Under the pieces are notes generated by a model. It made no database searches. It had not been told where the DNA came from and worked only from the letters and a program-made list of their open reading frames with translations. From Planktothricoides sp. SR001 (GTDB lineage Bacteria; Cyanobacteriota; Cyanobacteriia; Cyanobacteriales; Laspinemataceae), in contig NZ_LIUQ01000002.1 in assembly GCF_001276715.1 (NCBI RefSeq), positions 144,093 to 208,092 of the forward strand: a stretch of DNA of 64,000 bases, read 5' to 3'. Below are positions 1 through 64,000 of the stretch, piece after piece; within the stretch, counting starts at the first letter, position 1, and every line of letters begins with the position of its first letter. Position numbers and translations under genes: made by a program.

Positions 1-639
1 ACCACTTTTGCTAACTTGCTGGCGGCGCTATTGGCCATGTCCGGCATTGTCTTTTATGTCCTCATCTATACTCATTGGTTAAAACGCCATAGTACGCAAA
101 ATATTGTCATTGGTGGGGCTGCCGGTGCTATTCCGCCCTTGGTGGGTTGGGCCGCAGTGACCGGGGATTTGACTTGGGCGCCTTGGGTAATGTTTGCCAT
201 TATTTTCCTCTGGACACCGCCTCATTTTTGGGCTTTGGCTATGTATATTCGCAATGAATATGCGGAAGTGAATGTGCCCATGTTGCCGGTAATTTCTGGT
301 AATGAAACTACCGCTTATCAGATTTGGCTTTATACCTTAATTATGCTCCCCGCCACATTTTTGCTGGTGTTTCCTTTGCAAGCTAGTGGCCTGGTTTATG
401 GGGCGATCGCTCTTTGGCTGGGAGGTATTTTTGCCCTGAAAGCTTGGCAACTGTTGAAAAATCCCGACGATCAAGATATGGCTAGAGGATTGTTTAAATA
501 TTCCATCTATTATCTGATGTTACTTTGTGCGGGTATGGTGGTGGATAGCTTGCCGGTAATCCATCACTTCAATACGGTGTTGGCGGAGAATATGCAAAGT
601 TTAATCGGCGGGATTATTGGGACGATCCTAGGGGCGTAA
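1..639 (+). CDS. ctaB: Protoheme IX farnesyltransferase (heme O synthase), 3' part
   Basis: UbiA-family membrane prenyltransferase that adds farnesyl to heme b to make heme O for terminal oxidases. The reading frame is open to the first base of the window, so the N-terminus and the first Asp-rich motif lie outside. The visible part has several hydrophobic helices, the conserved [13 protein letters not shown] segment and the block [12 protein letters not shown] followed by [12 protein letters not shown], both typical of CtaB/CyoE. It ends just before two hairpins, so it is probably the last gene of its transcription unit. In cyanobacteria it usually sits with ctaA upstream of the cytochrome oxidase genes, but that neighbourhood is not in view. 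The family call is secure. Confidence 0.95.
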
Positions 640-650
640 AACGAAGCCTG

Positions 651-690
651 GAGAAACAAACCCGGTTTCGTAGAAGTTACCGGGTTTCTC
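651..690. repeat. Hairpin of the AAACCCGG/CCGGGTTT type
   Basis: Inverted repeat: an outer stem GAGAAAC/GTTTCTC and an inner stem CCCGGT/ACCGGG. The same GAAACCCGGTTTC core recurs at 15971-16037 and 43020-43085, so this is a dispersed repeat and not a gene-specific signal. Confidence 0.7.
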
Positions 691-720
691 TGCATTCACC
701 ACTTTGTGCTAAAAAGTAAT

Positions 721-747
721 AGAGGGCAATTGTTGCCCTCTTTTTTT
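721..747 (+). terminator. Rho-independent terminator after ctaB
   Basis: Perfect 9-bp stem AGAGGGCAA/TTGCCCTCT with a 3-nt loop, followed directly by a run of seven T. It lies between ctaB and the next plus-strand gene. Confidence 0.85.
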
Positions 748-782
748 GTAACTTACTCAAATAATTGATATCTATATTTCCG

Positions 783-3278
783 ATGATTGGACAGGTATTC
801 AGTGGCCGTTATGAAATTATCCAAGAATTCAGCCAAGATGAGTTCAGCCAGACTTATCTTGCCCAGGATAAAAAAGGACATGGTTCTCCGGTTTGTTTGG
901 TCAAAGAATTCGTTCCTTGTGCAAATTTTTTAAGAGAGGGCGATCGCGAATTTTTACAGCAGATTTTTCGTCTATTTCAACAAGAAGCAGAAATCTTAAA
1001 ACAACTCGGACATAGCGATCGCTTTCCCAAGTTACTGGCATATTTTCAATACCAAGGAAAGTTTTATCTCGTCCAAGAATTTATTGAAGGTCGGCCTTTA
1101 CTAGATGAACTGGTGCCCGGTAAGCCCCTGAGTGAAGAAGAAGTCATCAACCTGTTAGCTGAACTATTAGAAACTTTAGCCATGATTCATTTTTACCATA
1201 TCAATCATGGCAATATTCATCCTAACAATATTATCCGCAGTAAGCAAAATCACCAGTTAGTTTTAACGGACTTTGCTGTATTCAAACAAATGCTCAGTCA
1301 AAATCCGCAAATTGCGGGAAAATTGGCCGGTTATCAACGCCCTAAATTAACAGCCGAAACCTGTCTATTTAGCGATGATATTTATGCGGTGGGGATGATT
1401 GCCATTCAAGCAATCACAGGAATTCCTGCTGAACAAATCCCCAGAAATTATAAAACCCATAAAGTTATCTGGGAAGATAAAGTAAAAGTGAAAAATCGCC
1501 GGTTATTATCGCTTTTAAATAATATGGTCAGCGTTGGCAAAAAGCCGCGTGATGTTGTTATTTATAAAGGTTTAAAACCAATCAAAATTATTCAAAAAAC
1601 ATATCAAACTGTATCGCAAAAAAAAATCGATTTAGCTGGCAGCTTAATTGAGATATTTGCTCAAAACCAATTAGGGAAATTATTAGGATTGATGTGCAGT
1701 GGTTCGGCGATCGCATTTTTATTGCTGAATCCATCAACTTTATATTTTATCAGATATCCTCAAGTGCTGCTCCATCAGGGAATAAGTGGAGAGGCAATGA
1801 GTCAATCTAAAGCTTTCGCTCGTTTAGATATTATTGAACAAGATTTAACGGTTCGCTCTGCCCCTGTTTCCGAGGAATTAGCCAAAAAAGTTGAGGGAAT
1901 TGCCAGGAAAATTACGATCCAAATTAAAACCGAAAATAAGCATCAAGGTTCAGGGGCGATCGTCGCTAAATCTGGCAATCAATACTATGTTTTAACTGCC
2001 AAGCACGTCGTGAATAAAATCGATACTTATTCCGTGGTGACAAGAGATGGAAAAAGCTATCAAGTTGATGATGATATGGTAAAAAAATTTGCTGGGTTAG
2101 ATTTGGCAATCTTGCAGTTTACCAGCGAAGAAAATTACCCAGTTGCCACCTTAGCAAACGATCCATTAAACTATGATGAAACTCGCTGGGGTTTTCTCTC
2201 TGGTTGGCCAATTGTGCCAGAAAATAAACCCTCTCATTATGAGTTTAATCTAGGCCAACTTGTTAGTCAAGAAATTGCCTTATTAAATATTACCGATGCT
2301 AATTCTGTAAATCAAGGTTATGAGTTACTTTATAGCAATTTTAGTAAAGCCGGAGTCAGTGGTGGGCCGGTGTTGGATACCCAGGGAAGGCTGATAGGAA
2401 TTCATGGCGCTGCGAGAGTCGATCGCGTGAATAAAGTTCAGCTTGGGGATAGTTTGGGAGTGCCAATTAAAAGGTTTCTTGATGTAGTGAATCAAACAAA
2501 CCTGCCCCAAGAATCGTTAAAAATAGAAGTCAATCCGCCCGCTAAAATTACTAAAAATAGCCAGAAAATTGAAGGAAAAAATAAGATAAATTTATCCAGG
2601 GATTCGGTCTTAGCTGTGAATCAGCCTGCGGATAAAAACAATCATAGCCACTGGGTGAATTATGGCAATCAATTATGGCGCATGGGGCTAACTGATGCGG
2701 GAATTCAGGCATTTGACGAAGCAATTAAAATTCAGCCAGATTTTTATCCTGCTTGGTATTTGCGGGGGTTGGCATTAATAGAAAATCAAGAATATCCAGA
2801 AGCTTTGACATCTTTCGACCGTGTATTAAAGCTTGAGCCGAAATTTGTTCAAGTTTGGGCAGAAAAAGGGAAAATTTTGGCTGAGTTAGGGGAATACTCA
2901 AAAGCAGTTAACTCAATTGAGCAAGGGATTAAAAGCCATCAGAAAAATTTGATGTTTCATTGGTTGCATGGAAATTGGCTTTATCGCTCTAAACAATATG
3001 TAAAAGCGATCGCCGCCTATAGTAAAGCGATCGAGATTAAACCCCATCCGTTTGCCTATTATAATCGAGGCGTAGCTCATTATTTGATGCATAACTATAC
3101 GGAGGCGATCGCGGACTATAATCAAGCTTTACAAATGAACTTGAACATCGGCGAAATTTACCTAGCCCGCAGTTTAGCCTATACCGCCCAAGGCAACGCA
3201 CAAAAAGCGGCTGAAGACTTAGCCAAAGCTGAACAACTTTTTTGTGAACAACATCGTCCTGAATGTGAAAAAAAATGA
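783..3278 (+). CDS. Pseudokinase - trypsin-like protease - TPR fusion protein
   Basis: Three-part membrane protein of about 831 aa. Residues ~1-290 are a Ser/Thr-kinase fold starting GRYEIIQEF, but the catalytic loop reads HGNIHPNNI instead of HRD..N, and the DFG position reads DFA, so kinase activity is doubtful. A hydrophobic segment at ~300-325 probably crosses the membrane. Residues ~385-580 form a trypsin-like serine protease with a plausible triad: His in LTAKHVV (~406), Asp in LDLAIL (~440), Ser in GVSGGPVL (~525). Residues ~620-830 are TPR repeats. I chose ATG 783 (MIGQVFSGRYE) over the upstream TTG at 765 because this is how the family begins. The protein probably senses through the kinase fold or TPRs and acts by proteolysis outside the cytoplasm; that role is inferred. 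Confidence 0.85.
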   Translation: MIGQVFSGRYEIIQEFSQDEFSQTYLAQDKKGHGSPVCLVKEFVPCANFLREGDREFLQQIFRLFQQEAEILKQLGHSDRFPKLLAYFQYQGKFYLVQEFIEGRPLLDELVPGKPLSEEEVINLLAELLETLAMIHFYHINHGNIHPNNIIRSKQNHQLVLTDFAVFKQMLSQNPQIAGKLAGYQRPKLTAETCLFSDDIYAVGMIAIQAITGIPAEQIPRNYKTHKVIWEDKVKVKNRRLLSLLNNMVSVGKKPRDVVIYKGLKPIKIIQKTYQTVSQKKIDLAGSLIEIFAQNQLGKLLGLMCSGSAIAFLLLNPSTLYFIRYPQVLLHQGISGEAMSQSKAFARLDIIEQDLTVRSAPVSEELAKKVEGIARKITIQIKTENKHQGSGAIVAKSGNQYYVLTAKHVVNKIDTYSVVTRDGKSYQVDDDMVKKFAGLDLAILQFTSEENYPVATLANDPLNYDETRWGFLSGWPIVPENKPSHYEFNLGQLVSQEIALLNITDANSVNQGYELLYSNFSKAGVSGGPVLDTQGRLIGIHGAARVDRVNKVQLGDSLGVPIKRFLDVVNQTNLPQESLKIEVNPPAKITKNSQKIEGKNKINLSRDSVLAVNQPADKNNHSHWVNYGNQLWRMGLTDAGIQAFDEAIKIQPDFYPAWYLRGLALIENQEYPEALTSFDRVLKLEPKFVQVWAEKGKILAELGEYSKAVNSIEQGIKSHQKNLMFHWLHGNWLYRSKQYVKAIAAYSKAIEIKPHPFAYYNRGVAHYLMHNYTEAIADYNQALQMNLNIGEIYLARSLAYTAQGNAQKAAEDLAKAEQLFCEQHRPECEKK

Positions 3279-3324
3279 GGAAAAATAACCCAAAAGAAGG
3301 GATTAAATCCCTAGGGAGTTAGAG

Positions 3325-5292
3325 ATGAAGAAAAGACTCAGCCACCGGCAACTACGGCACAACCTCCCCTTAATAGCTACCGTTCTCTTTTCCTACTGTC
3401 TTTTCGGTTTACTCGGACTCAAGTTAGCCGTCCTTCCTGGAGATGTGACGGCGGTTTGGATACCAGCGGGAATTGCTCTGGGGGCTGTTTTGGTCTGGGG
3501 GAAAAAGATTTGGCCGGGAATTATCCTGGGTTCTTTTAGTATTTCTTTAGTATTTAATCCCACTCCGGTCAGTTTGGCGATCGGTGCCGTCACCTCTGTG
3601 GGCAATACTTTGACACCTTTATTTGGGGCATTTTTTATTAAACGTTTTACCCACAGTCGTTATCCTTTTCATCGGGCAATTCAGGTATTTCATTTTGTGG
3701 GTTGGGGCGCGATCGCCGCTCAAATGATTGGTGCCACTGTGGGGGTGGGGGCGCTCTGTCTGGGTCAATTTGTCCCCTGGTCAAATTTTGCCCCATCGTG
3801 GATTACTTGGTGGGTTTCTAATGCCGCAGGGGTATTGATTTTTACCCCGTTACTGTTAACTTGGTATCGCTTTTTGCCTAGTATATATAGTATATACCGA
3901 GAAATCGAACCAGAAAATTTTGCCTCTAGGGTTTTTAAGTATTGCCAGCTTTTTTTGCCAAAAAGTCAATTCTCTCGCCTGGAACTTCTCAGTTGGCTAT
4001 TGCTTTTTGAAATTGTAAGTGTTTTAGCGTTTTGGCAGGCTTACCCGGTGGAATATTTAACGATTCCCTTATTAGTTTGGGCGGCTTTTCGGTTTCCCGA
4101 AAGCGGGACAACCTTGGCGATCGCCCTAACTGCTTTTACGGCGATCGCGGGGACAATTTTGCAGCGCAGTTCCTTTGTCCGGGACGATCTGAATATCTCG
4201 CTGCTTTTTTTAGAATCATTTATTGGGGTAATTTCCGTCGCCACCTTAGTGTTAATGGCGGTTTTGACAGAACGCCGTGATGCATTATCGGGGTTAAAAA
4301 AAGCCAAAGACGAGCTAGAAATGCGGGTGATCGAACGCACCCAGGAACTCTCGCAAGCCAATGAACAACTGCAACGGCAAGAACTGCATTTAAGAGAAAA
4401 AGCTGAATCTCTTGCCCAAACTTTACGGCAACTGAAACAAACCCAAGCCCAACTAATTCAAAATGAAAAAATGACCAGTTTGGGGCAATTAGTCGCCGGA
4501 ATTGCCCACGAAATTAACAACCCAGTCAGTTTTATTTATAGTAACCTCCAGCCCGCCCAAGAATATTTCCGCGATTTAATCGAACTGATATCCCTTTATC
4601 AAGAAAGATACCCAGAACCAGAGGCAGAAATTATTGAGTTTGAAGAAGGAATTGATTTAGAATTTATCCAGACAGATTGCTTGAAACTTTTGGAATCAAT
4701 GCAATTTGGTGCCGATCGCATCCAAAAAATTGTGTTAAGTCTCCGCAATTTTTCCCGCTTAGACGAATCCGCACTTAAGTTAGTAGATATCCATGAAGGA
4801 ATTGAAAGCACCCTGTTGATTCTGCAACATCGTCTTGAGGGTTTTAACGCTGATAAAACCAGCGGCAGTAATCATCAGCCCATTGAGGTGATTAAATCTT
4901 ACAGTGTTCTGCCCAAAGTTGAATGTTTTGCCGGGGAAATTAATCAGGTTTTGATGAATATTTTAACCAATGCGATCGATGCTATTGAAGAATGCAATCC
5001 ACCAAAAGAAGGCCAGATCAAAATTAAAACTAGCTTGTTAGAAGATGAGCGCGTGTTGGTAGCGATCGCGGACAAAGGTGGAGGGATTGATGTCGCTACG
5101 CAATCGCAAATCTTTGACCCATTTTTCACTACAAAACCCGTCGGTCAAGGGACGGGATTGGGGCTTTATGTTTGCTATGAAACAATCGTCAACAAGCATC
5201 ATGGGGATTTAATTTGTCGCTCAGAATTAGGGGTGGGAACTACTATAGAAATTATTCTGCCTATTCGCCACATTCCCGAAAAAAAGGGGTAG
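3325..5292 (+). CDS. MASE1-domain sensor histidine kinase
   Basis: Two-component sensor kinase of 655 aa. Residues ~15-320 are a multi-helix membrane sensor of the MASE1 type (LGLKLAVLPGDVTAVWIPAG is its signature region). A coiled coil follows (~325-385), then a HisKA domain with the phosphoacceptor His at ~395 in AGIAHEINNPV, and an HATPase_c domain with the N box (NILTNAIDAI), the G1-type motif ADKGGGI and GTGLGLYV. No receiver or PAS domain is present and no response regulator is adjacent. The start ATG is preceded by GGAGTTAGAG. The gene begins 46 nt after the upstream protease fusion, so co-transcription is possible. Ligand unknown. The kinase core is paralogous to that of the histidine kinase at 36494-39280. 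Confidence 0.93.
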   Translation: MKKRLSHRQLRHNLPLIATVLFSYCLFGLLGLKLAVLPGDVTAVWIPAGIALGAVLVWGKKIWPGIILGSFSISLVFNPTPVSLAIGAVTSVGNTLTPLFGAFFIKRFTHSRYPFHRAIQVFHFVGWGAIAAQMIGATVGVGALCLGQFVPWSNFAPSWITWWVSNAAGVLIFTPLLLTWYRFLPSIYSIYREIEPENFASRVFKYCQLFLPKSQFSRLELLSWLLLFEIVSVLAFWQAYPVEYLTIPLLVWAAFRFPESGTTLAIALTAFTAIAGTILQRSSFVRDDLNISLLFLESFIGVISVATLVLMAVLTERRDALSGLKKAKDELEMRVIERTQELSQANEQLQRQELHLREKAESLAQTLRQLKQTQAQLIQNEKMTSLGQLVAGIAHEINNPVSFIYSNLQPAQEYFRDLIELISLYQERYPEPEAEIIEFEEGIDLEFIQTDCLKLLESMQFGADRIQKIVLSLRNFSRLDESALKLVDIHEGIESTLLILQHRLEGFNADKTSGSNHQPIEVIKSYSVLPKVECFAGEINQVLMNILTNAIDAIEECNPPKEGQIKIKTSLLEDERVLVAIADKGGGIDVATQSQIFDPFFTTKPVGQGTGLGLYVCYETIVNKHHGDLICRSELGVGTTIEIILPIRHIPEKKG

Positions 5293-5338
5293 GGTGGGTT
5301 AGACCCGCCGGTAATTTTAGCAACTAACAGATAACTTT
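5288..5338. repeat. Duplicated flank downstream of specificity half A
   Basis: About 51 bp beginning GGTAGGGTGGGTTAG closely match 10462-10514, which lies downstream of the second specificity half. The paralogous genes therefore share flanking DNA, as expected of a segmental duplication. In the second copy about 115 bp of other DNA separates this block from the gene. Confidence 0.7.
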
Positions 5339-5346
5339 CCCGTTGA

Positions 5347-6597
5347 TTACTGAATGGGAAAACCAGGAATGAGGCGATCAATTTCTGCCATTAACTGCAT
5401 AGTTTCTTTCAGGGCGATCGCAATTTTTTGATAATGCAAAACCTCATCAAAAGATAAAATACGGCTGGCTTTCTTACGGTCTTTCAGCCATTTATCTAAA
5501 ACCTGATAACCGCCAATCTTAAAATCCCACAATTCCGGGGTAATCCCAGCAAAATAGCGAGTTTTATTAATATAAACCCGCTGTTCTTTAGCTTGGTAAG
5601 TTACCTCCGTCACGGCATTATCCCCCTCACCACCAACTTTGGTAATTAATTTATTGAGTTTTTTGGATTTCATTAAATGTAAATTGACTAATTCCTCCCC
5701 TTTTGTCCCCAAGTCTCTAAATAATTGGTCATTGCTGGTTAAAGGAACGCGGGGAAAGTCGATTTTCAGAAATTCGGCATAGCGTTGGCGATAGGTAGGA
5801 CTGTGGAAAATCCCGTAAATATAGTAAAAAATGGCTTCTGGGGTGGGGACGTAGCCCAGTTTTTCTCGAATAGCTTCCAAAAATCCTTTAGAAAGATTGG
5901 CGGATTTTTCAACGAAAAGATTCCCTTGTTGATTTTGCGTATCAGGATAGGTATAGAGGGGAAAAACAAAACCATTATTTGATGTTTTGGGTGACATACA
6001 GATTACTTCTACAATACTAGAAGCAACTTGTGCATGAGCAAACGTTTCCCCTTTGGTTAGTCGCGATGTTATCAGAGCAAGATTATTCCCAGCGAGCAGA
6101 TGTCTCATCAATTCAGAACGCGGCATACAAATAAAACCTCTTGTTTGTCCTGTGTAGTAAGTAAACCTAACATCAAAAGGGCGATATAATACGGAAACAA
6201 TTTTATCATTTTCTATTGGACTACGGTTTAAATCTTTTTGAGCCAGGTCAACTTTCCAGTCTCGTGCATCTTTCCCAAGATTATATTTATTTCGTGCTGT
6301 TTCAACCGGGAGAGAGGCAAAGTCTGTCACCGTATCCATCACTTCCTGCGATGACCATTTGATTGTTAAACTATCCCTAGCGGTGACAATTCCCACAGAA
6401 TTGACCGGCATGATTTCAGTAATTTTCCAGCCCTGATTATATTCACCTAATAAATCAGTATCTTGGGGAATAAACAGATAAAATGGCGATTGGGGATTGA
6501 GTTCTGTCCAATCAACTGTGGTGACATCATGTTCTTCCAGATAGCGATACTTATTTTCTCGCGAACCGTAAAGATGGGCGTGATAAATTTTAGTCAT
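5347..6597 (-). CDS. Restriction-modification specificity half, copy A (type ISP/IIG C-terminal domain)
   Basis: 416 aa, matching the C-terminal part of single-chain restriction-modification enzymes (the LlaBIII/type ISP-like specificity domain). It begins MTKIYHAHLYGSRENKYRYL, which in intact relatives directly follows the methylase core whose N-terminal half is encoded at 8189-10033. Residues 1-45 and ~225-416 are nearly identical to the paralogue at 10632-11873, while ~46-220 differ strongly, as expected of a target-recognition domain. The gene follows hicA closely on the same strand. It may act as a separate specificity subunit, or be the displaced half of a broken gene. No frameshift is visible within it. 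Confidence 0.8.
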   Translation of the reverse strand: MTKIYHAHLYGSRENKYRYLEEHDVTTVDWTELNPQSPFYLFIPQDTDLLGEYNQGWKITEIMPVNSVGIVTARDSLTIKWSSQEVMDTVTDFASLPVETARNKYNLGKDARDWKVDLAQKDLNRSPIENDKIVSVLYRPFDVRFTYYTGQTRGFICMPRSELMRHLLAGNNLALITSRLTKGETFAHAQVASSIVEVICMSPKTSNNGFVFPLYTYPDTQNQQGNLFVEKSANLSKGFLEAIREKLGYVPTPEAIFYYIYGIFHSPTYRQRYAEFLKIDFPRVPLTSNDQLFRDLGTKGEELVNLHLMKSKKLNKLITKVGGEGDNAVTEVTYQAKEQRVYINKTRYFAGITPELWDFKIGGYQVLDKWLKDRKKASRILSFDEVLHYQKIAIALKETMQLMAEIDRLIPGFPIQ

Positions 6598-6606
6598 GGT
6601 AATTTT

Positions 6607-6849
6607 TTAAGAAAATAGTTGGTTAATTAGATCGTCACGAGTTAGATCAAAATGAGTTTCAACATCTCGTAAAATGGCGCTGAGAATCCCAATCTTAATT
6701 GGGCTATGATTGGGTATGGTAATGTGATGTTCTCCATTTTGTTGAGTGGTTAATCGGATATGACTTCCAGTTTGGCGATCGACAACGTAGCCTAATTTTT
6801 CTAAAGCCTTCGCCAAAGATTCACCCGACAAGTCTCTGGGCAACTTCAT
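6607..6849 (-). CDS. hicA: HicA-family mRNA interferase toxin
   Basis: 80 aa, double-stranded-RNA-binding-like fold. The family's catalytic His is in TGSHIRLT, and HHITIPNHSPIKIG and ILSAILRDVETH are typical of YcfA/HicA toxins, which cleave mRNA. Its start codon overlaps the stop of the upstream HicB-like gene (ATGA), so the pair is translationally coupled, antitoxin first. A remnant of the same toxin's C-terminus remains at 11896-11985. The gene appears intact. Confidence 0.9.
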   Translation of the reverse strand: MKLPRDLSGESLAKALEKLGYVVDRQTGSHIRLTTQQNGEHHITIPNHSPIKIGILSAILRDVETHFDLTRDDLINQLFS

Positions 6850-7055
6850 GAAGCAATGACCTCATCATAAACGATATGTAAACGAATCATTTTTGGGCGA
6901 TTTGCTTCATCCGGGTAATGACACTCAACAGCATCTTTTACCATTGCTCTAAGTTCTGGAAGGCTGTCCGCTTGAGTAAAGATAGGCTGACCGATCGCCC
7001 TAGCAAAATAACCACCTTCAGGATCGTTTTCAACCCAAAAAATAATTTCTGTCAT
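6846..7055 (-). CDS. hicB: HicB-like antitoxin, partner of HicA
   Basis: 69 aa beginning MTEIIFWVENDPEGGYFARA, with the partial RNase-H-like fold of HicB antitoxins (an F.A.A.. strand, then SLPELRAMVKDAVECHY). Database relatives are often mislabelled 2-oxoisovalerate dehydrogenase. I chose ATG 7055, which has AGGAG 8 nt upstream; a GTG nine bases earlier (7064) is possible. Overlaps hicA by 4 nt. It should bind and neutralise HicA and may repress its own promoter. Confidence 0.8.
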   Translation of the reverse strand: MTEIIFWVENDPEGGYFARAIGQPIFTQADSLPELRAMVKDAVECHYPDEANRPKMIRLHIVYDEVIAS

Positions 7056-7163
7056 CAAAGTCACTCCTGAATTTTTTTACTATAATCAATTGTATTATAC
7101 TATTATAGCAAAATACCTGTGCTGTGATTTATATTGTGCAAAGCAAAATTTAGCCAATGAGGT

Positions 7164-7325
7164 TTAAATGCTATCGGGTTCTAAATAAAGCGCGATCGCT
7201 TCCCGAATATTTTCTAAAGCTTCTGATTCAGTTTCTCCTGCTGACACACAACCGGGCAATTCTGGACACCAAACCGCCCAATCACCTGTTTCCGAGTCGA
7301 GTTCTAGAATGACACGCCATTTCAT
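7164..7325 (-). CDS. Short HicB-family protein, possibly truncated
   Basis: 53 aa: MKWRVILELDSETGDWAVWC, then PELPGCVSAGETESEALENI and REAIALYLEPD before the stop. This is the HicB antitoxin N-terminal fold (strand, PELPGC turn, helix). Relatives usually continue another 15-20 residues past EPD, so this copy may have lost its C-terminus. No HicA partner is adjacent; the HicA downstream already has its own HicB-like partner. It could be an orphan antitoxin or a remnant. Confidence 0.7.
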   Translation of the reverse strand: MKWRVILELDSETGDWAVWCPELPGCVSAGETESEALENIREAIALYLEPDSI

Positions 7326-7376
7326 ATTCTTTACTCTGTTAAAAATTGGTTAATTTTGAACCATTATAGCAATATT

Positions 7377-7838
7377 TTAAGTTGATGTTGTGGGATTGTA
7401 CCAACTTTCTATAGGTAAATCCCGCACGGTTTGAATCCGCTGAAAGTCGCTATCCGCAGACACCAAAATTAAATTGTGTTGCAGGGCGATCGCGGCAATC
7501 CATAGATCATTTTGACTGACTCCCAGATCGATTAGTCGAGTTCTTCGGCGTTTACTTTTCTCTTTTGGCCCAAAACGTCGCATCAACTCTGCCTGAACTG
7601 CGCCATAAATTTTAGCAGTGCTTGAGTCGATCGCATAGATGAATACATTCTGCAAAAATTTTTCGACTAGCTGAAGATTATTCTGCTGATTTTGAGAATT
7701 TTCGGCCATATAAATCAATTCAGCTTGTACAATGACACAAGTTGAAACCTGCGCTTGACCGAGGGCTGATAACTGAGCGATAATATCAGGCTGATGCTGA
7801 ATAGCTAAACTACAGTGATTGGTATCTAATAAATACAT
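7377..7838 (-). CDS. vapC: PIN-domain ribonuclease toxin (VapC type)
   Basis: 153 aa PIN domain. Acidic metal-binding residues are visible: Asp in MYLLDTNHC, Glu in VQAELIYMAE, Asp in SQNDLWIAA and Asp in VSADSDF. The tract LMRRFGPKEKSKRRRTRLID is an insertion common in cyanobacterial VapC proteins. It is expected to cut RNA. It lies 14 nt after the stop of an antitoxin-like gene on the same strand. The gene looks intact. Confidence 0.9.
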   Translation of the reverse strand: MYLLDTNHCSLAIQHQPDIIAQLSALGQAQVSTCVIVQAELIYMAENSQNQQNNLQLVEKFLQNVFIYAIDSSTAKIYGAVQAELMRRFGPKEKSKRRRTRLIDLGVSQNDLWIAAIALQHNLILVSADSDFQRIQTVRDLPIESWYNPTTST

Positions 7839-7852
7839 AAAATTTCTTAGTC

Positions 7853-8173
7853 TTATTTCAATTCTTCCGTCTCATTGTCATCAGTAGCAATATAGAACTT
7901 GCTCCGAGATTGATGGACTAACTCTAAACATTCATCAAAGTCATCCCCCTGCCATTGACCAATGTTTTCCAGGGTGTTTAAAATTGATGCGGCAGTAGAA
8001 GGCTTAGGTTTTACTATGATGGATGAATCAGAAGACCGGGACTTGAGAAAAAGCAGAAATTCTAAGGCGATCGCCAATATTTCATCCGGTGTTTGTTCAA
8101 TTTCTTGGCGCAGTTGTTCTTTAACCGAGACTGGGTTAGATTCAGGGTTGGTGATAATTTCTTGAGTTTCCAT
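7853..8173 (-). CDS. Antitoxin-like protein paired with VapC
   Basis: 106 aa, acidic and helical: QLRQEIEQTPDEILAIALEF in the first half, then a variable tail with QWQGDDFDECLELV. The gene order (small gene, 14-nt gap, PIN toxin) and the tail are typical of cyanobacterial VapB-type antitoxins. The N-terminus lacks a clear ribbon-helix-helix or AbrB motif. A strong ribosome site GGAGGTG precedes the ATG. It begins 15 nt after the stop of the methylase half upstream. Confidence 0.7.
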   Translation of the reverse strand: METQEIITNPESNPVSVKEQLRQEIEQTPDEILAIALEFLLFLKSRSSDSSIIVKPKPSTAASILNTLENIGQWQGDDFDECLELVHQSRSKFYIATDDNETEELK

Positions 8174-8188
8174 AAATATGCACCTCCA

Positions 8189-10033
8189 TTAGCTTGGCGA
8201 TTTGGGATATTTTACCATTATAGCAACGGCCACCCCTTGCTGAATGTCAAACACATTCTTATCCTGTGAACCATCGGGGGCTACTTCTTTTTTCTTACTA
8301 TTCCCATGCAAGTCTAGCAGATAGATTTTGTCAAAGGTTTTTGCTAAACTTTGACGCATTCCCCGAAAAGTAGGGTTATCTAAATAACCATGATTGGTAA
8401 TAAAAGCGAGAATACCAGAACCAGTTTGATCAATCCGCCATTGCCCAAACCGGATAAATTTTACATAGTCATCTTGTAACCATTTGGGATTTTTTTCGTC
8501 TAAAGGTTTGCCATCCACAAAATAATAATCTTTGATTAATCCGGCAATCCATTCGCTTTTATTGGCAGAATGTCCAGCATAAGGGGGATTTCCTAACACT
8601 ACCATTACCGGGGCATCCCGTTTAATTGACGAGGCTTCGTTGGCTTCTTGGGCAACAAATTGACCGAATAAAATATCGGATTTTTTCATGGCTTCATCCA
8701 AGGTATTGGTTAAATAGATGCCTAACCGTTGTTTGTGGGTAAACTTATAGCCTAATTCCTGAAGTTGTAGCCCTAATTTCAGATGCGCGATCGCATAAGG
8801 TGCCATCAACAACTCAAACCCAAATAGCCGATTCAGCAAATTTTCCCGGACATAACTATCCCACTGAGAAGCCATGCCAATATCGGCTAAATTGCGGTAA
8901 ATCTGCTTAATCACTTCATATAAAAATGTGCCGGTTCCCGTTGCCGGATCGAGAATTTGGACTCTGGGCTTTTGGGTTTTGCTATCTTTAGCCGTATCCG
9001 CTAAACCTAACGGTAAATCAAAATCTTCTTTGAGGATAGCATCCACAGAACGGACAATAAAAGATACTACTGGTTCTGGGGTATAATAAACCCCGCGACT
9101 TTTACGCAATTTGGCATTATATGCCGCCAAAAATGTCTCATAAAAATGCACTACTGGATCTTCTTGCTGTTGGCCAAAATTTTCTAAGATGCTGCCCATA
9201 TCTACTTGGGACAACACTTGCACCAAATCATCGATCGCCCAATCAATCTGACTCAGTGCATCGGTTTCCACAATGGTATTAAATAATCGCTTTAAAAATG
9301 GATTGGTTGCCGGAATATAGGTGCCTGCGGTGCGTCGAGTAAACTTGTCAGCCGTTGGATTTTGAGTATGACCAACTCTAGCCGCAAATAGCCCATAAGA
9401 AATTGTTTGAGCATACATATCGGCAAAGTCAGAATCATTTAAATCGGGCAATAACACCTCGCTAAATCCCTGTTTTAATTGATGCAATTCCCCATCTTTT
9501 TTTTCTAATTCCATCGCCGTTGTCACCGCTAACCGAATCGCCTTAGTTAACCGAGCCATCTGTTCCGCTAATTGTCCAGGGCTACTAATAATTTCGCCAG
9601 AATAATTGAGAAACTGCTCTAGTAATGCGGCTACTTGATCGGGGGATTTTAATGTCAGCTTTTGCTCATTTTTTTCGGCTAAAACCTCCTTGAGTCTTGG
9701 CTGACCGTTCACATACCAGCGAAATTCTAAATAATTGGTTAAGATTAGATTGGGAAAAGCTTCTCGATAGCGTTGTAATTGCTCCGTTTTTTCTACTTGA
9801 TCTAAATCTAAATCAATATCTTTGGCCTCAATATAACCGACCAGTAATTCTCGACGGTTAACCGTAAAATCGGGAACTCCTGCTTTATTCCCGGTTTCTT
9901 CAATGACCGCATCAATTCCTCGATCGCGATCGTCGATCAAGTTTTTTAATGCCGGATAATGGCTGCGTTCGCTACCTTTTTGTAGATTCTTTTGAATCGA
10001 TTTGAGATAAGCATCAAAAGAGATAGTGGGCAT
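8189..10033 (-). CDS. Restriction nuclease - N6-adenine methylase, N-terminal half of a split type IIG/ISP-like enzyme
   Basis: 614 aa. Residues ~50-75 contain a PD-(D/E)XK-type nuclease motif (VPDFTV ... GYIEAKD). The methylase core has SAM-binding motif I DPATGTGTFL (~360) and the catalytic motif IV NPPY (~480). The protein stops right after VFDIQQGVAVAIMVK. In intact relatives the chain continues there into a specificity domain starting like IYHAHLYG, which here is encoded separately at 5347-6597 and 10632-11873. It could be a methylase/nuclease subunit that works with separate specificity chains, or a disrupted gene. The stop falls cleanly at the domain border and no internal frameshift is seen. 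Confidence 0.85.
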   Translation of the reverse strand: MPTISFDAYLKSIQKNLQKGSERSHYPALKNLIDDRDRGIDAVIEETGNKAGVPDFTVNRRELLVGYIEAKDIDLDLDQVEKTEQLQRYREAFPNLILTNYLEFRWYVNGQPRLKEVLAEKNEQKLTLKSPDQVAALLEQFLNYSGEIISSPGQLAEQMARLTKAIRLAVTTAMELEKKDGELHQLKQGFSEVLLPDLNDSDFADMYAQTISYGLFAARVGHTQNPTADKFTRRTAGTYIPATNPFLKRLFNTIVETDALSQIDWAIDDLVQVLSQVDMGSILENFGQQQEDPVVHFYETFLAAYNAKLRKSRGVYYTPEPVVSFIVRSVDAILKEDFDLPLGLADTAKDSKTQKPRVQILDPATGTGTFLYEVIKQIYRNLADIGMASQWDSYVRENLLNRLFGFELLMAPYAIAHLKLGLQLQELGYKFTHKQRLGIYLTNTLDEAMKKSDILFGQFVAQEANEASSIKRDAPVMVVLGNPPYAGHSANKSEWIAGLIKDYYFVDGKPLDEKNPKWLQDDYVKFIRFGQWRIDQTGSGILAFITNHGYLDNPTFRGMRQSLAKTFDKIYLLDLHGNSKKKEVAPDGSQDKNVFDIQQGVAVAIMVKYPKSPS

Positions 10034-10290
10034 TGAATTAATTTCCTATTTTGGTGATTGGCCGCAAACTGAAAAAAAGGCGATCGCGGGGGCAGGCTTT
10101 TACCGGCTTCTAATCTATCATATATCTGGGGTCGTGCTTGCCCCGAATAAAATCATCTATCCTATAATCATCTATCATAAAGTCATAAACATATAGTAAA
10201 GCGAGTAAAGCGCGAATCATAAAGCGGAAAGCCAACGGGCTGAACGGTTAGCCGCCCAACTTCGATCTGCCGGACTATAACCGGAGGAAT

Positions 10291-10347
10291 AGTTATTAGT
10301 TATTAGTTATTAGTTATTTGGAGTTTTTCACAAATAACTAATAACTG
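10291..10347. repeat. Inverted repeat of TTATTAGTTATTAG type
   Basis: AGTTATTAGTTATTTG and its inverse CAAATAACTAATAACT flank about 10 nt. A near copy sits at 12161-12221, again upstream of a minus-strand gene block. Low-complexity dispersed hairpin. Confidence 0.7.
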
Positions 10348-10360
10348 ATAATCTGATAAT

Positions 10361-10433
10361 TAGGACTTACGCAACGACTCTATATATAGGGTATTGGTGC
10401 GTTACTGCTCGGAACAACACCCTACCGATATCT
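10361..10433 (+). repeat. MITE-like ~73-bp repeat, copy 1
   Basis: Begins TAGGACTTACGCAACGACTC and ends ACACCCTACCGATA. An inverted copy with about 80% identity is at 36353-36424. GGACTTACGCA ends occur in cyanobacterial insertion sequences and their non-autonomous derivatives. The rest of the 10034-10631 spacer holds the inverted repeat at 10291-10347 and the duplicated flank at 10462-10514; no gene is seen. Confidence 0.65.
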
Positions 10434-10631
10434 AATTATTGAAAAATGTCCGCTATATAGAGGTAGGGTGGGTTAGGTACGCCGGTAATTTTGACAACAA
10501 ACAGATAACTTTTGATTCGTGCCTATACCCAGCGACTGAGATGTATCGGATACATTAAACCAAGCCGCAACGGTGACGATAAAATATTCCCATTTGAGAG
10601 ACTTAGCTACAAGTTTAGTCGTGTCAGTTCA

Positions 10632-11873
10632 TCAATGAATGGGAAAACCGGGAATGAGGCGATCGATTTCTGCCATTAACTGCATGGTTTCTTTCAGGGC
10701 AACCAAAATTTTTTGATAATGCAACACCTCATCAAAAGATAAAATCCGGTTGGCTTTCTTACGGTCTTTCAGCCATTTGTCTAAAACCTGATAACCGCCA
10801 ATCTTAAAATCCCACAATTCCGGGGTGATGCCTTCAAAATAACGGGTTTTATTAATATAAACCCGCTGTTCTTTAGCTTGGTAAGTTACCTCCGTCACTG
10901 CATTATCCCCCTCACCGCCAACTTTGGTGATTAATTTATTGAGTTTCTTGGATTTCATTAAATGTAAATTGACTAATTCCTCCCCTTTTGCCCCCAAGTC
11001 TTTAAATAATTGGTCATTGCTGGTTAAAGGAATGCGGGGAAAGTCGATTTTCAGAAATTCGGCATAGCGTTGGCGATAGGTAGGACTGTGTAAAATCCCG
11101 TAAATATAGTAAAAAATCGCTTCTGGGGTGGGCAGATAACCCAGTTTTTCTCGAATCGCTGTCAAGAAATCTGAAGAAAGGTTAGGAGATTTTTCAGAAA
11201 ATAAATTACCTTGTTCATTTTGAGTATCGGGATAGGTGTATAGGGGAAAAACTTGATTTCCTTCTCGACTTGTAGTGGATAATACACAACTTTCTGCTGG
11301 AACATCTGAGCACCACACATGATGAAAACCAATAGTTGCTTGTTGTCTTGAGCAAAGCAATGATAAATTTTCTTTAACCATATTTTGTTGTAATACGGTT
11401 CTAGGGTAATCCATTGCCACTGTACTGTAGTAACAAGGTCGCCAATCAAAAGGACGATAAAGGCAATTAATCAGACCTGTTTCCCAATTTTCATCTGCAC
11501 GAATTTGCGTTCTAGCAGTCTCTACTTGCCAATCTCTATTATCTTTGATGTTATATTTATGCTTGATTTCATCATTAGAGAATTTCCGATCTCTAAAATC
11601 TTGAAATCTTTGTCTAAGTATCTCGCGATCGAAATCAATGGCAAAATGATCTCTATGAGTTTGAAAGCCTAGAGTATTAACGGTAAAAATTTTAGGTATT
11701 TCCCAATAATTATCATATTCTAATCTTAAATCAGTATTTTGGGGAATAAACAGATAAAATGGCGATTGGGGATTGAGTTCTTGCCAATCAACTGTGGTGA
11801 CATCATGTTCTTCCAGATAGCGATACTTATCTTCTCGTGAACCGTAAAGATGGGCGTGATAAATTTTAGTCAT
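10632..11873 (-). CDS. Restriction-modification specificity half, copy B
   Basis: 413 aa paralogue of the protein at 5347-6597. The first ~45 residues (MTKIYHAHLYGSREDKYRYL) and the last ~190 are almost the same, whereas residues ~46-220 share only the general architecture, consistent with a different DNA target-recognition domain. It lies upstream of the methylase half on the same strand, separated by about 600 bp of repeats. A C-terminal remnant of hicA precedes it, just as an intact hicA precedes copy A, so the duplicated unit included hicA and downstream flank. It may be an alternative specificity chain or a donor for recombination. Confidence 0.8.
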   Translation of the reverse strand: MTKIYHAHLYGSREDKYRYLEEHDVTTVDWQELNPQSPFYLFIPQNTDLRLEYDNYWEIPKIFTVNTLGFQTHRDHFAIDFDREILRQRFQDFRDRKFSNDEIKHKYNIKDNRDWQVETARTQIRADENWETGLINCLYRPFDWRPCYYSTVAMDYPRTVLQQNMVKENLSLLCSRQQATIGFHHVWCSDVPAESCVLSTTSREGNQVFPLYTYPDTQNEQGNLFSEKSPNLSSDFLTAIREKLGYLPTPEAIFYYIYGILHSPTYRQRYAEFLKIDFPRIPLTSNDQLFKDLGAKGEELVNLHLMKSKKLNKLITKVGGEGDNAVTEVTYQAKEQRVYINKTRYFEGITPELWDFKIGGYQVLDKWLKDRKKANRILSFDEVLHYQKILVALKETMQLMAEIDRLIPGFPIH

Positions 11874-11895
11874 AGTAATTTATTAAGAAAATACA

Positions 11896-11985
11896 TTAAG
11901 AAAATAGTTGGTTAATTAGCTCGTCACGAGTAAGCTCAAAATGAGTTTCAATATCTCGTAAAATTGCGCTGAGAGTACCAATATC
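11896..11985 (-). pseudogene. hicA remnant (C-terminal ~30 codons)
   Basis: Translated on the minus strand, this reads GTLSAILRDIETHFELTRDE and ends LINQLFS before a stop, matching the end of the intact HicA at 6607-6849. The N-terminal part is missing. It marks the left side of the duplicated specificity unit. Confidence 0.8.
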
Positions 11986-12035
11986 ATCGAAACCAATATC
12001 TCTAAGTTTAGTTTTTCGTCTTTGGCTTTGCTCTT

Positions 12036-12228
12036 TTCATATCCCATATTTTACCATTATAGCCACCGCTACTGATTTTGTGCTGCCTGACGACCCTGTG
12101 GATAGTATCAATCAACCAGCGATCGCCGGACTAGAACCAGAAGCATATTTATGGGTTATTATTTATTAGTTATTAGTTATTAGTTATTTGGAGGTTTTCA
12201 GAAATAACTAATAACCAATAATTTGAAG
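12036..12228. other. Spacer with repeat; no gene seen
   Basis: Contains TATTTTACCATTATAGC, which also occurs at the end of the methylase half (near 8208-8224), then the inverted repeat at 12161-12221. I see no coding capacity between the hicA remnant and the Uma2 gene. Confidence 0.5.
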
Positions 12229-12792
12229 TTACTGAAAAATATCCGCGATCGCGATCGCCAAACCAGGAAGTAATGGCGAAGCTAAAGTATCCCCATCTAA
12301 CAAAGTATTAACTCGCTGAAGTTGGGCATCATGGCGACGATAGATATCGAGGGTTTTCAGTCGCCAATTCACAATCCAATATTCTTGCACTCCATAAATA
12401 GAATAGAGTTTTAACTTTACCTCTTTATCTCGTTGTTCATTGGTTTCTCCTTCCGAGAGAATTTCTACCACAATTTCCGGGGCAACAATCAAATGTCCCG
12501 CGTCGTCCACCCCCACCGCCAAACGCTCTTTGCTAATCCAAACTAAATCGGGAATTACTGCATCAGTGGGGCTAAAAATTAACCCTGGGCTTTGGATTGG
12601 TTTACCTAGTTTAGTTTGTCTAGACCAGCGTTCTAGTTCAAACTGAATGTTACCAATGGCACTTTGATGCCGAATATGGGGGGCACGAGTCACGAATAGT
12701 TCTCCATCTATAATTTCATAACGTTTCCATCCGCCATCATCAGGCATGGCGTCAAGGTCTCTGGTTGTCCAGCGTAGTAAGTTAGCGACCAT
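12229..12792 (-). CDS. Uma2 family (DUF820) putative endonuclease
   Basis: 187 aa PD-(D/E)XK-fold protein of the Uma2 family, greatly expanded in cyanobacteria. Motifs visible: RYEIIDGELFVTRAP near the N-terminus, VIPDLVWIS (the family's PD motif) and IVVEILSEGE, then YGVQEYWIVNW. Function is unproven; many copies are associated with mobile DNA. It is 187 aa, the usual length. It is preceded by a plus-strand spacer rich in HIP1 octamers and has no clear partner gene. Confidence 0.9.
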   Translation of the reverse strand: MVANLLRWTTRDLDAMPDDGGWKRYEIIDGELFVTRAPHIRHQSAIGNIQFELERWSRQTKLGKPIQSPGLIFSPTDAVIPDLVWISKERLAVGVDDAGHLIVAPEIVVEILSEGETNEQRDKEVKLKLYSIYGVQEYWIVNWRLKTLDIYRRHDAQLQRVNTLLDGDTLASPLLPGLAIAIADIFQ

Positions 12793-13049
12793 TGCAGTTT
12801 ACCGTTGAGTCTATTTCTATTTTAATCACTTATTTTACCGATCGCACTAGAGATCGCTCTTGGGTGACTAATAAATTGAAAAAAAGCGATCGCCATATTG
12901 AGAAATATCTGTGGTTTATTTCATTGAAGTTACTGGAAAATCTCCGCGATCGCTTAAGCCGCGATCACCTAAAATCAGTAATTGTTCTTACGATCGCCCC
13001 ATCATAAAGTGGAAGAAAATCTAAAGATTATGGTATTTGACCCATGTTT

Positions 13050-13091
13050 TTGACTTAAGTCAAACCATTGGCAATTTCCTGGCCTTAAAAT
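13050..13091 (+). promoter_or_regulatory. CRP/FNR-type operator and -10 box of hcp
   Basis: TTGACTTAAGTCAA (13050-13063) is a perfect 14-bp palindrome with the TTGAC-N4-GTCAA layout of CRP/FNR-family sites. TAAAAT (13086-13091) is a plausible -10 box. A start about 7 nt after it (13098) puts the palindrome centre at -41.5, the classic class II activator position. The rest of 12793-13135 contains only HIP1-rich DNA. Confidence 0.65.
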
Positions 13092-13135
13092 AGTAAGCAA
13101 ATAGTAAACAAAGATACTTTTCCAGAGGATTTACG

Positions 13136-14791
13136 ATGTTTTGCGAACAATGCGAACAAACAGCCAGCGGACAAGGATGCCACCAATGGGGCGCTTGTGG
13201 CAAAAGTCCAGAAGTCAATGCGGTTCAAGACTTATTAATCTATCTCTTGCGTGGACTTGCTCCCGTGGCAATCCGAGCGAATCAATTGAGTATTTCCACT
13301 CAGGAAATCGATCGCTTTACCTGTGAAGCTATCTTTGCCACCATGACCAATGTTAACTTCGATCAACATCGGTTTACGGATTATATTCGACGGGCGATCG
13401 CATACCGGGAAAACCTGAAAAACCAAATTGAACAAGCCACGGGTGCCACGGAAAACTGGTCAACAATTTCCTGTTTTGAGCCTGATTTTGAGGACAGTTT
13501 ATCCGCCCAAGGGGAAGATATCGCCCTGAAATTTATCAGCCAATCTGGTGCAAATGTCGATATTTTTTCCCTCAAATTAACGGTACTGTATGGCATTAAA
13601 GGCGTTGCTTCCTATGCCTTTCATGCTCAAGAAATGGGGCAGGAAGACGATCGCATTTATCAATTTTCCTATGAAGCCCTCGCCGCTTTAGAACGCCAAG
13701 ACCTCACCCTCGATGATTGGCTGAAACTGGCGCTAAAAGTTGGCGAAATTAATCTGCGGACGATGGAATTGCTTGATGCTGGACATACCGGCACTTTTGG
13801 TCATCCCGTCCCCACACCCGTTCCCCTGAATGCCAAAGTAGGCAAAGCAATTCTCGTTTCCGGTCACGATATTCCCCAACTGGAAGCGGTGCTCAAACAA
13901 ACCATGAACAAGGGAATTACTGTCTACACTCATGGGGAATTATTGCCCGCCCACGGTTATCCCCACCTGAAACAAAACTACCCTCATTTTTATGGGCATT
14001 ATGGCACCGCATGGCAAAATCAAACTAAGGATTTTGCTAAGTTCCCAGGGGCGATTATTATTACCACCAATTGTTTAATGCCGCCCCACGAAAATTATCA
14101 GAATAAATTATTTAGCCTTGGACCCGTTGGCTATCCCGGATTGAATTATATTCCTAATGGTCTTGATGGACTGCCGGACTTTTCCCCCGCAATTAATAAA
14201 GCTTTAGAGTTACCCGGATTTACGGAAGCAACCGAACCTCGTCAGGTGACGACTGGTTTCGCCCGAAATGCGGTTTTGAGTGTGGCCGATCGCGTCATTG
14301 AAGCGGTGAAAGCGGGACAAATTCGCCACTTTTTCCTAGTTGGTGGCTGTGATGGGGCAAAACCCGATCGCAACTATTACACCGAACTGGTGGAAAAAGT
14401 CCCCAGTGATTGTGTGGTGCTCACCCTCGCTTGTGGCAAGTTCCGTTTCTTCGACCAAAATTTAGGCGATATTGGTGGCATTCCCCGCTTATTGGATGTG
14501 GGACAATGTAATGATGCATATTCAGCGATTCAAATTGCGATCGCCCTAGCCAATGCGTTTAATGTGGGGGTGAATGAATTGCCCTTATCCATGATTTTGT
14601 CCTGGTATGAACAGAAAGCGATCGCGGTCTTACTCACCTTACTTTATCTAGGAATTCAAGATATTCGCTTAGGCCCAACTTTGCCCGCATTTTTATCACC
14701 TAATGTGTTGAAATTGCTATCGGATACATATCATATTAAACCCATCACTACACCGGATGAAGATTTAGCCGCTTGTTTGGCTAAGGTTTAA
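13136..14791 (+). CDS. hcp: Hydroxylamine reductase (hybrid-cluster protein)
   Basis: 551 aa. Hcp reduces hydroxylamine in vitro and is linked to nitric-oxide and nitrosative-stress defence. The N-terminal cysteines C3, C6, C15 and C21 (spacing C-X2-C-X8-C-X5-C) bind the iron-sulfur cubane. Hybrid-cluster ligands are visible in SGHDIPQLE, TTNCLMPP, LVGGCDGAKPDR and LTLACGKFRF. Length is as usual for the family. AGAGGA lies before the ATG. The upstream palindrome suggests control by a CRP/FNR-type regulator that responds to NO or redox state. Not in an operon: repeats follow directly. Confidence 0.97.
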   Translation: MFCEQCEQTASGQGCHQWGACGKSPEVNAVQDLLIYLLRGLAPVAIRANQLSISTQEIDRFTCEAIFATMTNVNFDQHRFTDYIRRAIAYRENLKNQIEQATGATENWSTISCFEPDFEDSLSAQGEDIALKFISQSGANVDIFSLKLTVLYGIKGVASYAFHAQEMGQEDDRIYQFSYEALAALERQDLTLDDWLKLALKVGEINLRTMELLDAGHTGTFGHPVPTPVPLNAKVGKAILVSGHDIPQLEAVLKQTMNKGITVYTHGELLPAHGYPHLKQNYPHFYGHYGTAWQNQTKDFAKFPGAIIITTNCLMPPHENYQNKLFSLGPVGYPGLNYIPNGLDGLPDFSPAINKALELPGFTEATEPRQVTTGFARNAVLSVADRVIEAVKAGQIRHFFLVGGCDGAKPDRNYYTELVEKVPSDCVVLTLACGKFRFFDQNLGDIGGIPRLLDVGQCNDAYSAIQIAIALANAFNVGVNELPLSMILSWYEQKAIAVLLTLLYLGIQDIRLGPTLPAFLSPNVLKLLSDTYHIKPITTPDEDLAACLAKV

Positions 14792-14800
14792 CAAATACCC

Positions 14801-15220
14801 GTAGGGGCGAAGCATTTCGGCTGATAAATTATTGATGAAAACCATAACTTATATACCGAAATGCTTCGCCCTCCCAATAATACCGTAGGGGCGTAGCATT
14901 TCGGCAGATAAATTATTGGTGAAAAGCCATAACTTATATACCGAAATGCTACGCCCTCCCAATAATACCGTAGGGGCGTAGCATTTCGGCAGATAAATTA
15001 TTGCTGAAAACCAGTAACTTATATACCGAAATGCTTCGCCCTAGTCTAAGATAAAAACTACACCGTTTTTCAGATTAATGAACCGCGATCGGGCGAAGCA
15101 TTCCGGTATTTAATTTAATATTTTCAGTATTGTAGGGGCGAATGGCCATTCGCCCCTACACTGCCGGAATGCTTCGCCCCTACAGATATTTCTGGTTGAC
15201 TCGCGGAGAAAATTGCTGTA
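14801..15220. repeat. Block of three ~85-bp long-hairpin repeats plus palindrome
   Basis: Units start at 14801, 14885 and 14970. Each has a left arm like GGGGCGAAGCATTTCGG, about 40 nt of loop and a right arm like CCGAAATGCTTCGCCC. A conserved tail follows with the palindrome GTAGGGGCGAATGGCCATTC near 15133-15160 and an end resembling the right terminal repeat of the element at 15572-15929. It begins only about 10 nt after the hcp stop, so the left end may be missing. Confidence 0.8.
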
Positions 15221-15268
15221 GGATTTGAACTTGTCAAACTTGTCAAAATTGTGCAAAAGTTAAAACCT

Positions 15269-15508
15269 ATGATCGCGATATCTTTTCAAGATATTATAGA
15301 ATCGATTGAACAACTTTCGATTGACGATCAAAATTACTTGTTTGAACTCATCCAAAAAAGAAGAATTGAAAAGCGACGTTTGGAGATTGCTGCCAATGCC
15401 AAAGCGACTTTAGATTCTGTAAAACAGGGAACGGCAAAAAAAGGGACTATCGATGATTTAATGGCCGATTTATTGGGTGATGAAGATGATGAAGATAGTT
15501 TGGGATAA
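15269..15508 (+). CDS. Antitoxin of a RelE/ParE-type module (small helical protein)
   Basis: 79 aa: MIAISFQDIIESIEQLSIDD opening, a basic helix KRRIEKRRLEIAANAK, then an acidic tail DLLGDEDDEDSLG. This is the common cyanobacterial partner of RelE/YafQ-like toxins. ATG 15269 is preferred over GTG 15251 because family members begin at this point. Its 3' end overlaps the start of a truncated toxin gene by 20 nt. Without its toxin it is probably an orphan antitoxin. Repeat blocks of the same family lie on both sides. Confidence 0.75.
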   Translation: MIAISFQDIIESIEQLSIDDQNYLFELIQKRRIEKRRLEIAANAKATLDSVKQGTAKKGTIDDLMADLLGDEDDEDSLG

Positions 15509-15590
15509 TCATTTTAAACGGGCGTTTAAAAAAATTGTCAAAAAAAATCCCGATTTTCAGGAGAGGATGACTACAGCTATTTTCTATTGA
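15489..15590 (+). pseudogene. Truncated RelE/YafQ-type toxin
   Basis: 33 codons starting MKIVWDNHFKRAFKKIVKKN, the N-terminus of cyanobacterial RelE/StbE-type toxins (normally ~90 aa). After about 27 codons the sequence runs into the terminal inverted repeat of the element at 15572-15929 and soon meets a stop. The catalytic C-terminal part is absent, and no continuation was recognised beyond the element. Confidence 0.75.
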
Positions 15591-15929
15591 ATCTACCACA
15601 AAGCATCTGTAGGGGCGAAGCATTTCGGCAGATAAATTATTGCTGAAAACCAGTAACTTATATACCGAAATGCTTCGCCCTTCCAATAATACCGTAGGGG
15701 CGAAGCATTTCGGCAGATAAATTATTGCTGAAAACCAATAACCTATATACCGAAATGCTTCGCCCTAGTCTAAGATAGAAATTACAGCGTTTTTCAGATT
15801 ACTGAACCGCGATCGGGCGAAGCATTCCGGTATTTAATTTAATATTGTAGGGGCGAATGGCCATTCGCCCCTACGGAATGCTTCGCCCCTACAAATCATT
15901 GTGGTTTATTTAATAGAAAACCGCTGTAA
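15572..15929. mobile_element. MITE-like element with ~55-bp terminal inverted repeats
   Basis: The left end TACAGCTATTTTCTATTGAA (15572 on) matches, inverted, the right end ending TAGAAAACCGCTGTAA (to ~15929), and the similarity runs about 55 bp inward to GTAGGGGCGAAGCATT. Inside are two ~85-bp hairpin units (15609, 15694) and the GGCCATTCGCCCC palindrome. No ORF, hence non-autonomous. It interrupts a toxin gene. Related fragments lie at 14801-15220, 50390-50466 and 52281-52390. Confidence 0.65.
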
Positions 15930-15970
15930 TATCAAGCGCGATCGCACCTATCCGCGATCGCTTCGGATAT

Positions 15971-16037
15971 CAGAAACCGGGTTTCTTTGATCAAGCTTCT
16001 GTCACCCTAATCAAAGGCTGGTAGAAACCCGGTTTCT
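15971..16037. repeat. Pair of GAAACCGGGTTTC palindromes
   Basis: AGAAACCGGGTTTCTTTG and AGAAACCCGGTTTCTTTG about 50 nt apart; each is self-complementary. The same arrangement is seen at 43020-43085. Confidence 0.75.
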
Positions 16038-16060
16038 TTGGTTTGGGCGCAGTTTTTCGG

Positions 16061-16720
16061 TTACGGAATTTGAGCAGTAATAGTCCCAGAGGGATCGTAA
16101 ACTTTTACCACGCTTTTAGCGGAAAGCTTATCAGGGAATATCACTAGGTTATAAGCATTAGGATCGTGGGCTGATGGAACCTTTAAAGCTTCAATATTTG
16201 GGCTTTTGTACACTGCTTCTCCAAGGGTTTGAGTGGGAGGGGTCTGACCTTGGAAAACACTAGGCAACCAGACCCCCGTGAGTTCCTGCATATTAGTTTG
16301 CAAGAGGTTTTGGTGGTCAGATTTCGTCAAGTCGATGACAGTTTCTAGGTTATATTCGAGCGAGAGTAGAAGATAAGGTGGTGCTTTAATGCCAATGAGT
16401 CCGGTTGCCGTTTCTACCAGAACTCTGAGTTCTCGAAGGGCAGTAATCGGAGTATCAGCGGTGTAAAGCGCGGAAAATGACCCAGCAATGTTGTAGCGCC
16501 CCCCAACTTTCAAAGATCCGATCGCAGATAACGCACTGTTCTGATATTTAATATGGACAAGACGAAAAACCACTCCTTGTGCGGATTGGGTCGGCAGTCC
16601 AGCGATCGCCGTAACGAGTTCTTGATTTTTCAGCACTGATCGATACAGGGTAAAAGTTGTAAAAGTGGTAAAAGTTTTAAAAGTTGTAAAAGTGGACTTA
16701 GCTGGGTTGTCCGGTTTCAA
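16061..16720 (-). CDS. RES-domain toxin (NAD+ phosphorylase family)
   Basis: 219 aa. RES toxins degrade NAD+ (MbcT-like). Family features: LYR near the N-terminus, VVFRLVH with an Arg, GGRYN with a second Arg, ALYTADTPITALRELR with the Tyr and the Glu, and a C-terminal strand NLVIFPDKL. No ATG or GTG lies before the conserved LYR, so TTG 16720 is the likely start, inside the antitoxin gene (23-nt overlap). Between this TTG and the conserved core are five 9-bp repeats (16649-16693) encoding a TTF-rich tail of no obvious function. Partner is the antitoxin-like gene just upstream; the HEAT-CHAT gene precedes both. Confidence 0.88.
   Translation of the reverse strand: MKPDNPAKSTFTTFKTFTTFTTFTLYRSVLKNQELVTAIAGLPTQSAQGVVFRLVHIKYQNSALSAIGSLKVGGRYNIAGSFSALYTADTPITALRELRVLVETATGLIGIKAPPYLLLSLEYNLETVIDLTKSDHQNLLQTNMQELTGVWLPSVFQGQTPPTQTLGEAVYKSPNIEALKVPSAHDPNAYNLVIFPDKLSAKSVVKVYDPSGTITAQIP
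16649..16693 (-). repeat. 9-bp tandem repeat at the 5' end of the RES gene
   Basis: Five units of ACTTTTAC/A-type 9-mers on the coding strand encode Thr-Phe-Thr-rich residues. Changes in copy number would keep the frame and only alter the length of the toxin N-terminus. Confidence 0.8.
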
Positions 16721-17285
16721 TCGCGTGGATGAAATACTCTAAAACCTCCAGCTTACCTTCTTGTACATAAGACTCTGGCGTGCGATTGTCAAGAACCGGG
16801 TGAGGAGAGTTTAGCCAAATTAAAGCATTTTCTGACCCTCCCAAAAGTTCCGCTAAACGTTTTTGCTGGTTCTGCTTCAAGAATTCGATCGCCCACTGTT
16901 GCAGATATTCACAAGTATGAAGCACTTCTTCAGCGACGATGGTATTGGGGGAGGAAGTCATGGATGGGCGATGATCGCCCGCGTCCCCAGTTTTTTTAAG
17001 CACAGCCTGGATATCTTCTTGAGCAATGCTATTGTAACTTTCCAAATAACACTCTTCCAAAACTTCATTGCCCGGTCGATCGCAATATTCGCCAATATGC
17101 TCGACCATTGCCGAGGGATTCAATCGATCCTCTGGAGATATTTTGCTTAAAAAGTTCGCAATTTCTTGAAAACCTTCCTCGCGAATACTATCATAGAGTT
17201 CCGCAGGGGGCTGTTCTAGCAGCAATCTAAATGCTTCACACAATAAGATATTTCGGTTGATTTTATGGTTATTTTCATTTTTCAT
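16698..17285 (-). CDS. MbcA/ParS/Xre-like antitoxin with extra N-terminal region
   Basis: 195 aa. The C-terminal ~50 residues (RLAELLGGSENALIWLNSPH, then PVLDNRTPESYVQEGKLEVL) match the toxin-binding domain of Xre/MbcA/ParS antitoxins, which clamp RES toxins. The first ~130 residues are not the usual Xre helix-turn-helix; I do not recognise them. The tract between (KKTGDAGDHRPSMTSSPNTI) looks like a flexible linker. The ATG lies 3 nt after the stop codon of the CHAT gene and the 3' end overlaps the RES toxin, so all three are probably translated from one message. Role: inhibitor of the RES toxin. Confidence 0.8.
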   Translation of the reverse strand: MKNENNHKINRNILLCEAFRLLLEQPPAELYDSIREEGFQEIANFLSKISPEDRLNPSAMVEHIGEYCDRPGNEVLEECYLESYNSIAQEDIQAVLKKTGDAGDHRPSMTSSPNTIVAEEVLHTCEYLQQWAIEFLKQNQQKRLAELLGGSENALIWLNSPHPVLDNRTPESYVQEGKLEVLEYFIHAIETGQPS

Positions 17286-17288
17286 GGT

Positions 17289-20200
17289 TTAACATCCCGT
17301 TAGAATAAATGGAGCCCAATAATAAGGATTCTCAAAAGGAATATCCTTCAACGATTTGAGAGTAGCACGTAAAGGACTCCTGTCCTCCCATTTTAACTTA
17401 CTCAAATCCCACTCTTTTGCCCGCTGTATCAACTCCTCGGCCTCGCGCTTCCGCAACCAGTTTTGGGCGTTTTGCAAAGCCACAGCTTTATCCTGAGTCT
17501 GTTCTAGCTGGCGATAAAATTCATCTAGGAGAAAAGCAGTGGCGATCGAGTTGACTTTCCAGAGACTACTGACCACCGCTTTTGCCCCTGCCAGGAGAAA
17601 CCCGGTAGCAATACCCAAACATTCATCGGTGGGTTGAAAGGCATCCACCACCCCGGTACAGCAAGCGGAAAGGGTTGCTAAGTCCGCGTTGGGCAGGTGT
17701 AAGTCAGTAAAAATGGTACTTAGAGTGAGATTTTCTGAGTGGGTTTCTGACAACTCCAAATAAGACTCCAGGGGATTAGTGAAATTATACTCCCCATGAC
17801 CGGAAAAGTGGAAGCAGTGGAAATTTTTGGCGTCTTGGAGAATATCCTGTTTTTTGGCTTTGTCATGGGGTAAAACTTTAGTTTTCTTAAAGTTTCCCGT
17901 CTGGCAAATACTGCCAATTTCGGCTTTGGCAAAAATGAGGTCTTTATCTGCGGTGGGGTTTTCGATGCCTAGGAAAGAGTCGCGAGTCCTTTGGCGGTTC
18001 TGACAGATTTTCCAGATGTGCAGGTTAGGGAAATAGCGGACAGAAAAACAGTCAATTAGGCGTTGATTCTCATTCCAGGGTAAAGCGTGAATGGGGAACA
18101 GGTGTAAATAGTTATTGGGAACAATGATTAACTGCTTAATCTGGCGCGGGATATATTGGTTTAAATCGGTAAAATTCAGCAGTTTGCCCAGATGGTCAAT
18201 CCGCTGGGGTAATTGTTGGATAGTTGTATCGGTTGTATTGGTTTCAGATTTATTTTTGTCCTCCAAATATGCTTTCCAGTCTTCGGCTAAAGTTTCTAGA
18301 TGATTGGGTTTGAGTTTAATTCTAAGAGTTTCGGGAATTAGCGGAGATTGGGTTCCGGGAAGTATTAGCAGGGTAATCAGTTCGGTTTCGGTGAAGAAAA
18401 ACTCGATAATCGCGTTATCGGCGGGTAGGAGTTGCTGAACTTCCTCGAAATGAATGGGATAAACTTTGGTTTTGGCGATAAATTCCGGTTCAATTTCCGC
18501 CACTTGAAGATACAAGTCTTCTAAGGTTTGTTTGGCATTTTCCCAGGCTTGACTGAGGGTTTCTAATTCGGTTTCAGAGCGATTGTTTTCGGTTTCCTGG
18601 CGATGCTTGCTGATAGCATCAGTATAGGTTTGTAGGGTTTTGCGTTCTGTTTGTTTGGCGGTTTGGACTTTTCGGGCAAGTGCCGGGGAAATGGTCTGGG
18701 GTAACGGGGCGTCTTGTTGGGCGATGCGTTCTACGAGATAGCGATTTCTGAATATTTCGGTGTAAAAAAATGCTCGATTAAAGTCTGTGTTTTGTAAAGC
18801 AAATCTGACTAAAGTTTGATAAACTTCTAAGCAGGAATTTATCAAGCTTCGACGATTGGTAATGTCTCGCCCTTCTTGCATCCGATCGATATAGTTAACA
18901 ATGCTATCGCCAAATATAGTTTTTACCGAATATTCTTGACGCACTCCTTTGATTAATTTCTGATTAAAAGGTTTTAAAATTAACCTTTCTAGAGGATCGA
19001 GTTTTTGCTGAAGCTTCAGAATCTCGGATTTAATCGATGGAGAACTATTAATCTTTAATTTTTTTCGGATTTTTAGAACATTTGAGAAATGAATAAATTT
19101 AAAGTGATGCAGTTGTTCTAAAGATTGCCACTGGATAAATTCATTAGATGTAGTTTCGATGAATTTTATGATGGCAGTCATTGCTTTTTTGTTGTTTTTG
19201 CCAATATTTCCCAAGCTTTTGACAGCTTGCCACTGGATAAATTCATTTTTGCTAGTTTTTAAAATGTTAATTAATGCGACAATCGCAGATTTGTTGCCGT
19301 TAGCGATCGCTCCTAGTTTTTTTATAGCTTGCCACTGGATAAATTCGTCTTGGCTGCTTAAAATTTGAACCCAAACAGCAACTTCTTGATTTCGTTGTCT
19401 ATTAAACCATCGGAAAAATATTTTTTTTAGATATAGCTCGTTTATCAACCAAAATAAAGGGATTAGCAATAAAAAAATATAGAGCAATTTGATGGTATCG
19501 CTCGATAAGCCAGAGTTTGGTAATATGAGCAATATAAGCGAGCAAAGCAAGCTAAAGACTGCAAATATCAGCGAGATAGAGTCTAGCCACTGCCTTTTAA
19601 CAATAACAGGCGGTGCGATCTGATCTGGCTTCAGCAAAATAGGAGATGATATACCGACCATTTCACCCAAGGTGTCTGCCGCTACGCTGCGGGTGTCCTC
19701 ATCGGTAGTAGTTTCCAGAAGTTTGATTAACGCTAAAATCGCCCTTTCATCGCCTGTGGCAATTTGACCTAAGCTTTCTGCCGATTGTATGCAGGTCTTC
19801 TCATCGGTAGTAGTTTCTAGAAGCTTGACTAACGCCGAAATTGCCCGTTCGTCACCTGTGCCGATTTGACCTAAGTAGTATGCCCCTCGTCTGCGGGTAG
19901 ACTCATCAGTAGAGGTTTCCAGAAGTTTGACTAAGGCCGAAATTGCTGTTTTGTTACCTTTGCCGATTTGACCTAAGTTATATGCCGCTTGTCTGCGGGT
20001 ACACTTATCAGTAGTAGTTTCCAGAAGTTTGACTAAGGCCGAAATTGCTGTTTTGTTACCTTTGCCGATTTGACCTAAGTTATATGTCGCTTGTATGCGG
20101 ATATCCTCATCGGTAGTAGTTTCCAGAAGCTTGACTAAGGCTGAAATTGCCACTTCGTTACCTGTTCCGATTTTACCCAAGCAGTATGCTGCTTCGCTAC

Positions 20201-20471
20201 GGATTAACTCATTGGTAGAGATTTCCATCAGGTTGACTAAGGCCGAAATTGCCGTTTTGTCACCTGTGCCGATTTGACCTAAGCTTTCTGCTGTTTGTCT
20301 GCGGGTGTACCAATCAGTAGTAGTTTCTAGAAGCTTGACTAACGCAAAAATTGCCCGTTCGTCACCTGTGGCGATTTGACCTAAGCTGTATATCGCTCGT
20401 CTGCGGATATCCTCATCGGTAGAAGTTTCCAGAATATGAATTAACTCATCAATACTCTTATCTTCCATCAT
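17289..20471 (-). CDS. HEAT-repeat membrane CHAT-domain (caspase-like) protease
   Basis: 1060 aa. Residues ~10-275: seven nearly identical 34-aa HEAT/PBS-lyase-like repeats plus a partial one (consensus LGQIGTGDERAISALVKLLE). Two membrane helices follow at ~305-350, then about three more 34-aa repeats (NEFIQWQAVKSLGNIGK) and a helical linker. Residues ~740-1060 are a CHAT domain with the presumed catalytic His in FHFSGHGEY (~892) and Cys in LSACCTG (~937), followed by ECLGIATGFLLAGAKAVVSS. CHAT domains are peptidases of the caspase-separase clan. The gene sits 3 nt upstream of the antitoxin gene. The repeats may be a sensor or scaffold and the CHAT domain the output; substrate not known, the neighbouring antitoxin being an obvious candidate. 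Confidence 0.92.
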   Translation of the reverse strand: MMEDKSIDELIHILETSTDEDIRRRAIYSLGQIATGDERAIFALVKLLETTTDWYTRRQTAESLGQIGTGDKTAISALVNLMEISTNELIRSEAAYCLGKIGTGNEVAISALVKLLETTTDEDIRIQATYNLGQIGKGNKTAISALVKLLETTTDKCTRRQAAYNLGQIGKGNKTAISALVKLLETSTDESTRRRGAYYLGQIGTGDERAISALVKLLETTTDEKTCIQSAESLGQIATGDERAILALIKLLETTTDEDTRSVAADTLGEMVGISSPILLKPDQIAPPVIVKRQWLDSISLIFAVFSLLCSLILLILPNSGLSSDTIKLLYIFLLLIPLFWLINELYLKKIFFRWFNRQRNQEVAVWVQILSSQDEFIQWQAIKKLGAIANGNKSAIVALINILKTSKNEFIQWQAVKSLGNIGKNNKKAMTAIIKFIETTSNEFIQWQSLEQLHHFKFIHFSNVLKIRKKLKINSSPSIKSEILKLQQKLDPLERLILKPFNQKLIKGVRQEYSVKTIFGDSIVNYIDRMQEGRDITNRRSLINSCLEVYQTLVRFALQNTDFNRAFFYTEIFRNRYLVERIAQQDAPLPQTISPALARKVQTAKQTERKTLQTYTDAISKHRQETENNRSETELETLSQAWENAKQTLEDLYLQVAEIEPEFIAKTKVYPIHFEEVQQLLPADNAIIEFFFTETELITLLILPGTQSPLIPETLRIKLKPNHLETLAEDWKAYLEDKNKSETNTTDTTIQQLPQRIDHLGKLLNFTDLNQYIPRQIKQLIIVPNNYLHLFPIHALPWNENQRLIDCFSVRYFPNLHIWKICQNRQRTRDSFLGIENPTADKDLIFAKAEIGSICQTGNFKKTKVLPHDKAKKQDILQDAKNFHCFHFSGHGEYNFTNPLESYLELSETHSENLTLSTIFTDLHLPNADLATLSACCTGVVDAFQPTDECLGIATGFLLAGAKAVVSSLWKVNSIATAFLLDEFYRQLEQTQDKAVALQNAQNWLRKREAEELIQRAKEWDLSKLKWEDRSPLRATLKSLKDIPFENPYYWAPFILTGC

Positions 20472-20563
20472 GTTTCAGACCGCTTTAGGGTGGTTTTCAG
20501 ATTAATCTCATAAAGGGCGAACCATGACCGGATAAAGTCTCTGCTTTCAGAAACCAGATTTCT

Positions 20564-20592
20564 TGTAGGGGCAAATGGCCATTCGCCCGTAC
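20564..20592. repeat. GTAGGGGCAAATGGCCATTCGCCC palindrome
   Basis: Imperfect 29-bp palindrome of the same type as 15133-15160. The 20472-20785 spacer also holds AGGCAGAGCCT repeats at 20691-20732. No gene is supported here: the open frame across it consists largely of repeat. Confidence 0.6.
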
Positions 20593-20785
20593 TCGGTATG
20601 AAGCATAGATCGCCCCTCTGTACTTGGGATAAGCTGATTATAATCTGGGAAAAGGCTGTCAGCGCGGGGATTATCCCGATTGACACGCGAGGCAGAGCCT
20701 CTAGACTAGGATTCCCAGGCAGAGCCTGGGAACCAGAACAAACCAGAACAACTAGAAAATTTTAGTCAATTTTAGTGAAGCAACT

Positions 20786-21295
20786 ATGAAAGAATTATCG
20801 GACTATGAAAGCTGGTTTTATGAAGGGATGAAATTTCAGGATATCGGACAATATTCTCAAGCTGTGGATTGTTTCCAAAAAGCCATTGATTGTCAGCCTA
20901 ATTTTATTCCCGCTTGGGTTTACAAAGGCATTGCCCTAGAACAATTGGGAGACTATGAAGCGGCCATAAGCTGTTATGAAAGCGCGATTAATATTCATCC
21001 AAAGGTGGCAGATTTATGGTATAATAAAGGCGCGACTTTGTGTAATTTACATCGGTATGAAGAGGCGCTAATTTGTTTTGATAAGGTGCTGGAAATAGAC
21101 CCTTATCATGCTATTTGCCAGACGACTCGCGCCCTGACTTTGGCGACTATTCCCAATCCGACTAAACTGCCCAAGCGTAAGTATTCAGAGTCAGAAAGAA
21201 AGCCCCTGGAAAGAGAGGAAGCGATCGCACTCAGTTTAAGTAAGCAAAAGCAATTTCCCTGGGAAATATGCCTGGAAGAATTGGAGCCAGAATAA
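20786..21295 (+). CDS. TPR-repeat protein
   Basis: 169 aa with three TPR units: WFYEGMKFQDIGQYSQAVDC, then AWVYKGIALEQLGDYEAAIS, then LWYNKGATLCNLHRYEEALI. A charged tail (KRKYSESERKPLEREEAIAL) follows. No signal peptide or enzyme domain, so probably a cytoplasmic scaffold. It lies 75 nt before the Uma2 gene on the same strand and may share its transcript. Partner unknown. Confidence 0.85.
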   Translation: MKELSDYESWFYEGMKFQDIGQYSQAVDCFQKAIDCQPNFIPAWVYKGIALEQLGDYEAAISCYESAINIHPKVADLWYNKGATLCNLHRYEEALICFDKVLEIDPYHAICQTTRALTLATIPNPTKLPKRKYSESERKPLEREEAIALSLSKQKQFPWEICLEELEPE

Positions 21296-21370
21296 AAAGA
21301 GGAATTAGCTACCATTAGCTTAAATAGCTATAATTAAATAAAATATCTGTCCTTTTACCAGCGGATAGAC

Positions 21371-22234
21371 ATGACTCAAAGCCTAGACCGGACAATAGTA
21401 CCGCCCGCTTTTCCCGATCACACTCAATTACCTGAATCCGACGGCACTTTTACACAAAACTTGTTAGAACATCCCCAGAGTATTTTATTGACCGATTCTC
21501 TGGAAAGTACATTGCAAACTCTCCACCCCGACGGACAATATGCGATCGGGCAAGATTGTGGCATTTATTGGCGGGAAACTGACCCGCCGGAACGGGGTGC
21601 CGAAGCCCCGGATTGGTTCTATGTTCCCAATGTTCCACCGCGATTAGATGGTCAATATCGCCGTTCTTATGTGTTGTGGCGCGAGTATATTGTGCCTTTT
21701 ATTGCGATCGAATTTGCCAGCGGTGATGGTTCTGAAGAACGAGATAAAACTCCCCTATCTCGTTTGCCAGAAGGAGGCAATCAAAAACCCGGAAAATTTT
21801 GGGTTTATGAGCAGATTATTCGCATTCCTTATTATGCGATATACATCATTCAAACCAACGAATTAGAAGTTTATAACTGGCTGAATGGTCGCTATCACCT
21901 TTTGCAACCAAACGATCGCGGACATTACGCGATCGCCACTATGGGAGTTGAGTTAGGGGTCTGGGAAGGTAGCTACCAAAATCAGACCCAGCAATGGTTA
22001 CGTTGGTGGGACAACCAGGGTAATTTATTGCTCACTGGTAGCGAACTCGCTAAACTCGAACGCCAACGGGCGGAAGCGGAACGCCAACGGGCGGAAGCGG
22101 AACGCCAACGGGCCGATCGCGCCGAACAGACCCAACAGGAAGCCATTCCTAAACTACTGGCAATGGGCTTAAGTATAGAGCAAGTGGCTCAGGCTTTGTC
22201 CCTGTCGGTAGAAGATGTGGAAAGACTTCGTTAG
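21371..22234 (+). CDS. Uma2 family protein with coiled-coil C-terminus
   Basis: 287 aa. The Uma2/DUF820 core is shown by GAEAPDWFYVPNV (the PD motif), FIAIEFASGDGSEERDKT and IIRIPYYAIY. A 21-bp tandem repeat at about 22058-22115 encodes QRAEAERQRAEAE and builds a charged coiled coil; the end (LLAMGLSIEQVAQALSLSVE) is a small helical domain found at the tail of many cyanobacterial Uma2 proteins. Nuclease activity is presumed from the fold only. Confidence 0.9.
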   Translation: MTQSLDRTIVPPAFPDHTQLPESDGTFTQNLLEHPQSILLTDSLESTLQTLHPDGQYAIGQDCGIYWRETDPPERGAEAPDWFYVPNVPPRLDGQYRRSYVLWREYIVPFIAIEFASGDGSEERDKTPLSRLPEGGNQKPGKFWVYEQIIRIPYYAIYIIQTNELEVYNWLNGRYHLLQPNDRGHYAIATMGVELGVWEGSYQNQTQQWLRWWDNQGNLLLTGSELAKLERQRAEAERQRAEAERQRADRAEQTQQEAIPKLLAMGLSIEQVAQALSLSVEDVERLR

Positions 22235-22270
22235 AGATTAATAGACAAGAATGCTTTCCCAAGCTAAAAA

Positions 22271-22309
22271 GCCCCCACCCCCCCTAGCTTTGAAAAGGGG
22301 GTTGGGGGG
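22271..22309 (+). terminator. C-rich/G-rich imperfect hairpin after the Uma2 gene
   Basis: GCCCCCACCCCCCCT and AGGGGGTTGGGGGG can pair with mismatches across the loop; no T-run follows. This sequence type is a frequent intergenic element in cyanobacteria. The rest of the spacer to 22681 is A/T-rich and shows no gene. Confidence 0.4.
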
Positions 22310-22687
22310 ATCGAGACAAGTATTTTGCCACAATCGTCTATTGTACCAAGCATCAAAAATTTTCGCTACAATTACGAGGTGAATTTGGGCGCAACTAGGG
22401 GTAATTTACTTCTGGATATCCGCGACCATACTGTTGCATTTTTGAAAATTAAAAAAAGTATAACAATTTAATTAACAACTATTTTTTTACCAGGTAACTA
22501 GCTAATTAGTTAAAGCCAAGGATTAAATAGTCAAATTTAAATAGTTTTTGTTCTAGAAAATATCAAAAATTAATTATTTTATTTTTTTTTAGAAAAAAAT
22601 ACGGAATAACTGACTTTGTAATTGTTTTGATTATAAAGGTAGGGGTAATTTTGCCATTGGAAAAGAATAAAGAATAAGGGGATGTAT

Positions 22688-23506
22688 ATGGCTGACAATG
22701 CAATAAATTATGGGAAAAAGTGGAGCGATCGCAGCGATTTAGAGCGGTTAATGACGACAAAACAATGTCAAGGTGGCTACCTGAGTCAAGCACAGCTTGC
22801 TGGTGTTAATCTCATGGGTGCTGACCTGACCGGGGCGCAGTTATTATTTGCCAATCTCAGTCGGACAAATTTACATCATGCTTTGTTGATTGGTTGTCAC
22901 CTGAGTTTTGCGAATTTGGTGAAAGCTGACCTGACTGAAGCGGTGCTTCACGGTGTGGAAGCGAAAGGCAGTAACTTTTTACAAGCAACACTCAATCACG
23001 CTAATTTAGCTGGGGCAAATTTGACTTTTTCTTGTTTGGTGAATAGCGATATGTTGGCAGCGGATTTAAAAGGGGCTAATTTGCTGGGAGCGAATTTAGT
23101 TCGGGTGAATTTACAACGCTCAAATAGCGTTGGCGCTAATTTTCAAGGGGCTAATCTTCAGGATGCTAAAATGACTGGGGCAAATCTCTCTTATGCAGAT
23201 TTGCGTGATGTAAATTTAGTGGGATCAGATTTGCGTGATGCTGATTTAACCGGGGCTAATTTGAAGAATGCTAATTTGTTGAATGCAAATCTGGCGGGTG
23301 CTATTCTGCGAGAAGCTGATTTTACTGGAGCTAATTTTATTGGGGTGAAGTTGGATGGGGCGATCGGTTTGTCCCCAGAAACAGCTATCAGGGAAAGTCA
23401 AAAACCTTTATCCCCAAAGGAGGAAAAAGAGGCGATCGCTAACCAGAGGTTGCCCGATTCATCTAAATTTAATCGTCGGATGGATAGATTTTCTCAGGTT
23501 AGCTAA
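22688..23506 (+). CDS. Pentapeptide-repeat protein
   Basis: 272 aa, about 35 A(D/N)LXX repeats (for example GADLTGAQLLFANLSRTNLH) forming a right-handed quadrilateral beta-helix between residues ~35 and 230, with short charged ends. ATG 22688 is preferred over ATG 22682 because AAGGGG (22676-22681) is then 6 nt away and would otherwise touch the start codon. No membrane segment. The role is unknown; such proteins are usually structural or target-mimicking. Confidence 0.92.
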   Translation: MADNAINYGKKWSDRSDLERLMTTKQCQGGYLSQAQLAGVNLMGADLTGAQLLFANLSRTNLHHALLIGCHLSFANLVKADLTEAVLHGVEAKGSNFLQATLNHANLAGANLTFSCLVNSDMLAADLKGANLLGANLVRVNLQRSNSVGANFQGANLQDAKMTGANLSYADLRDVNLVGSDLRDADLTGANLKNANLLNANLAGAILREADFTGANFIGVKLDGAIGLSPETAIRESQKPLSPKEEKEAIANQRLPDSSKFNRRMDRFSQVS

Positions 23507-23687
23507 TCCTTGGCAACGGATAGGTAACGGACTGGGAACAAAAGAAATCAATTTCTCAATACACTCTAAAGCCTAAACTCGACAGCCGACACCCGATAAC
23601 CAACAGCTTACACCCCAAAAAACGGATAGATAAATTATCATGGGAATGGCGATCACCTAATTGATAGAGGGCTAATTCAGAGAGGTT

Positions 23688-24506
23688 GTGACTGTGACGT
23701 TGCAGATATTTTGGTATCAGGGGAAATTACAAGATTCTGGAACTTTAGAGTTGAGAATTGACGATCCGGGTTTGATTTATGGGGCGACGGTGTTTACAAC
23801 TTTACGAGTTTATGGGGGGTCTTTGGATCATCCGAGGACGAATTGGATTGCACATTGCGATCGCCTCAAACATAGTTTAAATATCTTTGGCTGGGCCGAA
23901 CCAGACTGGCAACAAATCCGTGAGGGGGCGGAAGCAATGATCCCTCATTGGTCAGTGTTGCGGGTGACGATTTTTCCCGATGGTCGAGAATTGATTATGG
24001 GGCGATCGCTGCCTGCGGATTTAGCAGAAAAACAGCAGCAAGGGATTTCCGTGGTGGTGTGGGATGCGCCGCAGTTTCGGCGATCGCTGCCCGACCATAA
24101 AACCGGCAATTATTTAGCTTGTTGGTTGGCGTTACAAGGGGCAAAACAGCAAGGGGCTGACGATGCGATTTTGGTGGATGACCGGGGTCGATGGCTGGAA
24201 ACCAGTATTGGCAACCTCTGGGGGTGGCGAGACGGTCACTGGTGGACACCCCCGTTACCGGCGGGAATTTTGCCCGGTTTGATGCGATCGCAACTGATTG
24301 ACTGGTTGACGAGTCAGGGGGAATTAGTCCAGGAACAACCCTGGACAGCGGATCTAATCCGGGGATTTGAAGCAATGGCGATGAGTAATAGTGTGATGGA
24401 ATTAGTTCCCATTCGCGAAGTTCGCGCTGGGTCAGAAATTCTTCGTTATCCCGATCATGGTGCGGTTTGGTCGAGGTTTCGGCGATTTTTGCCAACCACC
24501 ATTTGA
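23688..24506 (+). CDS. Aminotransferase class IV, aminodeoxychorismate lyase-like
   Basis: 272 aa fold-type IV PLP enzyme. The likely PLP-binding Lys is in DHKTGNYLA; other class IV motifs are DDAILVDDRGRWLETSIGN and GILPGLMRSQL, then SNSVMELVPI. Cyanobacterial proteins of this kind are annotated PabC (pyruvate plus p-aminobenzoate from aminodeoxychorismate, folate pathway), but branched-chain or D-amino-acid aminotransferase activity cannot be excluded from sequence. Starts with GTG 23688 after AGAGG; a second GTG (23694) is possible. Confidence 0.85.
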   Translation: MTVTLQIFWYQGKLQDSGTLELRIDDPGLIYGATVFTTLRVYGGSLDHPRTNWIAHCDRLKHSLNIFGWAEPDWQQIREGAEAMIPHWSVLRVTIFPDGRELIMGRSLPADLAEKQQQGISVVVWDAPQFRRSLPDHKTGNYLACWLALQGAKQQGADDAILVDDRGRWLETSIGNLWGWRDGHWWTPPLPAGILPGLMRSQLIDWLTSQGELVQEQPWTADLIRGFEAMAMSNSVMELVPIREVRAGSEILRYPDHGAVWSRFRRFLPTTI

Positions 24507-24507
24507 C

Positions 24508-24585
24508 CAATAAATAGCCCAGTAAATCACCCAATAAATCACCAAGTCACCCAGTAACTCACCCAGTAAATCACAAGTAATAATT
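24508..24585. repeat. Short degenerate tandem repeats (CACCCAGTAAATCAC)
   Basis: Several 13-16-bp variants of CCCAGTAAATCAC and CCAATAAATCAC follow the pabC-like stop. Low complexity; no gene. Confidence 0.6.
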
Positions 24586-24729
24586 AACTTTAATAAATTT
24601 AAACCGGAGATGATTTAATGGGCAATCTGGGCAAAGTAAAAAAGAATGTGCTGCCTTATTGGGCGATCGCACCTCCTGCCATAACTGCTCAAAAATACAT
24701 CATTTTAGAAAGCCAGTCACCAGAAGGAA

Positions 24730-27267
24730 TCAGTTGACGGTTTCTTTAACAATTCTAATTCCCTCAAAAGCAGGCAATTGGTGAAAATAACGCTGATGAA
24801 TCAGGCTAAAAAAAGCATACAGATTTAGCGCTTCACTTTTCTTTCGATCGTAATCTTGATTTTGCGGCAAATTATCTTTGGATACCTGATGAGAATAAGA
24901 AAAATAAATTGCTGAATTTTCATTTATTGTTACTTGATAATTATCTAAAGAATTGAAGCAAATATAAATCAGCAAAAAATCCTGGCGAATGCTATCAATT
25001 TCTCCTGGATTGCTTCGGATGACTTTTCGCAACGCAAACAGTTGACGCATTTTAGAAACTTGCAGGGCAAAGTCACGAATTTTATCGAAGGTATCGACAC
25101 TACCTAATGTAAAAACTAATTCGTGAATATGGTTTAAATTTTTCACCATATCGTGGGATTTTCCTCGCTGTAATCGGTGAGAAATCTGCTCAACCAGTTG
25201 TTTTTTTTGGGCTGCCGCTAATTTCAAGGCAATCTCGCGAGTTAAGGTGCGGTTTAGGTCTAGTTTTAACGCTTTTTGTTTACGGCGCAACTGTTCTAGG
25301 TCACGATCCAGAGCGTTCGCAATCTGTTCTTGCCATTGTTGCCAGAATTGGGCAGAAAATCCGGCGATCGCCTTATCTTTTTCGGCATAACACCACGCCC
25401 CTAGATGTTCTTCTACCGCTGGATGGCTGTGTAATTCTGCCGCCGTTGGTAAGCGAAATCTAATCCCATACCCAGCATATTGTTGAGTTAACCATTCACA
25501 AAACTCCTCCGCATCACTGCCACGGACTCCAGCGATCGCTTCGTGAGATTTTCCAGGAGAAAATTGTTGACTTGGCCAATGATCCGGCTGGCGATATTGA
25601 CCCAATTTCCGCTTATCATCAATAAATAATTGATACTCAGCATTGGTAATATAATCGTCAGAAATCACCACAGACTTTTGAATTTCCAAAAGCTTTTGGC
25701 AGCGCTGTTTTAAGCGCAATTTTGCCGCTGAATAAAAAATCATCGGTGTGGCAGATTCTAAGGCGCTATTTAATTTCATGTTAAAGATTTTTTGCAGGGG
25801 CAACGGCACATTATAATTATCCTGCAAGCAATCATAAGCTAAATTTAAGGTACTCGGTTCTGAGAGAGCCGCTTCCAGCAGATTCGTTAGATCATTTTCA
25901 CTCATAGCGGTATAAAACTTGATGGTTTCATGCCACCAGAGATTTTGGATATTTTTCACCAGCAATTCTGCTTGCTGAGATTCCTTGATTTCTGCGGCTG
26001 CCAAGTATTCTTGAAAACTTTTATGGGCAAATTTATAAACCCCAGATTGAATTTCGACTAACAACCCACCAAAATTTTTTATATTTTTTAATAATTCTAA
26101 GTTTTCTCCTAACCAGCTTGGGAAAGAATCACTGGTAAATTGACTTGTTTTTTGCTGCATTAAGCCCAGAGCCAGCTTTTGTAACAGAAATTTCTTGGTC
26201 TGAATAGTCTCGTCGGATGGAGAATTTGTTGTCAGTAAGACATCACAAAGGGCTTGATAAAGTTCTACCCGGCGAGGGGGAATTTTACCCAGATTACCCA
26301 GATATTTACCCATATCATAGACCAAGGCGATCGCACTAAGCAATAATGGGTTGGTGGCCATATTCGCCACCGATCGCATCGATTTAATCTCACCGAGCAA
26401 CCGCTTACTTTGGTTTCCAGTGTTCATTTCTGGGGCAAGCGGCGATGAGGAATAGCGATCGCTGACCTGATGCCAACTGTGTAAAAATTCCTGAATTTGC
26501 TGATCGTTAAACGGCTGCAACTCCAGAACCTGCCCCACATCTGCCAAGGGTCTGAGGTGATAAGCATGGGAAGTGGCGGTAATAATAAATGGAGTATGCC
26601 AATAAGTTTGCATCTGTTGCTCGATCCAATAGCTAACCTGCGCCCGCGCACTGGTGCGATTCCGCAAAGCGGATCGCTCTTCGAGCGAATCGCCAGGATC
26701 GTTACTGCCATCAACTTCATCCAACCCATCGAACATCACCAAAAATTCTCCCCGATCCAGATAACCTTGGAACCATTGTTGTTTTTCCAGGCTTTCTCCC
26801 GGTGCAATGAGTTCCAATAAACTCAAAGGAGGATCTTGGGTAATCATCGGTTGAATATCCGGTAAACAAAATCTCAAAGGAATCAGGTGAGGAACTCCTG
26901 AATGGATCTGTTTATGCCGATTTTCCGCATAGCTGCGTTGTAGATGCTCCAATAAAGTCGTTTTGCCGCTTCCAGGACTGCCAATTAATACCACCCTGCG
27001 GGCGGATGGATCCGCAGGCATCGCCGCCAAAACATCCCAGATATCTAAACTGCCCGTCGATTCTTTCGCTTGAATCATCGACTGGGACAGTAAATTAGTG
27101 CTATCGGGAGTAAGTCGTTGGGGAATAAAGAAATCAGCAGACTGGTGATGCCAAAATCCCCGATCATTTTGTGGGACAAGAGTGGCATAAGAACCATTAG
27201 GCAAGAAGCTTTGGTGAGACTTGCCCGGAAACAAGCTAATGAGAGTGCGAACAATCTGTGGGAGCAT
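24730..27267 (-). CDS. NACHT-type STAND NTPase with SUMF1/FGE-like C-terminal region
   Basis: 845 aa. Walker A is GSPGSGKTT (~95-103) and Walker B LVMFDGLDEVDG (~175), followed by a helical NACHT-associated region containing YKFAHKSFQEYLAA. At ~540-650 comes a formylglycine-generating-enzyme-like stretch (YITNAEYQLFIDD ... RLPTAAELHSHP), then a helical tail. NACHT proteins in bacteria include anti-phage sensors; FGE-like domains can be the sensing part. A 41-bp palindromic element has inserted in frame just after Walker B (~191-204). ATG 27267 chosen; TTG 27276 is an alternative. Solitary gene. Confidence 0.85.
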   Translation of the reverse strand: MLPQIVRTLISLFPGKSHQSFLPNGSYATLVPQNDRGFWHHQSADFFIPQRLTPDSTNLLSQSMIQAKESTGSLDIWDVLAAMPADPSARRVVLIGSPGSGKTTLLEHLQRSYAENRHKQIHSGVPHLIPLRFCLPDIQPMITQDPPLSLLELIAPGESLEKQQWFQGYLDRGEFLVMFDGLDEVDGSNDPGDSLEERSALRNRTSARAQVSYWIEQQMQTYWHTPFIITATSHAYHLRPLADVGQVLELQPFNDQQIQEFLHSWHQVSDRYSSSPLAPEMNTGNQSKRLLGEIKSMRSVANMATNPLLLSAIALVYDMGKYLGNLGKIPPRRVELYQALCDVLLTTNSPSDETIQTKKFLLQKLALGLMQQKTSQFTSDSFPSWLGENLELLKNIKNFGGLLVEIQSGVYKFAHKSFQEYLAAAEIKESQQAELLVKNIQNLWWHETIKFYTAMSENDLTNLLEAALSEPSTLNLAYDCLQDNYNVPLPLQKIFNMKLNSALESATPMIFYSAAKLRLKQRCQKLLEIQKSVVISDDYITNAEYQLFIDDKRKLGQYRQPDHWPSQQFSPGKSHEAIAGVRGSDAEEFCEWLTQQYAGYGIRFRLPTAAELHSHPAVEEHLGAWCYAEKDKAIAGFSAQFWQQWQEQIANALDRDLEQLRRKQKALKLDLNRTLTREIALKLAAAQKKQLVEQISHRLQRGKSHDMVKNLNHIHELVFTLGSVDTFDKIRDFALQVSKMRQLFALRKVIRSNPGEIDSIRQDFLLIYICFNSLDNYQVTINENSAIYFSYSHQVSKDNLPQNQDYDRKKSEALNLYAFFSLIHQRYFHQLPAFEGIRIVKETVN
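26653..26693 (-). repeat. In-frame palindromic element, copy A (inside the NACHT gene)
   Basis: 41 bp with outer arms GCGATTC/GAATCGC. On the coding strand it encodes DSLEERSALRNRT, absent from normal NACHT Walker B neighbourhoods. Other copies: 38931-38968, 39373-39412 and 48226-48260. Confidence 0.75.
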
Positions 27268-27391
27268 TTTATTCAATATTGGTTCAGGGATTTCAGTTGA
27301 TAGCAGTTAAATAGCAATTAATTATTCACGGCCATCAATGCTAATTCAGTTCTAGATTAATTTAATCTGAAATCAGCAAGCCACTGCGGTT

Positions 27392-27433
27392 CCCCGCCTA
27401 AGCGCGCTTCGCGCAGGCTCCGCCAACGCGGGG
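27392..27433. repeat. GC-rich palindromic dispersed repeat
   Basis: CCCCGC and GCGGGG enclose nested palindromes (AGCGCGCTTCGCGC, GGCTCCGCC). The 27277-27687 spacer has otherwise no recognisable gene. Confidence 0.6.
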
Positions 27434-27687
27434 ACAGGCTTGGGGGTTACCCAAGTAGAGCAAGTGGCGTAGGATCTTGGGAATTCAAAATGACATTAAG
27501 ACAGTTCGGATACTGATCCGCAGTTCAGACCCAGAACAATTAAATCGAGGAATTCAAACAAGGTCAGCAATCACCCTCTGAGAATTCCTATAGATAAATT
27601 TTAATCAAAACTGAAGATCAATCGCTTTTGTCATAAAATACTTAGATTGTACGCAGTTGTCCCGAACTATCTTCGCCATGCCTCTGG

Positions 27688-28371
27688 CTAAGGTTGAGCC
27701 GAGTTTAGTTTTTCCGGACTGACATTGGCCTGAATTTCTGGAATGGCTGGTGGTTCTAGCTGAGTTTGTGTGGCATTTTCTTGTTGCTTTAACCAGACAC
27801 TAGAAATCAGCAACAAGGCAAAATAGCCCAGATATAAATGCATCCGACTTAAGACAATTTTAGCCTCCCCAGACTTGGGCGATAAACACCGGGAACCCAG
27901 GACGGTTTTGAATAGATGCATTTCCGGCATGGAATCTGCCAGCCGATCGCCATCTAATCCAAGGGCTGTACCAATTTTGCGGATAAATCCTCGCACATAG
28001 ACTGCGGTGGGTAGGGCTTCAATGCGTCCGGTTTCCAGGGCTTGAATATGGGCGATCGGTACGAGGGTTTGATAATGGAGTTGATACTGGGACATTCCCA
28101 GAGCAGTCCGCGCATCCCGGAATTGCTGACCAATTTGATGTAAGTATTCCCGGTAATTTTCCTGGGAATCATTCGCCTTGGTGACAGGCGGATCGATCGC
28201 ATTTTCCTTGGCTGAAGCATCACCGACCAGTGAATGATTGTGTGGCTGGGGATGGGGATGGCGCTGATTTAGCCCTGGCAAAGGTTTGGGGGATTTGCTA
28301 GGGATCTGTGGTTTTTGAAAGGCGTCCAAAAAATCTGGGGCAAAACCAAACATTGAATTCGCTCTTAACAT
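27688..28371 (-). CDS. RodZ-like transmembrane helix-turn-helix protein
   Basis: 227 aa. A disordered Pro/His-rich N-terminal region (~1-75) precedes a Xre-type HTH_25 domain (IGQQFRDARTALGMSQYQLH ... YVRGFIRKIGTALGLD). One membrane helix, LYLGYFALLLISSVWL, follows near 190, then a short tail. This matches RodZ/YmfM-type proteins that link MreB to the membrane, but the periplasmic domain is very short, so the role is tentative. ATG 28371 with AAGGAG upstream is preferred over the TTG codons further upstream. Divergent from truB across a tandem-repeat region. Confidence 0.8.
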   Translation of the reverse strand: MLRANSMFGFAPDFLDAFQKPQIPSKSPKPLPGLNQRHPHPQPHNHSLVGDASAKENAIDPPVTKANDSQENYREYLHQIGQQFRDARTALGMSQYQLHYQTLVPIAHIQALETGRIEALPTAVYVRGFIRKIGTALGLDGDRLADSMPEMHLFKTVLGSRCLSPKSGEAKIVLSRMHLYLGYFALLLISSVWLKQQENATQTQLEPPAIPEIQANVSPEKLNSAQP

Positions 28372-28487
28372 CGCGGATGTCTCCTTGACTGAGTACAACA
28401 AAATTTTTTTGGTAGTCCCACCCTAAAAAAAAGGGGGTTTGACCCCTCATGTGTTTGTTACCTCATCATTAACACTTTAGACATCCA

Positions 28488-28690
28488 TTTGTCCACTAAA
28501 TTTGGTCACTAAACTTGTCTACTAAATTTGTCCACTAAACTTGGTCACTAAATTTGTCCACTAAACTTGTCCACTAAACTTGTCTACTAAACTTGTCTAC
28601 TAAACTTGTCCACTAAATTTGTCCACTAAACTTGTCTACTAAACTTGTCTACTAAACTTGTCCACTAAATTTGTCCACTAAATTTGTCCA
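28488..28690. repeat. 13-bp tandem repeat array, ~15 copies
   Basis: Units alternate among TTTGTCCACTAAA, CTTGTCTACTAAA and TTTGGTCACTAAA. The array fills the divergent promoter region between the rodZ-like gene and truB. Variants are mixed along the array, as happens with slippage and unequal exchange. Confidence 0.9.
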
Positions 28691-28777
28691 AAGGAATTGA
28701 TGACTGATGGCTGGCCACGCGGTCAAAATACCCAAAAATCTCCATGCATATTTCTTTGATGATTTCTCTGGTGGTGA

Positions 28778-29731
28778 ATGACGTATCGGGGTTACAATGT
28801 CAACCACTACTCATGTTTTAATGCCGTGTCCGGATTTCTCTCTCTCAATAAACCTGCCCTGATGACTTCCCACGATTGTGTGGCCCGCATCCGACGACTG
28901 TTGCGGATTAAGCGTGTGGGTCACGCTGGTACTTTAGACCCTGCGGCGACGGGGGTTTTACCCGTGGCTGTGGGTAAGGCCACTCGACTGTTGCAGTATT
29001 TGCCCCAAACTAAGGCGTACCGCGCCACGATTCGCTTAGGTGTGACGACGACGACCGATGATTTAGAAGGGGAAATTTTAACTCGTGAGCCGGTGTCCGT
29101 GGAGCGGTTGCCGGAAGCGGCGATCGCGGCTTTGAGGGAATTTGTGGGTAAGATTTCCCAAGTCCCACCGGCTTACAGTGCGATTCAAGTCCAAGGTCAA
29201 CGATTATATGATTTAGCCCGTCGCGGGGAAGCGGTGGAGGTGCCTGTCCGGGAGGTGGAGGTTTACGAGATTAAATTCCTAGACTGGCGTGATGGGGACT
29301 TTCCCGAATTGGATCTGGCGATCGCCTGTGGGCCGGGGACTTATATTCGGGCGATCGCTCGTGACCTGGGGCAGCGACTCGGTACGGGTGGCACCCTTGC
29401 CCATTTGACTCGCACCGAAAGTAGTGGCTTTACCCTTGACCAAAGTATCACCTTTGAAGAGTTAGAAACTCAGTTACAATCGGGCAGTTTTAATTTGATT
29501 TCGCCCGTAACTGGGTTAATCCATTTACCGCAAATTACTCTGGAAAATGCGATCGCTCATCGTTGGTGCCAAGGACAGAAAATTACCGAGTTTTTATCTA
29601 ACCTGTCACCGACAGAAAATTCTCCCTTTCGAGTCCATTCTGAAGATGGAGAATTTTTAGGCATTGCCGTAATTTCTGATAGCGAAACACCACAATTAAT
29701 CCCCAAAATGGTATTCGCGGAAATGGCCTAA
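28778..29731 (+). CDS. truB: tRNA pseudouridine synthase B
   Basis: 317 aa. Makes pseudouridine-55 in tRNA. The catalytic Asp lies in [14 protein letters not shown]; other motifs are GFLSLNKP at the N-terminus, [15 protein letters not shown] and [14 protein letters not shown]. Family members start next to GFLxLNKP, so GTG 28826 (301 aa) may be the true start; ATG 28778 has a better ribosome site (GGTGGTGA). Convergent with trmFO across a palindrome. Both neighbours modify tRNA but are on opposite strands. Confidence 0.96.
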
Positions 29732-29742
29732 CATCATATATG

Positions 29743-29767
29743 GTAGGGTGGGCAATGCCCACCCTAC
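29743..29767. terminator. Palindrome between convergent truB and trmFO
   Basis: GTAGGGTGGGC-AAT-GCCCACCCTAC hairpin with an 11-bp stem, without a T-run. It can act as a bidirectional terminator but is also a dispersed repeat: a near copy is at 31191-31215 on the other side of trmFO. Confidence 0.6.
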
Positions 29768-29776
29768 GATCGTAAA

Positions 29777-31114
29777 TTAAACCGCTACTAATGGCTGGAA
29801 AATATTACGGCGCCAATGAGCTAAATCCCCTAAAGCGCGATCGCGATATTTCCCATAACGTTCCGGCTTACTTCTCACCTTTTGGGGTAAATCGGGAATA
29901 ATGCCAAAATTCGGCGGCATCGGTTGATAATGTTTCGGCGAAGCTGAACTAATAAACGCAAATAATGCGCCCATCATCGTCGTTTCCGGTAACGCCACCG
30001 GAGGCAAACCTAAAGCAATTCTGGCCGCATTTGTTCCCGCTAACCAACCCCCAGCCGCTGCTGCGGTATAGCCCTCAGTACCGATGAGTTGACCTGCCGC
30101 TAATAAGGTGGGTTTTTTTCTAAATTGTAACGTAGGATCGAGCAATTCTGGAGAATTAATAAACGTATTCCGGTGCATGACCCCCATGCGGACAAACTCC
30201 GCATTTTCTAAGCCGGGAATTAATTGAAAAACCCGCTTTTGTTCCCCCCATTTTAAATTAGTTTGAAAGCCAACCATATTCCATAAATTCCCGGCCTTAT
30301 CTTCTTGGCGCAATTGCACCACTGCATAATAACGTTCTCCCGTGCGGGGGTCATTCAGTCCCACGGGCTTTAGCGGCCCATAACGCATAGTATCTTCTCC
30401 CCGTTTGGCCATTTCTTCAATGGGTAAACAGGCTTCAAAAAATTTAGCGGTTTCTCGTTCAAAGTCTTTTAATTCGGCTTGTTCTGCGGCACATAATTCT
30501 TGCCAAAAATTAAGATACTGTTCTCGGTTCATGGGACAATTAATATAGTCCGCATCTCCTTTATCATAACGAGAGGCACGAAAAGCAATGTCAAAGTTAA
30601 TTGATTCCCCCAGGACAATGGGACTGGCGGCATCAAAAAAACTCATATACTCCATGCCAGTAAACTGTTGCAAATCCGCCGCTAATGCCGCACTGGTTAA
30701 CGGCCCGCTGGTGAGTACGGTAATCGCATCTAAGGGAATATTTTGCACTTCACCCCGGCGCAGTTCAATTAATGGGTGATTGGCCAAAGTTTCGGTGAGT
30801 TCTCGACTAAATACTCCGCGATCAACCGCCAGCGCCCCGCCTGCGGGGACTGAATGTTCGTCTGCTTTACCAATAATAATTGACCCTAGTTGTCGCAATT
30901 CTTCATGGAGTAATCCGGCAGCGCGATCGCTCGCTTTTGCCCCAAAAGAATTACTACAAACTAACTCGGCTAACTCCTCACTATGGTGGGCAGGGGTCAT
31001 TTGCACTGGGCGCATTTCATGGAGAACCACGGCCACTCCAGCTTGGGCTACTTGCCACGCGGCTTCAGTCCCTGCAAGTCCACCACCAATCACTTGTACG
31101 GGTTGTTGATTCAT
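29777..31114 (-). CDS. trmFO: tRNA m5U54 methyltransferase, folate/FAD-dependent
   Basis: 445 aa. Transfers a methylene group from methylenetetrahydrofolate to U54 of tRNA using FAD. The N-terminal FAD site is [16 protein letters not shown]; the two conserved cysteines are visible in [10 protein letters not shown] and [11 protein letters not shown]. Also typical are [13 protein letters not shown] and [12 protein letters not shown]-like [16 protein letters not shown]. Length normal for the family, ATG start. Bracketed by two copies of the same GTAGGGTG palindrome. Confidence 0.97.
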
Positions 31115-31190
31115 CGTTTTTGCTTTAGCTTTGCTTTAATTTGTTCAGTAAAGGAAAAATTAATTGTAGCAATGCCCACCATCATATATT

Positions 31191-31215
31191 GTAGGGTGAG
31201 CAATGCCCACCCTAA
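31191..31215. repeat. Second GTAGGGTG palindrome, upstream of trmFO
   Basis: GTAGGGTGAGCAATGCCCAC followed by CCTAA; imperfect copy of 29743-29767, with the adjoining CATCATATAT also shared. Confidence 0.75.
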
Positions 31216-31266
31216 GAATTTTATTTTTTTTTCTTAGTTCTTAGTTATTCGTTATGCGGATTAAAC

Positions 31267-31345
31267 CACCAACCAAAGAATCCCTACCCACCAACCAAAG
31301 AATCCCTACCCAACCACTAACCAAAGAATCCCTACCCAACCACCA
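31267..31345. repeat. ~25-bp tandem repeat
   Basis: Three copies of CCAACCAAAGAATCCCTACC with small length differences, just upstream of the broken esterase gene. Confidence 0.8.
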
Positions 31346-31372
31346 ACCATCAACCACTAACAAAAATCAATT

Positions 31373-32259
31373 ATGAGCGAATTTTATAAAGGCAACCAAA
31401 GAGGCTGGTTCTATGATCGCGGACATGAAGCGGGATTTTTTCACACTTATGATAATTTTCAGGTGGGGGGAAAAACCGACCAACCTCGGAAAGTTCATGT
31501 ATTTTTACCGCGAGAATATGAAGCGGTGGGCGATCGCTATCCAGTGCTCTATATGAATGATGGAGATACGGCATTTTTTCCCGGTGGAATGGTGGGAAAA
31601 TCTTGGTGGACAGCGGAAACTCTCTGCGACCTTTACCAAAGAAGTGCTATCCGCAAATTAATTATCTTAGCGGTTTGTCCGTTAAACCGTGACTGGGAAT
31701 ACACCCATGAACCTGTCCCAGGACGAGGTGGGGGTGGACTCGAAGAATATAGCCACTATTTAGCAGACTCAGTAAAGCCATTTATCGACCAACACTATCG
31801 TACCTTATCTCACCCTAAAGAAACCACAATTTTAGGCAGTTCTCACGGCGGACTTGCGGCTTTTTATACCGCTTGTCGTCGTCCCGAATGTTTTGGCAAT
31901 GCGGCGGCTATTTCCCCATCATTTTGGGTGGGTCTTGATACAGGATCGGGAATGTTAATTAGTTTATCCCATTCTCGGTTATTAAAACTCTGTACTCCTA
32001 CCCTCAAAAATGCCAGTATTCGCCCTCGAATTTGGTTAGATTGGGGACTATTGCGCGATCGAGGATTTCATAACTGGTTTATTGAAGCATATGCCACTAA
32101 AAGGGGAAGATAAATGGCCGATTTACTTTGTGATAAATTTGGCTATATTCAAAATCAAAGTTTGTATATTTATCAAGACACAGACGGCCATCATACCGAA
32201 GCATTATGGCAAGTTTACCGTTAGTTTTGCAGGCATTTTATGAAATCAAATACTCATAG
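31373..32259 (+). pseudogene. Esterase D/PlpE-type alpha/beta hydrolase, interrupted
   Basis: The first 246 codons encode an esterase with nucleophile motif GSSHGGLAAF and WDWEYTH-type family segments (for example LNRDWEYTHEPVPGRGGGG). An in-frame TAA at 32111-32113 interrupts it; the same frame continues MADLLCDKFGYIQNQSLYIY, the expected C-terminal part. Near 32220 the frame shifts and the last conserved residues (LVLQAFYEIK) appear in another frame before the stop at 32257. Two lesions, so very likely a pseudogene; the His of the triad lies after the first stop. Confidence 0.8.
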
Positions 32260-32600
32260 GTATAAATAAACCCGGCATATCTCTCTCCTAATTACTATAT
32301 TAAATAAGCTTAATCAAGCATCAATTATTTTGTTTATCTTGCCCCCTCAAAAGCGGGTGTTGGTTTAGCGACAGCGTAACCGAACACCTCCAAGCAACCC
32401 GTGTCAATCGTTGCTTTTTGAAGTTTTGTTTTTGAAAAAAATTTATAGCAAAGATTTAGGTGTTTTATATTATATACATATTAAACAATTCTGGCAAAAT
32501 ATTGAGATCGATCACCCCAACTACCCGATCCACCGTCATCGGCTTTTTATAATTGTACATTTTTGTCTATTAAATAACAGAGTAGAACCAGAGAGCAAAA

Positions 32601-35600
32601 ATGACTGAATATTTTTATCAAGTGGGGGGCAGTCTAGCCAGTGATGCCCCGACTTATGTGGAACGTCTGGCAGACAAGCAACTTTATCAAGCCTTAATTA
32701 AAGGCGAGTTTTGCTATGTGTTTAATTCCCGACAAATGGGCAAATCTTCCCTAATGGTACATACGAGAAAGCGCTTAGAACAAGAGGGATATGGTTGTAC
32801 TACCATTGACCTAACTCGAATTTGCAGTGAAAATATTACCCCTTTACAATGGTACAAAGGAATTGTCACCGAATTATGGCGGGGATTTAATTTAATTGAC
32901 AAGTTTCCGCTAAAATCTTGGTTGCAAGAAGTGGAAGAAGTTTCTTTATTGCCAAAATTAAGTAATTTTATCGAATAAGTTATTTTAACAAATATAAATG
33001 CATAAAAATTTTTGATTTTTTGGATAAAATTGATAGTATTTTTCGGTTATATTTTGCGGTAGATGACTTTTTTGCTCTGATTCGGTTTTGCTACAACCAA
33101 AGAGCCACTAATCCCGCATACCATCGTCTTAGCTTTGCCTTATTTGGGGTAGCTACTCCCAGTGATTTAATCCAAGATAAAAGCCGCACTCCCTTTAATA
33201 TTGGCACCGCGATCGATTTAGGGGGATTTACTCTGGAACAAGCGCAGCCGCTTTTAAAAGGATTAGAAGCTCATGTGAGTCATCCAGAAAACGTCTTGCA
33301 AGAAATCTTGCTTTGGACAAATGGCCAACCTTTTCTGACTCAAAAACTCTGTAATTTAGTTACAATAGCAGCCAAGTCAATGGCATATGGCTTAAGTATT
33401 CCCCCAAGTACGGAAGCATTTTGGGTGCAAAATTTGGTCAAAAGCCAAGTGATTAAGCATTGGGAGTCTCAGGATGAACCATAACATTTAATAACCATTC
33501 GCGATCGCATTTTGCATAACCAACACAAAGCTGGGAGATTACAGAACTAATTTTATCAGGTTTGGTGGTCAAACATCAGAAATATTTACAAGTAAAAAAT
33601 AAAATTTATCAGGAATTTTTTAATCAAAAGTCGGTAGAAAAACAACTTTCAGCCTTACGGCCTTATTCTCAAACTTTTGATGCTTGGGTTGCTTCGGGGC
33701 AAACCGATGAATCACGATTATTAAGAGGCCGAGCTTTAAAAGAGGCGCAAATATGGGCGCAAGGCAAAAGTTTAAGCGATTTAGATTATCAGTTTTTAGC
33801 CGCTTCGGTGGACTGTGACAAACAAGAAGTCCAACGGGCTTTATAAGCCGAAGGATCTAAAGCTATTGAATCTGAAGCAAAAGCGATCGCTGCCCAATTA
33901 GCTGAGGAAAAAAGAAGGTTATGGCAAGAACAAAAAACTGCCAAATTACACAGATTATTTTTAGGAGCAATCAGTCTAGCTTTTCTGGTATCTTCTGGCT
34001 TAGGAGTCTTGGCTTTTCAACAATATCGAGAAGCCAGAATTAGCGAAATAAAAGCTTTAACTGCATCCTCAGAAAGTTTGCTGCTTGCCAATCGACAATT
34101 AGATGCAATAATTGCCGCAATTCAAGCTAACCGCAAGTTAGAAAATTTTTCCAAAGGCGATCGCGCCACCATAGAAAATGTGGAAACTGCCTTAAATCAA
34201 GCAGTCTATGGAAGTTATAAATTTAACCATTTAAGCGGACATAAAGGCAGTGTTACGGCGGTGAATATTAGTCCCAACCTTCAGTTAATTGCCACGGGTG
34301 CTGAAGATCAAACCGTGAGAATTTGGCAACCGGATGGGAAACTTTTGCATATCTTAAAACATAGCGGATCCGTTGGGCGGGTGATGTTTAGTCCTGACAG
34401 TCATTTACTCGTAGCAGCGAGTTTAGATGGCACTGTGAAAATTTGGAGGGTTGATGGTACATTAATCAAAAGTTTTAAAGCCCATGAAATGCCGGTTTGG
34501 GGAGTGGCGTTTAGCCCCAATGGTCAACTAATCGCTTCAGCAAGTGGCGATCGCACTGTAAAATTGTGGAACCTTGATGGCCAACTCTTAAAAACATTTA
34601 TCCGTCATCAAAACATCGTGCTAAGTGTGACTTTTAGTCCCGATAGCCTTATGATTGATTCTGCTGGAGCGGATAATACGATTAAACTATGCAGCGTTGA
34701 TGGTAGCTTGCTGAACACCCTAAAAGGACATCAGAAAACTGTCTCGGATGTAAAGTTTTGCCCAGGGACAGATTTACTGGTATCTGTTAGTCACGATCTC
34801 ACGGCAAAACTGTGGAAAATAGACGGCACTTTAGTCAAAACAATTCCCACCAATCGGGAATTTTTTGCTATTTATTTTCAATAAAAAAATACTACAATTG
34901 ACGAATAAAACACAATTAAATATTGGAATTTTAACGGCAACTTGATTGCCGAGTTAAATATGTTTCGCAGCCAAGTTGGATTCGTGGCCATGAGTGCCAA
35001 TGGTTTAATGGAAATCTCGGCGAATAATCAGGGGGAAATTAAACTCTGGAAGCTGAATCACGATCTATTAAAACCCCTCAAGGCACATGAGCATAAGATT
35101 TGGGATGTGGCGACGAGCCCGGATGGTAAATTAATCGCTTCAACCAGTGTGGATCAAACCCTAAAATTATGGCGGTCTGATGGCACACTTTTGCAAACCC
35201 TGAAAGATAACAAATCTACAGTTTTTCGGACGGCGGTTTTTAGTCAAGATAGTCGAATGTTAGTGACGGGTAGTGTGGATCAGCAAGTGCAAATTTGGGA
35301 TATTAGTAATCCAGAAACTTCAGAGATAAAACTGCTCAAAACTTTCGCAGGACATCAAGCGCCGGTTAATGCTCTGGCGATCGCCCCTGATGGAAAAACC
35401 ATCGCTTCTGGAGATAATAAAACGATTAGACTTTGGAATTTTGAAGGAAAATTACTGCATAGTTTTCCCGCGCATAATCAAATTATTTGGAGATTAGGGT
35501 TTAGTCCTGATGGTCAATTCATTGCCTCGGCCAGCGCTGATGGCACCGCTAAAATTTGGCGGGTTGCCGATGGTTTATTAGCGGCCACTCTGAACCACGA

Positions 35601-36057
35601 TGGCCCAGTTTGGGGAGTTGCTTTTAGTCCTCAAGGAAATTTGGTTGTCACTTCTAGTCGCGATGGTAACTTGAAATTGTGGGAATTAGATGGAACATTA
35701 CTCAAGACGATACCTAATTTAAGTGGGTTAAACCGATTGGCCATCAGTCCTGACGGTAAAATTATTGCGACAGCGGGAGTAGATACGAATGTAAAATTAT
35801 GGAGTAATACCGGAGAATTACTCGCCATTTTACCCGGTCATCAATCGATGGTTTTTAGCGTGGCTTTTACCGCTGATGGCAACTTCCTGGTTTCTGGGGG
35901 AGAAGAAGGCACTATGATTATCTGGAATTTAAAGAATATTCTCGCTCTGAAACCGCTCAATTATGCTTGCAATTGGGTGCAGGATTATTTGCAGACAAAT
36001 GTTGAGGTGGAAGAGGGCGATCGGGATTTATGTAAAGGAGTAGAACTAGGAAAGTAA
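32601..36057 (+). pseudogene. AAA-like ATPase - WD40 repeat protein, decayed
   Basis: Originally one large STAND-type protein. The N-terminal AAA-like part has [14 protein letters not shown] as a Walker A-like motif; a stop at 32976 and a frame change follow, then a degraded Walker B (FLDKIDS). Frame 2 runs to a TAA at 33482 and through RDRILHNQHKAGR to another stop near 33550. The next frame resumes at TELILSGLVVKHQ after an apparent deletion of about 20 codons, with stops at 33844 and 34882. A membrane helix near 33960-34010 and then about 13 WD40 repeats (to 36057) follow. Walker residues and folding are compromised. The long WD40 portion (34942-36057) remains open and might still be translated. 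Confidence 0.85.
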
Positions 36058-36084
36058 GCATGACTAATAAACATTACTAAATAG

Positions 36085-36215
36085 TTGGATTGAGTGGGGG
36101 GATCTAGGCAGTGATATTCCCACTCTGGAGTATGCTTGTGATTGGTTGCGGGATTAGTTGCGGGATTATCTGCGGACTAATGTTGAGGTGGAACAGGGTG
36201 ATAGCGGGATAGCTT
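36085..36215 (+). pseudogene. Duplicate 3' remnant of a WD40 gene
   Basis: Translates as TLEYACDWLRD, stop, LRDYLRTNVEVEQGD, matching the C-terminal LNYACNWVQDYLQTNVEVEE of the preceding pseudogene. A small internal duplication (TTGCGGGATTA) is present. The other DNA up to 36493 is non-coding. Confidence 0.7.
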
Positions 36216-36352
36216 TTCCCGGCACTTATGTGGGTGGAAAAGCAGGGGATAGATGCTCCCATGAGATTTAAGATTCCCGGATTCTTGGCAAAAGTCGGGG
36301 ATCTGTGGCCAAATTTGGCCAATTTTAAATATTCAGGAATTACCCATGAACG

Positions 36353-36424
36353 CTATCGGTAGGGTGTTTTTCCCAGACTGTTACCGACTAATACCCCATA
36401 TATAGAGTCGTTGCGTAAGTCCTA
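36353..36424 (-). repeat. MITE-like ~73-bp repeat, copy 2
   Basis: Inverse complement reads TAGGACTTACGCAACGACTC ... CACCCTACCGATAG, matching 10361-10433. It lies in a degraded stretch between the WD40 remnant and a histidine kinase. Confidence 0.65.
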
Positions 36425-36493
36425 ATATTCAGGGAGCGATCGCAATATAGACTCAGATTTACAACCTATTTATATTTACAGGCGGAATCAACC

Positions 36494-39280
36494 ATGATTC
36501 AAAAAACCATCCGGTTTGTGACTACCTTCTTGCTTCTTATCACACCCATAGCTGTTGTTACTGGGATTATTTATGCTCAACAAGCAAAGCAGGCGAAAAC
36601 TGTTCTGGAAATCCAAGCCAGTAATAGTGTCAAAGGCCAAACTGACCAAATTACCAGGGAATTTCAGTTAATCGTATCTGATTTAATATTTTTAACAAAA
36701 CTTAATGAATTGCAATTATATATTAAGCTAGAAAATCCCCAATATCGGGATGAATTAGCCCGTGAATTTTTAAATTTTTCCGCCTCAAAAAAAATGTACG
36801 ACCAGATTCGGTTTTTAGACCAAACCGGGATGGAAATTGTTCGGGTGAATTTTAATGGCGATCGCGCATCGATTGTGCCGGATGAAAAACTGCAAAATCA
36901 AGGAAATCGCTATTACTTTAAAGATACATTTCAGATCGATCCAGGAAAAATATTTGTTTCTCCCTTTGATTTAAATGTGGAAGGAAACCAAATTGAACAA
37001 CCATTAAAACCAATGATTCGATTTGGGGTTCCGGTGTTTGATGACCAGAATCAAAAACGAGGAATTGTTTTACTTAACTACCTGGGAAATCAGTTGTTAA
37101 ACCAACTGAAAAATAATGCGGCTTATGCTCCGGGGAATGTGATGCTGCTAAACGCCCAGGGTTTTTGGCTGACGGGAGTGGAAGATGCCCGGTTGTGGGG
37201 GTTTATGTATGGCGATCGCAACCATCAAACCTTTGGGCAATATTTTCCAGAGGAATGGCAAAAAATGAGCAAAAAAAAATCCGGTCAATTTTATAGTAAA
37301 AATGGCTTATTTACCTTTGTCACTATCTATCCTTTAAGGGGAACACAAAAATCCAGTATTGCGATCGCCCAAGAAGCCTTTGCTCCCAGCCAAGCGGAAA
37401 TCGGTGCCTCAGAATATTATTGGCAAGTGGTTTCCTATATATCCACTGCGGATCTCCAGGAGGCACTCAACCCCATTCGGCAAGAAACGACCCTGCTTTT
37501 CTTCGGATTAGGGGCGATCGGTCTGGTGATTGCTCTCTGGTTAACTAATATTCAAAATAAACGGGCTGAAGCGGAAAAACAAATTGAACAACAAAATAAA
37601 TTTTTAAATAATATCATCAATTCTCTAGCGGATCCTTTCTATGTGGTTAACGTCAAAGATTACAAGATTATTACGGCGAATACTGCGGCCAAAAAGCTGG
37701 GGAAATTAGATCGAGGAATTAGCCTGGGTTTAACCCATCAAAGCAATACCTCCTGTACAAATGCCCGACATTCTTGCCCCTTGCAAATCGTTCAGCAGAC
37801 CAAACAGCCGGTGGTGCTTGAACATACCCACTTTCGGGCTAATGGCGAACCGATGATGGTAGAAGTTCACGGCTATCCGATCTTAGATGAGGAGGGAAAT
37901 GTGGTGCAGATAATTGAATACAGCCTGGATATCACTGCCCGCAAACAAGTCGAAGAAGAATTACGCAAGCTTTCCCAAGCTGTAGAACAAAGCGCCAATG
38001 GGATTATTATTACTAATTTGCACGGCAAAATTGAGTATGTAAATCGCCAGTTTGCTCAAATGACTGGCTACACCTTTGAAGAAGTTAAGGACAAGACTCC
38101 TCGGATTTTGAATTCCGGTAAACAAAGCAAAGCTTATTATCAGGAGTTGTGGCAAACGATTAAATCGGGACGAGAATGGCGTGGGGAATTTCATAACCGC
38201 CGCAAAGATGGCTCGCTTTATTGGGCACAAGCGACGCTTTCGCCGATTTTTAATGCTGAGGGAAATATGACACATTTTCTCGGAATTCAAGAAAATATTA
38301 CCGCCCGAAAAGAAGCGGAATCAGCCCTACGGAATTCCGAAGCAAAATTGAGACGACAAACTCAGGAATTAGCTAAAGCTTTAGAAGAGTTACGCCATGC
38401 TCAAAGTCAATTAATTCAAACAGAAAAAATGTCTAGTTTGGGTCAACTGGTGGCAGGAATTGCCCATGAAATTAATAATCCCGTGAATTTTATTTATGGT
38501 AATCTGGCTCATATTCAGACCTATGTGCAAGATTTAATTCAACTAATTCAGCTTTATCAAACCTATCTCCCTGAACCCGCCGCAGAAATTACGGATCGAA
38601 TCGAAGATATCGATCTAGAATTTATGATCGAAGATATTCCTAATTTGATCGGATCCATGAAACAAGGGGCGAATCGAATTAAGGCGATTGTTTCTTCTTT
38701 ACGCACTTTTTCCCACATGGATCAAGTTGGGATTAAAGCGGTGGATATTCATCAAGGAATTGATAGTACCTTAATTTTGTTGCAGCCTCGCTTGAATGCC
38801 ACGGCAAATCGTCCCGAAATTCAAATAGAAAAACACTATGGTAAGTTACCTTTAGTTAAATGTTATGCCGATCAAATGAATCAGGTGTTTATGAATATTA
38901 TTAATAATGCTATTGATGCGATAGACCAGCGCGATTCGCGGCAGCGATCCGCTTTGCGCGATCGCACCCGGTCTTGGGCTGATTTTGAACAAAACCCCAG
39001 TCGAATTCAGATTATTACTGAGCTTATTACTGAAATGGGCGGGAATCGCCAATCGGTGAAAATCCGCATCATTGATAATGGATCAGGGATTCCTGCCTCG
39101 GTCAAAGACCGCGTATTTGACCCTTTTTTCACCACCAAAGATGTCGGTCAAGGAACCGGCTTAGGACTCTCGATCTGTTATAAAATTATTACCGAACAAC
39201 ATAAAGGAAAAATAGAATGTTTTTCCACCGTTGGTCAAGGTACAGAATTTGCCATCACTCTACCCATTTCGGGAATTTAA
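36494..39280 (+). CDS. PAS-containing membrane sensor histidine kinase
   Basis: 928 aa. Membrane helix at ~10-28, a periplasmic Cache-like sensor (~35-325), second helix LLFFGLGAIGLVIALWL (~335), then a first PAS with a Cys/His-containing loop (SCTNARHSCPLQ), a second PAS (YVNRQFAQMTGYTFEEV) with a PAC segment, a coiled coil, HisKA with His ~658 in AGIAHEINNPV, and HATPase_c (NIINNAIDAI, DNGSGI, GTGLGLSI). Just after the N box, residues ~813-826 (DSRQRSALRDRT) come from an in-frame palindromic element that the paralogous kinase at 3325-5292 lacks. Whether ATP binding survives is not known; the motifs themselves are intact. No adjacent response regulator. Confidence 0.92.
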   Translation: MIQKTIRFVTTFLLLITPIAVVTGIIYAQQAKQAKTVLEIQASNSVKGQTDQITREFQLIVSDLIFLTKLNELQLYIKLENPQYRDELAREFLNFSASKKMYDQIRFLDQTGMEIVRVNFNGDRASIVPDEKLQNQGNRYYFKDTFQIDPGKIFVSPFDLNVEGNQIEQPLKPMIRFGVPVFDDQNQKRGIVLLNYLGNQLLNQLKNNAAYAPGNVMLLNAQGFWLTGVEDARLWGFMYGDRNHQTFGQYFPEEWQKMSKKKSGQFYSKNGLFTFVTIYPLRGTQKSSIAIAQEAFAPSQAEIGASEYYWQVVSYISTADLQEALNPIRQETTLLFFGLGAIGLVIALWLTNIQNKRAEAEKQIEQQNKFLNNIINSLADPFYVVNVKDYKIITANTAAKKLGKLDRGISLGLTHQSNTSCTNARHSCPLQIVQQTKQPVVLEHTHFRANGEPMMVEVHGYPILDEEGNVVQIIEYSLDITARKQVEEELRKLSQAVEQSANGIIITNLHGKIEYVNRQFAQMTGYTFEEVKDKTPRILNSGKQSKAYYQELWQTIKSGREWRGEFHNRRKDGSLYWAQATLSPIFNAEGNMTHFLGIQENITARKEAESALRNSEAKLRRQTQELAKALEELRHAQSQLIQTEKMSSLGQLVAGIAHEINNPVNFIYGNLAHIQTYVQDLIQLIQLYQTYLPEPAAEITDRIEDIDLEFMIEDIPNLIGSMKQGANRIKAIVSSLRTFSHMDQVGIKAVDIHQGIDSTLILLQPRLNATANRPEIQIEKHYGKLPLVKCYADQMNQVFMNIINNAIDAIDQRDSRQRSALRDRTRSWADFEQNPSRIQIITELITEMGGNRQSVKIRIIDNGSGIPASVKDRVFDPFFTTKDVGQGTGLGLSICYKIITEQHKGKIECFSTVGQGTEFAITLPISGI
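38931..38968 (+). repeat. In-frame palindromic element, copy C (inside the histidine kinase gene)
   Basis: 38 bp encoding DSRQRSALRDRT, in the same orientation and frame relative to coding as copy A at 26653-26693, and 3 bp shorter. Confidence 0.75.
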
Positions 39281-39372
39281 ATATGATTTCATTCAGAATT
39301 GTCTATGGAGAATAATCCTGTGGTGGTTATTCTCCATTTTTATCAATTGTTGAGAGCCTGTTGAGCGCCTCT

Positions 39373-39412
39373 GGTGCGATTCCGCTTTCGCGGATCCCGA
39401 AGCGCGAATCGC
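39373..39412. repeat. Palindromic element, copy B (intergenic)
   Basis: 40 bp GGTGCGATTCCGC...GAATCGC; lies just beyond the stop codon of the DUF3067 gene. Confidence 0.75.
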
Positions 39413-39443
39413 GTCCCAGAGGGACTTAAAGCATTCAGCCAGC

Positions 39444-39761
39444 TTAGGAATTTTCCAAAATCCATTCAGAAGCCCTTTCGCCCAAATCAATGGGAATACT
39501 GACCGCTTTACCCAACCGAGGACGTTCCTGAGTATTTTCAATAAAACGTTGCACTTGCTCAAACCCGCCCCAAGCGTGCAGATAATTCGCCACTGCGTTC
39601 AAATGCTCTTGATATTCCGCTTCGGTCATGGGAAAAGAGGCTTGCTCTAAGTATTTCCACATCACCTGGACAAACATCTTACCTTGAGTCCGGCGCAGTT
39701 GAATGTCGTAGGAATATCCCCATTTCTGGATCAACAATGCTCGTAATGTATTTCCGTCCAT
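39444..39761 (-). CDS. DUF3067 family protein
   Basis: 105 aa. The opening LRALLIQKWGYSYDIQLRRT and the following GKMFVQVMWKYLEQASFPMT are characteristic of this family, found in cyanobacteria and plastids. No signal peptide or membrane helix. It is often near petC/petA, which are divergent here about 440 bp away; function unknown, a link to photosynthetic complexes is inference from context only. Confidence 0.88.
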   Translation of the reverse strand: MDGNTLRALLIQKWGYSYDIQLRRTQGKMFVQVMWKYLEQASFPMTEAEYQEHLNAVANYLHAWGGFEQVQRFIENTQERPRLGKAVSIPIDLGERASEWILENS

Positions 39762-39889
39762 ATCATTAAAAGAACAATTTTACAATCACAATTTACAAAA
39801 ATCCCGTTTTCAGAAATTACGATTATGGCGTAAAAGAATGTAATAATTCTCTAAGGAATGCTCTAATTGGGCATCTCAAGCTGTTGAGG

Positions 39890-40135
39890 GTTGACAGTTG
39901 ACCGTTGATAGTTAACAGTTAACAGTTGACCGTTGACCCCCGTCTGCACGGAGGCTGACCGTTCATCGTTCACCCCTGTCCTTAGTCCTTAGTCCTTAGT
40001 CCTTAGTTGTTAAGTCTAATGACAAGTGACAAGTAACCCTTGACAGTGAACAGTGAACAGTTAACAGTTAACAGTTAACAGTTAACCAGGAACGGTGAAC
40101 CAGCAACGGTGAACCAGGAACGGTGAACCGTCAAA
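39890..40135. repeat. Low-complexity short repeats upstream of petC
   Basis: Runs of GTTGACCGTTGAC/GTTAACAGTTAACAG, CCTTAGTCCTTAGT and GGAACGGTGAACCAG. No gene in 39762-40197. This kind of sequence-degenerate spacer is typical between genes in this genome. Confidence 0.8.
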
Positions 40136-40197
40136 CTCCCGATTGGGATTGCTCTATTAAAAAATAAAACTGTACCATACACCTAGCTGTTTAGCTC

Positions 40198-40737
40198 ATG
40201 GCTCAAGCTTCTGGATCTCCCGATGTCCCCAGCATGGGGCGTCGTCAATTTATGAATTTTCTGACCTTTGGTGCCGTTACGGGAACCGCGTTAGGCGCAC
40301 TTTATCCGGTCGTTCAATATTTTATTCCTCCCTCTAGTGGGGGTGGTGGATCGGGTGTCACTGCTAAAGATGCCCTGGGTAATGATGTGAAAGCCACCCA
40401 GTTCTTGGCTAGTCATAATTCAGGCGATCGCACCTTAGTCCAAGGTCTTAAAGGCGACCCCACCTACTTAGTAGTAACTGAAGACAAAAGTCTAGCAGAT
40501 TACGGAATCAACGCCGTTTGTACTCACCTGGGTTGCGTGGTGCCTTGGAACGCTGGTGAAAATAAATTTATGTGCCCGTGTCATGGTTCTCAGTACAATG
40601 CCGAAGGCAAAGTTGTGCGTGGCCCTGCACCGTTGTCTCTAGCCCTGACTCACGTCAACGTGCAAGACGACACCGTGTTTATCAGTCAATGGACTGAAAC
40701 CGACTTCCGCACCGGGGAAGAACCCTACTGGGCGTAA
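40198..40737 (+). CDS. petC: Cytochrome b6f complex Rieske iron-sulfur subunit
   Basis: 179 aa. Transfers electrons from plastoquinol to cytochrome f in the thylakoid lumen. An N-terminal Tat-type segment with the double Arg in [10 protein letters not shown] doubles as the membrane anchor ([20 protein letters not shown]). A Gly-rich hinge follows. The 2Fe-2S ligands are in [10 protein letters not shown] and CPCHGSQY. Upstream of petA with a 113-nt gap, the standard petCA operon. Confidence 0.98.
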
Positions 40738-40850
40738 AAATTTTAAATTTTAGCCTTTAGATTTTCAATGTAATTGCCCATTGAAGTAATCTAAATTTCC
40801 CGCGTTATTTCCCACGTTTGACCTTTGGAGCAGAGAACCTCTCATCGAAG

Positions 40851-41840
40851 ATGAAAACATATTCCTTATCGGAGATACTACGGCTTAGTCAAAAGGCGAT
40901 CGCCAAAGGACTGGTTTTAGCCGTCACCACCCTTAGCTTATTCATTGCCAGCGACCTGGTAATTCCCCAGTCAGCCGCTGCCTATCCTTTCTGGGCGCAG
41001 CAAACCGCTCCCGAAACTCCTCGGGAAGCCACCGGACGCATTGTTTGCGCCAACTGCCACCTCGGTGCCAAACCCACTGAAGTGGAAGTGCCTCAGTCTG
41101 TGTTACCGGACACGGTGTTTGAAGCCGTCGTGAAAATTCCTTACGACACTCAAGCCCAACAAGTCTTAGGTGATGGCAGCAAAGGTGGCTTAAACGTTGG
41201 TGCCGTCTTAATGTTGCCCGAAGGCTTTAAGATTGCTCCAGAAGACAGAATTCCTGAAGAAATGAAGGAAAAAGTCGAAGGACTTTACTTCCAGCCTTAC
41301 AGTGCTGACCAAGAAAACGTTGTGATCATCGGCCCATTACCCGGTGAACAATATCAAGAGATTGTATTTCCGGTCTTATCTCCCAATCCCGAAACCGATA
41401 AATCGATTAAATACGGTAAATATTCGATTCACGCTGGGGGCAACCGGGGTCGGGGACAAGTTTATCCAACCGGGGATAAAACCAACAATACTATCTATAA
41501 TGCCAGCGCTGCCGGAACCATTAGCCAAATTGCTCAGGCTGCCTCTGGTGGTTATGAAGTGACCATTCAATCCACTGACGGCGCGTCCGTTGTTGATGTG
41601 ATTCCTGCCGGCCCAGAATTGATCGTTGCCGAAGGCGATCAAGTCACCGCTGGTCAAGCTTTGACCAACAATCCCAATGTGGGTGGTTTTGGTCAGCGCG
41701 ATACAGAAATCGTGTTGCAAAGTGCGGCGCGGATTCAAGGATTATTAGCTTTCTTTGGCATCGTCATCTTGTCTCAAATTCTTCTGGTTCTGAAGAAGAA
41801 ACAAGTCGAAAAAGTTCAAGCAGCCGAAATGAACTTTTAA
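40851..41840 (+). CDS. petA: Cytochrome f, b6f complex
   Basis: 329 aa. The signal peptide ends in AAA before YPFWAQQ, whose Tyr becomes the N-terminal heme ligand; the heme c site is CANCH. A large lumenal domain is followed by a C-terminal membrane helix ([18 protein letters not shown]) and basic stop-transfer residues. I chose ATG 40851 (MKTYSLSE) over TTG 40818, since the signal peptide then has normal length and GGAGCAGAG lies upstream. Follows petC in an operon; a terminator follows. Confidence 0.98.
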
Positions 41841-41874
41841 GCCTAAAGTAGCTTTAATCAGTTAACTCAAAAAA

Positions 41875-41898
41875 GGGGGCAATTTGCTCCCTTTTTTT
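41875..41898 (+). terminator. Rho-independent terminator of petCA
   Basis: GGGGGCAA/TTGCTCCC stem with one mismatch and a run of seven T. Confidence 0.8.
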
Positions 41899-42018
41899 AT
41901 ACAAATTTCAAAAATTACTGCTATATTTATTTCAATTATGCTTGATCCAATGCTGAGATGGGGCGCAAGCATTGGATCAAGCACAATTGAAACAACTATA
42001 TAAAGTACAAAAAAACCT

Positions 42019-42043
42019 GTCATTCCCGCGAATGCGGGAATCC
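42019..42043 (+). repeat. 25-bp palindromic repeat, left of the hydrolase
   Basis: GTCATTCCCGCGAATGCGGG + AATCC. Its exact inverse complement is at 43112-43136 on the other side of the hydrolase gene. Confidence 0.9.
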
Positions 42044-42146
42044 AGAAAACCTCTGTACTTCATCCAAATAATAAGCGCTATATTGCATTTTTACTTGGAA
42101 ACGGAGTAAGCTTAATGATTGACAATCTGAAAATAAAAATAACATC

Positions 42147-42992
42147 GTGAAAGTTGAAGAAAAAGTAGTTGAAGTGGGTTCCCTGAAGTGGTTTTATCGG
42201 GAAATTAATCCCCAAAACCCCAGCGATCGCCCCCCGGTATTGTTGTTACATGGACTAGCTGCCCAAAGTTATAGTTGGACAGTGATTATGCGGAATTTGG
42301 CAGAAAAAGGATTTCGGGCGATCGCTCCTGATTGGATTGGCTTTGGTCAATCAGCTAAACCGGAAAAACAGGACTTTCCCTACACTCCTGAAGCCTTTAT
42401 CAGCGCCCTGGATAGCTTTCTCAACACCCTAGAAATTGCCAATTTTTCTTTAGCAATTCAAGGATTTTTAGGCACTGTTGGCCTCCAATATGCCCTGAAA
42501 AATCCAGAAAAAATTGAGCGATTAATCATACTTAATGCTCCCGTTTCTTCAGAATCAAAATTACCTTGGAAAATCAAACAATTTGGTTTACCATTCATCG
42601 GTGACATGATTACCCAAGACCCTCTTTCCATCGATCGCACCTTGGAAGCGGGCTGCGGATATCCTATTTCTGACGAAGACTTAAAAATCTATCGGGCACC
42701 ATTACTCCAAAGTTCCGCCGCAGGCAGATCACTGTTAAATACTGTGCGGAAACTTGACCTCAAAAATGCCATGACTGAAATTGAATCTGGGGCAAAAGCA
42801 TGGCAAAAACCTACCTTAATTATTTGGGGGACAGAAGACCCTTGGTTGCCCGTACTCGATGGGGAAAAACTGGTTAAATCTCTACCCAATGGTCAGTTAG
42901 TCAAACTGGAAAAAGCGGGACATTATCCTCAAGAACATTGGTCATCAGAAATCAGCGATATTATATTGCCCTTTTTGCGTCGTCAAGAATAG
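42147..42992 (+). CDS. Alpha/beta hydrolase-fold protein without a recognisable nucleophile
   Basis: 281 aa. Oxyanion-hole region VLLLHGLAAQSYSW and the strand after it (FRAIAPDWIGFGQSAKP) are those of haloalkane-dehalogenase/epoxide-hydrolase-like enzymes; the late His is in KAGHYPQEH and an acid in WGTEDPWLPV. At the nucleophile elbow, however, the sequence is LAIQGFLGTVGLQYAL, with no Ser, Cys or Asp at the usual place. GTG start at 42147. It may be non-enzymatic or use another residue. Bracketed by exact inverted copies of a 25-bp palindrome. Confidence 0.85.
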   Translation: MKVEEKVVEVGSLKWFYREINPQNPSDRPPVLLLHGLAAQSYSWTVIMRNLAEKGFRAIAPDWIGFGQSAKPEKQDFPYTPEAFISALDSFLNTLEIANFSLAIQGFLGTVGLQYALKNPEKIERLIILNAPVSSESKLPWKIKQFGLPFIGDMITQDPLSIDRTLEAGCGYPISDEDLKIYRAPLLQSSAAGRSLLNTVRKLDLKNAMTEIESGAKAWQKPTLIIWGTEDPWLPVLDGEKLVKSLPNGQLVKLEKAGHYPQEHWSSEISDIILPFLRRQE

Positions 42993-43019
42993 GCTTCTTG
43001 CAAAACAATTAAGAAACAA

Positions 43020-43085
43020 AGAAACCGGGTTTCTTGAAGCAATCCTTGCTGAAAACGAAAGAGTCCCATAGAAACCCGGTTTCTG
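43020..43085. repeat. Pair of GAAACCGGGTTTC palindromes
   Basis: AGAAACCGGGTTTCTTG and AGAAACCCGGTTTCTGAG separated by about 35 nt, as at 15971-16037. Confidence 0.75.
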
Positions 43086-43111
43086 AGATTTCGTTCCCGA
43101 AGTAAATCCGT

Positions 43112-43136
43112 GGATTCCCGCATTCGCGGGAATGAC
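43112..43136 (-). repeat. 25-bp palindromic repeat, right of the hydrolase
   Basis: Exact inverse complement of 42019-42043. Confidence 0.9.
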
Positions 43137-43210
43137 AGTTTTTTTCTGAGATTTGAGACTATAATAAATCAAAAATCAACTCCAAAACTGAAAAAAAACT
43201 AAAAAAACTT

Positions 43211-44185
43211 ATGACTGCGCCTTTAATTTCCGTGATTATTCCCACCTATAATCGTGAAGATGCCCTACGAGACAGTATTGCGGATGTACTCAAGCAAGAC
43301 TATCCCAATTTTGAGGCGATAGTCGTTGACCAAACCGCTACTCATAAACCAGAGATTCAACAGTATTTAGAAGAAATGTCTAATCAGGGAAAAATTCGCT
43401 GGTTTAGAGTGAACTGGGCCAGTTTACCTGGGGCGCGAAATTATGCAGTTCGTCGGGCAAAAGGCGAGATTATTCTATTTATTGATGATGATGTGCAGTT
43501 GCCAGAAAACTTTCTAGCCAACCATGCCAAAAACTATCAAGACAACCCCGAAATAGGCGCGATCGCTGGTCGAGTTTTTGACCGAATGAAACTAACCGAT
43601 TCTCAGGGAAATTTAATCATAGAACAACTGCCCCCGGAAGCAATGGATCCGGGAATTGCTTGGTATTATATTGATTTAGTCCATACGGTAAAACCCCAGC
43701 AAGTCCTCTCTGCCAGAGGCTGCAATATGTCGTTTCGCCGGGAAATATTTACGCAGCATGGACTCAAATTTGATGAGCGATTTAGAGGGTCTGCGGTGCG
43801 CGAAGAGTCTGATTTTTGTCTGCGGTTACGGTCAACAGGATATAAAATATGGTATGACCCAGAAGCCCATTTAGTTCACCTGGGAGAAGAGACGGGCGGA
43901 TGTCACGATATTAGCACAAAATCTTGGCAATATCAGATTACTTTTTATCACAATCATTTCTTTTTAGGCTTAAAAAATCTCACCTGTTCTCAATGTGTCC
44001 GCTTTTTTGCCCGGTTATTTGATTGTCATGTCCTGGGTCATCCCCCTTGTAATAAAAGTGGTTCACCGCTAAAAATGTTGGTGCGGGGTTTTTTTTATAC
44101 CCTGGGTTTTTTCAGTGCAGTTGGCACTCAAATCAAATCTCTCTGGAATGATGGGCAAATTTATACTAAGGAAGATAAGGAATAA
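43211..44185 (+). CDS. Glycosyltransferase family 2
   Basis: 324 aa GT-A-fold transferase that uses a nucleotide sugar. PLISVIIPTYNREDALRDSI at the N-terminus, IVVDQT, GARNYAVRRAKGEIILFIDD and the metal-binding DDD/DXD-like DDDVQ; EESDFCLRL provides the likely catalytic ED. A C-terminal amphipathic region may touch the membrane. First of three plus-strand glycosyltransferases (43.2-46.9 kb), suggesting surface polysaccharide synthesis. Acceptor unknown. Confidence 0.93.
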   Translation: MTAPLISVIIPTYNREDALRDSIADVLKQDYPNFEAIVVDQTATHKPEIQQYLEEMSNQGKIRWFRVNWASLPGARNYAVRRAKGEIILFIDDDVQLPENFLANHAKNYQDNPEIGAIAGRVFDRMKLTDSQGNLIIEQLPPEAMDPGIAWYYIDLVHTVKPQQVLSARGCNMSFRREIFTQHGLKFDERFRGSAVREESDFCLRLRSTGYKIWYDPEAHLVHLGEETGGCHDISTKSWQYQITFYHNHFFLGLKNLTCSQCVRFFARLFDCHVLGHPPCNKSGSPLKMLVRGFFYTLGFFSAVGTQIKSLWNDGQIYTKEDKE

Positions 44186-44225
44186 TTGATAATTGATAAT
44201 TGATAATTGATAATTGATAATTGAT
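44184..44225. repeat. TTGATAATTGATAA tandem repeat
   Basis: About five copies of ATAATTGAT directly after the GT2 stop, followed by CAACCAACAACAACC low-complexity DNA to about 44360. No gene in the gap. Confidence 0.8.
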
Positions 44226-44373
44226 GATTATTCTTTAATAGTTATTAATTATTTTCCCCAACTAACAACCCCCCCAACCCCCCCGTCAACCGCCATCGGG
44301 CAAGCAACAACCAACAACAACCAACCAACAACCAACAACAACCAACAACCAACAACCAACCAATAATAAAATT

Positions 44374-45570
44374 ATGAAAATTTTAGTCGTTAGCCATACT
44401 TATATTGTTGACCTAAACCGAGAAAAGTTTAGGGCTTTAGCCAAGTTAGAACCAGGAATTGAGGTGACGGTGGTGGTGCCCCGACGGTGGCAACCCGGTG
44501 GAGTGCAAAATAAAATTATTGAAACCCAACCCATTCAAGAAGGTTCTTTTCAAGTAGTGCCGGTTTCTAATTTTAGTGAAAATAATCAGGGTTTATTGGT
44601 ATTTGGGGCAGATTTGATTAATGTATTGCATAATTTTCGCCCGGATATTATCCAGGTTGAACAAGGGGCAAAAGCGCTGGCTTATGCTCAGTTAATTACT
44701 CTGAATCGTTGGTTAAAAATTGGGGCAAAAAATGTCTTCTTTACTTGGTGGAATTTGCCTTATACTTTAAAGTGGCCGATTTCTTGGTTGGAAGCTTATA
44801 ATTTAAAAGCTACTGATGGGGTAGTGGTGGGTAATCAAGATGGGGCAGATATTTTGCGCGATCGCGGATATACTGGCCCGATGGTGGTGATGCCTCAATT
44901 GGGGGTTGATGAAACTTTGTTTCGTCCCCAAAGCCAACCGGAATTAGCGGCTAAACTGGGAATTAAAGATACGGATTTTATTGTGGGATTTGTAGGCCGA
45001 TTTGTGGAAGAAAAAGGCTTAATTACCCTAGCAAAAGCTTTGGAAAAAATCCCCGAAAAACCTTGGAAGTGGTTATTATTAGGACGCGGCGATTTAGAGT
45101 CACAGTTACTCGCTTGGGCGGCAGAAAATGGCTTTACTGATAGAGTAATTATAGTGGAAAGTGTCCCCCATGACCAAGTATATCAATATATTAATTTAAT
45201 GAATGTTTTGGTTTTACCTTCGGAAACTACCTATAAGTTTAAAACTTTAACTTCTGTGGGCTGGAAAGAACAGTTTGGTCATGTTTTAATTGAGGCGATC
45301 GCTTGTAAAGTGCCGGTAATTGGGTCGGACTCTGGAGAAATTCCTTATGTGATTGATGACGCTGGGTTAGTGTTTCCTGAAAAAGATGTGGCAGCGTTGC
45401 AAAATTGCTTGATGCAACTGATGGAAAATACCCAGTTAGCTGCGGATTTGGGGGAAAAAGGTTATCAAAGAGCGATCGCGCACTATACCAATCAAGCCCT
45501 AGCCCAAGAACTGTTAAAATTTTACCAACAATTGCTCACCACTGATATAGCAGTCCTATTTCAATCGTAA
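44374..45570 (+). CDS. Glycosyltransferase family 4 (group 1)
   Basis: 398 aa GT-B-fold transferase. Residues ~1-185 are the acceptor domain (MKILVVSHTYIVDLNREKFR). Then comes the donor-binding domain with IVGFVGRFVEEKGLITLAKA and the conserved E-x7-E-like motif FGHVLIEAIACKVPVIGSD followed by GEIPYVI. No membrane span; probably peripheral. Second in the glycosyltransferase cluster; sugar and acceptor not predictable. Confidence 0.93.
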   Translation: MKILVVSHTYIVDLNREKFRALAKLEPGIEVTVVVPRRWQPGGVQNKIIETQPIQEGSFQVVPVSNFSENNQGLLVFGADLINVLHNFRPDIIQVEQGAKALAYAQLITLNRWLKIGAKNVFFTWWNLPYTLKWPISWLEAYNLKATDGVVVGNQDGADILRDRGYTGPMVVMPQLGVDETLFRPQSQPELAAKLGIKDTDFIVGFVGRFVEEKGLITLAKALEKIPEKPWKWLLLGRGDLESQLLAWAAENGFTDRVIIVESVPHDQVYQYINLMNVLVLPSETTYKFKTLTSVGWKEQFGHVLIEAIACKVPVIGSDSGEIPYVIDDAGLVFPEKDVAALQNCLMQLMENTQLAADLGEKGYQRAIAHYTNQALAQELLKFYQQLLTTDIAVLFQS

Positions 45571-45576
45571 TATTTT

Positions 45577-45612
45577 TGTAGGGGCAACCACCGCCATCGG
45601 ATTGCCCCTACA
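45577..45612. repeat. TGTAGGGGCAA/TTGCCCCTACA hairpin
   Basis: 11-bp perfect stem with a 14-nt loop between two glycosyltransferase genes; member of the GTAGGGGC repeat class. Confidence 0.8.
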
Positions 45613-45683
45613 ATTACACAACTGATTTAGGATTGCTATATTTCTTGAACCTAAAAAAAACAATCATATTCCCAATCATAATT

Positions 45684-46856
45684 ATGCGAATTCTGCAAAT
45701 CATTCCGGCAATATCCCTCGTTTATGGCGGCCCCAGTCAAATGGTTTTAGGGCTTTCTGCTGCCCTAGCTAATGAAGGGGTTGATGTGACAATTTTAACC
45801 ACTAATTCTAATGGAGATACGGGACAAGCGCCATTAGATGTTCCTTTAAATCAGCCCATTCCCCAAGATGGTTATCAGGTGATTTATTTCCGCTGTAGTC
45901 CATTTCGGCGATATAAATTTTCTGTGGATTTATTGAATTGGCTGGCAACCCATGCCCATGAGTTTGATTTAGCCCATTTACACGCCTTATTTTCTCCAGT
46001 TATTTCCGCCGCAGCGACGGTGGCAAGAGTGAAAAAGTTACCTTATATTTTACGGCCTTTAGGCACTCTAGATCCGGCGGATTTACAGAAGAAAAAACAG
46101 CTAAAAAAAATCTATACAACTCTGTGGGAAAGAGGCAATATTGCCGGGGCGTCAGCGCTGCATTTTACCAGTCATCAAGAAGCCATTATTTCTGAAAGAT
46201 TTGGGGTGAAAACCCAGGATTTAATCATTCCCTTGGGGGTAAAATTTCAGTCGGTTAATCCAGAAGTTTGTGATGTGAGAAGTCAGTTAAATATTCCCCG
46301 CGATCGCCCCTTATTATTATTTCTTTCGCGCATAGAACCGAAAAAAGGACTAAATCTGCTTTTGCCTGCTTTGGAAACCCTAATCGCCGAAGGGTTTAAA
46401 TTTCACTTTGTCCTCGCTGGAAGTAATCCCCAAGACCCGGATTATGAAGCGATGATTAAGGCCAAAATAAAAGCCTCCCCCCTGGAAAAATGCACAACTA
46501 TCACCGGATTTGTCACCGGAAATTTTAAGGCAGCTTTATTACAACAAGCGGATTTATTTGTCTTACCTTCTTATTATGAAAATTTTGGCATTGCGGTGGC
46601 AGAAGCAATGGCAGCAGGGACAGCGGTTTGTATTTCGCGGGGGGTCTATATTTGGGAAGATGTGCAAGGGGCAGATGCCGGTTGGGTTTGTGATTGTAAT
46701 CTGGAAGATTTAGTGAGTCAATTAAGGATGGCATTACAACATCCAGAAGATTTATCCCGTCGGGGAAACAATGGACAAGTTTATGCGAATCATGCTTATC
46801 GTTGGTCGGCGATCGCCCAGGAAACTATCAAAGCTTATCAAGGGATTATTTTTTAG
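45684..46856 (+). CDS. Glycosyltransferase family 4 (group 1)
   Basis: 390 aa GT-B enzyme beginning MRILQIIPAISLVYGGPSQM. Donor domain motifs: LLFLSRIEPKKGLNLLLPAL, then LPSYYENFGIAVAEAMAAGT, which contains the E-x7-E. ATG 45684 is preferred to TTG 45633 because the Rossmann strand then sits at the N-terminus, as in relatives. Third gene of the cluster, probably acting in the same glycan pathway as the two before. Confidence 0.93.
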   Translation: MRILQIIPAISLVYGGPSQMVLGLSAALANEGVDVTILTTNSNGDTGQAPLDVPLNQPIPQDGYQVIYFRCSPFRRYKFSVDLLNWLATHAHEFDLAHLHALFSPVISAAATVARVKKLPYILRPLGTLDPADLQKKKQLKKIYTTLWERGNIAGASALHFTSHQEAIISERFGVKTQDLIIPLGVKFQSVNPEVCDVRSQLNIPRDRPLLLFLSRIEPKKGLNLLLPALETLIAEGFKFHFVLAGSNPQDPDYEAMIKAKIKASPLEKCTTITGFVTGNFKAALLQQADLFVLPSYYENFGIAVAEAMAAGTAVCISRGVYIWEDVQGADAGWVCDCNLEDLVSQLRMALQHPEDLSRRGNNGQVYANHAYRWSAIAQETIKAYQGIIF

Positions 46857-46938
46857 AACTGAGACAAGCTGATCTGATGGGTTAATTAGGCAATCCAATG
46901 CCTGAGACTCATAATACCGGAGAAACAGTGAGGGATTA

Positions 46939-47310
46939 ATGAATATGTCAGATGATTATCAGTTGCTAAATCTGGGAGGATTAACCTCCTTAGTTACTAA
47001 TGTCACAATGTCGTTATGGGGTAATGATGTTGCGATCGAATGTCTCTACGATCCAACGGGCGATCGCCTGCCTTATATTCTGAATTTTCAAGATTGTAGA
47101 GAAATTCGCTGGGAAATTCATGATCCAGAGGAAGTCCACGAAACTTTTGCTGAGTTAATCGGAATTCATCTGGGAGAGGGCGATCGCCAAAAACCCGCTT
47201 TGATTCATACAGATATTTTTGAGATTTCACTGCTTTACGGCACTTTTAATCTTGAACGAATTCCATCATCTCAGAATATTCTGCAAACTAAACCGTTAGT
47301 TGAAGCGTAA
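46939..47310 (+). CDS. Conserved cyanobacterial hypothetical protein
   Basis: 123 aa; I do not recognise a named domain. Contains SLWGNDVAIECLYDPTGDRL and FQDCREIRWEIHDPEE, a pattern of alternating strands and acidic turns, no membrane segment and no cysteine cluster. It begins 82 nt after the last glycosyltransferase on the same strand. The composition and the start region (ATG with GTGAGGG about 7 nt upstream) look genuinely coding. Confidence 0.7.
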   Translation: MNMSDDYQLLNLGGLTSLVTNVTMSLWGNDVAIECLYDPTGDRLPYILNFQDCREIRWEIHDPEEVHETFAELIGIHLGEGDRQKPALIHTDIFEISLLYGTFNLERIPSSQNILQTKPLVEA

Positions 47311-47400
47311 TTAGAGAGGCGATCGCTTTTTTCCCGGTTGCCAATAATTCTGGAATAATCTTAATTTATTTAAGAAAAAAGCTAATTTGACTATCATTAG

Positions 47401-47565
47401 ATTGCTTAAACTGATGACGGCGATCGCCTCCTAATTTACTGAAAATCTGATTCACCACAGAGACACAGAGGACACAAAGAATACAGAGGCGATCGCTTTA
47501 GAATGTGTCCTTCGTGTCTTTGTGGTAAATAATCCATTTTTTTAATAGGCGATCGCAATTTATTC
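47401..47565. repeat. ~165-bp CACAGAGACACAG-type hairpin repeat, copy a
   Basis: TTCACCACAGAGACACAG...GTGTCTTTGTGGTAA with HIP1 octamers in the middle and at the end. Copies at 48255-48372, 51680-51838 and (shorter) 52407-52492. Arms pair to a long hairpin. Confidence 0.85.
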
Positions 47566-47575
47566 TCTTTAACCT

Positions 47576-47749
47576 TTACTCTACACGACTCACTTGCCGG
47601 GAGTTAGCTGGAGATGTTTCTCTGATTTTTCGCTGATACTTTAAAGCCATAGCTGTGGCAAATTCGCACATTTCTTTAGCTTTTTCTTCTGATTCTTTAA
47701 AAACTTCTAGCATTTCCAGCATTTTTTTCTCATCTGGTAGTTCTTTCAT
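47576..47749 (-). CDS. Small acidic helical protein
   Basis: 57 aa: MKELPDEKKMLEMLEVFKES, then EEKAKEMCEFATAMALKYQR and a short tail. Strongly helical and charged. Its ATG overlaps the stop of the upstream gene (ATGA at 47746-47749), a hallmark of a coupled pair. Function unknown; a toxin-antitoxin role is possible because of size, coupling and repeat bracketing, but no family motif supports it. Confidence 0.6.
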   Translation of the reverse strand: MKELPDEKKMLEMLEVFKESEEKAKEMCEFATAMALKYQRKIRETSPANSRQVSRVE

Positions 47750-48093
47750 GGTAATTCCCTCAAAAAATTGACAATTTTTTCTACTCGCAGTTTACTTTCA
47801 ATCGCTTTACCCAGTAAAATTCCTAAATCTTCTCCCGTTTCCTGAATCACATCTAACGAAAGATTGGCTTCAGAGAGAACGTTCACCATATTCTGAATTT
47901 GTTGACGAGCAGTGGTCGTGAAAAATAGCAAGGCATTTAAGTAGGCAAAGTATTGTAACAGTATAGCATTTTCCGGAAATTGTGACATGACTCGCCTGAG
48001 TACATTTAGTCCGAAGGTTGCTTCGGCTTCTATTTGCTCAACTTCTAAATAAATTCGGTCAATTATCTTTTGTATTTCTGATGGAATTTGCAT
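47746..48093 (-). CDS. Helical hypothetical protein, coupled to the 57-aa protein
   Basis: 115 aa, mostly alpha-helical: IQKIIDRIYLEVEQIEAEAT, then QYFAYLNALLFFTTTARQQI and a C-terminal amphipathic helix. No named family recognised. ATG start, 4-nt overlap with the next gene. Lies between two copies of the 165-bp repeat. Confidence 0.7.
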   Translation of the reverse strand: MQIPSEIQKIIDRIYLEVEQIEAEATFGLNVLRRVMSQFPENAILLQYFAYLNALLFFTTTARQQIQNMVNVLSEANLSLDVIQETGEDLGILLGKAIESKLRVEKIVNFLRELP

Positions 48094-48225
48094 CTACATT
48101 AAATTGGTTTATGTCGAAATGTCATCAACATTTTAACATAAATAAGTCACCGTAGATTTATCTTGATTTAACCTCGTTTAGCCTAGTTGTTAGGCTCTGC
48201 CTGGGAACGCCTTATTGGAGGATCT

Positions 48226-48260
48226 GATTCGCGGAAGCGATCCGATGAAGCGGAATCGCC
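48226..48260. repeat. Palindromic element, copy D (intergenic)
   Basis: Inverse complement GGCGATTCCGCTTCATCGGA... resembles copies A-C (26653, 38931, 39373). It abuts repeat copy b. Confidence 0.6.
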
Positions 48261-48372
48261 TCCTAATTTACTGAAAATCTGATTCACCACAAAGGCACAA
48301 AGAACACAAAGAATACAGAGGCGATCGCTTTTCTTTGTGTCCTTGGTGTCTTTGTGGTAAATTATCCATAAA
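48255..48372. repeat. CACAGAGACACAG-type hairpin repeat, copy b
   Basis: Shares ATCGCCTCCTAATTTACTGA and GTGTCTTTGTGGTAAAT with copy a; together they bracket the two-gene unit 47576-48093. Confidence 0.85.
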
Positions 48373-48447
48373 TATATCCGTGAGCAAATTAATCAGGAAC
48401 ATTTCTTTGGCTAAAACTAATCTGGGAATGGATAAATGATCCACGGG

Positions 48448-48771
48448 TTAAGATAGTTCGCTGACTGCCGGAACTTTCAGATGAACCAAAGCTTTTTGCA
48501 AAACACTTGGCTTGACACTTAACCAAATTTGATGGCGATCGTCTTCAGTATAACCGATCACCACAGCCCCAATTGGTGAACCAATATCGGGATACATTTC
48601 GGGAGTCATATCTCCATTTTCCACAAAATCAGTAATCTGAACAATACCTCGCACCGCGTCGTCATCCAAATTTACAAAAATCCCAAAGGGTGCATGATAT
48701 TCAACTTTACCATGAATCAGTTCACCTAACCGATACTTCGACTTAATTTCATTCCAGAAGCGATCGCTCAT
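48448..48771 (-). CDS. S1-type RNA-binding domain protein
   Basis: 107 aa, one OB-fold S1 domain: GELIHGKVEYHAPFGIFVNL, then VRGIVQITDF and GAVVIGYTEDDRHQIWLSVK. Such single S1 proteins bind RNA or ribosomes. It starts 4 nt after the stop of the gene at 48776-49117, so the two are probably one operon. Role in the pair unknown. Confidence 0.8.
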   Translation of the reverse strand: MSDRFWNEIKSKYRLGELIHGKVEYHAPFGIFVNLDDDAVRGIVQITDFVENGDMTPEMYPDIGSPIGAVVIGYTEDDRHQIWLSVKPSVLQKALVHLKVPAVSELS

Positions 48772-48775
48772 TTGA

Positions 48776-49117
48776 TTACCTCGGTTTTAGCACTCTAGGA
48801 TATTGGTTTAAAATCGGCAACAAATCGTGAGAAATCGGCAATTCTCTATATTCTCCACCTTGATACGGTCTTTCTAGTGGTAGAAAATACCGATTATAGG
48901 TTTCTAAATCCATTGTAACTTCTAAAATAGCATCTTTGTAATACCGATGATATTCCTCAGCCAGACCTCTGCTATTCGGCGATGCAAAGTAGCATTTTCC
49001 GTCAGCATACGGAGGAGAATAGGGAAAATCAGCAGGCTGAAAACCCTGCTCCACAAAGTGCTGTCCTTTTCCCTTTTGGGTGGCTTTATAAATTGTAATA
49101 GTCGGTTTTGTACGCAA
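48776..49117 (-). CDS. Hypothetical protein, possible ADP-ribosyltransferase-like fold
   Basis: 113 aa, family not recognised. GKCYFASPNSRGLAEEYHRY and ILEVTMDLETYNRYF followed by GEYRELPIS recall the strand-helix-Glu pattern of small ART toxins, with a possible Tyr/Glu pair, but this is weak. ATG start, no signal peptide. First gene of a tight pair with an S1-domain protein, in a neighbourhood full of toxin-antitoxin-like genes. Confidence 0.55.
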   Translation of the reverse strand: MRTKPTITIYKATQKGKGQHFVEQGFQPADFPYSPPYADGKCYFASPNSRGLAEEYHRYYKDAILEVTMDLETYNRYFLPLERPYQGGEYRELPISHDLLPILNQYPRVLKPR

Positions 49118-49226
49118 ACGAAATAAAATCAGTTTCAGAGAATTCTTTGTTATTGTAAACCTACAGGGCTTTGTCTACACTTTCCAAGTAGATAAATGCA
49201 ATCAGTCTTATAAAATTCCAGATAAA

Positions 49227-50252
49227 TTATCCGGGTGGAAGTTCCGGAGCTTGTCCATCTCGCCAGAGGTAGATACTAACCGCACCGTTAGGATGAACAG
49301 ACCAAGGATCTACTCCATTGCCAGACCAACCATAGGGGTCGATCAGAGTAGGTTGACCGTTATTAGTATCTGTTAATCTGCTAGCAGCAAAGTGTAGGTG
49401 AGGGTGGCTGCTACAGCCAGTGTTTCCCGATAGTCCGATTACCTGTCCTGAATACACTCTCTGTCCTTGGCTGACATCAATATGATCGAGATGACCATAT
49501 ATACTTTGAAAACGAGAGCCATCAGGTGCGGTATGGGTTATGAATACATCTAATTGATGTACAATTCCTCTTGGGGGGCAGTTAAAAGACTGCCAACCAG
49601 CAGAATCCACTACCCCATCAGCAACAGCTAACAACGGAGTTCCATTGGGCATAAGCCAATCATAACCTGAGTGACCGTCAATGTAGGCACCGGGACTACC
49701 AGCTCGCAGTTTCTTTCCCTGCCAAGTAAGCACATAGCCGTTCTGAGCGCCCGGTAAGTCGTGATCAAAGACGTTTGTATTTGGGAAATTTCCTGAAAAG
49801 GGTTTCTGAAAGAGAGGGATATATGTGGGACTAGGAACAGACGCCGAACTAGCCACCGTGAAAAGACATGAAGCTTTGGATGGGGTGCCTGCACTTTCAA
49901 ATGCCCGAGCCAACGGCTCACTACCAAACCCGGAAAAGGAAGCCTGAAAATTTTGACAAGAAACTTGAACCTGGTTTCTACCGTTTAACAGGTATGTACC
50001 GGAACTTGCCACCCTACAATCGGGATAGGTGCAATGCTGGCTGAGAAGAGCGGCACAAGGATCGGTGGATAAGTCGGTAGTTACCCAAAGCCACCAGCCA
50101 CCACTATTGGTTTGGACATTACAAAACCGGCCTATATTGGTTTGAGCGTTTGTTATGGAGGGATTAAATCCACTTCCTAATCCTATGGATATGGCTGTGA
50201 AAATTAGGACAGTCAGAAAGATGACCAGATGATTTTTTTTAGACATAGACAT
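49227..50252 (-). CDS. Secreted M23-family metallopeptidase
   Basis: 341 aa. A signal peptide (FLTVLIFTAISIGLGSGF) targets it outside the cytoplasm. The Cys-rich N-terminal region (~35-150) is not recognised and probably disulfide-bonded. The M23 (LytM/Gly-Gly endopeptidase) domain has the zinc ligands His and Asp in DGHSGYDW and HPHLHF near the C-terminus; YGHLDHIDVSQGQRV is also typical. It probably trims peptidoglycan cross-links. I prefer ATG 50252 (MSMSKKNH) to the start 11 codons upstream, as the signal peptide then has normal length. Confidence 0.88.
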   Translation of the reverse strand: MSMSKKNHLVIFLTVLIFTAISIGLGSGFNPSITNAQTNIGRFCNVQTNSGGWWLWVTTDLSTDPCAALLSQHCTYPDCRVASSGTYLLNGRNQVQVSCQNFQASFSGFGSEPLARAFESAGTPSKASCLFTVASSASVPSPTYIPLFQKPFSGNFPNTNVFDHDLPGAQNGYVLTWQGKKLRAGSPGAYIDGHSGYDWLMPNGTPLLAVADGVVDSAGWQSFNCPPRGIVHQLDVFITHTAPDGSRFQSIYGHLDHIDVSQGQRVYSGQVIGLSGNTGCSSHPHLHFAASRLTDTNNGQPTLIDPYGWSGNGVDPWSVHPNGAVSIYLWRDGQAPELPPG

Positions 50253-50389
50253 GATAATTCCTGTATCCTTACCCGGCAAAGGCATCTAATTTGCCGCAGC
50301 GCTCCGATCGGGATTTGAAGATTTTTAGCCCTAGCCCACTTGTCAATCTGGGACTCATGGTTGAGTTAATTCGGGAGCATCCCAGGTTT

Positions 50390-50466
50390 GTAGTAGAGGC
50401 GAAGCATAACCTTAGATCAGTTATTGGTTAAAAGCTTCAGCTTACTGCCGGAATGCTTCGCCCCTG
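50390..50466. repeat. Degenerate GGCGAAGCAT hairpin repeat
   Basis: GTAGAGGCGAAGCATAAC and GGAATGCTTCGCCCCTGC flank about 45 nt; relative of the units at 14801 and 15609. The remaining 50286-50805 spacer has a run of AAAAAGTAA repeats and the promoter-like box below. Confidence 0.65.
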
Positions 50467-50742
50467 CATCGGGATGCTCTGGTTAATTTTCAATAATTTT
50501 GACAAAAAAGCCCTTGATGACAAGATTCGTTTACCCTGACTTCAGATAAACCTCTATGCGATCGCTGCGTTTCTGTTTTCAATGAGCGATATTCTGTTAA
50601 TCCTTGAGATCCGCCCCGTTAGCCACTCAAATGTCTTATTTCAACCAATGTAGAAAATTTGGCTGGTTTTGTCCAGTCAGAAAAAGTAAGAAAAAAGTAA
50701 TAGAAAAGTCAGAAAAAAGTAAGCAAAAAGTAATAAATATGG

Positions 50743-50748
50743 TATAAT
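50743..50748 (+). promoter_or_regulatory. Extended -10 box candidate (TATAAT) upstream of the vMAP-type gene
   Basis: TGGTATAAT gives a perfect -10 with a TGG-type extension; no good -35 box is seen. About 90 nt before ATG 50839. Confidence 0.35.
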
Positions 50749-50838
50749 CCTTTACAGGGTGGATATTTCAGTTTCCCGATTAGGCTGGGCTGGACTACCT
50801 GCCTGTTGTTCAATTACCAGAATGAGGGACTTAGGGCT

Positions 50839-51678
50839 ATGACGGTTGAGGAAGCACTCGCGATCGTGGAAACTGCACTGGATTACGATCGCCTCAACCA
50901 CGTTCAAGAAATATTATTTCGTCAGTCATGGGCAGGTCTATCTTATCGGGAAATTGCCAAAAATAGCGGATACGATCCCGATTATCTCAAAGATGCTGGA
51001 TCTAAACTCTGGAAGGAATTGTCAAAAGTATTCGGGGAAAAAGTAAAAAAAGATAATCTCCAATCGGTTCTGAGGCGATATTTAAAGCGAAATCAAATAA
51101 CTTTACAACGAAATCAAATAATGGGAGTGGATCTCACTGGCTCAAATTTAAGTGGAGCTAAATTATTATTCGCAAATATAAGTAAAGATTCGTGTCAAGC
51201 CGATTTATACAAAGATAAAATAGGGGATAATAAAACTGAAGTAGACGAACCGAAGATAAAAGCTGAAGATAATTCAAAGTCGATCGCTCATTCGCCTTCT
51301 GAAACTATCACTTATTCCTGGAAAAGTTGGCAGTTTCGGTCAGCAGCAGAGGCGAATATTGCCCAGGCACTCGATCGCTCCGGGGTGCTATTTTTTCCTA
51401 AAGCAACGGCACGGTTGACAACCACCGATGGCAGAGAAAACCAAGACCTTTATTTTCTGATTTGTTATGAAGGAAAATTAGGGATTCTGGGGGTGAATGC
51501 AGAGGAGGGGGATGAAGCAGATCGGAGAAGCGATCGCATTCTTCAATCTCAAGGTATTCGGATGATTCAATATTACAACGTTAACGAATGTACGGAAGAA
51601 CCGGATAGAGTGGTGTTGGAATTTTTACAAAATTTAAGTTTTGCGTCCAAGGAAAAAAGCGAATTTGACCATGATTAG
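50839..51678 (+). CDS. vMAP-type N-terminal domain fused to a PD-(D/E)XK nuclease-like domain
   Basis: 279 aa. Residues ~1-75 (MTVEEALAIVETALDYDRLN ... FRQSWAGLSYREIAKNSGYD) match the N-terminal domain of vWA-MoxR-associated and similar cyanobacterial STAND proteins. A two-repeat pentapeptide stub (GVDLTGSNLSGAKLLFANIS) follows. Residues ~165-270 (FRSAAEANIAQALDRSGVLF ... YFLICYEGKLGILGVNAEE) resemble nuclease domains whose usual motifs are PDF and LEVDG. Here they read DLYF and LGVNA, so at least one acidic metal ligand is missing. ATG 50839 chosen over TTG 50806. Probably a degenerate effector or a regulator that lost catalysis. Confidence 0.7.
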   Translation: MTVEEALAIVETALDYDRLNHVQEILFRQSWAGLSYREIAKNSGYDPDYLKDAGSKLWKELSKVFGEKVKKDNLQSVLRRYLKRNQITLQRNQIMGVDLTGSNLSGAKLLFANISKDSCQADLYKDKIGDNKTEVDEPKIKAEDNSKSIAHSPSETITYSWKSWQFRSAAEANIAQALDRSGVLFFPKATARLTTTDGRENQDLYFLICYEGKLGILGVNAEEGDEADRRSDRILQSQGIRMIQYYNVNECTEEPDRVVLEFLQNLSFASKEKSEFDHD

Positions 51679-51679
51679 T

Positions 51680-51838
51680 TTGGTTAAGCTGATGACAGCG
51701 ATCGCCTCCTAATTTACTAAAGATATTATTCACCACAAAGGCACAAAGAACACAAAGAATACAGAGGCGATCGCTTTAGAATGTGTCCTTCGTGTCTTTG
51801 TGGTAAATAATCCATTTTTTTAATAGGCGATCGCTCAG
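51680..51838. repeat. CACAGAGACACAG-type hairpin repeat, copy c
   Basis: Near-identical to copy a at 47401-47565, including the leading GCTGATGACAGCGATCGCCT and the trailing TTTAATAGGCGATCGC. Confidence 0.9.
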
Positions 51839-51863
51839 ATTAATTACCAGAAAAATCATTTAA

Positions 51864-52094
51864 TTATGCCAAATATTCTAATTTTACTTCAACTAAATTA
51901 TTCTGATCATTAATATTGTCAACCGCACTGAGAAGTCGATTTTTGTTAGGTTCAGACTTGAAAAGATACTCGGTTTCATCTTGATTCAATTCTGAGACAA
52001 CGATTTCAATCTCTTTATTGCCAAACTTGGCTTTAATTTTTTCTAACAAATCATTATTAATTTCACTGGCTTTTAAGCGATAAACTGTTGACAT
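51864..52094 (-). CDS. Antitoxin-like small protein (orphan)
   Basis: 76 aa: MSTVYRLKASEINNDLLEKI, then NKEIEIVVSELNQDETEYLF and a charged helix. This is a common cyanobacterial antitoxin-like type normally followed by a RelE-family toxin. No toxin follows: the repeat copy c lies directly downstream. ATG start. Bracketed by repeat copies c and d. Confidence 0.7.
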   Translation of the reverse strand: MSTVYRLKASEINNDLLEKIKAKFGNKEIEIVVSELNQDETEYLFKSEPNKNRLLSAVDNINDQNNLVEVKLEYLA

Positions 52095-52192
52095 AATTGC
52101 TACCTATTGCTACCTATTGTCGATGGTGATAATCATAACGGTTTGAGTTTAATCACATCATAATTATGCCATAACCATAGCCCAATCCTCAA

Positions 52193-52245
52193 CCCGATCT
52201 GCGCGGCGATAAGCCTGACGGCATAGCTCCGCTTACCGCGCCTAT
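52193..52245. repeat. GC-rich palindromic dispersed repeat
   Basis: GCGCGG ... CCGCGC with AAGCCTGACGGCATAGCTCC between; similar in style to 27392-27433. Confidence 0.55.
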
Positions 52246-52280
52246 ATTTCCTGAGAGGCAACTGGGAGGCGATCGCCTCC

Positions 52281-52390
52281 TACAGATGGGCGAAGCATGG
52301 CCGTAAAAAATTCACGTTTCTAACCCATCGAACTTCTGCGGTCATGCTTCGCCCCTACCAATATCTGTGGTCTATTCAATCGAAAACAAT
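52281..52390. repeat. GGGCGAAGCATG hairpin with MITE-like right end
   Basis: Left arm GGGCGAAGCATGGCCG and right arm CGGTCATGCTTCGCCCC, followed by CTGTGGTCTATTCAATCGAA, which matches the terminal repeat of the element at 15572-15929. Confidence 0.65.
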
Positions 52391-52406
52391 AAGGCCGATT
52401 ACTTTA

Positions 52407-52492
52407 TCAACCACAGAGACACAGAGGACACAGAGACGAGCCATGATGAGCAATTTTCTCTGTGTCCTTTGTGCCTTTGTGGTGCAGATAAA
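52407..52492. repeat. CACAGAGACACAG-type hairpin repeat, copy d
   Basis: Shorter variant: CCACAGAGACACAGAGGACA and TGTGTCCTTTGTGCCTTTGT. No gene in 52095-52501. Confidence 0.8.
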
Positions 52493-52501
52493 AAATGCCA
52501 A

Positions 52502-54097
52502 TTAATCTTGCTCAACCCAAACCTTAATCATGCCTGCGGGAATGCGAATAACCGGATGCTCAAAGATTTCTTGTAACACCTCACTGCCGCGCACTTCTAA
52601 GGTGCGTTTTAAGCGGTTTTTCAGGGATAAATTTTCTTTGATTACCGCTTCGATCGCCCGTTCCGCTTGCCGATTACTGGGATTTTTTTCTGCTAACCTT
52701 TCTAGGATTTGCTGCACATCCGATCGCAAAGCGTTATAAGCATTAACATCAACGTTGGTAGATGCAACCTCTTTGGAGGCGATCGCTAAAGATGGAGCAT
52801 CGGACGAGAAATTATTGGTTTGAGGCTTGGCGGTTGCTTTGGGTAAAACCCGCGCATCTTTTACCGGCTGTTGACCGCTAAAACTCCGCACCGCATCCAC
52901 AATATCTAACCCAGTGGTTTGCCGCATTTGCTCCATAAAAGTAGCGATTTTACTGGCACTATTGCCGTTATTGCCATCAATTACGGTGACATTACGCACA
53001 TCCACTTCTGGCACCGTAGCCACCATTGTTTTTAACAAAGTTTCTAACTTTTGGAAGAGGAAAATTTCTCGCGCTGCGGGGCCTGCCGCTTGCCAAGATT
53101 CCACTAAACGCTTACTTCCTTCCGCTTGGGCTTTCCCGTCTTCAATAATTCGCGCCGCATTTCCTTTTGCCCGTGCGATCGCCCGCTTACATTCCGCCTC
53201 CGCAGGAGCCACCACATCCGCTTGTAACTGTTGTTCAACTTGCTTAATTCGTTCCGTTTGTACCGAAACTTCTGCTTGTCGGCGAGCCACTTCTGCGGCA
53301 ATTTCCGCTTGAGCTTCTGCCACCACAGCCACCCGCTGAGTTAAGGCATTTTTTACCCGTCTTTCCGCCTCCGCTTTGGCAATTTCAATATCTCTTTCAA
53401 TACGTTTTAGGGCAGTAATTCGCTCGTTTTCCGCATTACGAATCGCTGAAGTAGCTTTAGCCTCCGCTTCAGCAATGCGGGCATCTCGTTGCAATTCCGC
53501 TTGTTGCTTGCGGCCAATGGAATTGAGATAATGCACTTCATCAGAAATATTTTGAATTTGCAGGTTATCCAAAACCAATCCTAATTTTTCTAGGTCATCT
53601 TCTGCTTCGTCGAGCAAGCTTTTAGCAAAAGCCATTTTATCTTCATTAATTTGTTCTGGAGTCAAAGAAGCCAAAACCCCGCGCAAATTTCCCTCTAAAG
53701 TTTCTCTGGCTAAAGTTTCGATTTCCTTGCGACTTTTCCCCAGCAAACGCTCGATCGCATTGTGGATAGTTGGCTCACTTCCAGCCACCTTAATATTCGC
53801 CACTCCTTCTACAGTTAGGGGAATCCCGCCTTTAGAATAAGCCCCCGTAACCTTCAACTCGATGATCATATTACTTAAATCCATACGGAATGCTCGCTCT
53901 AATAAAGGAGTGCGAATACTGCTACCCCCTTTAACTAAGCGATATCCCACCCGCCGTCCGTCTGCCAAACGGCGATCGCTTCCGGCAAAAATTAACACCT
54001 CACTCGGCTGACAAATGTAATAAAGGTTACGCAGAACCAAAGTCCCCGCCCCACCAGCCACACTCAAGATAATTGCTAGTGAAAAAATGAACTCCAT
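52502..54097 (-). CDS. Flotillin-like SPFH-domain protein
   Basis: 531 aa. An N-terminal membrane anchor (FSLAIILSVAGGAGTLVL), the SPFH/band-7 domain (~30-200, with RVGYRLVKGG and EGNLRGVLASLTPEQINEDK), a long Ala/Glu-rich coiled coil (~200-350) and a C-terminal oligomerisation region with predicted disorder after ~420. Flotillins organise membrane microdomains. Last of three co-directional genes (NfeD-like, flotillin, flotillin), 66 nt after the preceding gene; the last ~120 residues are not shared with the other flotillin. Confidence 0.9.
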   Translation of the reverse strand: MEFIFSLAIILSVAGGAGTLVLRNLYYICQPSEVLIFAGSDRRLADGRRVGYRLVKGGSSIRTPLLERAFRMDLSNMIIELKVTGAYSKGGIPLTVEGVANIKVAGSEPTIHNAIERLLGKSRKEIETLARETLEGNLRGVLASLTPEQINEDKMAFAKSLLDEAEDDLEKLGLVLDNLQIQNISDEVHYLNSIGRKQQAELQRDARIAEAEAKATSAIRNAENERITALKRIERDIEIAKAEAERRVKNALTQRVAVVAEAQAEIAAEVARRQAEVSVQTERIKQVEQQLQADVVAPAEAECKRAIARAKGNAARIIEDGKAQAEGSKRLVESWQAAGPAAREIFLFQKLETLLKTMVATVPEVDVRNVTVIDGNNGNSASKIATFMEQMRQTTGLDIVDAVRSFSGQQPVKDARVLPKATAKPQTNNFSSDAPSLAIASKEVASTNVDVNAYNALRSDVQQILERLAEKNPSNRQAERAIEAVIKENLSLKNRLKRTLEVRGSEVLQEIFEHPVIRIPAGMIKVWVEQD

Positions 54098-54163
54098 AAT
54101 GATTTTTCTCCCTATTTTTTTGCTAATTTGGCGCGATTAATTAATTCAGGGCAATTCAGGGCG

Positions 54164-55549
54164 TTAAACTTCGGCTTTATGACCATTGCGACTGACGCTA
54201 TTTCCCATCACCTTAATTCCCAAAGTATCATCCACGCGATCGAGGAACTGACGGAAAATTTCTGGGTAAGCATTCACTAAACAGGCCAAAGATTTGCCAT
54301 CTCCGTTATCAATCACATTCACTTGTTCTAGTTTCAAACGGCCAGGAATTTTGGCCGCTTCTCGCAGCACCATTTCTATTTGTTGAATATAAAAAACTTC
54401 GGAAGCATCGGTGCCAGTTTCTTGCCAAACTTGGGCGAGGAGTTCGTTCACCAAAGCAGCGGCACTGGCATTTTCCGCCAAAACTGCCGCATCCCCTTTA
54501 GCTTTGAGTTGTTGAGCTTGTTTATGGGCTTCTGCGGGGAGCACTTCATCCGCTTCTAAGCGCAACCGCTCTAAGTGAGCTCTAATGGTTTGTAATTGTT
54601 GTTCCGCTCTCGCTCTAGCTTCTTGGGCTGCCGCTTTAGTCCGCTCTTCTTCTGACCGCGCTTGTTGTTCTAATTCCGCTTTAATTTTGCGGAGTTCGTT
54701 TTCTTTTTCCTGGATAATTGTGCGAGCTTGAGTTTTGGCTACTTGCGCTTCTTGTTCGCATTGGGCTTCTACTCGGTCTGCTTCACCTTTGGCGTTAGAT
54801 TCGGCAATTTCTGCATCCCGTAAAATTTGGGCAATTTGTTTGCGTCCAATGGAATTCAGGTAATCGACGTTATCAGAAACGCTTTGGATTTTTAAGGTGT
54901 CTAAATGGATGCCCAGTTTTACTAGGTCATCTTCTACATCTTGGGCAATGCGTTCGGCAAATTGCAAGCGGTCTTCGTTGAGTTGTTCCGGGGTGAGGGT
55001 GGCAACGACACCGCGTAAATTGCCTTCGAGAGTTTCCCTGGCAACCCGAGCAATTTCGCCGCGATTATGATCGAGAAAACGTTCAATGGCGTTCCCAGCA
55101 ATGGCAGGGTTGCTGGAAATTTTTACATTGGCGATCGCATGAATTTGTAGTGGCGTTCCCCCTTTGGCGTAAGCATTAGAAATCTCAATGGGCACCGCCA
55201 TCGTTCTGAGATCCATTCTTTTAATGGTTTCCAAAATTGGGATGCGGATTGTCCGTCCGCCAAAAATGACCCGATAACCCACTTCTTGACCGTCTTTAGT
55301 TTTGTGTTTCCTGCCTGAAAGTACCAGGATTTCATTGGGGTTACAAATGCAGAGAAAATTATTAATAAACCACATCAGTAAAGCTAAAGCCAAAAATCCG
55401 CCAACAGTCAAGGGTAAACTCATACCCATTAAGGTCATATTTTGGCTTTGGCTTTCCCCAATAGCCCCAATAGAGCGATTCGCGGGGACTTGTGCCACTT
55501 CGATCGCGACTACTTCTTGTTTGAATGAAGATTTAAGTTGATTTTCCAT
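54164..55549 (-). CDS. Flotillin-like SPFH-domain protein
   Basis: 461 aa. Membrane segment MSLPLTVGGFLALALLMWFI near residue 50, SPFH domain (VGYRVIFGGRTIRIPILETI ... EGNLRGVVATLTPEQLNEDR), coiled coil with repeated EEE/QAR pattern, and a conserved tail (IPGRLKLEQVNVIDNGDG). Paralogue of the adjacent flotillin. ATG 55549 preferred since AGGGAATAAA directly precedes it; a start five codons upstream is possible. The two probably form a hetero-oligomer in membrane rafts; this is inference from adjacency. Confidence 0.9.
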   Translation of the reverse strand: MENQLKSSFKQEVVAIEVAQVPANRSIGAIGESQSQNMTLMGMSLPLTVGGFLALALLMWFINNFLCICNPNEILVLSGRKHKTKDGQEVGYRVIFGGRTIRIPILETIKRMDLRTMAVPIEISNAYAKGGTPLQIHAIANVKISSNPAIAGNAIERFLDHNRGEIARVARETLEGNLRGVVATLTPEQLNEDRLQFAERIAQDVEDDLVKLGIHLDTLKIQSVSDNVDYLNSIGRKQIAQILRDAEIAESNAKGEADRVEAQCEQEAQVAKTQARTIIQEKENELRKIKAELEQQARSEEERTKAAAQEARARAEQQLQTIRAHLERLRLEADEVLPAEAHKQAQQLKAKGDAAVLAENASAAALVNELLAQVWQETGTDASEVFYIQQIEMVLREAAKIPGRLKLEQVNVIDNGDGKSLACLVNAYPEIFRQFLDRVDDTLGIKVMGNSVSRNGHKAEV

Positions 55550-55579
55550 TTTATTCCCTAGCAAAATTGACTGTACCTG

Positions 55580-56188
55580 TTAGATATCCGTAGATTCATC
55601 GGTGACGACCCAAAGCTGATTATTTTTTAGGCCAACAATTAAGACGCGATCGCCTTTTTTAAAGCCTTTTTCTTCATCGGTGAACGCCACCAAATTCAGG
55701 GTTGAACCTTTAACGTTTAGCTGAACTTTCCCCTTACTCTGGCTGTCAAAGGGAAGGGAGACTTTACCGGATAGACCAATTAAATCATTGGCACGAATTA
55801 AGGAATCCGCTTGATGGCGCCGGAGGTTTCGCAAGACCCAAACCATTGAAGTGCCGCAAAAACTACCGATCAGCACCGATATTGAGGCGATCGCCAGTTG
55901 AGGAATTGCGGGGGTCAATTTCGACAGAACAATGCCGGTTAAGCCGAAAAAACAACTGCAGAACGTCCAAAACTTAATCGTCAAAAACGGCAACCACAAA
56001 GTCATTTTTTTGGATCGCTTGGTCAGGGTGAGTATTTTCTCCCCTTCTTCAATGTTCCGAGATTCTTCTGTAACTTCGATGTCAGCATCGAAGTCATGGT
56101 CAAAATCTACGCCGTCCAATCCTGCCAAGGCAGCGAGGGCGACGAAAATTCCGCCAATAGTAAAGGAAAAAATATAGATGGGTAGCAT
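55580..56188 (-). CDS. NfeD/YuaF-like membrane protein
   Basis: 202 aa. Membrane helices at ~3-20 and two more around 75-120 (FWTFCSCFFGLTGIVL, LAIASISVLIGSFCG), then a cytosolic OB-fold (DLIGLSGKVSLPFDSQSKGK ... GDRVLIVGLKNNQLWVV) of the NfeD type. NfeD-like proteins are partners of flotillins; it is the first gene of the operon with the two flotillins and has no protease domain. ATG start. The 56189-56632 region upstream has no recognisable gene; its promoter is not evident. Confidence 0.87.
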   Translation of the reverse strand: MLPIYIFSFTIGGIFVALAALAGLDGVDFDHDFDADIEVTEESRNIEEGEKILTLTKRSKKMTLWLPFLTIKFWTFCSCFFGLTGIVLSKLTPAIPQLAIASISVLIGSFCGTSMVWVLRNLRRHQADSLIRANDLIGLSGKVSLPFDSQSKGKVQLNVKGSTLNLVAFTDEEKGFKKGDRVLIVGLKNNQLWVVTDESTDI

Positions 56189-56632
56189 CTTCTATCCAGA
56201 ATGACAGCCAGAACCGGGCAAATAATCTTGCAAGATTATTTGCAAGTAATCTTGCAAATACTTAAATTCTGACAAATAAATCCAGAGTTTACCACCGTTA
56301 AACTTTAAGTTTTATTAAGTTTTTGGTCTAATGATTTAAATTTTTTAGATAAACTTAATATTTACCTGGTTTTCAGGAGGTTGGCCGAGTCTGGGGGCGA
56401 AAACCAGGGGCTGAGAATTTTTTCGAGAAAAAATTCCCCTAAAAAAATGGCTGAATTGCCATGAGAAAAACGGTCTGATTACCACCGCAAATATTCTTAG
56501 CCTTCTCAGCCTGGGTTAAGGTCATGGGATATTTTGAGATTTTAAATATCTCAACGTTACCGGGAAAATCCCCAATCTCCAAAATCTTTATCGGCAAATT
56601 TAATCCCGGTTTATCGTCAAGCGGCTCCTGGT
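56189..56632. other. Gene-free stretch
   Basis: A/T-rich start with a direct repeat of CTTGCAAGATTATTTGCAAG-like sequence at 56228-56260, then mixed DNA. No ORF with coding character, no tRNA. Confidence 0.5.
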
Positions 56633-56902
56633 TTAACTGACTTTTTTTCGGGATGGGCTATCAGTAAAATCGGGAGTTTTTAAGGGAATAATTTTCTCAT
56701 AATTCACAGATAAATTCGATGAATTACTTATGGTTCCTACAAGAATAGGCTCTGGAATAAAAGAACGAATCGCCAAAGGACAAGCTTGCCAAGTGCCTCG
56801 GACAGATACATTCAGAAGATGACAAAGACCTCCCCGTCTTCCTTCCACTTCATAGTGCTGGCAAAAACGACAGGATAAAGTAGAACAATTGTTAGAATTC
56901 AT
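56633..56902 (-). CDS. Cys-rich small protein (paralogue 1)
   Basis: 89 aa. Conserved core CRFCQHYEVEGRRGGLCHLL, then VRGTWQACPLAI: four to five Cys and a His arranged as C-X2-C-X-H-Y...C...C. It could bind a metal. The C-terminal half is variable. Start at ATG 56902 (MNSNN) chosen to match the start of the paralogue at 57158-57433. Both are on the minus strand, 255 bp apart. No characterised relative known to me. Confidence 0.75.
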   Translation of the reverse strand: MNSNNCSTLSCRFCQHYEVEGRRGGLCHLLNVSVRGTWQACPLAIRSFIPEPILVGTISNSSNLSVNYEKIIPLKTPDFTDSPSRKKVS

Positions 56903-57157
56903 GGCATTTATCGCTTTCCACAAGGAATATTAATGATCGATGATTGGGAAAAATTATGCGGCGATCGCGGATGGCTATTTGAGCAAGCCAGATCCATAAA
57001 CTTCAGTGATTGATATCAATTCAGGCGACTTTACTTTTTTATGATCTCCCAAAAAACGAATAAAACCGATCAAATTTAAATTTTATGTTTGATTGATTAA
57101 ATTATTTTTAATAAATATTTTTTTCAGCCAGATTATGCTAACTAACTAATAATGGTT

Positions 57158-57433
57158 TTAGCCAGGCATAATTTGAGCTTGATGGCTGAAATTATGCTCG
57201 TAATTCACCACTTCGGAAATCAGTGGTTCAATCAATGGATGAATCATCGGATAAGTGTAAGGAGCATGAGAGTAGGTGGAGATATTGGTCATTTTCTGTA
57301 CATAAAAAGAACATCCGATCAATTCACTATGTACGGGGACAAAAAGCAATTGACAAAATTCTCCGCGTGTTGTAAAGGCACGATAATGCATACAATGTTG
57401 GCAAGAAAAATTCTCAATATTCTTGGAATTCAT
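57158..57433 (-). CDS. Cys-rich small protein (paralogue 2)
   Basis: 91 aa. Core CQHCMHYRAFTTRGEFCQLL followed by VPVHSELIGCSFYV, the same Cys/His spacing as the neighbour but lacking GRRGG (TTRGE). It shares the MNS(K/N)N start. The tail (SHAPYTYPMIHPLIEPL) is Pro/His-rich. Probably arisen by tandem duplication and diverging. Confidence 0.72.
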   Translation of the reverse strand: MNSKNIENFSCQHCMHYRAFTTRGEFCQLLFVPVHSELIGCSFYVQKMTNISTYSHAPYTYPMIHPLIEPLISEVVNYEHNFSHQAQIMPG

Positions 57434-57457
57434 AAAACATCTCCTGGCTAATGACAC

Positions 57458-57954
57458 TATTTAAGTTTGTCCAGTAGTTCCGGTTTTGAGTGCGATCGCA
57501 ATTCTTTGTCCCTGTGATCTAAACTTCATTTTTTGGTGATGGCGATCGCTCATCCCCTTAGAAAAACATTGACAAGACCAATACAGCTTGATACAGCTTG
57601 ATGTCGAATTAGTCAGGATGATTTAACATTTCGAGAAATAATTACGAGAAATTCTCTTGGCTTACCCAGTTGACCCAAGGGCAAATTTTGAGTGAATCGT
57701 TATCTAAGGGATTTTTAGCTACTTGAGGAACAAACCTAAGCCCAAGCTGGACTGGTTGCGGAGTGAAAAAATTAATCGCCATGAGCAAAACATATCTCAC
57801 TTACCCGATGAAGATTTGGCTAAACAATACTTTATATCTCTAAATTAAAAAACATTGTAGTTTGGATCACTTTATTGGCAAATCTTTAAATTAAACAGTA
57901 TTGTAGATTGTAGTTTGGATCACCTTCTCTGCTTAACTTCAATTTTTAGCATAA
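57458..57954. other. Spacer with a possible gene remnant
   Basis: Around 57735-57849 the plus strand reads KPKPKLDWLRSEKINRHEQN followed by ISHLPDEDLAKQYF, ending at a TAA, with coding-like composition but no start codon or family recognised. The rest is HIP1-containing A/T-rich DNA. Confidence 0.3.
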
Positions 57955-58305
57955 TCATCTGAGGTTAAGACCTGGTTGTAGGCGATTAAAAAAACTGTTA
58001 TAAAATACTGTAATAAAATGTTCAGAATTTGCGGTCAGCCTTACCATGATGTGTTGACAATCTGGTAATCTGGTGGGGAGCTTTTTGTCCGCTTGTGCGG
58101 GGAAGATAAATCGGACTGCGGGATCCTGTACCCCTGTGTTCCTCTGCCGATGGCGAGCCGATGGCGGGTTCCTCTGCACAAGAAGCCCCCCTAGCGCCAG
58201 CACCCCAGCCCCCATCCCCCTATCCCCCCAGAGAAGAAAAGGGTGGGCAGTTGCCAGCATCAGTCCTAAAAAAATTAGCGCGATCGCACCGAGTACCATC
58301 AACAC
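57955..58305 (-). CDS. Small hypothetical membrane protein (uncertain)
   Basis: 116 aa. The first 45 residues form hydrophobic segments (VLGAIALIFLGLMLATA, GVLALGGLLVQ) that look genuine; the rest (PPSARHRQRNTGVQDPAVRF) is low in conserved character and overlaps repeat-like DNA. Divergent from proS with 51 nt between starts. It may be an intact small protein or end prematurely after a lesion. Confidence 0.4.
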   Translation of the reverse strand: MLMVLGAIALIFLGLMLATAHPFLLWGDRGMGAGVLALGGLLVQRNPPSARHRQRNTGVQDPAVRFIFPAQADKKLPTRLPDCQHIMVRLTANSEHFITVFYNSFFNRLQPGLNLR

Positions 58306-58356
58306 CTGAGATAATGAATTCTCTTGTTTGTAAAGGATTTTGTAGAGGAGCGAAAA

Positions 58357-60165
58357 ATGCGACTATCTCAAATGCTGTTTGTCACCCTGCGGGAAGATCC
58401 AGCGGAAGCGGAAATTCCCAGCCATAAACTTTTAGTGCGGGCGGGTTATATCCGCCGCATTGCCGCTGGGGTCTATGCCTATTTACCCTTCATGTGGCGC
58501 GTCCTCAAAAAAGTTTCCCAAATTGTTCGGGAAGAAATGGATGCTACCGGCGCCCAGGAATGTTTGCTGCCCCAAATGCAACCAGCCCAATTGTGGCAAG
58601 AGTCAGGACGGTGGGATACTTACACCAAAACTGAGGGAATTATGTTTGCCCTGACTGACCGACAAGAACGGGAAATGGGACTCGGTCCAACCCATGAAGA
58701 GGTGATTACCGCGATCGCCCGCGATACGATTCGGTCTTATCGGCAATTGCCCTTACATTTATATCAAATTCAGACCAAATTTCGGGATGAAATTCGGCCT
58801 CGGTTTGGCTTGATGCGGGGCAGAGAATTTATTATGAAAGATGGCTATTCTTTCCATGCCTCAGAAGAAAGTCTGAAAAAAACTTATCAGGATATGGATC
58901 GGGCTTACCGAAATATGATTCGCCGTTGTGGTCTAGATTTTACCGCCGTCGAAGCAGACTCAGGGGCGATCGGGGGAACGGGTAGCCAAGAATTTATGGT
59001 ACTCGCAGAAGCAGGAGAAGACGAGGTTCTTTATACCGCCGATGGCAAATATGCGGCGAATGTGGAAAAAGCCGTTTCTTTACCTGCTGATGGGGAAAAT
59101 TCGCCATTTACTCAGTATGAAAAACGGGAAACTCCGGGTACAGATACTATTGAAACTTTGAGCAAGTTTCTCCAATGTTCGCCAACTCAAATTGTTAAAA
59201 ATGTGCTTTACCAAGCGGTGTATGACAGTGGCATGACGGTGTTGGTATTAGTTAGCATTCGTGGCGATCAAGATGTGAATGAGGTGAAGTTAACCAATGA
59301 GTTAACTAAGTTAGCCAGTCAATACCAAGGCAAAACTCTTATTTCCTTAACCGTTCCTGATGTCGATGCCCAGCAAAAATGGGCGGCGAAACCTTTACCT
59401 TTGGGTTATATTGCTCCGGATTTGTCCGATGATTATATTGCTAAGAATAAACAGGTTGCGCCTCAGTTTTTGCGCTTAGTTGATCAAACTGCTATAGACC
59501 TGCAAAATTTTGTCACCGGGGCTAATGAATCCGGTTATCATGTGGTTGGGGCAAACTGGGGCAGCGAATTTTCCTTACCTAAAATTCAGGTGGATATTCG
59601 GAAGGCTAAAGCTGGCGATCGCGCCAAGCATGACCCAAATCAAAGCCTACAAACGGCGCGGGGAATTGAAGTAGGTCATATCTTCCAATTGGGGATTAAA
59701 TATTCTCAAGCAATGGGGGCAACTTATACCGATGAATCCGGAGAAGAAAAACCCTTAATTATGGGTTGTTATGGCGTCGGAGTTTCTCGCCTTGCCCAGT
59801 CAGCGGTGGAACAATCTTATGATAAAGATGGGATAATTTGGCCAGTGGCGATCGCGCCTTATCATGCCATCATCACCATTCCTAATATTAACGATGCCGA
59901 ACAAGTAGAAGTCGCGGAAAAACTTTATAGCGATTTAAATGCCGCTGGAGTGGAAACCTTATTAGATGACCGCAGTGAACGGGCTGGAGTAAAATTTAAA
60001 GATGCGGATTTAATCGGCATTCCCTATCGAATTGTTCCCGGACGTTCCTTGAAAAACGGTAAATTAGAAGTGGTCAAACGGGCTACCCATGAATCTCAAG
60101 AAATCCCCATTGAGCAAGTCGTAACCACCATTAAACAATGGGTTAATGCGGCATTATCGGTGTAA
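58357..60165 (+). CDS. proS: Prolyl-tRNA synthetase, bacterial type
   Basis: 602 aa class II synthetase. Motif 1 region [16 protein letters not shown], motif 2 [20 protein letters not shown], motif 3 [13 protein letters not shown]; an INS (editing) domain lies between motifs 2 and 3 and an anticodon-binding domain ([20 protein letters not shown]) at the end. ATG 58357 ([15 protein letters not shown]) with GAGGAG upstream is the standard start. Followed by a terminator. Housekeeping gene, intact. Confidence 0.98.
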
Positions 60166-60190
60166 ATTAAAGCCATCAATTAGTCACAAT

Positions 60191-60229
60191 AAAACCGGTT
60201 TTTTATAAATAAAATCCGGTTTTGTTTTT
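60191..60229 (+). terminator. Terminator of proS
   Basis: AAAACCGG/CCGGTTTT stem, 17-nt loop, then GTTTTTA. Confidence 0.75.
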
Positions 60230-60426
60230 ATTAACATATATTGATCAAAAATTTTTTTTAATTAAAAAATACCAGAAATTGAATATTTCAATATTCCGTG
60301 GATCTGAGGTGCCTAAACTGATTAAATTCTGGGAACAGAAACATCAGAAGATGATGGCGATCGCCTCCATTGCTGTAGGTTCCTTTATAATAAAGCCTGG
60401 ATTTGGTGAGGTTGGGCATCACCCCC

Positions 60427-60433
60427 AAGGAGG
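60427..60433 (+). promoter_or_regulatory. Strong Shine-Dalgarno deciding the recR start
   Basis: AAGGAGG, a full anti-16S complement, lies 6 nt before ATT 60440. No ATG, GTG or TTG occurs in this frame between the TGA at 60407 and TTG 60485. Confidence 0.75.
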
Positions 60434-60439
60434 CTTCCC

Positions 60440-61033
60440 ATTTATACTCGTCCTTTAGCTCGTTTAATCGAACAACTGCAACGGTTGCCAGGAATTGGGC
60501 CAAAAAGCGCCCAAAGACTTGCTTTGCATATCCTGAAGCGACCGGAAACTGAGGTACAAGCCCTGGCGATCGCCTTGATGGAGGCGAAAAAACAGGTGGG
60601 GCTGTGCCAAGAATGCTTTCATCTTTCTGCGGAGCCGATTTGTGAAATTTGTTCTAATCCCAATCGCGATCAAAATATTCTTTGTGTGGTGGCGGATTCG
60701 CGAGATTTGATTGCTTTGGAAAAAACCCGGGAATATCGCGGCAAGTATCATGTTTTGGGTGGGGTGATTTCGCCAATGGATGCGATAGGGCCGGAACAAT
60801 TGACGATTCAACCCCTGGTTCGTCGTGTCAGTCAGCAAAATATTCAAGAAGTGATTTTAGCCATTAGTCCCAGTGTGGAAGGCGAAACCACTACTTTATA
60901 TGTGGGGCAACTGCTGAAACCCTTTACCAAAGTGACTCGAATTGCTTTCGGTTTGCCAATGGGCGGCGATTTGGAATATGCCGATGAAGTAACCCTGGCA
61001 AGGGCTTTAGAAGGACGACGAGAATTAGATTAG
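60440..61033 (+). CDS. recR: Recombination mediator protein RecR, apparent ATT start
   Basis: 197 aa, the normal RecR length, if translation begins at ATT 60440 (then [19 protein letters not shown]). Domains: N-terminal helix-hairpin-helix ([17 protein letters not shown]), C4 zinc finger [16 protein letters not shown], Toprim domain ([25 protein letters not shown]) and Walker-B-like C-terminal region. With RecF/RecO it loads RecA at gaps. Starting at TTG 60485 would delete the conserved first helix. The Shine-Dalgarno AAGGAGG is placed for ATT. AUU is a known but rare initiation codon (infC). Confidence 0.93.
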
Positions 61034-61220
61034 TTGTTGGTTGTTGGTTATTTGTTATTCTGGCAGAGGGGCGGAGGAGCGGAGGAGCGGAGGGGCTAAA
61101 AACAACAAACAACTTTCCCACAACCCCCCAAACCCGATGGCCGTCAAACGCCATCGGGCAACAAACAACTTTCCAACAAATAACAAATAACCAAATCGTA
61201 CAATTAACTTGAGAAAAAAA

Positions 61221-62759
61221 ATGAATGCAAATATTTATGCGATCGCGCCTCTAATCATACCGGGGATGATTCAGCTTCCGAGCAATTGGTTAGTGTTGCT
61301 GCCTTCCTATTTAGTGGTTTTTTGCGCGGTGTTGGTGATTTTGACCGCAATTGCCATATTGTTGCGCGTGATAGTTTATCAAAATTTGACCCTGATTGCT
61401 CATCAAGTCCGACGACTAATTCACCAGGAAAGCTTACGGAAAAAACCGCAGATTGTTGAAAAAATTGAATATAGATTACAACAATCTTTAACCAACTTAG
61501 ATCGACTTAATACTACGGCTTTAGTGGATCAAGTTTATAGCCAACAATTATCAAAAAATCAACAGTTAGATTATTTTTGCCGGTTATTGCCCAATTTGTT
61601 GTTAGCTTTTGGTCTGCTGGGAACATTTTTGGGGATTACGATGAACCTGAGTGATTTAAGTCAGACGATTAATGAATTTGGCAGTAACAGTATTGATGAT
61701 TTGGTGCAGCAAGTGCAAAGACCATTGCAAGGGATGGGCGTGGCTTTTATTAGTAGTTTAACGGCGGTTTCTTGTAGTGTTATGTTGACCTTGGTGAATT
61801 TATTGCGGAATACTAATGTAGCCCGATATCAACTGTTAAGTGCCTTAGAAGATTATGTGGATAATGTTTATATTCCCAGTTTAGGGCATAAAAGCCCAAT
61901 GGAGCGATCGGTCGATCGCCTAGAAGAGTTCTTTCAGCGATTTACCCACGAGTTTGGCATTTCTGTTAGACAAGCGGTTGAGCAATCTTTGGGGGAAAAA
62001 GTAACCGCAATTATGGACGGAAATCGAGAAGCAAATCATTTGGCTAATCAAGTTTATACCCGCTTTTTAGAGTCCGCTGGGGCGATGAAATCTGGGGCAA
62101 TGATTTTCCGGGAGTCAGCGAATATTTTTGAACGGAGTCAGTTTGCTCATAAATTAGCCAGTTCTATGGAAAGTTTGGTGACGACTCAGCGGGAATTATC
62201 GCGGTCTGCGGGGGTGTTGAATCAATCCACTCAATCGATTCAAATGGCGATCGCGGCTTTACAAAGTTCTAATGCGGAAATGGTGCGGTTAAGTGAACAA
62301 ATTAATTTAAGCACCAAACAGTCTTCAGAAGTGCTGGGAATGACTCAAGCGAATCAATATTCTCTGGGAGATGTGGTGAACCAACTTCAGCAAGCAAGCC
62401 ATATTTTCCACTCCGTAATTAGAACTTTGGATTTACTGCAAAAACGCTTAGACAATCGTTCTGATCGCTTAATTAATGTCCATGCGGAATTGTCAAAATT
62501 AATTGAAGTGGTGCAGGATTATACGGAAGATGTCACGGTGAATTTGCAAGCAATTGGCGATCGCCTAGTGGTGGCAATTAATGAAAATAGCACCTTTGCT
62601 ACCTCCCAAAAACAAGAAGTCACTACCAAAATTTATCAACTGGGGAGTGATTTAAATATGGTGAAATCCCACCTGGGGGAATTAGTCAAAAATTTAGAAA
62701 ATCATCCCCAAACAGATGATAGTGAATCAACTCGGATTAGTTATCCACCAGAAGCTTAG
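61221..62759 (+). CDS. MotA/TolQ/ExbB-type proton channel protein, ZorA-like
   Basis: 512 aa. Membrane helices near ~20-55 (SYLVVFCAVLVILTAIAILL), ~125-145 (LLPNLLLAFGLLGTFLGITM) and ~180-200 (GMGVAFISSLTAVSCSVMLT) with the MotA/TolQ signature, followed by a ~300-residue coiled-coil tail. A long helical tail after the channel domain is the hallmark of ZorA in Zorya defence systems; the same form also occurs in uncharacterised cyanobacterial ion-driven complexes. ATG 61221 chosen over TTG 61209. The neighbour 62888-63772 encodes the matching MotB/OmpA subunit, 128 nt downstream. Confidence 0.88.
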   Translation: MNANIYAIAPLIIPGMIQLPSNWLVLLPSYLVVFCAVLVILTAIAILLRVIVYQNLTLIAHQVRRLIHQESLRKKPQIVEKIEYRLQQSLTNLDRLNTTALVDQVYSQQLSKNQQLDYFCRLLPNLLLAFGLLGTFLGITMNLSDLSQTINEFGSNSIDDLVQQVQRPLQGMGVAFISSLTAVSCSVMLTLVNLLRNTNVARYQLLSALEDYVDNVYIPSLGHKSPMERSVDRLEEFFQRFTHEFGISVRQAVEQSLGEKVTAIMDGNREANHLANQVYTRFLESAGAMKSGAMIFRESANIFERSQFAHKLASSMESLVTTQRELSRSAGVLNQSTQSIQMAIAALQSSNAEMVRLSEQINLSTKQSSEVLGMTQANQYSLGDVVNQLQQASHIFHSVIRTLDLLQKRLDNRSDRLINVHAELSKLIEVVQDYTEDVTVNLQAIGDRLVVAINENSTFATSQKQEVTTKIYQLGSDLNMVKSHLGELVKNLENHPQTDDSESTRISYPPEA

Positions 62760-62887
62760 TATGGAATTGTAAGCATTCATAGGGGCGAAAAGTATTTCGC
62801 CCCACCGAACCGATCTTTTTTCAACCAAGAAGATTTGGTGAATTAGAATAGTAGAATAGAGGGAAATGATTATGAGTTTGCGATATT

Positions 62888-63772
62888 ATGAGTTTGCGAT
62901 CGCGTCGTCAAGAAGCCTTAGAAGATTTTGATGTTTGGCCAGCCTTTACGGACTTAATGTCAAATTCTTTTATGATTTTGAGCTTTATTCTGTTGCTGGC
63001 AATTATTAAACCCCTGGTTTCAATTAATAGTCTGCGAGCCACAGAAGAACAATTAAGAAGTGAAAACCGGCAACTGCAACAACAAATAGAAAATGCCCGG
63101 GCAGAAGTAGCCAGGAATCAGGCTCAAATTCGTTTTTTTAACAATGAAATTCGCCAACTTGAAGCCAGTGTCACTCAGCAACGACAACGGGCTGAAAATG
63201 CCGAAAGACAAGTGAGGAATTTTGCCGATCAAGCCCGAACATTACAAACCCAGTTAGACGAAGAAACCCAGCGACCCAAAGCCCCGCCGATTATCGTGAT
63301 TCAAGAAACTGGTTCTTATCAATTTCAGTCCGGTAGTGCGGCATTACCTGAGCCATTAACCCGCTATATTCGGCAACAGTTAGTCCCCCAAATTGAGACT
63401 AATGCCGCACAATATCAAATTGATGTGGTGGAGATTATTGGTCATACCGATGGTCAGGTGAATCAAGGGGGAGTGAGTAATTTAGATCAAGTGCTAGAAA
63501 ATGTGGCCAAGGGGAATAACTCTTTAAATCAGTTATCTCCCGGTTCTAATGCGGATTTAGGTTTAATGAGAGCCTTAGCCGTGGTGAAAATTTTACAGGA
63601 AATTCAACAAAAAGAAGGGCGGCTAAAAGGGTTACAGTTTCGTCCATATTCGGCGGCGCAATTAGTTACTCCTAGCGGCGATTTCGCCGAAACGAATCGC
63701 AATCCTGATGGAAAACGGCGGCGAATTGAAATTAGATTTACCCGCTTGGGTCAGGTGACAAATGTGGAGTAA
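62888..63772 (+). CDS. MotB/OmpA-like stator subunit, ZorB-like
   Basis: 294 aa. One membrane helix (~28-45, SFMILSFILLLAIIKPLV) preceded by DVWPAFTDLMSN, whose Asp corresponds to the proton-binding Asp of MotB. A coiled coil (~50-140) and a C-terminal OmpA-like peptidoglycan-binding domain (VEIIGHTDGQ ... NRNPDGKRRRIEIRF) follow. A 14-bp sequence containing ATG (TATGAGTTTGCGAT) is repeated 16 nt upstream (62871), and the upstream ATG, which has the better ribosome site, is out of frame. Together with the previous gene it should form an inner-membrane proton-driven motor. Confidence 0.88.
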   Translation: MSLRSRRQEALEDFDVWPAFTDLMSNSFMILSFILLLAIIKPLVSINSLRATEEQLRSENRQLQQQIENARAEVARNQAQIRFFNNEIRQLEASVTQQRQRAENAERQVRNFADQARTLQTQLDEETQRPKAPPIIVIQETGSYQFQSGSAALPEPLTRYIRQQLVPQIETNAAQYQIDVVEIIGHTDGQVNQGGVSNLDQVLENVAKGNNSLNQLSPGSNADLGLMRALAVVKILQEIQQKEGRLKGLQFRPYSAAQLVTPSGDFAETNRNPDGKRRRIEIRFTRLGQVTNVE

Positions 63773-63841
63773 AACAATTAGAAGTGGTGGCTAAAAAAAT
63801 GGGCGATCGCTCCCATATGATTTAATCTGATCTAATCTAAC

Positions 63842-63889
63842 AATGCCTTCGCCATTTTCATGCATTGCCTTGAAAATGGCGAAGGTATT
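63842..63889. terminator. Bidirectional hairpin between convergent genes
   Basis: 19-nt arms AATGCCTTCGCCATTTTCA and TGAAAATGGCGAAGGTATT (63871-63889), nearly perfectly complementary, between the ZorB-like gene and a minus-strand gene. No T-run. Confidence 0.5.
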
Positions 63890-63892
63890 GAT

Positions 63893-64000
63893 CTAAGTTA
63901 AAGCATATTTCAAAAATCCCACCCAGACCCGATCGCCCTCCAGATAGAGCCGATCGCCCAGTCCTGGCAAGTAATCGCCCGTTACTTGGGCGATCGCACC
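63893..64000 (-). CDS. 3' end of an unrecognised minus-strand gene
   Basis: The minus strand is open from the window edge to TAG at 63893 and reads AIAQVTGDYLPGLGDRLYLE followed by GDRVWVGFLKYALT. The repeated GDR and regular codon use suggest a real protein C-terminus. Too short to assign a family; the start lies outside the window. Confidence 0.55.
   Translation of the reverse strand, partial: GAIAQVTGDYLPGLGDRLYLEGDRVWVGFLKYALT

Follow-up and report, generated by a model that had tools for sequence, protein, structure and literature searches.

Compensatory base changes between the two arms of a hairpin are usually taken to prove that an RNA structure is functional. The small dispersed repeats of cyanobacteria were reportedly described by Elhai in 2008 as short mobile repeats. 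PMC3733652 divides GTAG-tagged REPs into 24 families, of which GTAG-12, -15 and -16 are cyanobacterial, with stems of 6-13 bp (most of 6-9 bp), units of 20-40 bp and mostly short loops, and it describes sub-families of GTAG repeats whose stems have alternative complementary residues. Compensatory changes across REPIN hairpins are reported as common in PMC3116915. Two further papers concern template switching, by which hairpins are argued to be maintained (PMC8794818) and of which arm homogenisation and spacer inversion are given as outcomes (PMC8604942).

In the window, a stretch of 64,000 nucleotides from the genome of Planktothricoides sp. SR001 (contig NZ_LIUQ01000002.1), three tandem hairpin units with start-to-start spacings of 84 and 85 nt are located after a gene of the Prismane/CO dehydrogenase family according to Pfam (13136-14791). 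The earlier note had proposed that both arms changed together between unit 1 and unit 2 (A to T and T to A) and that unit 3 combines the new left arm with the old right arm, and the arms do read in this way. At stem position 6, unit 1 has A(14810)-T(14866); unit 2 has T(14894)-A(14951), a two-sided change at a position that is A-T in the relative's ortholog; and unit 3 has T(14979) opposite T(15036), a mismatch that is kept in the predicted fold and represents the half-changed state. The folding z-scores of units 1, 2 and 3 are -7.9, -8.6 and -7.2, and, when up to 2 mismatches are allowed, the window contains 16 matches to the arms, against 0.23 expected from shuffles. Units 1 to 5 (Table 1) have GTAG at one end only. 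No tRNA or Rfam family was reported in the window. The corresponding locus of a same-genus relative (G001) has the same three tandem units, is devoid of the 238-nt duplication and the nested palindrome, and is A-T at position 6 in all three orthologous units; therefore A-T is ancestral at this position. The T-bearing arms are three adjacent ones, namely both arms of unit 2 and the left arm of unit 3, and their sequence, GGGCGTAGCAT, occurs 5 times in the 7.07 Mb genome (3 times in the array and 2 elsewhere), with 2 occurrences of the reversed control.

Table 1. Hairpin units and associated repeat features, in positions of the window
Feature	Position	Strand	Details
Hairpin unit 1	14801..14872	+	GTAG tag 14801-14804; arms 14805-14820 / 14856-14871; loop 35 nt
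Hairpin unit 2	14885..14957	+	arms 14889-14904 / 14941-14956
Hairpin unit 3	14970..15042	+	arms 14974-14989 / 15026-15041
Hairpin unit 4	15609..15681	+	stem-loop 15613-15680; A-T at position 6; loop identical to that of unit 3
Hairpin unit 5	15694..15766	+	stem-loop 15698-15765; A-T at position 6
238-nt duplication	14885-15122 (first copy), 15609-15846 (second copy)		copies 94% identical; units 4 and 5 in second copy
MITE-like element	15058..15221	.	degenerate terminal inverted repeats of TTACAGCGGTTTTC type, 3 mismatches at left end
Reverse-oriented hairpin	15091..15183	-	TCCGG-type arms; CTAC end 15180-15183; palindrome nested in loop
Nested palindrome GTAGGGGCGAATGGCCATTCGCCCCTAC	15132..15159	.	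missing from relative's ortholog
Second MITE-like element	15782..15929	.	right half matches the relative's single MITE
Reverse-oriented hairpin in second MITE	15815..15892	-	nested palindrome 15847-15874 at a different loop position
Further family unit	52288..52354	-	GGCCG and GACCG arms; CTAC at right end

The first MITE-like element of Table 1, identified by reading and by alignment to the relative, has the reverse-oriented hairpin as its core; it is too degenerate to figure among the end pairs counted below. The two copies of palindrome GTAGGGGCGAATGGCCATTCGCCCCTAC occupy differing positions within their hairpin loops, and five units with the nested palindrome have loops of exactly 55 nt, as if it replaced 8 loop bases. 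Similar elements with TTACAGCGGTTTTC-type ends, often ~142 bp long, were noted at L112:9303, L127:12955 and other loci, and their cores appear interchangeable, being mostly the hairpin and sometimes other palindromes. A hairpin is enclosed by 22 of the 26 TTACAGCGGTTTTC-type end pairs, in a sample biased toward this outcome since the DNA was fetched around hairpins, and with one overlapping pair. The ends are degenerate, and the exact MITE pattern had 0 matches genome-wide; no clear target-site duplication was seen at L117:1531 or L108:782. Between the two array copies (15251-15600) are an ORF of 85 aa with no Pfam match and then a short truncated ORF, both missing from the relative's locus; together they may be what is left of a toxin-antitoxin pair. 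Elsewhere in the window, at 28489-28690, 39890-40129 and 44182-44360, there are tandem arrays whose units are 13 bp or mostly 7 bp long.

The units belong to a family of GTAG-tagged, non-coding stem-loop repeats dispersed through the genome. Each consists of a 5'-GTAG, a stem made up of paired 16-bp arms and a G-T contact at the tag, an AT-rich loop and usually a final T; the outer 11 bp of the stem (GGGCGAAGCAT) are nearly fixed except at position 5, and the inner 5 bp vary as matched pairs. The units come from the surroundings of listed hits and from portions of a few contigs rather than from whole genomes. In a set of 150 units taken from 1.34 Mb fetched around known hits, the GTAG is at the left end only in 65, at the right end only (as CTAC) in 64, at both ends in 13 and at neither in 8, that is, at exactly one end in 129. 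A larger set comprises 244 units after removal of 20 duplicate rows. Oriented counts omit the units with no decidable tag end (17 of 150 and 20 of 244), and nested long-loop units are omitted from the counts of arm types, gene context and loop pairs, from the shuffles of the 224 and 45 units, and from the forest. Among the 133 tag-oriented units, T follows the far arm in 110, the loop is 35 nt long in 71 and 34 nt in 35, and it starts with CAG in 89. Units lie inside ORFs of at least 90 aa in 27 of 244 cases, by a crude ORF caller.

The exact tagged-unit pattern has 238 matches (128 + 110) in the 7.07 Mb genome, symmetric units being counted on both strands, and 130 (63 + 67, symmetric units likewise counted twice) in G001. 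Arm GGGCGNAGCATTYCGG occurs 239 + 247 times in the 7.07 Mb genome with up to 1 mismatch, and its reversed control not at all. The tagged 20-mer, with up to 1 mismatch, is present in 7 of 39 genomes: 256 copies in the genome of origin (G000), 133 in G001, 33 in G002 and 1-3 in each of four others. A search of phage and plasmid collections with one 75-nt consensus at E values up to 0.001 gave no match. Other very frequent 16-mers in the fetched G000 regions, TCAATTAATATCCCCA (217), CCCCACTCGTTGGGGA (149) and GTTTCAATCCCTAATA (110), possibly belong to hairpin or CRISPR-type arrays.

As with the GTAG REPs of PMC3733652, the family has GTAG at one end, is dispersed, lies mostly outside genes with enrichment between convergent genes, and has alternative complementary stem residues. 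It differs from them, by comparison of the published lengths, in its stem of 16-17 bp and its loop of ~35 nt. GTAG REPs can flank a RAYT gene (REPtron); here, no arm was found beside a Y1 gene (0 of 17 loci). The family resembles the REPINs of PMC3116915 in having two conserved 16-mers inverted around a spacer and a comparable overall length (in GI, the 16-mers start 71 bp apart); however, REPINs are symmetric, being two inverted REPs, whereas this family is one-end tagged in the great majority of the 150 units. Each end of a REPIN is a full REP; here, by reading, GACCG-type arms are not individually palindromic. Hairpins subject to template switching (PMC8794818, PMC8604942) would also yield matched multi-base changes in two arms together with spacer inversion; those published are in RNA genes and yeast coding sequences, and in the GTAG family the arms match, but only one locus has a clear loop inversion. 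A literature search by sequence words gave unrelated results among the 15 of 286 matches listed, and the family may still have been described. Compensatory changes have been published before for repeats of this sort, and the family is a long-stem variant of the GTAG repeats that differs in stem and loop length and for which no transposase was found.

A single array of three units is insufficient to prove covariation, but in the set of units from two genomes, the larger sample in which the earlier note had asked for covariation to be sought, the arms are matched far beyond chance. Arm mismatches number 128 in the 224 tagged units of both genomes, compared with 449.9 (sd 12.7) in shuffles, and 45 in the 45 units whose loops are separated by more than 10 edits, compared with 115.8 (sd 6.0); in the 150 units there are 85, compared with a mean of 246 when right arms were shuffled (minimum 216 of 5000), related units not being independent in these counts. 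Stems are free of mismatches in 159 of 244 units, the other 85 having at least one, and there are 13 internally matched types of inner arm. When the partner arm was slid by 1 to 3 columns as a control, paired cells fell from 96.9% to 36-48%. Positions with two-sided changes were only slightly separated by this control (9 of 16 in the true alignment and 5-8 of 16 in the slid ones), and pair types numbered 27, compared with 18-25 after sliding. The 45-unit set had 8 two-sided positions against 4-7 and 17 pair types against 10-21, which is no separation for pair types.

The arms of closely related units differ mostly on one side. The 256 pairs of units with a loop distance of up to 4, which overlap heavily, comprise 99 with the same arms, 98 with one-sided changes, 48 with two-sided changes in which both units are fully paired, and 11 others. 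A forest based on loops, with ties broken in favour of similar arms, has 157 edges, of which 63 are one-sided and 35 two-sided, against 10.3 two-sided expected if arms were independent; this excess is concentrated at loop distances of 5-6. Among edges with a loop distance of at most 2, 3 are two-sided (1.6 expected) and 28 one-sided; among those of at most 4, the numbers are 7 (2.6 expected) and 44, so on recheck the closest units have no clear excess of two-sided changes. Comparison of orthologs by eye gave about ten one-sided changes and, in unit 2, a single two-sided one. Because close relatives and orthologs differ mostly on one side and matched two-sided changes appear mainly at larger distances, the arms seem usually to change one at a time, with the match restored later. 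Near-identical loops can nevertheless bear different matched arms: at a loop distance of 1, one unit has TCCGG/TCCGG and another GACCG/GACCG, and a tandem array has G/G and A/A at position 5, also at a loop distance of 1. Orthologs at L083/L261 and L098/L229 differ by multi-base switches of one arm, and 9 of the 224 tagged units are half-changed, with GACCG/TCCGG arms. A half-changed unit, L113:10977, is common to both genomes.

With a probability of roughly 0.45, we consider the family to be a mobile REP/REPIN-like hairpin that carries a GTAG tag and regains the match of its stem in two steps, partly through arm-to-arm copying of DNA. The element would be moved or copied by some enzyme; a change would arise in one arm, usually the arm on the GTAG side, and would then be transferred to the partner arm through template switching during replication or through repair within the hairpin. 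In the array, ancestral A-T stems would have acquired an A to T change in an arm on the tag side, which produced the mismatch that unit 3 retains, and transfer to the partner arm would have given the matched T-A stem of unit 2; the simplest path may be one tag-arm mutation, one partner transfer and an exchange between tandem neighbours. The earlier note had left the choice between selection for pairing, as RNA or DNA, and repair copying between arms. The matching of arms on which both depend was borne out, RNA pairing is disfavoured by the even orientation of units to genes (see below), and copying gained support, though not as a fast process. Copying is favoured because the multi-base switches of one arm between orthologs and the half-changed GACCG/TCCGG units are not made by single point mutations, because near-identical loops bear different matched arms, because the change from A-T to T-A lacks a wobble intermediate, and because the T arms are local, being confined to three adjacent arms. 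Against it, no event was caught with both parent and product, the half-changed unit L113:10977 has been retained in both genomes, and the predominance of one-sided changes among close relatives argues against fast copying. Copying thus explains the matching of arms somewhat better than does the preservation of an RNA, but the evidence is not decisive between selection for pairing and copying.

Template switching was also considered through its effect on loops. At a single locus, the loop of L103:5568 is inverted with respect to those of L103:5925 and 6235, relative to a clear tag and with 3 edits. Loop inversion was rejected as the main evidence of template switching, since most of the 77 flipped-loop pairs rest on one-base differences in tag calls; 5 pairs remain when tag calls differ by at least 2 bases and 2 when they differ by 3, both from one locus. 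An identical flipped pair (L084:6939 and D42:82906) was discarded because it is a nested copy found at a single orthologous locus, the loops running in the same genomic direction. Template switching would leave a tract copied from the partner arm and an inverted spacer between a parent and a derived sequence; what was observed is matched switches across units and, at one locus, clearly inverted loops, but no parent-derived pair combining the two marks.

A stronger version, in which changes would arise in the arm next to the GTAG and pass from there to the partner by copying, the tag arm being the donor in one-directional rewriting during replication or transposition, appears unlikely to us. 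The position-5 A variant (G-to-A) is in the tag arm only in 29 of the 224 tagged units, in the other arm only in 1 and in both in 14 (28, 1 and 10 when tag calls differ by at least 2 bases), and the tag arm prevails by 5 to 0 in the 45-unit non-redundant set. The GACCG/TCCGG chimeras among the 224 tagged units divide 8 to 1 by tag side, one-sided changes that separate closely related units, at loop distances of up to 4, favour the tag arm by 33 to 11, and unit 3 has its T in the tag arm. The skew is greatest at position 5 (21 to 6 when all forest edges are counted). Three clear ortholog differences at position 5 are all at the tag arm, and a fourth, in the L096/L264 array, falls at the opposite end of a decayed unit and is ambiguous in alignment. 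The skew at position 5 could result from polarised copying or from better tolerance of the resulting wobble pair on the complementary strand.

The close rival of copying is selection for the DNA hairpin as the substrate of a trans-acting tyrosine transposase (Y1/RAYT-type) or another transposase, as proposed for REPs and REPINs, whereby matched hairpins would multiply and second-site mutations restoring the match would be favoured; we regard it as possible but doubtful. The one-ended GTAG tag is like that of the GTAG repeats in PMC3733652, Y1 transposase genes exist in the genome of origin, and early one-sided followed by later two-sided changes are what slow compensation predicts. The family also bears signs of mobility, in the form of filled and empty sites between the sister genomes, tandem amplification and mutual nesting. 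A unit at L108:782-845 in G000 is absent from G001, and this insertion has at most 1 nt of ambiguity; L107:7857 is filled in G000 where G001 has a stretch of ~12 nt; L117:1531 (G000) and L282:2647 (G001) are composite insertions; L084:6939 is nested in the loop of a second unit, where eight bases have been replaced; and the copy number of the L107:8973 array differs, 3 versus 4. Few empty sites could be aligned by contig-wide synteny because the two genomes are rearranged. However, a Y1_Tnp search of 7 genomes, own genome included, Y1 being the transposase type searched for, had matches in four (G000, G001, G013 and G026) and none in G002, G004 or G031, and an arm was found in the fetched flank of none of the 17 Y1 loci, each of 2.4-3.4 kb with the match inside. 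G002 has 33 arm copies yet no Y1 match, two Y1 genes of the genome of origin are placed among AGAAACCSGGTTTCT palindromes instead, and the multi-base switches of one arm do not correspond to point mutations. Those two Y1 genes (G000 C143:6508-6834 and C144:12676-13002, at L063 and L062), embedded in AGAAACCSGGTTTCT palindrome arrays, resemble the REP-transposase associations of a different repeat family (Pfam was checked for the C144 protein). An insertion sequence with the arms as its ends was considered and rejected; two pairs of unpaired arms were found 0.5-3.5 kb apart, one of them with ORFs that resemble a putative toxin-antitoxin pair and the other with no ORF listed.

Selection for the pairing of a transcribed RNA hairpin, a stabiliser of mRNA 3' ends or a terminator, with ordinary compensatory mutations, is a decidedly improbable explanation. 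The folds are very stable, and by the crude ORF caller 72 of 186 units fall between convergent genes, an enrichment over the background (290 of 1293 gaps), and few fall between divergent ones (19 of 186). The convergent-gene enrichment is reported for REPs too (PMC3733652) and does not favour an RNA of one strand. In co-directional contexts the orientation is even, with the tag strand sense in 50 cases and antisense in 45 (same crude caller), at least one mismatch is present in 85 of 244 units, a half-changed unit is kept in both genomes, and no Rfam match was obtained in the window. The changes from A-T to T-A and from TCCGG to GACCG lack a wobble intermediate, and strand-specific RNA selection is disfavoured by the even orientation to genes together with this wobble-free A-T swap. 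A G·U bias was rejected as a sign of RNA, wobble mismatches being found on both strands and only position 5 being strongly skewed. Inheritance alone, with a few founding arm types spread along with the units so that covariation needs no pairing constraint, is highly improbable: units clearly multiply, and in 197 of the 256 close-loop pairs the arms are the same or only one of them differs, but it is already contradicted by several cases of near-identical loops with different matched arms, and the matching persists in the 45 units with dissimilar loops.

Thus, the family adds a long-stem relative, with no transposase found, to the GTAG repeats of cyanobacteria. Its many dispersed copies of one hairpin in unchanged, half-changed and fully changed states, together with a sister genome, are usable to ask how often the matching of arms arises at the level of DNA.
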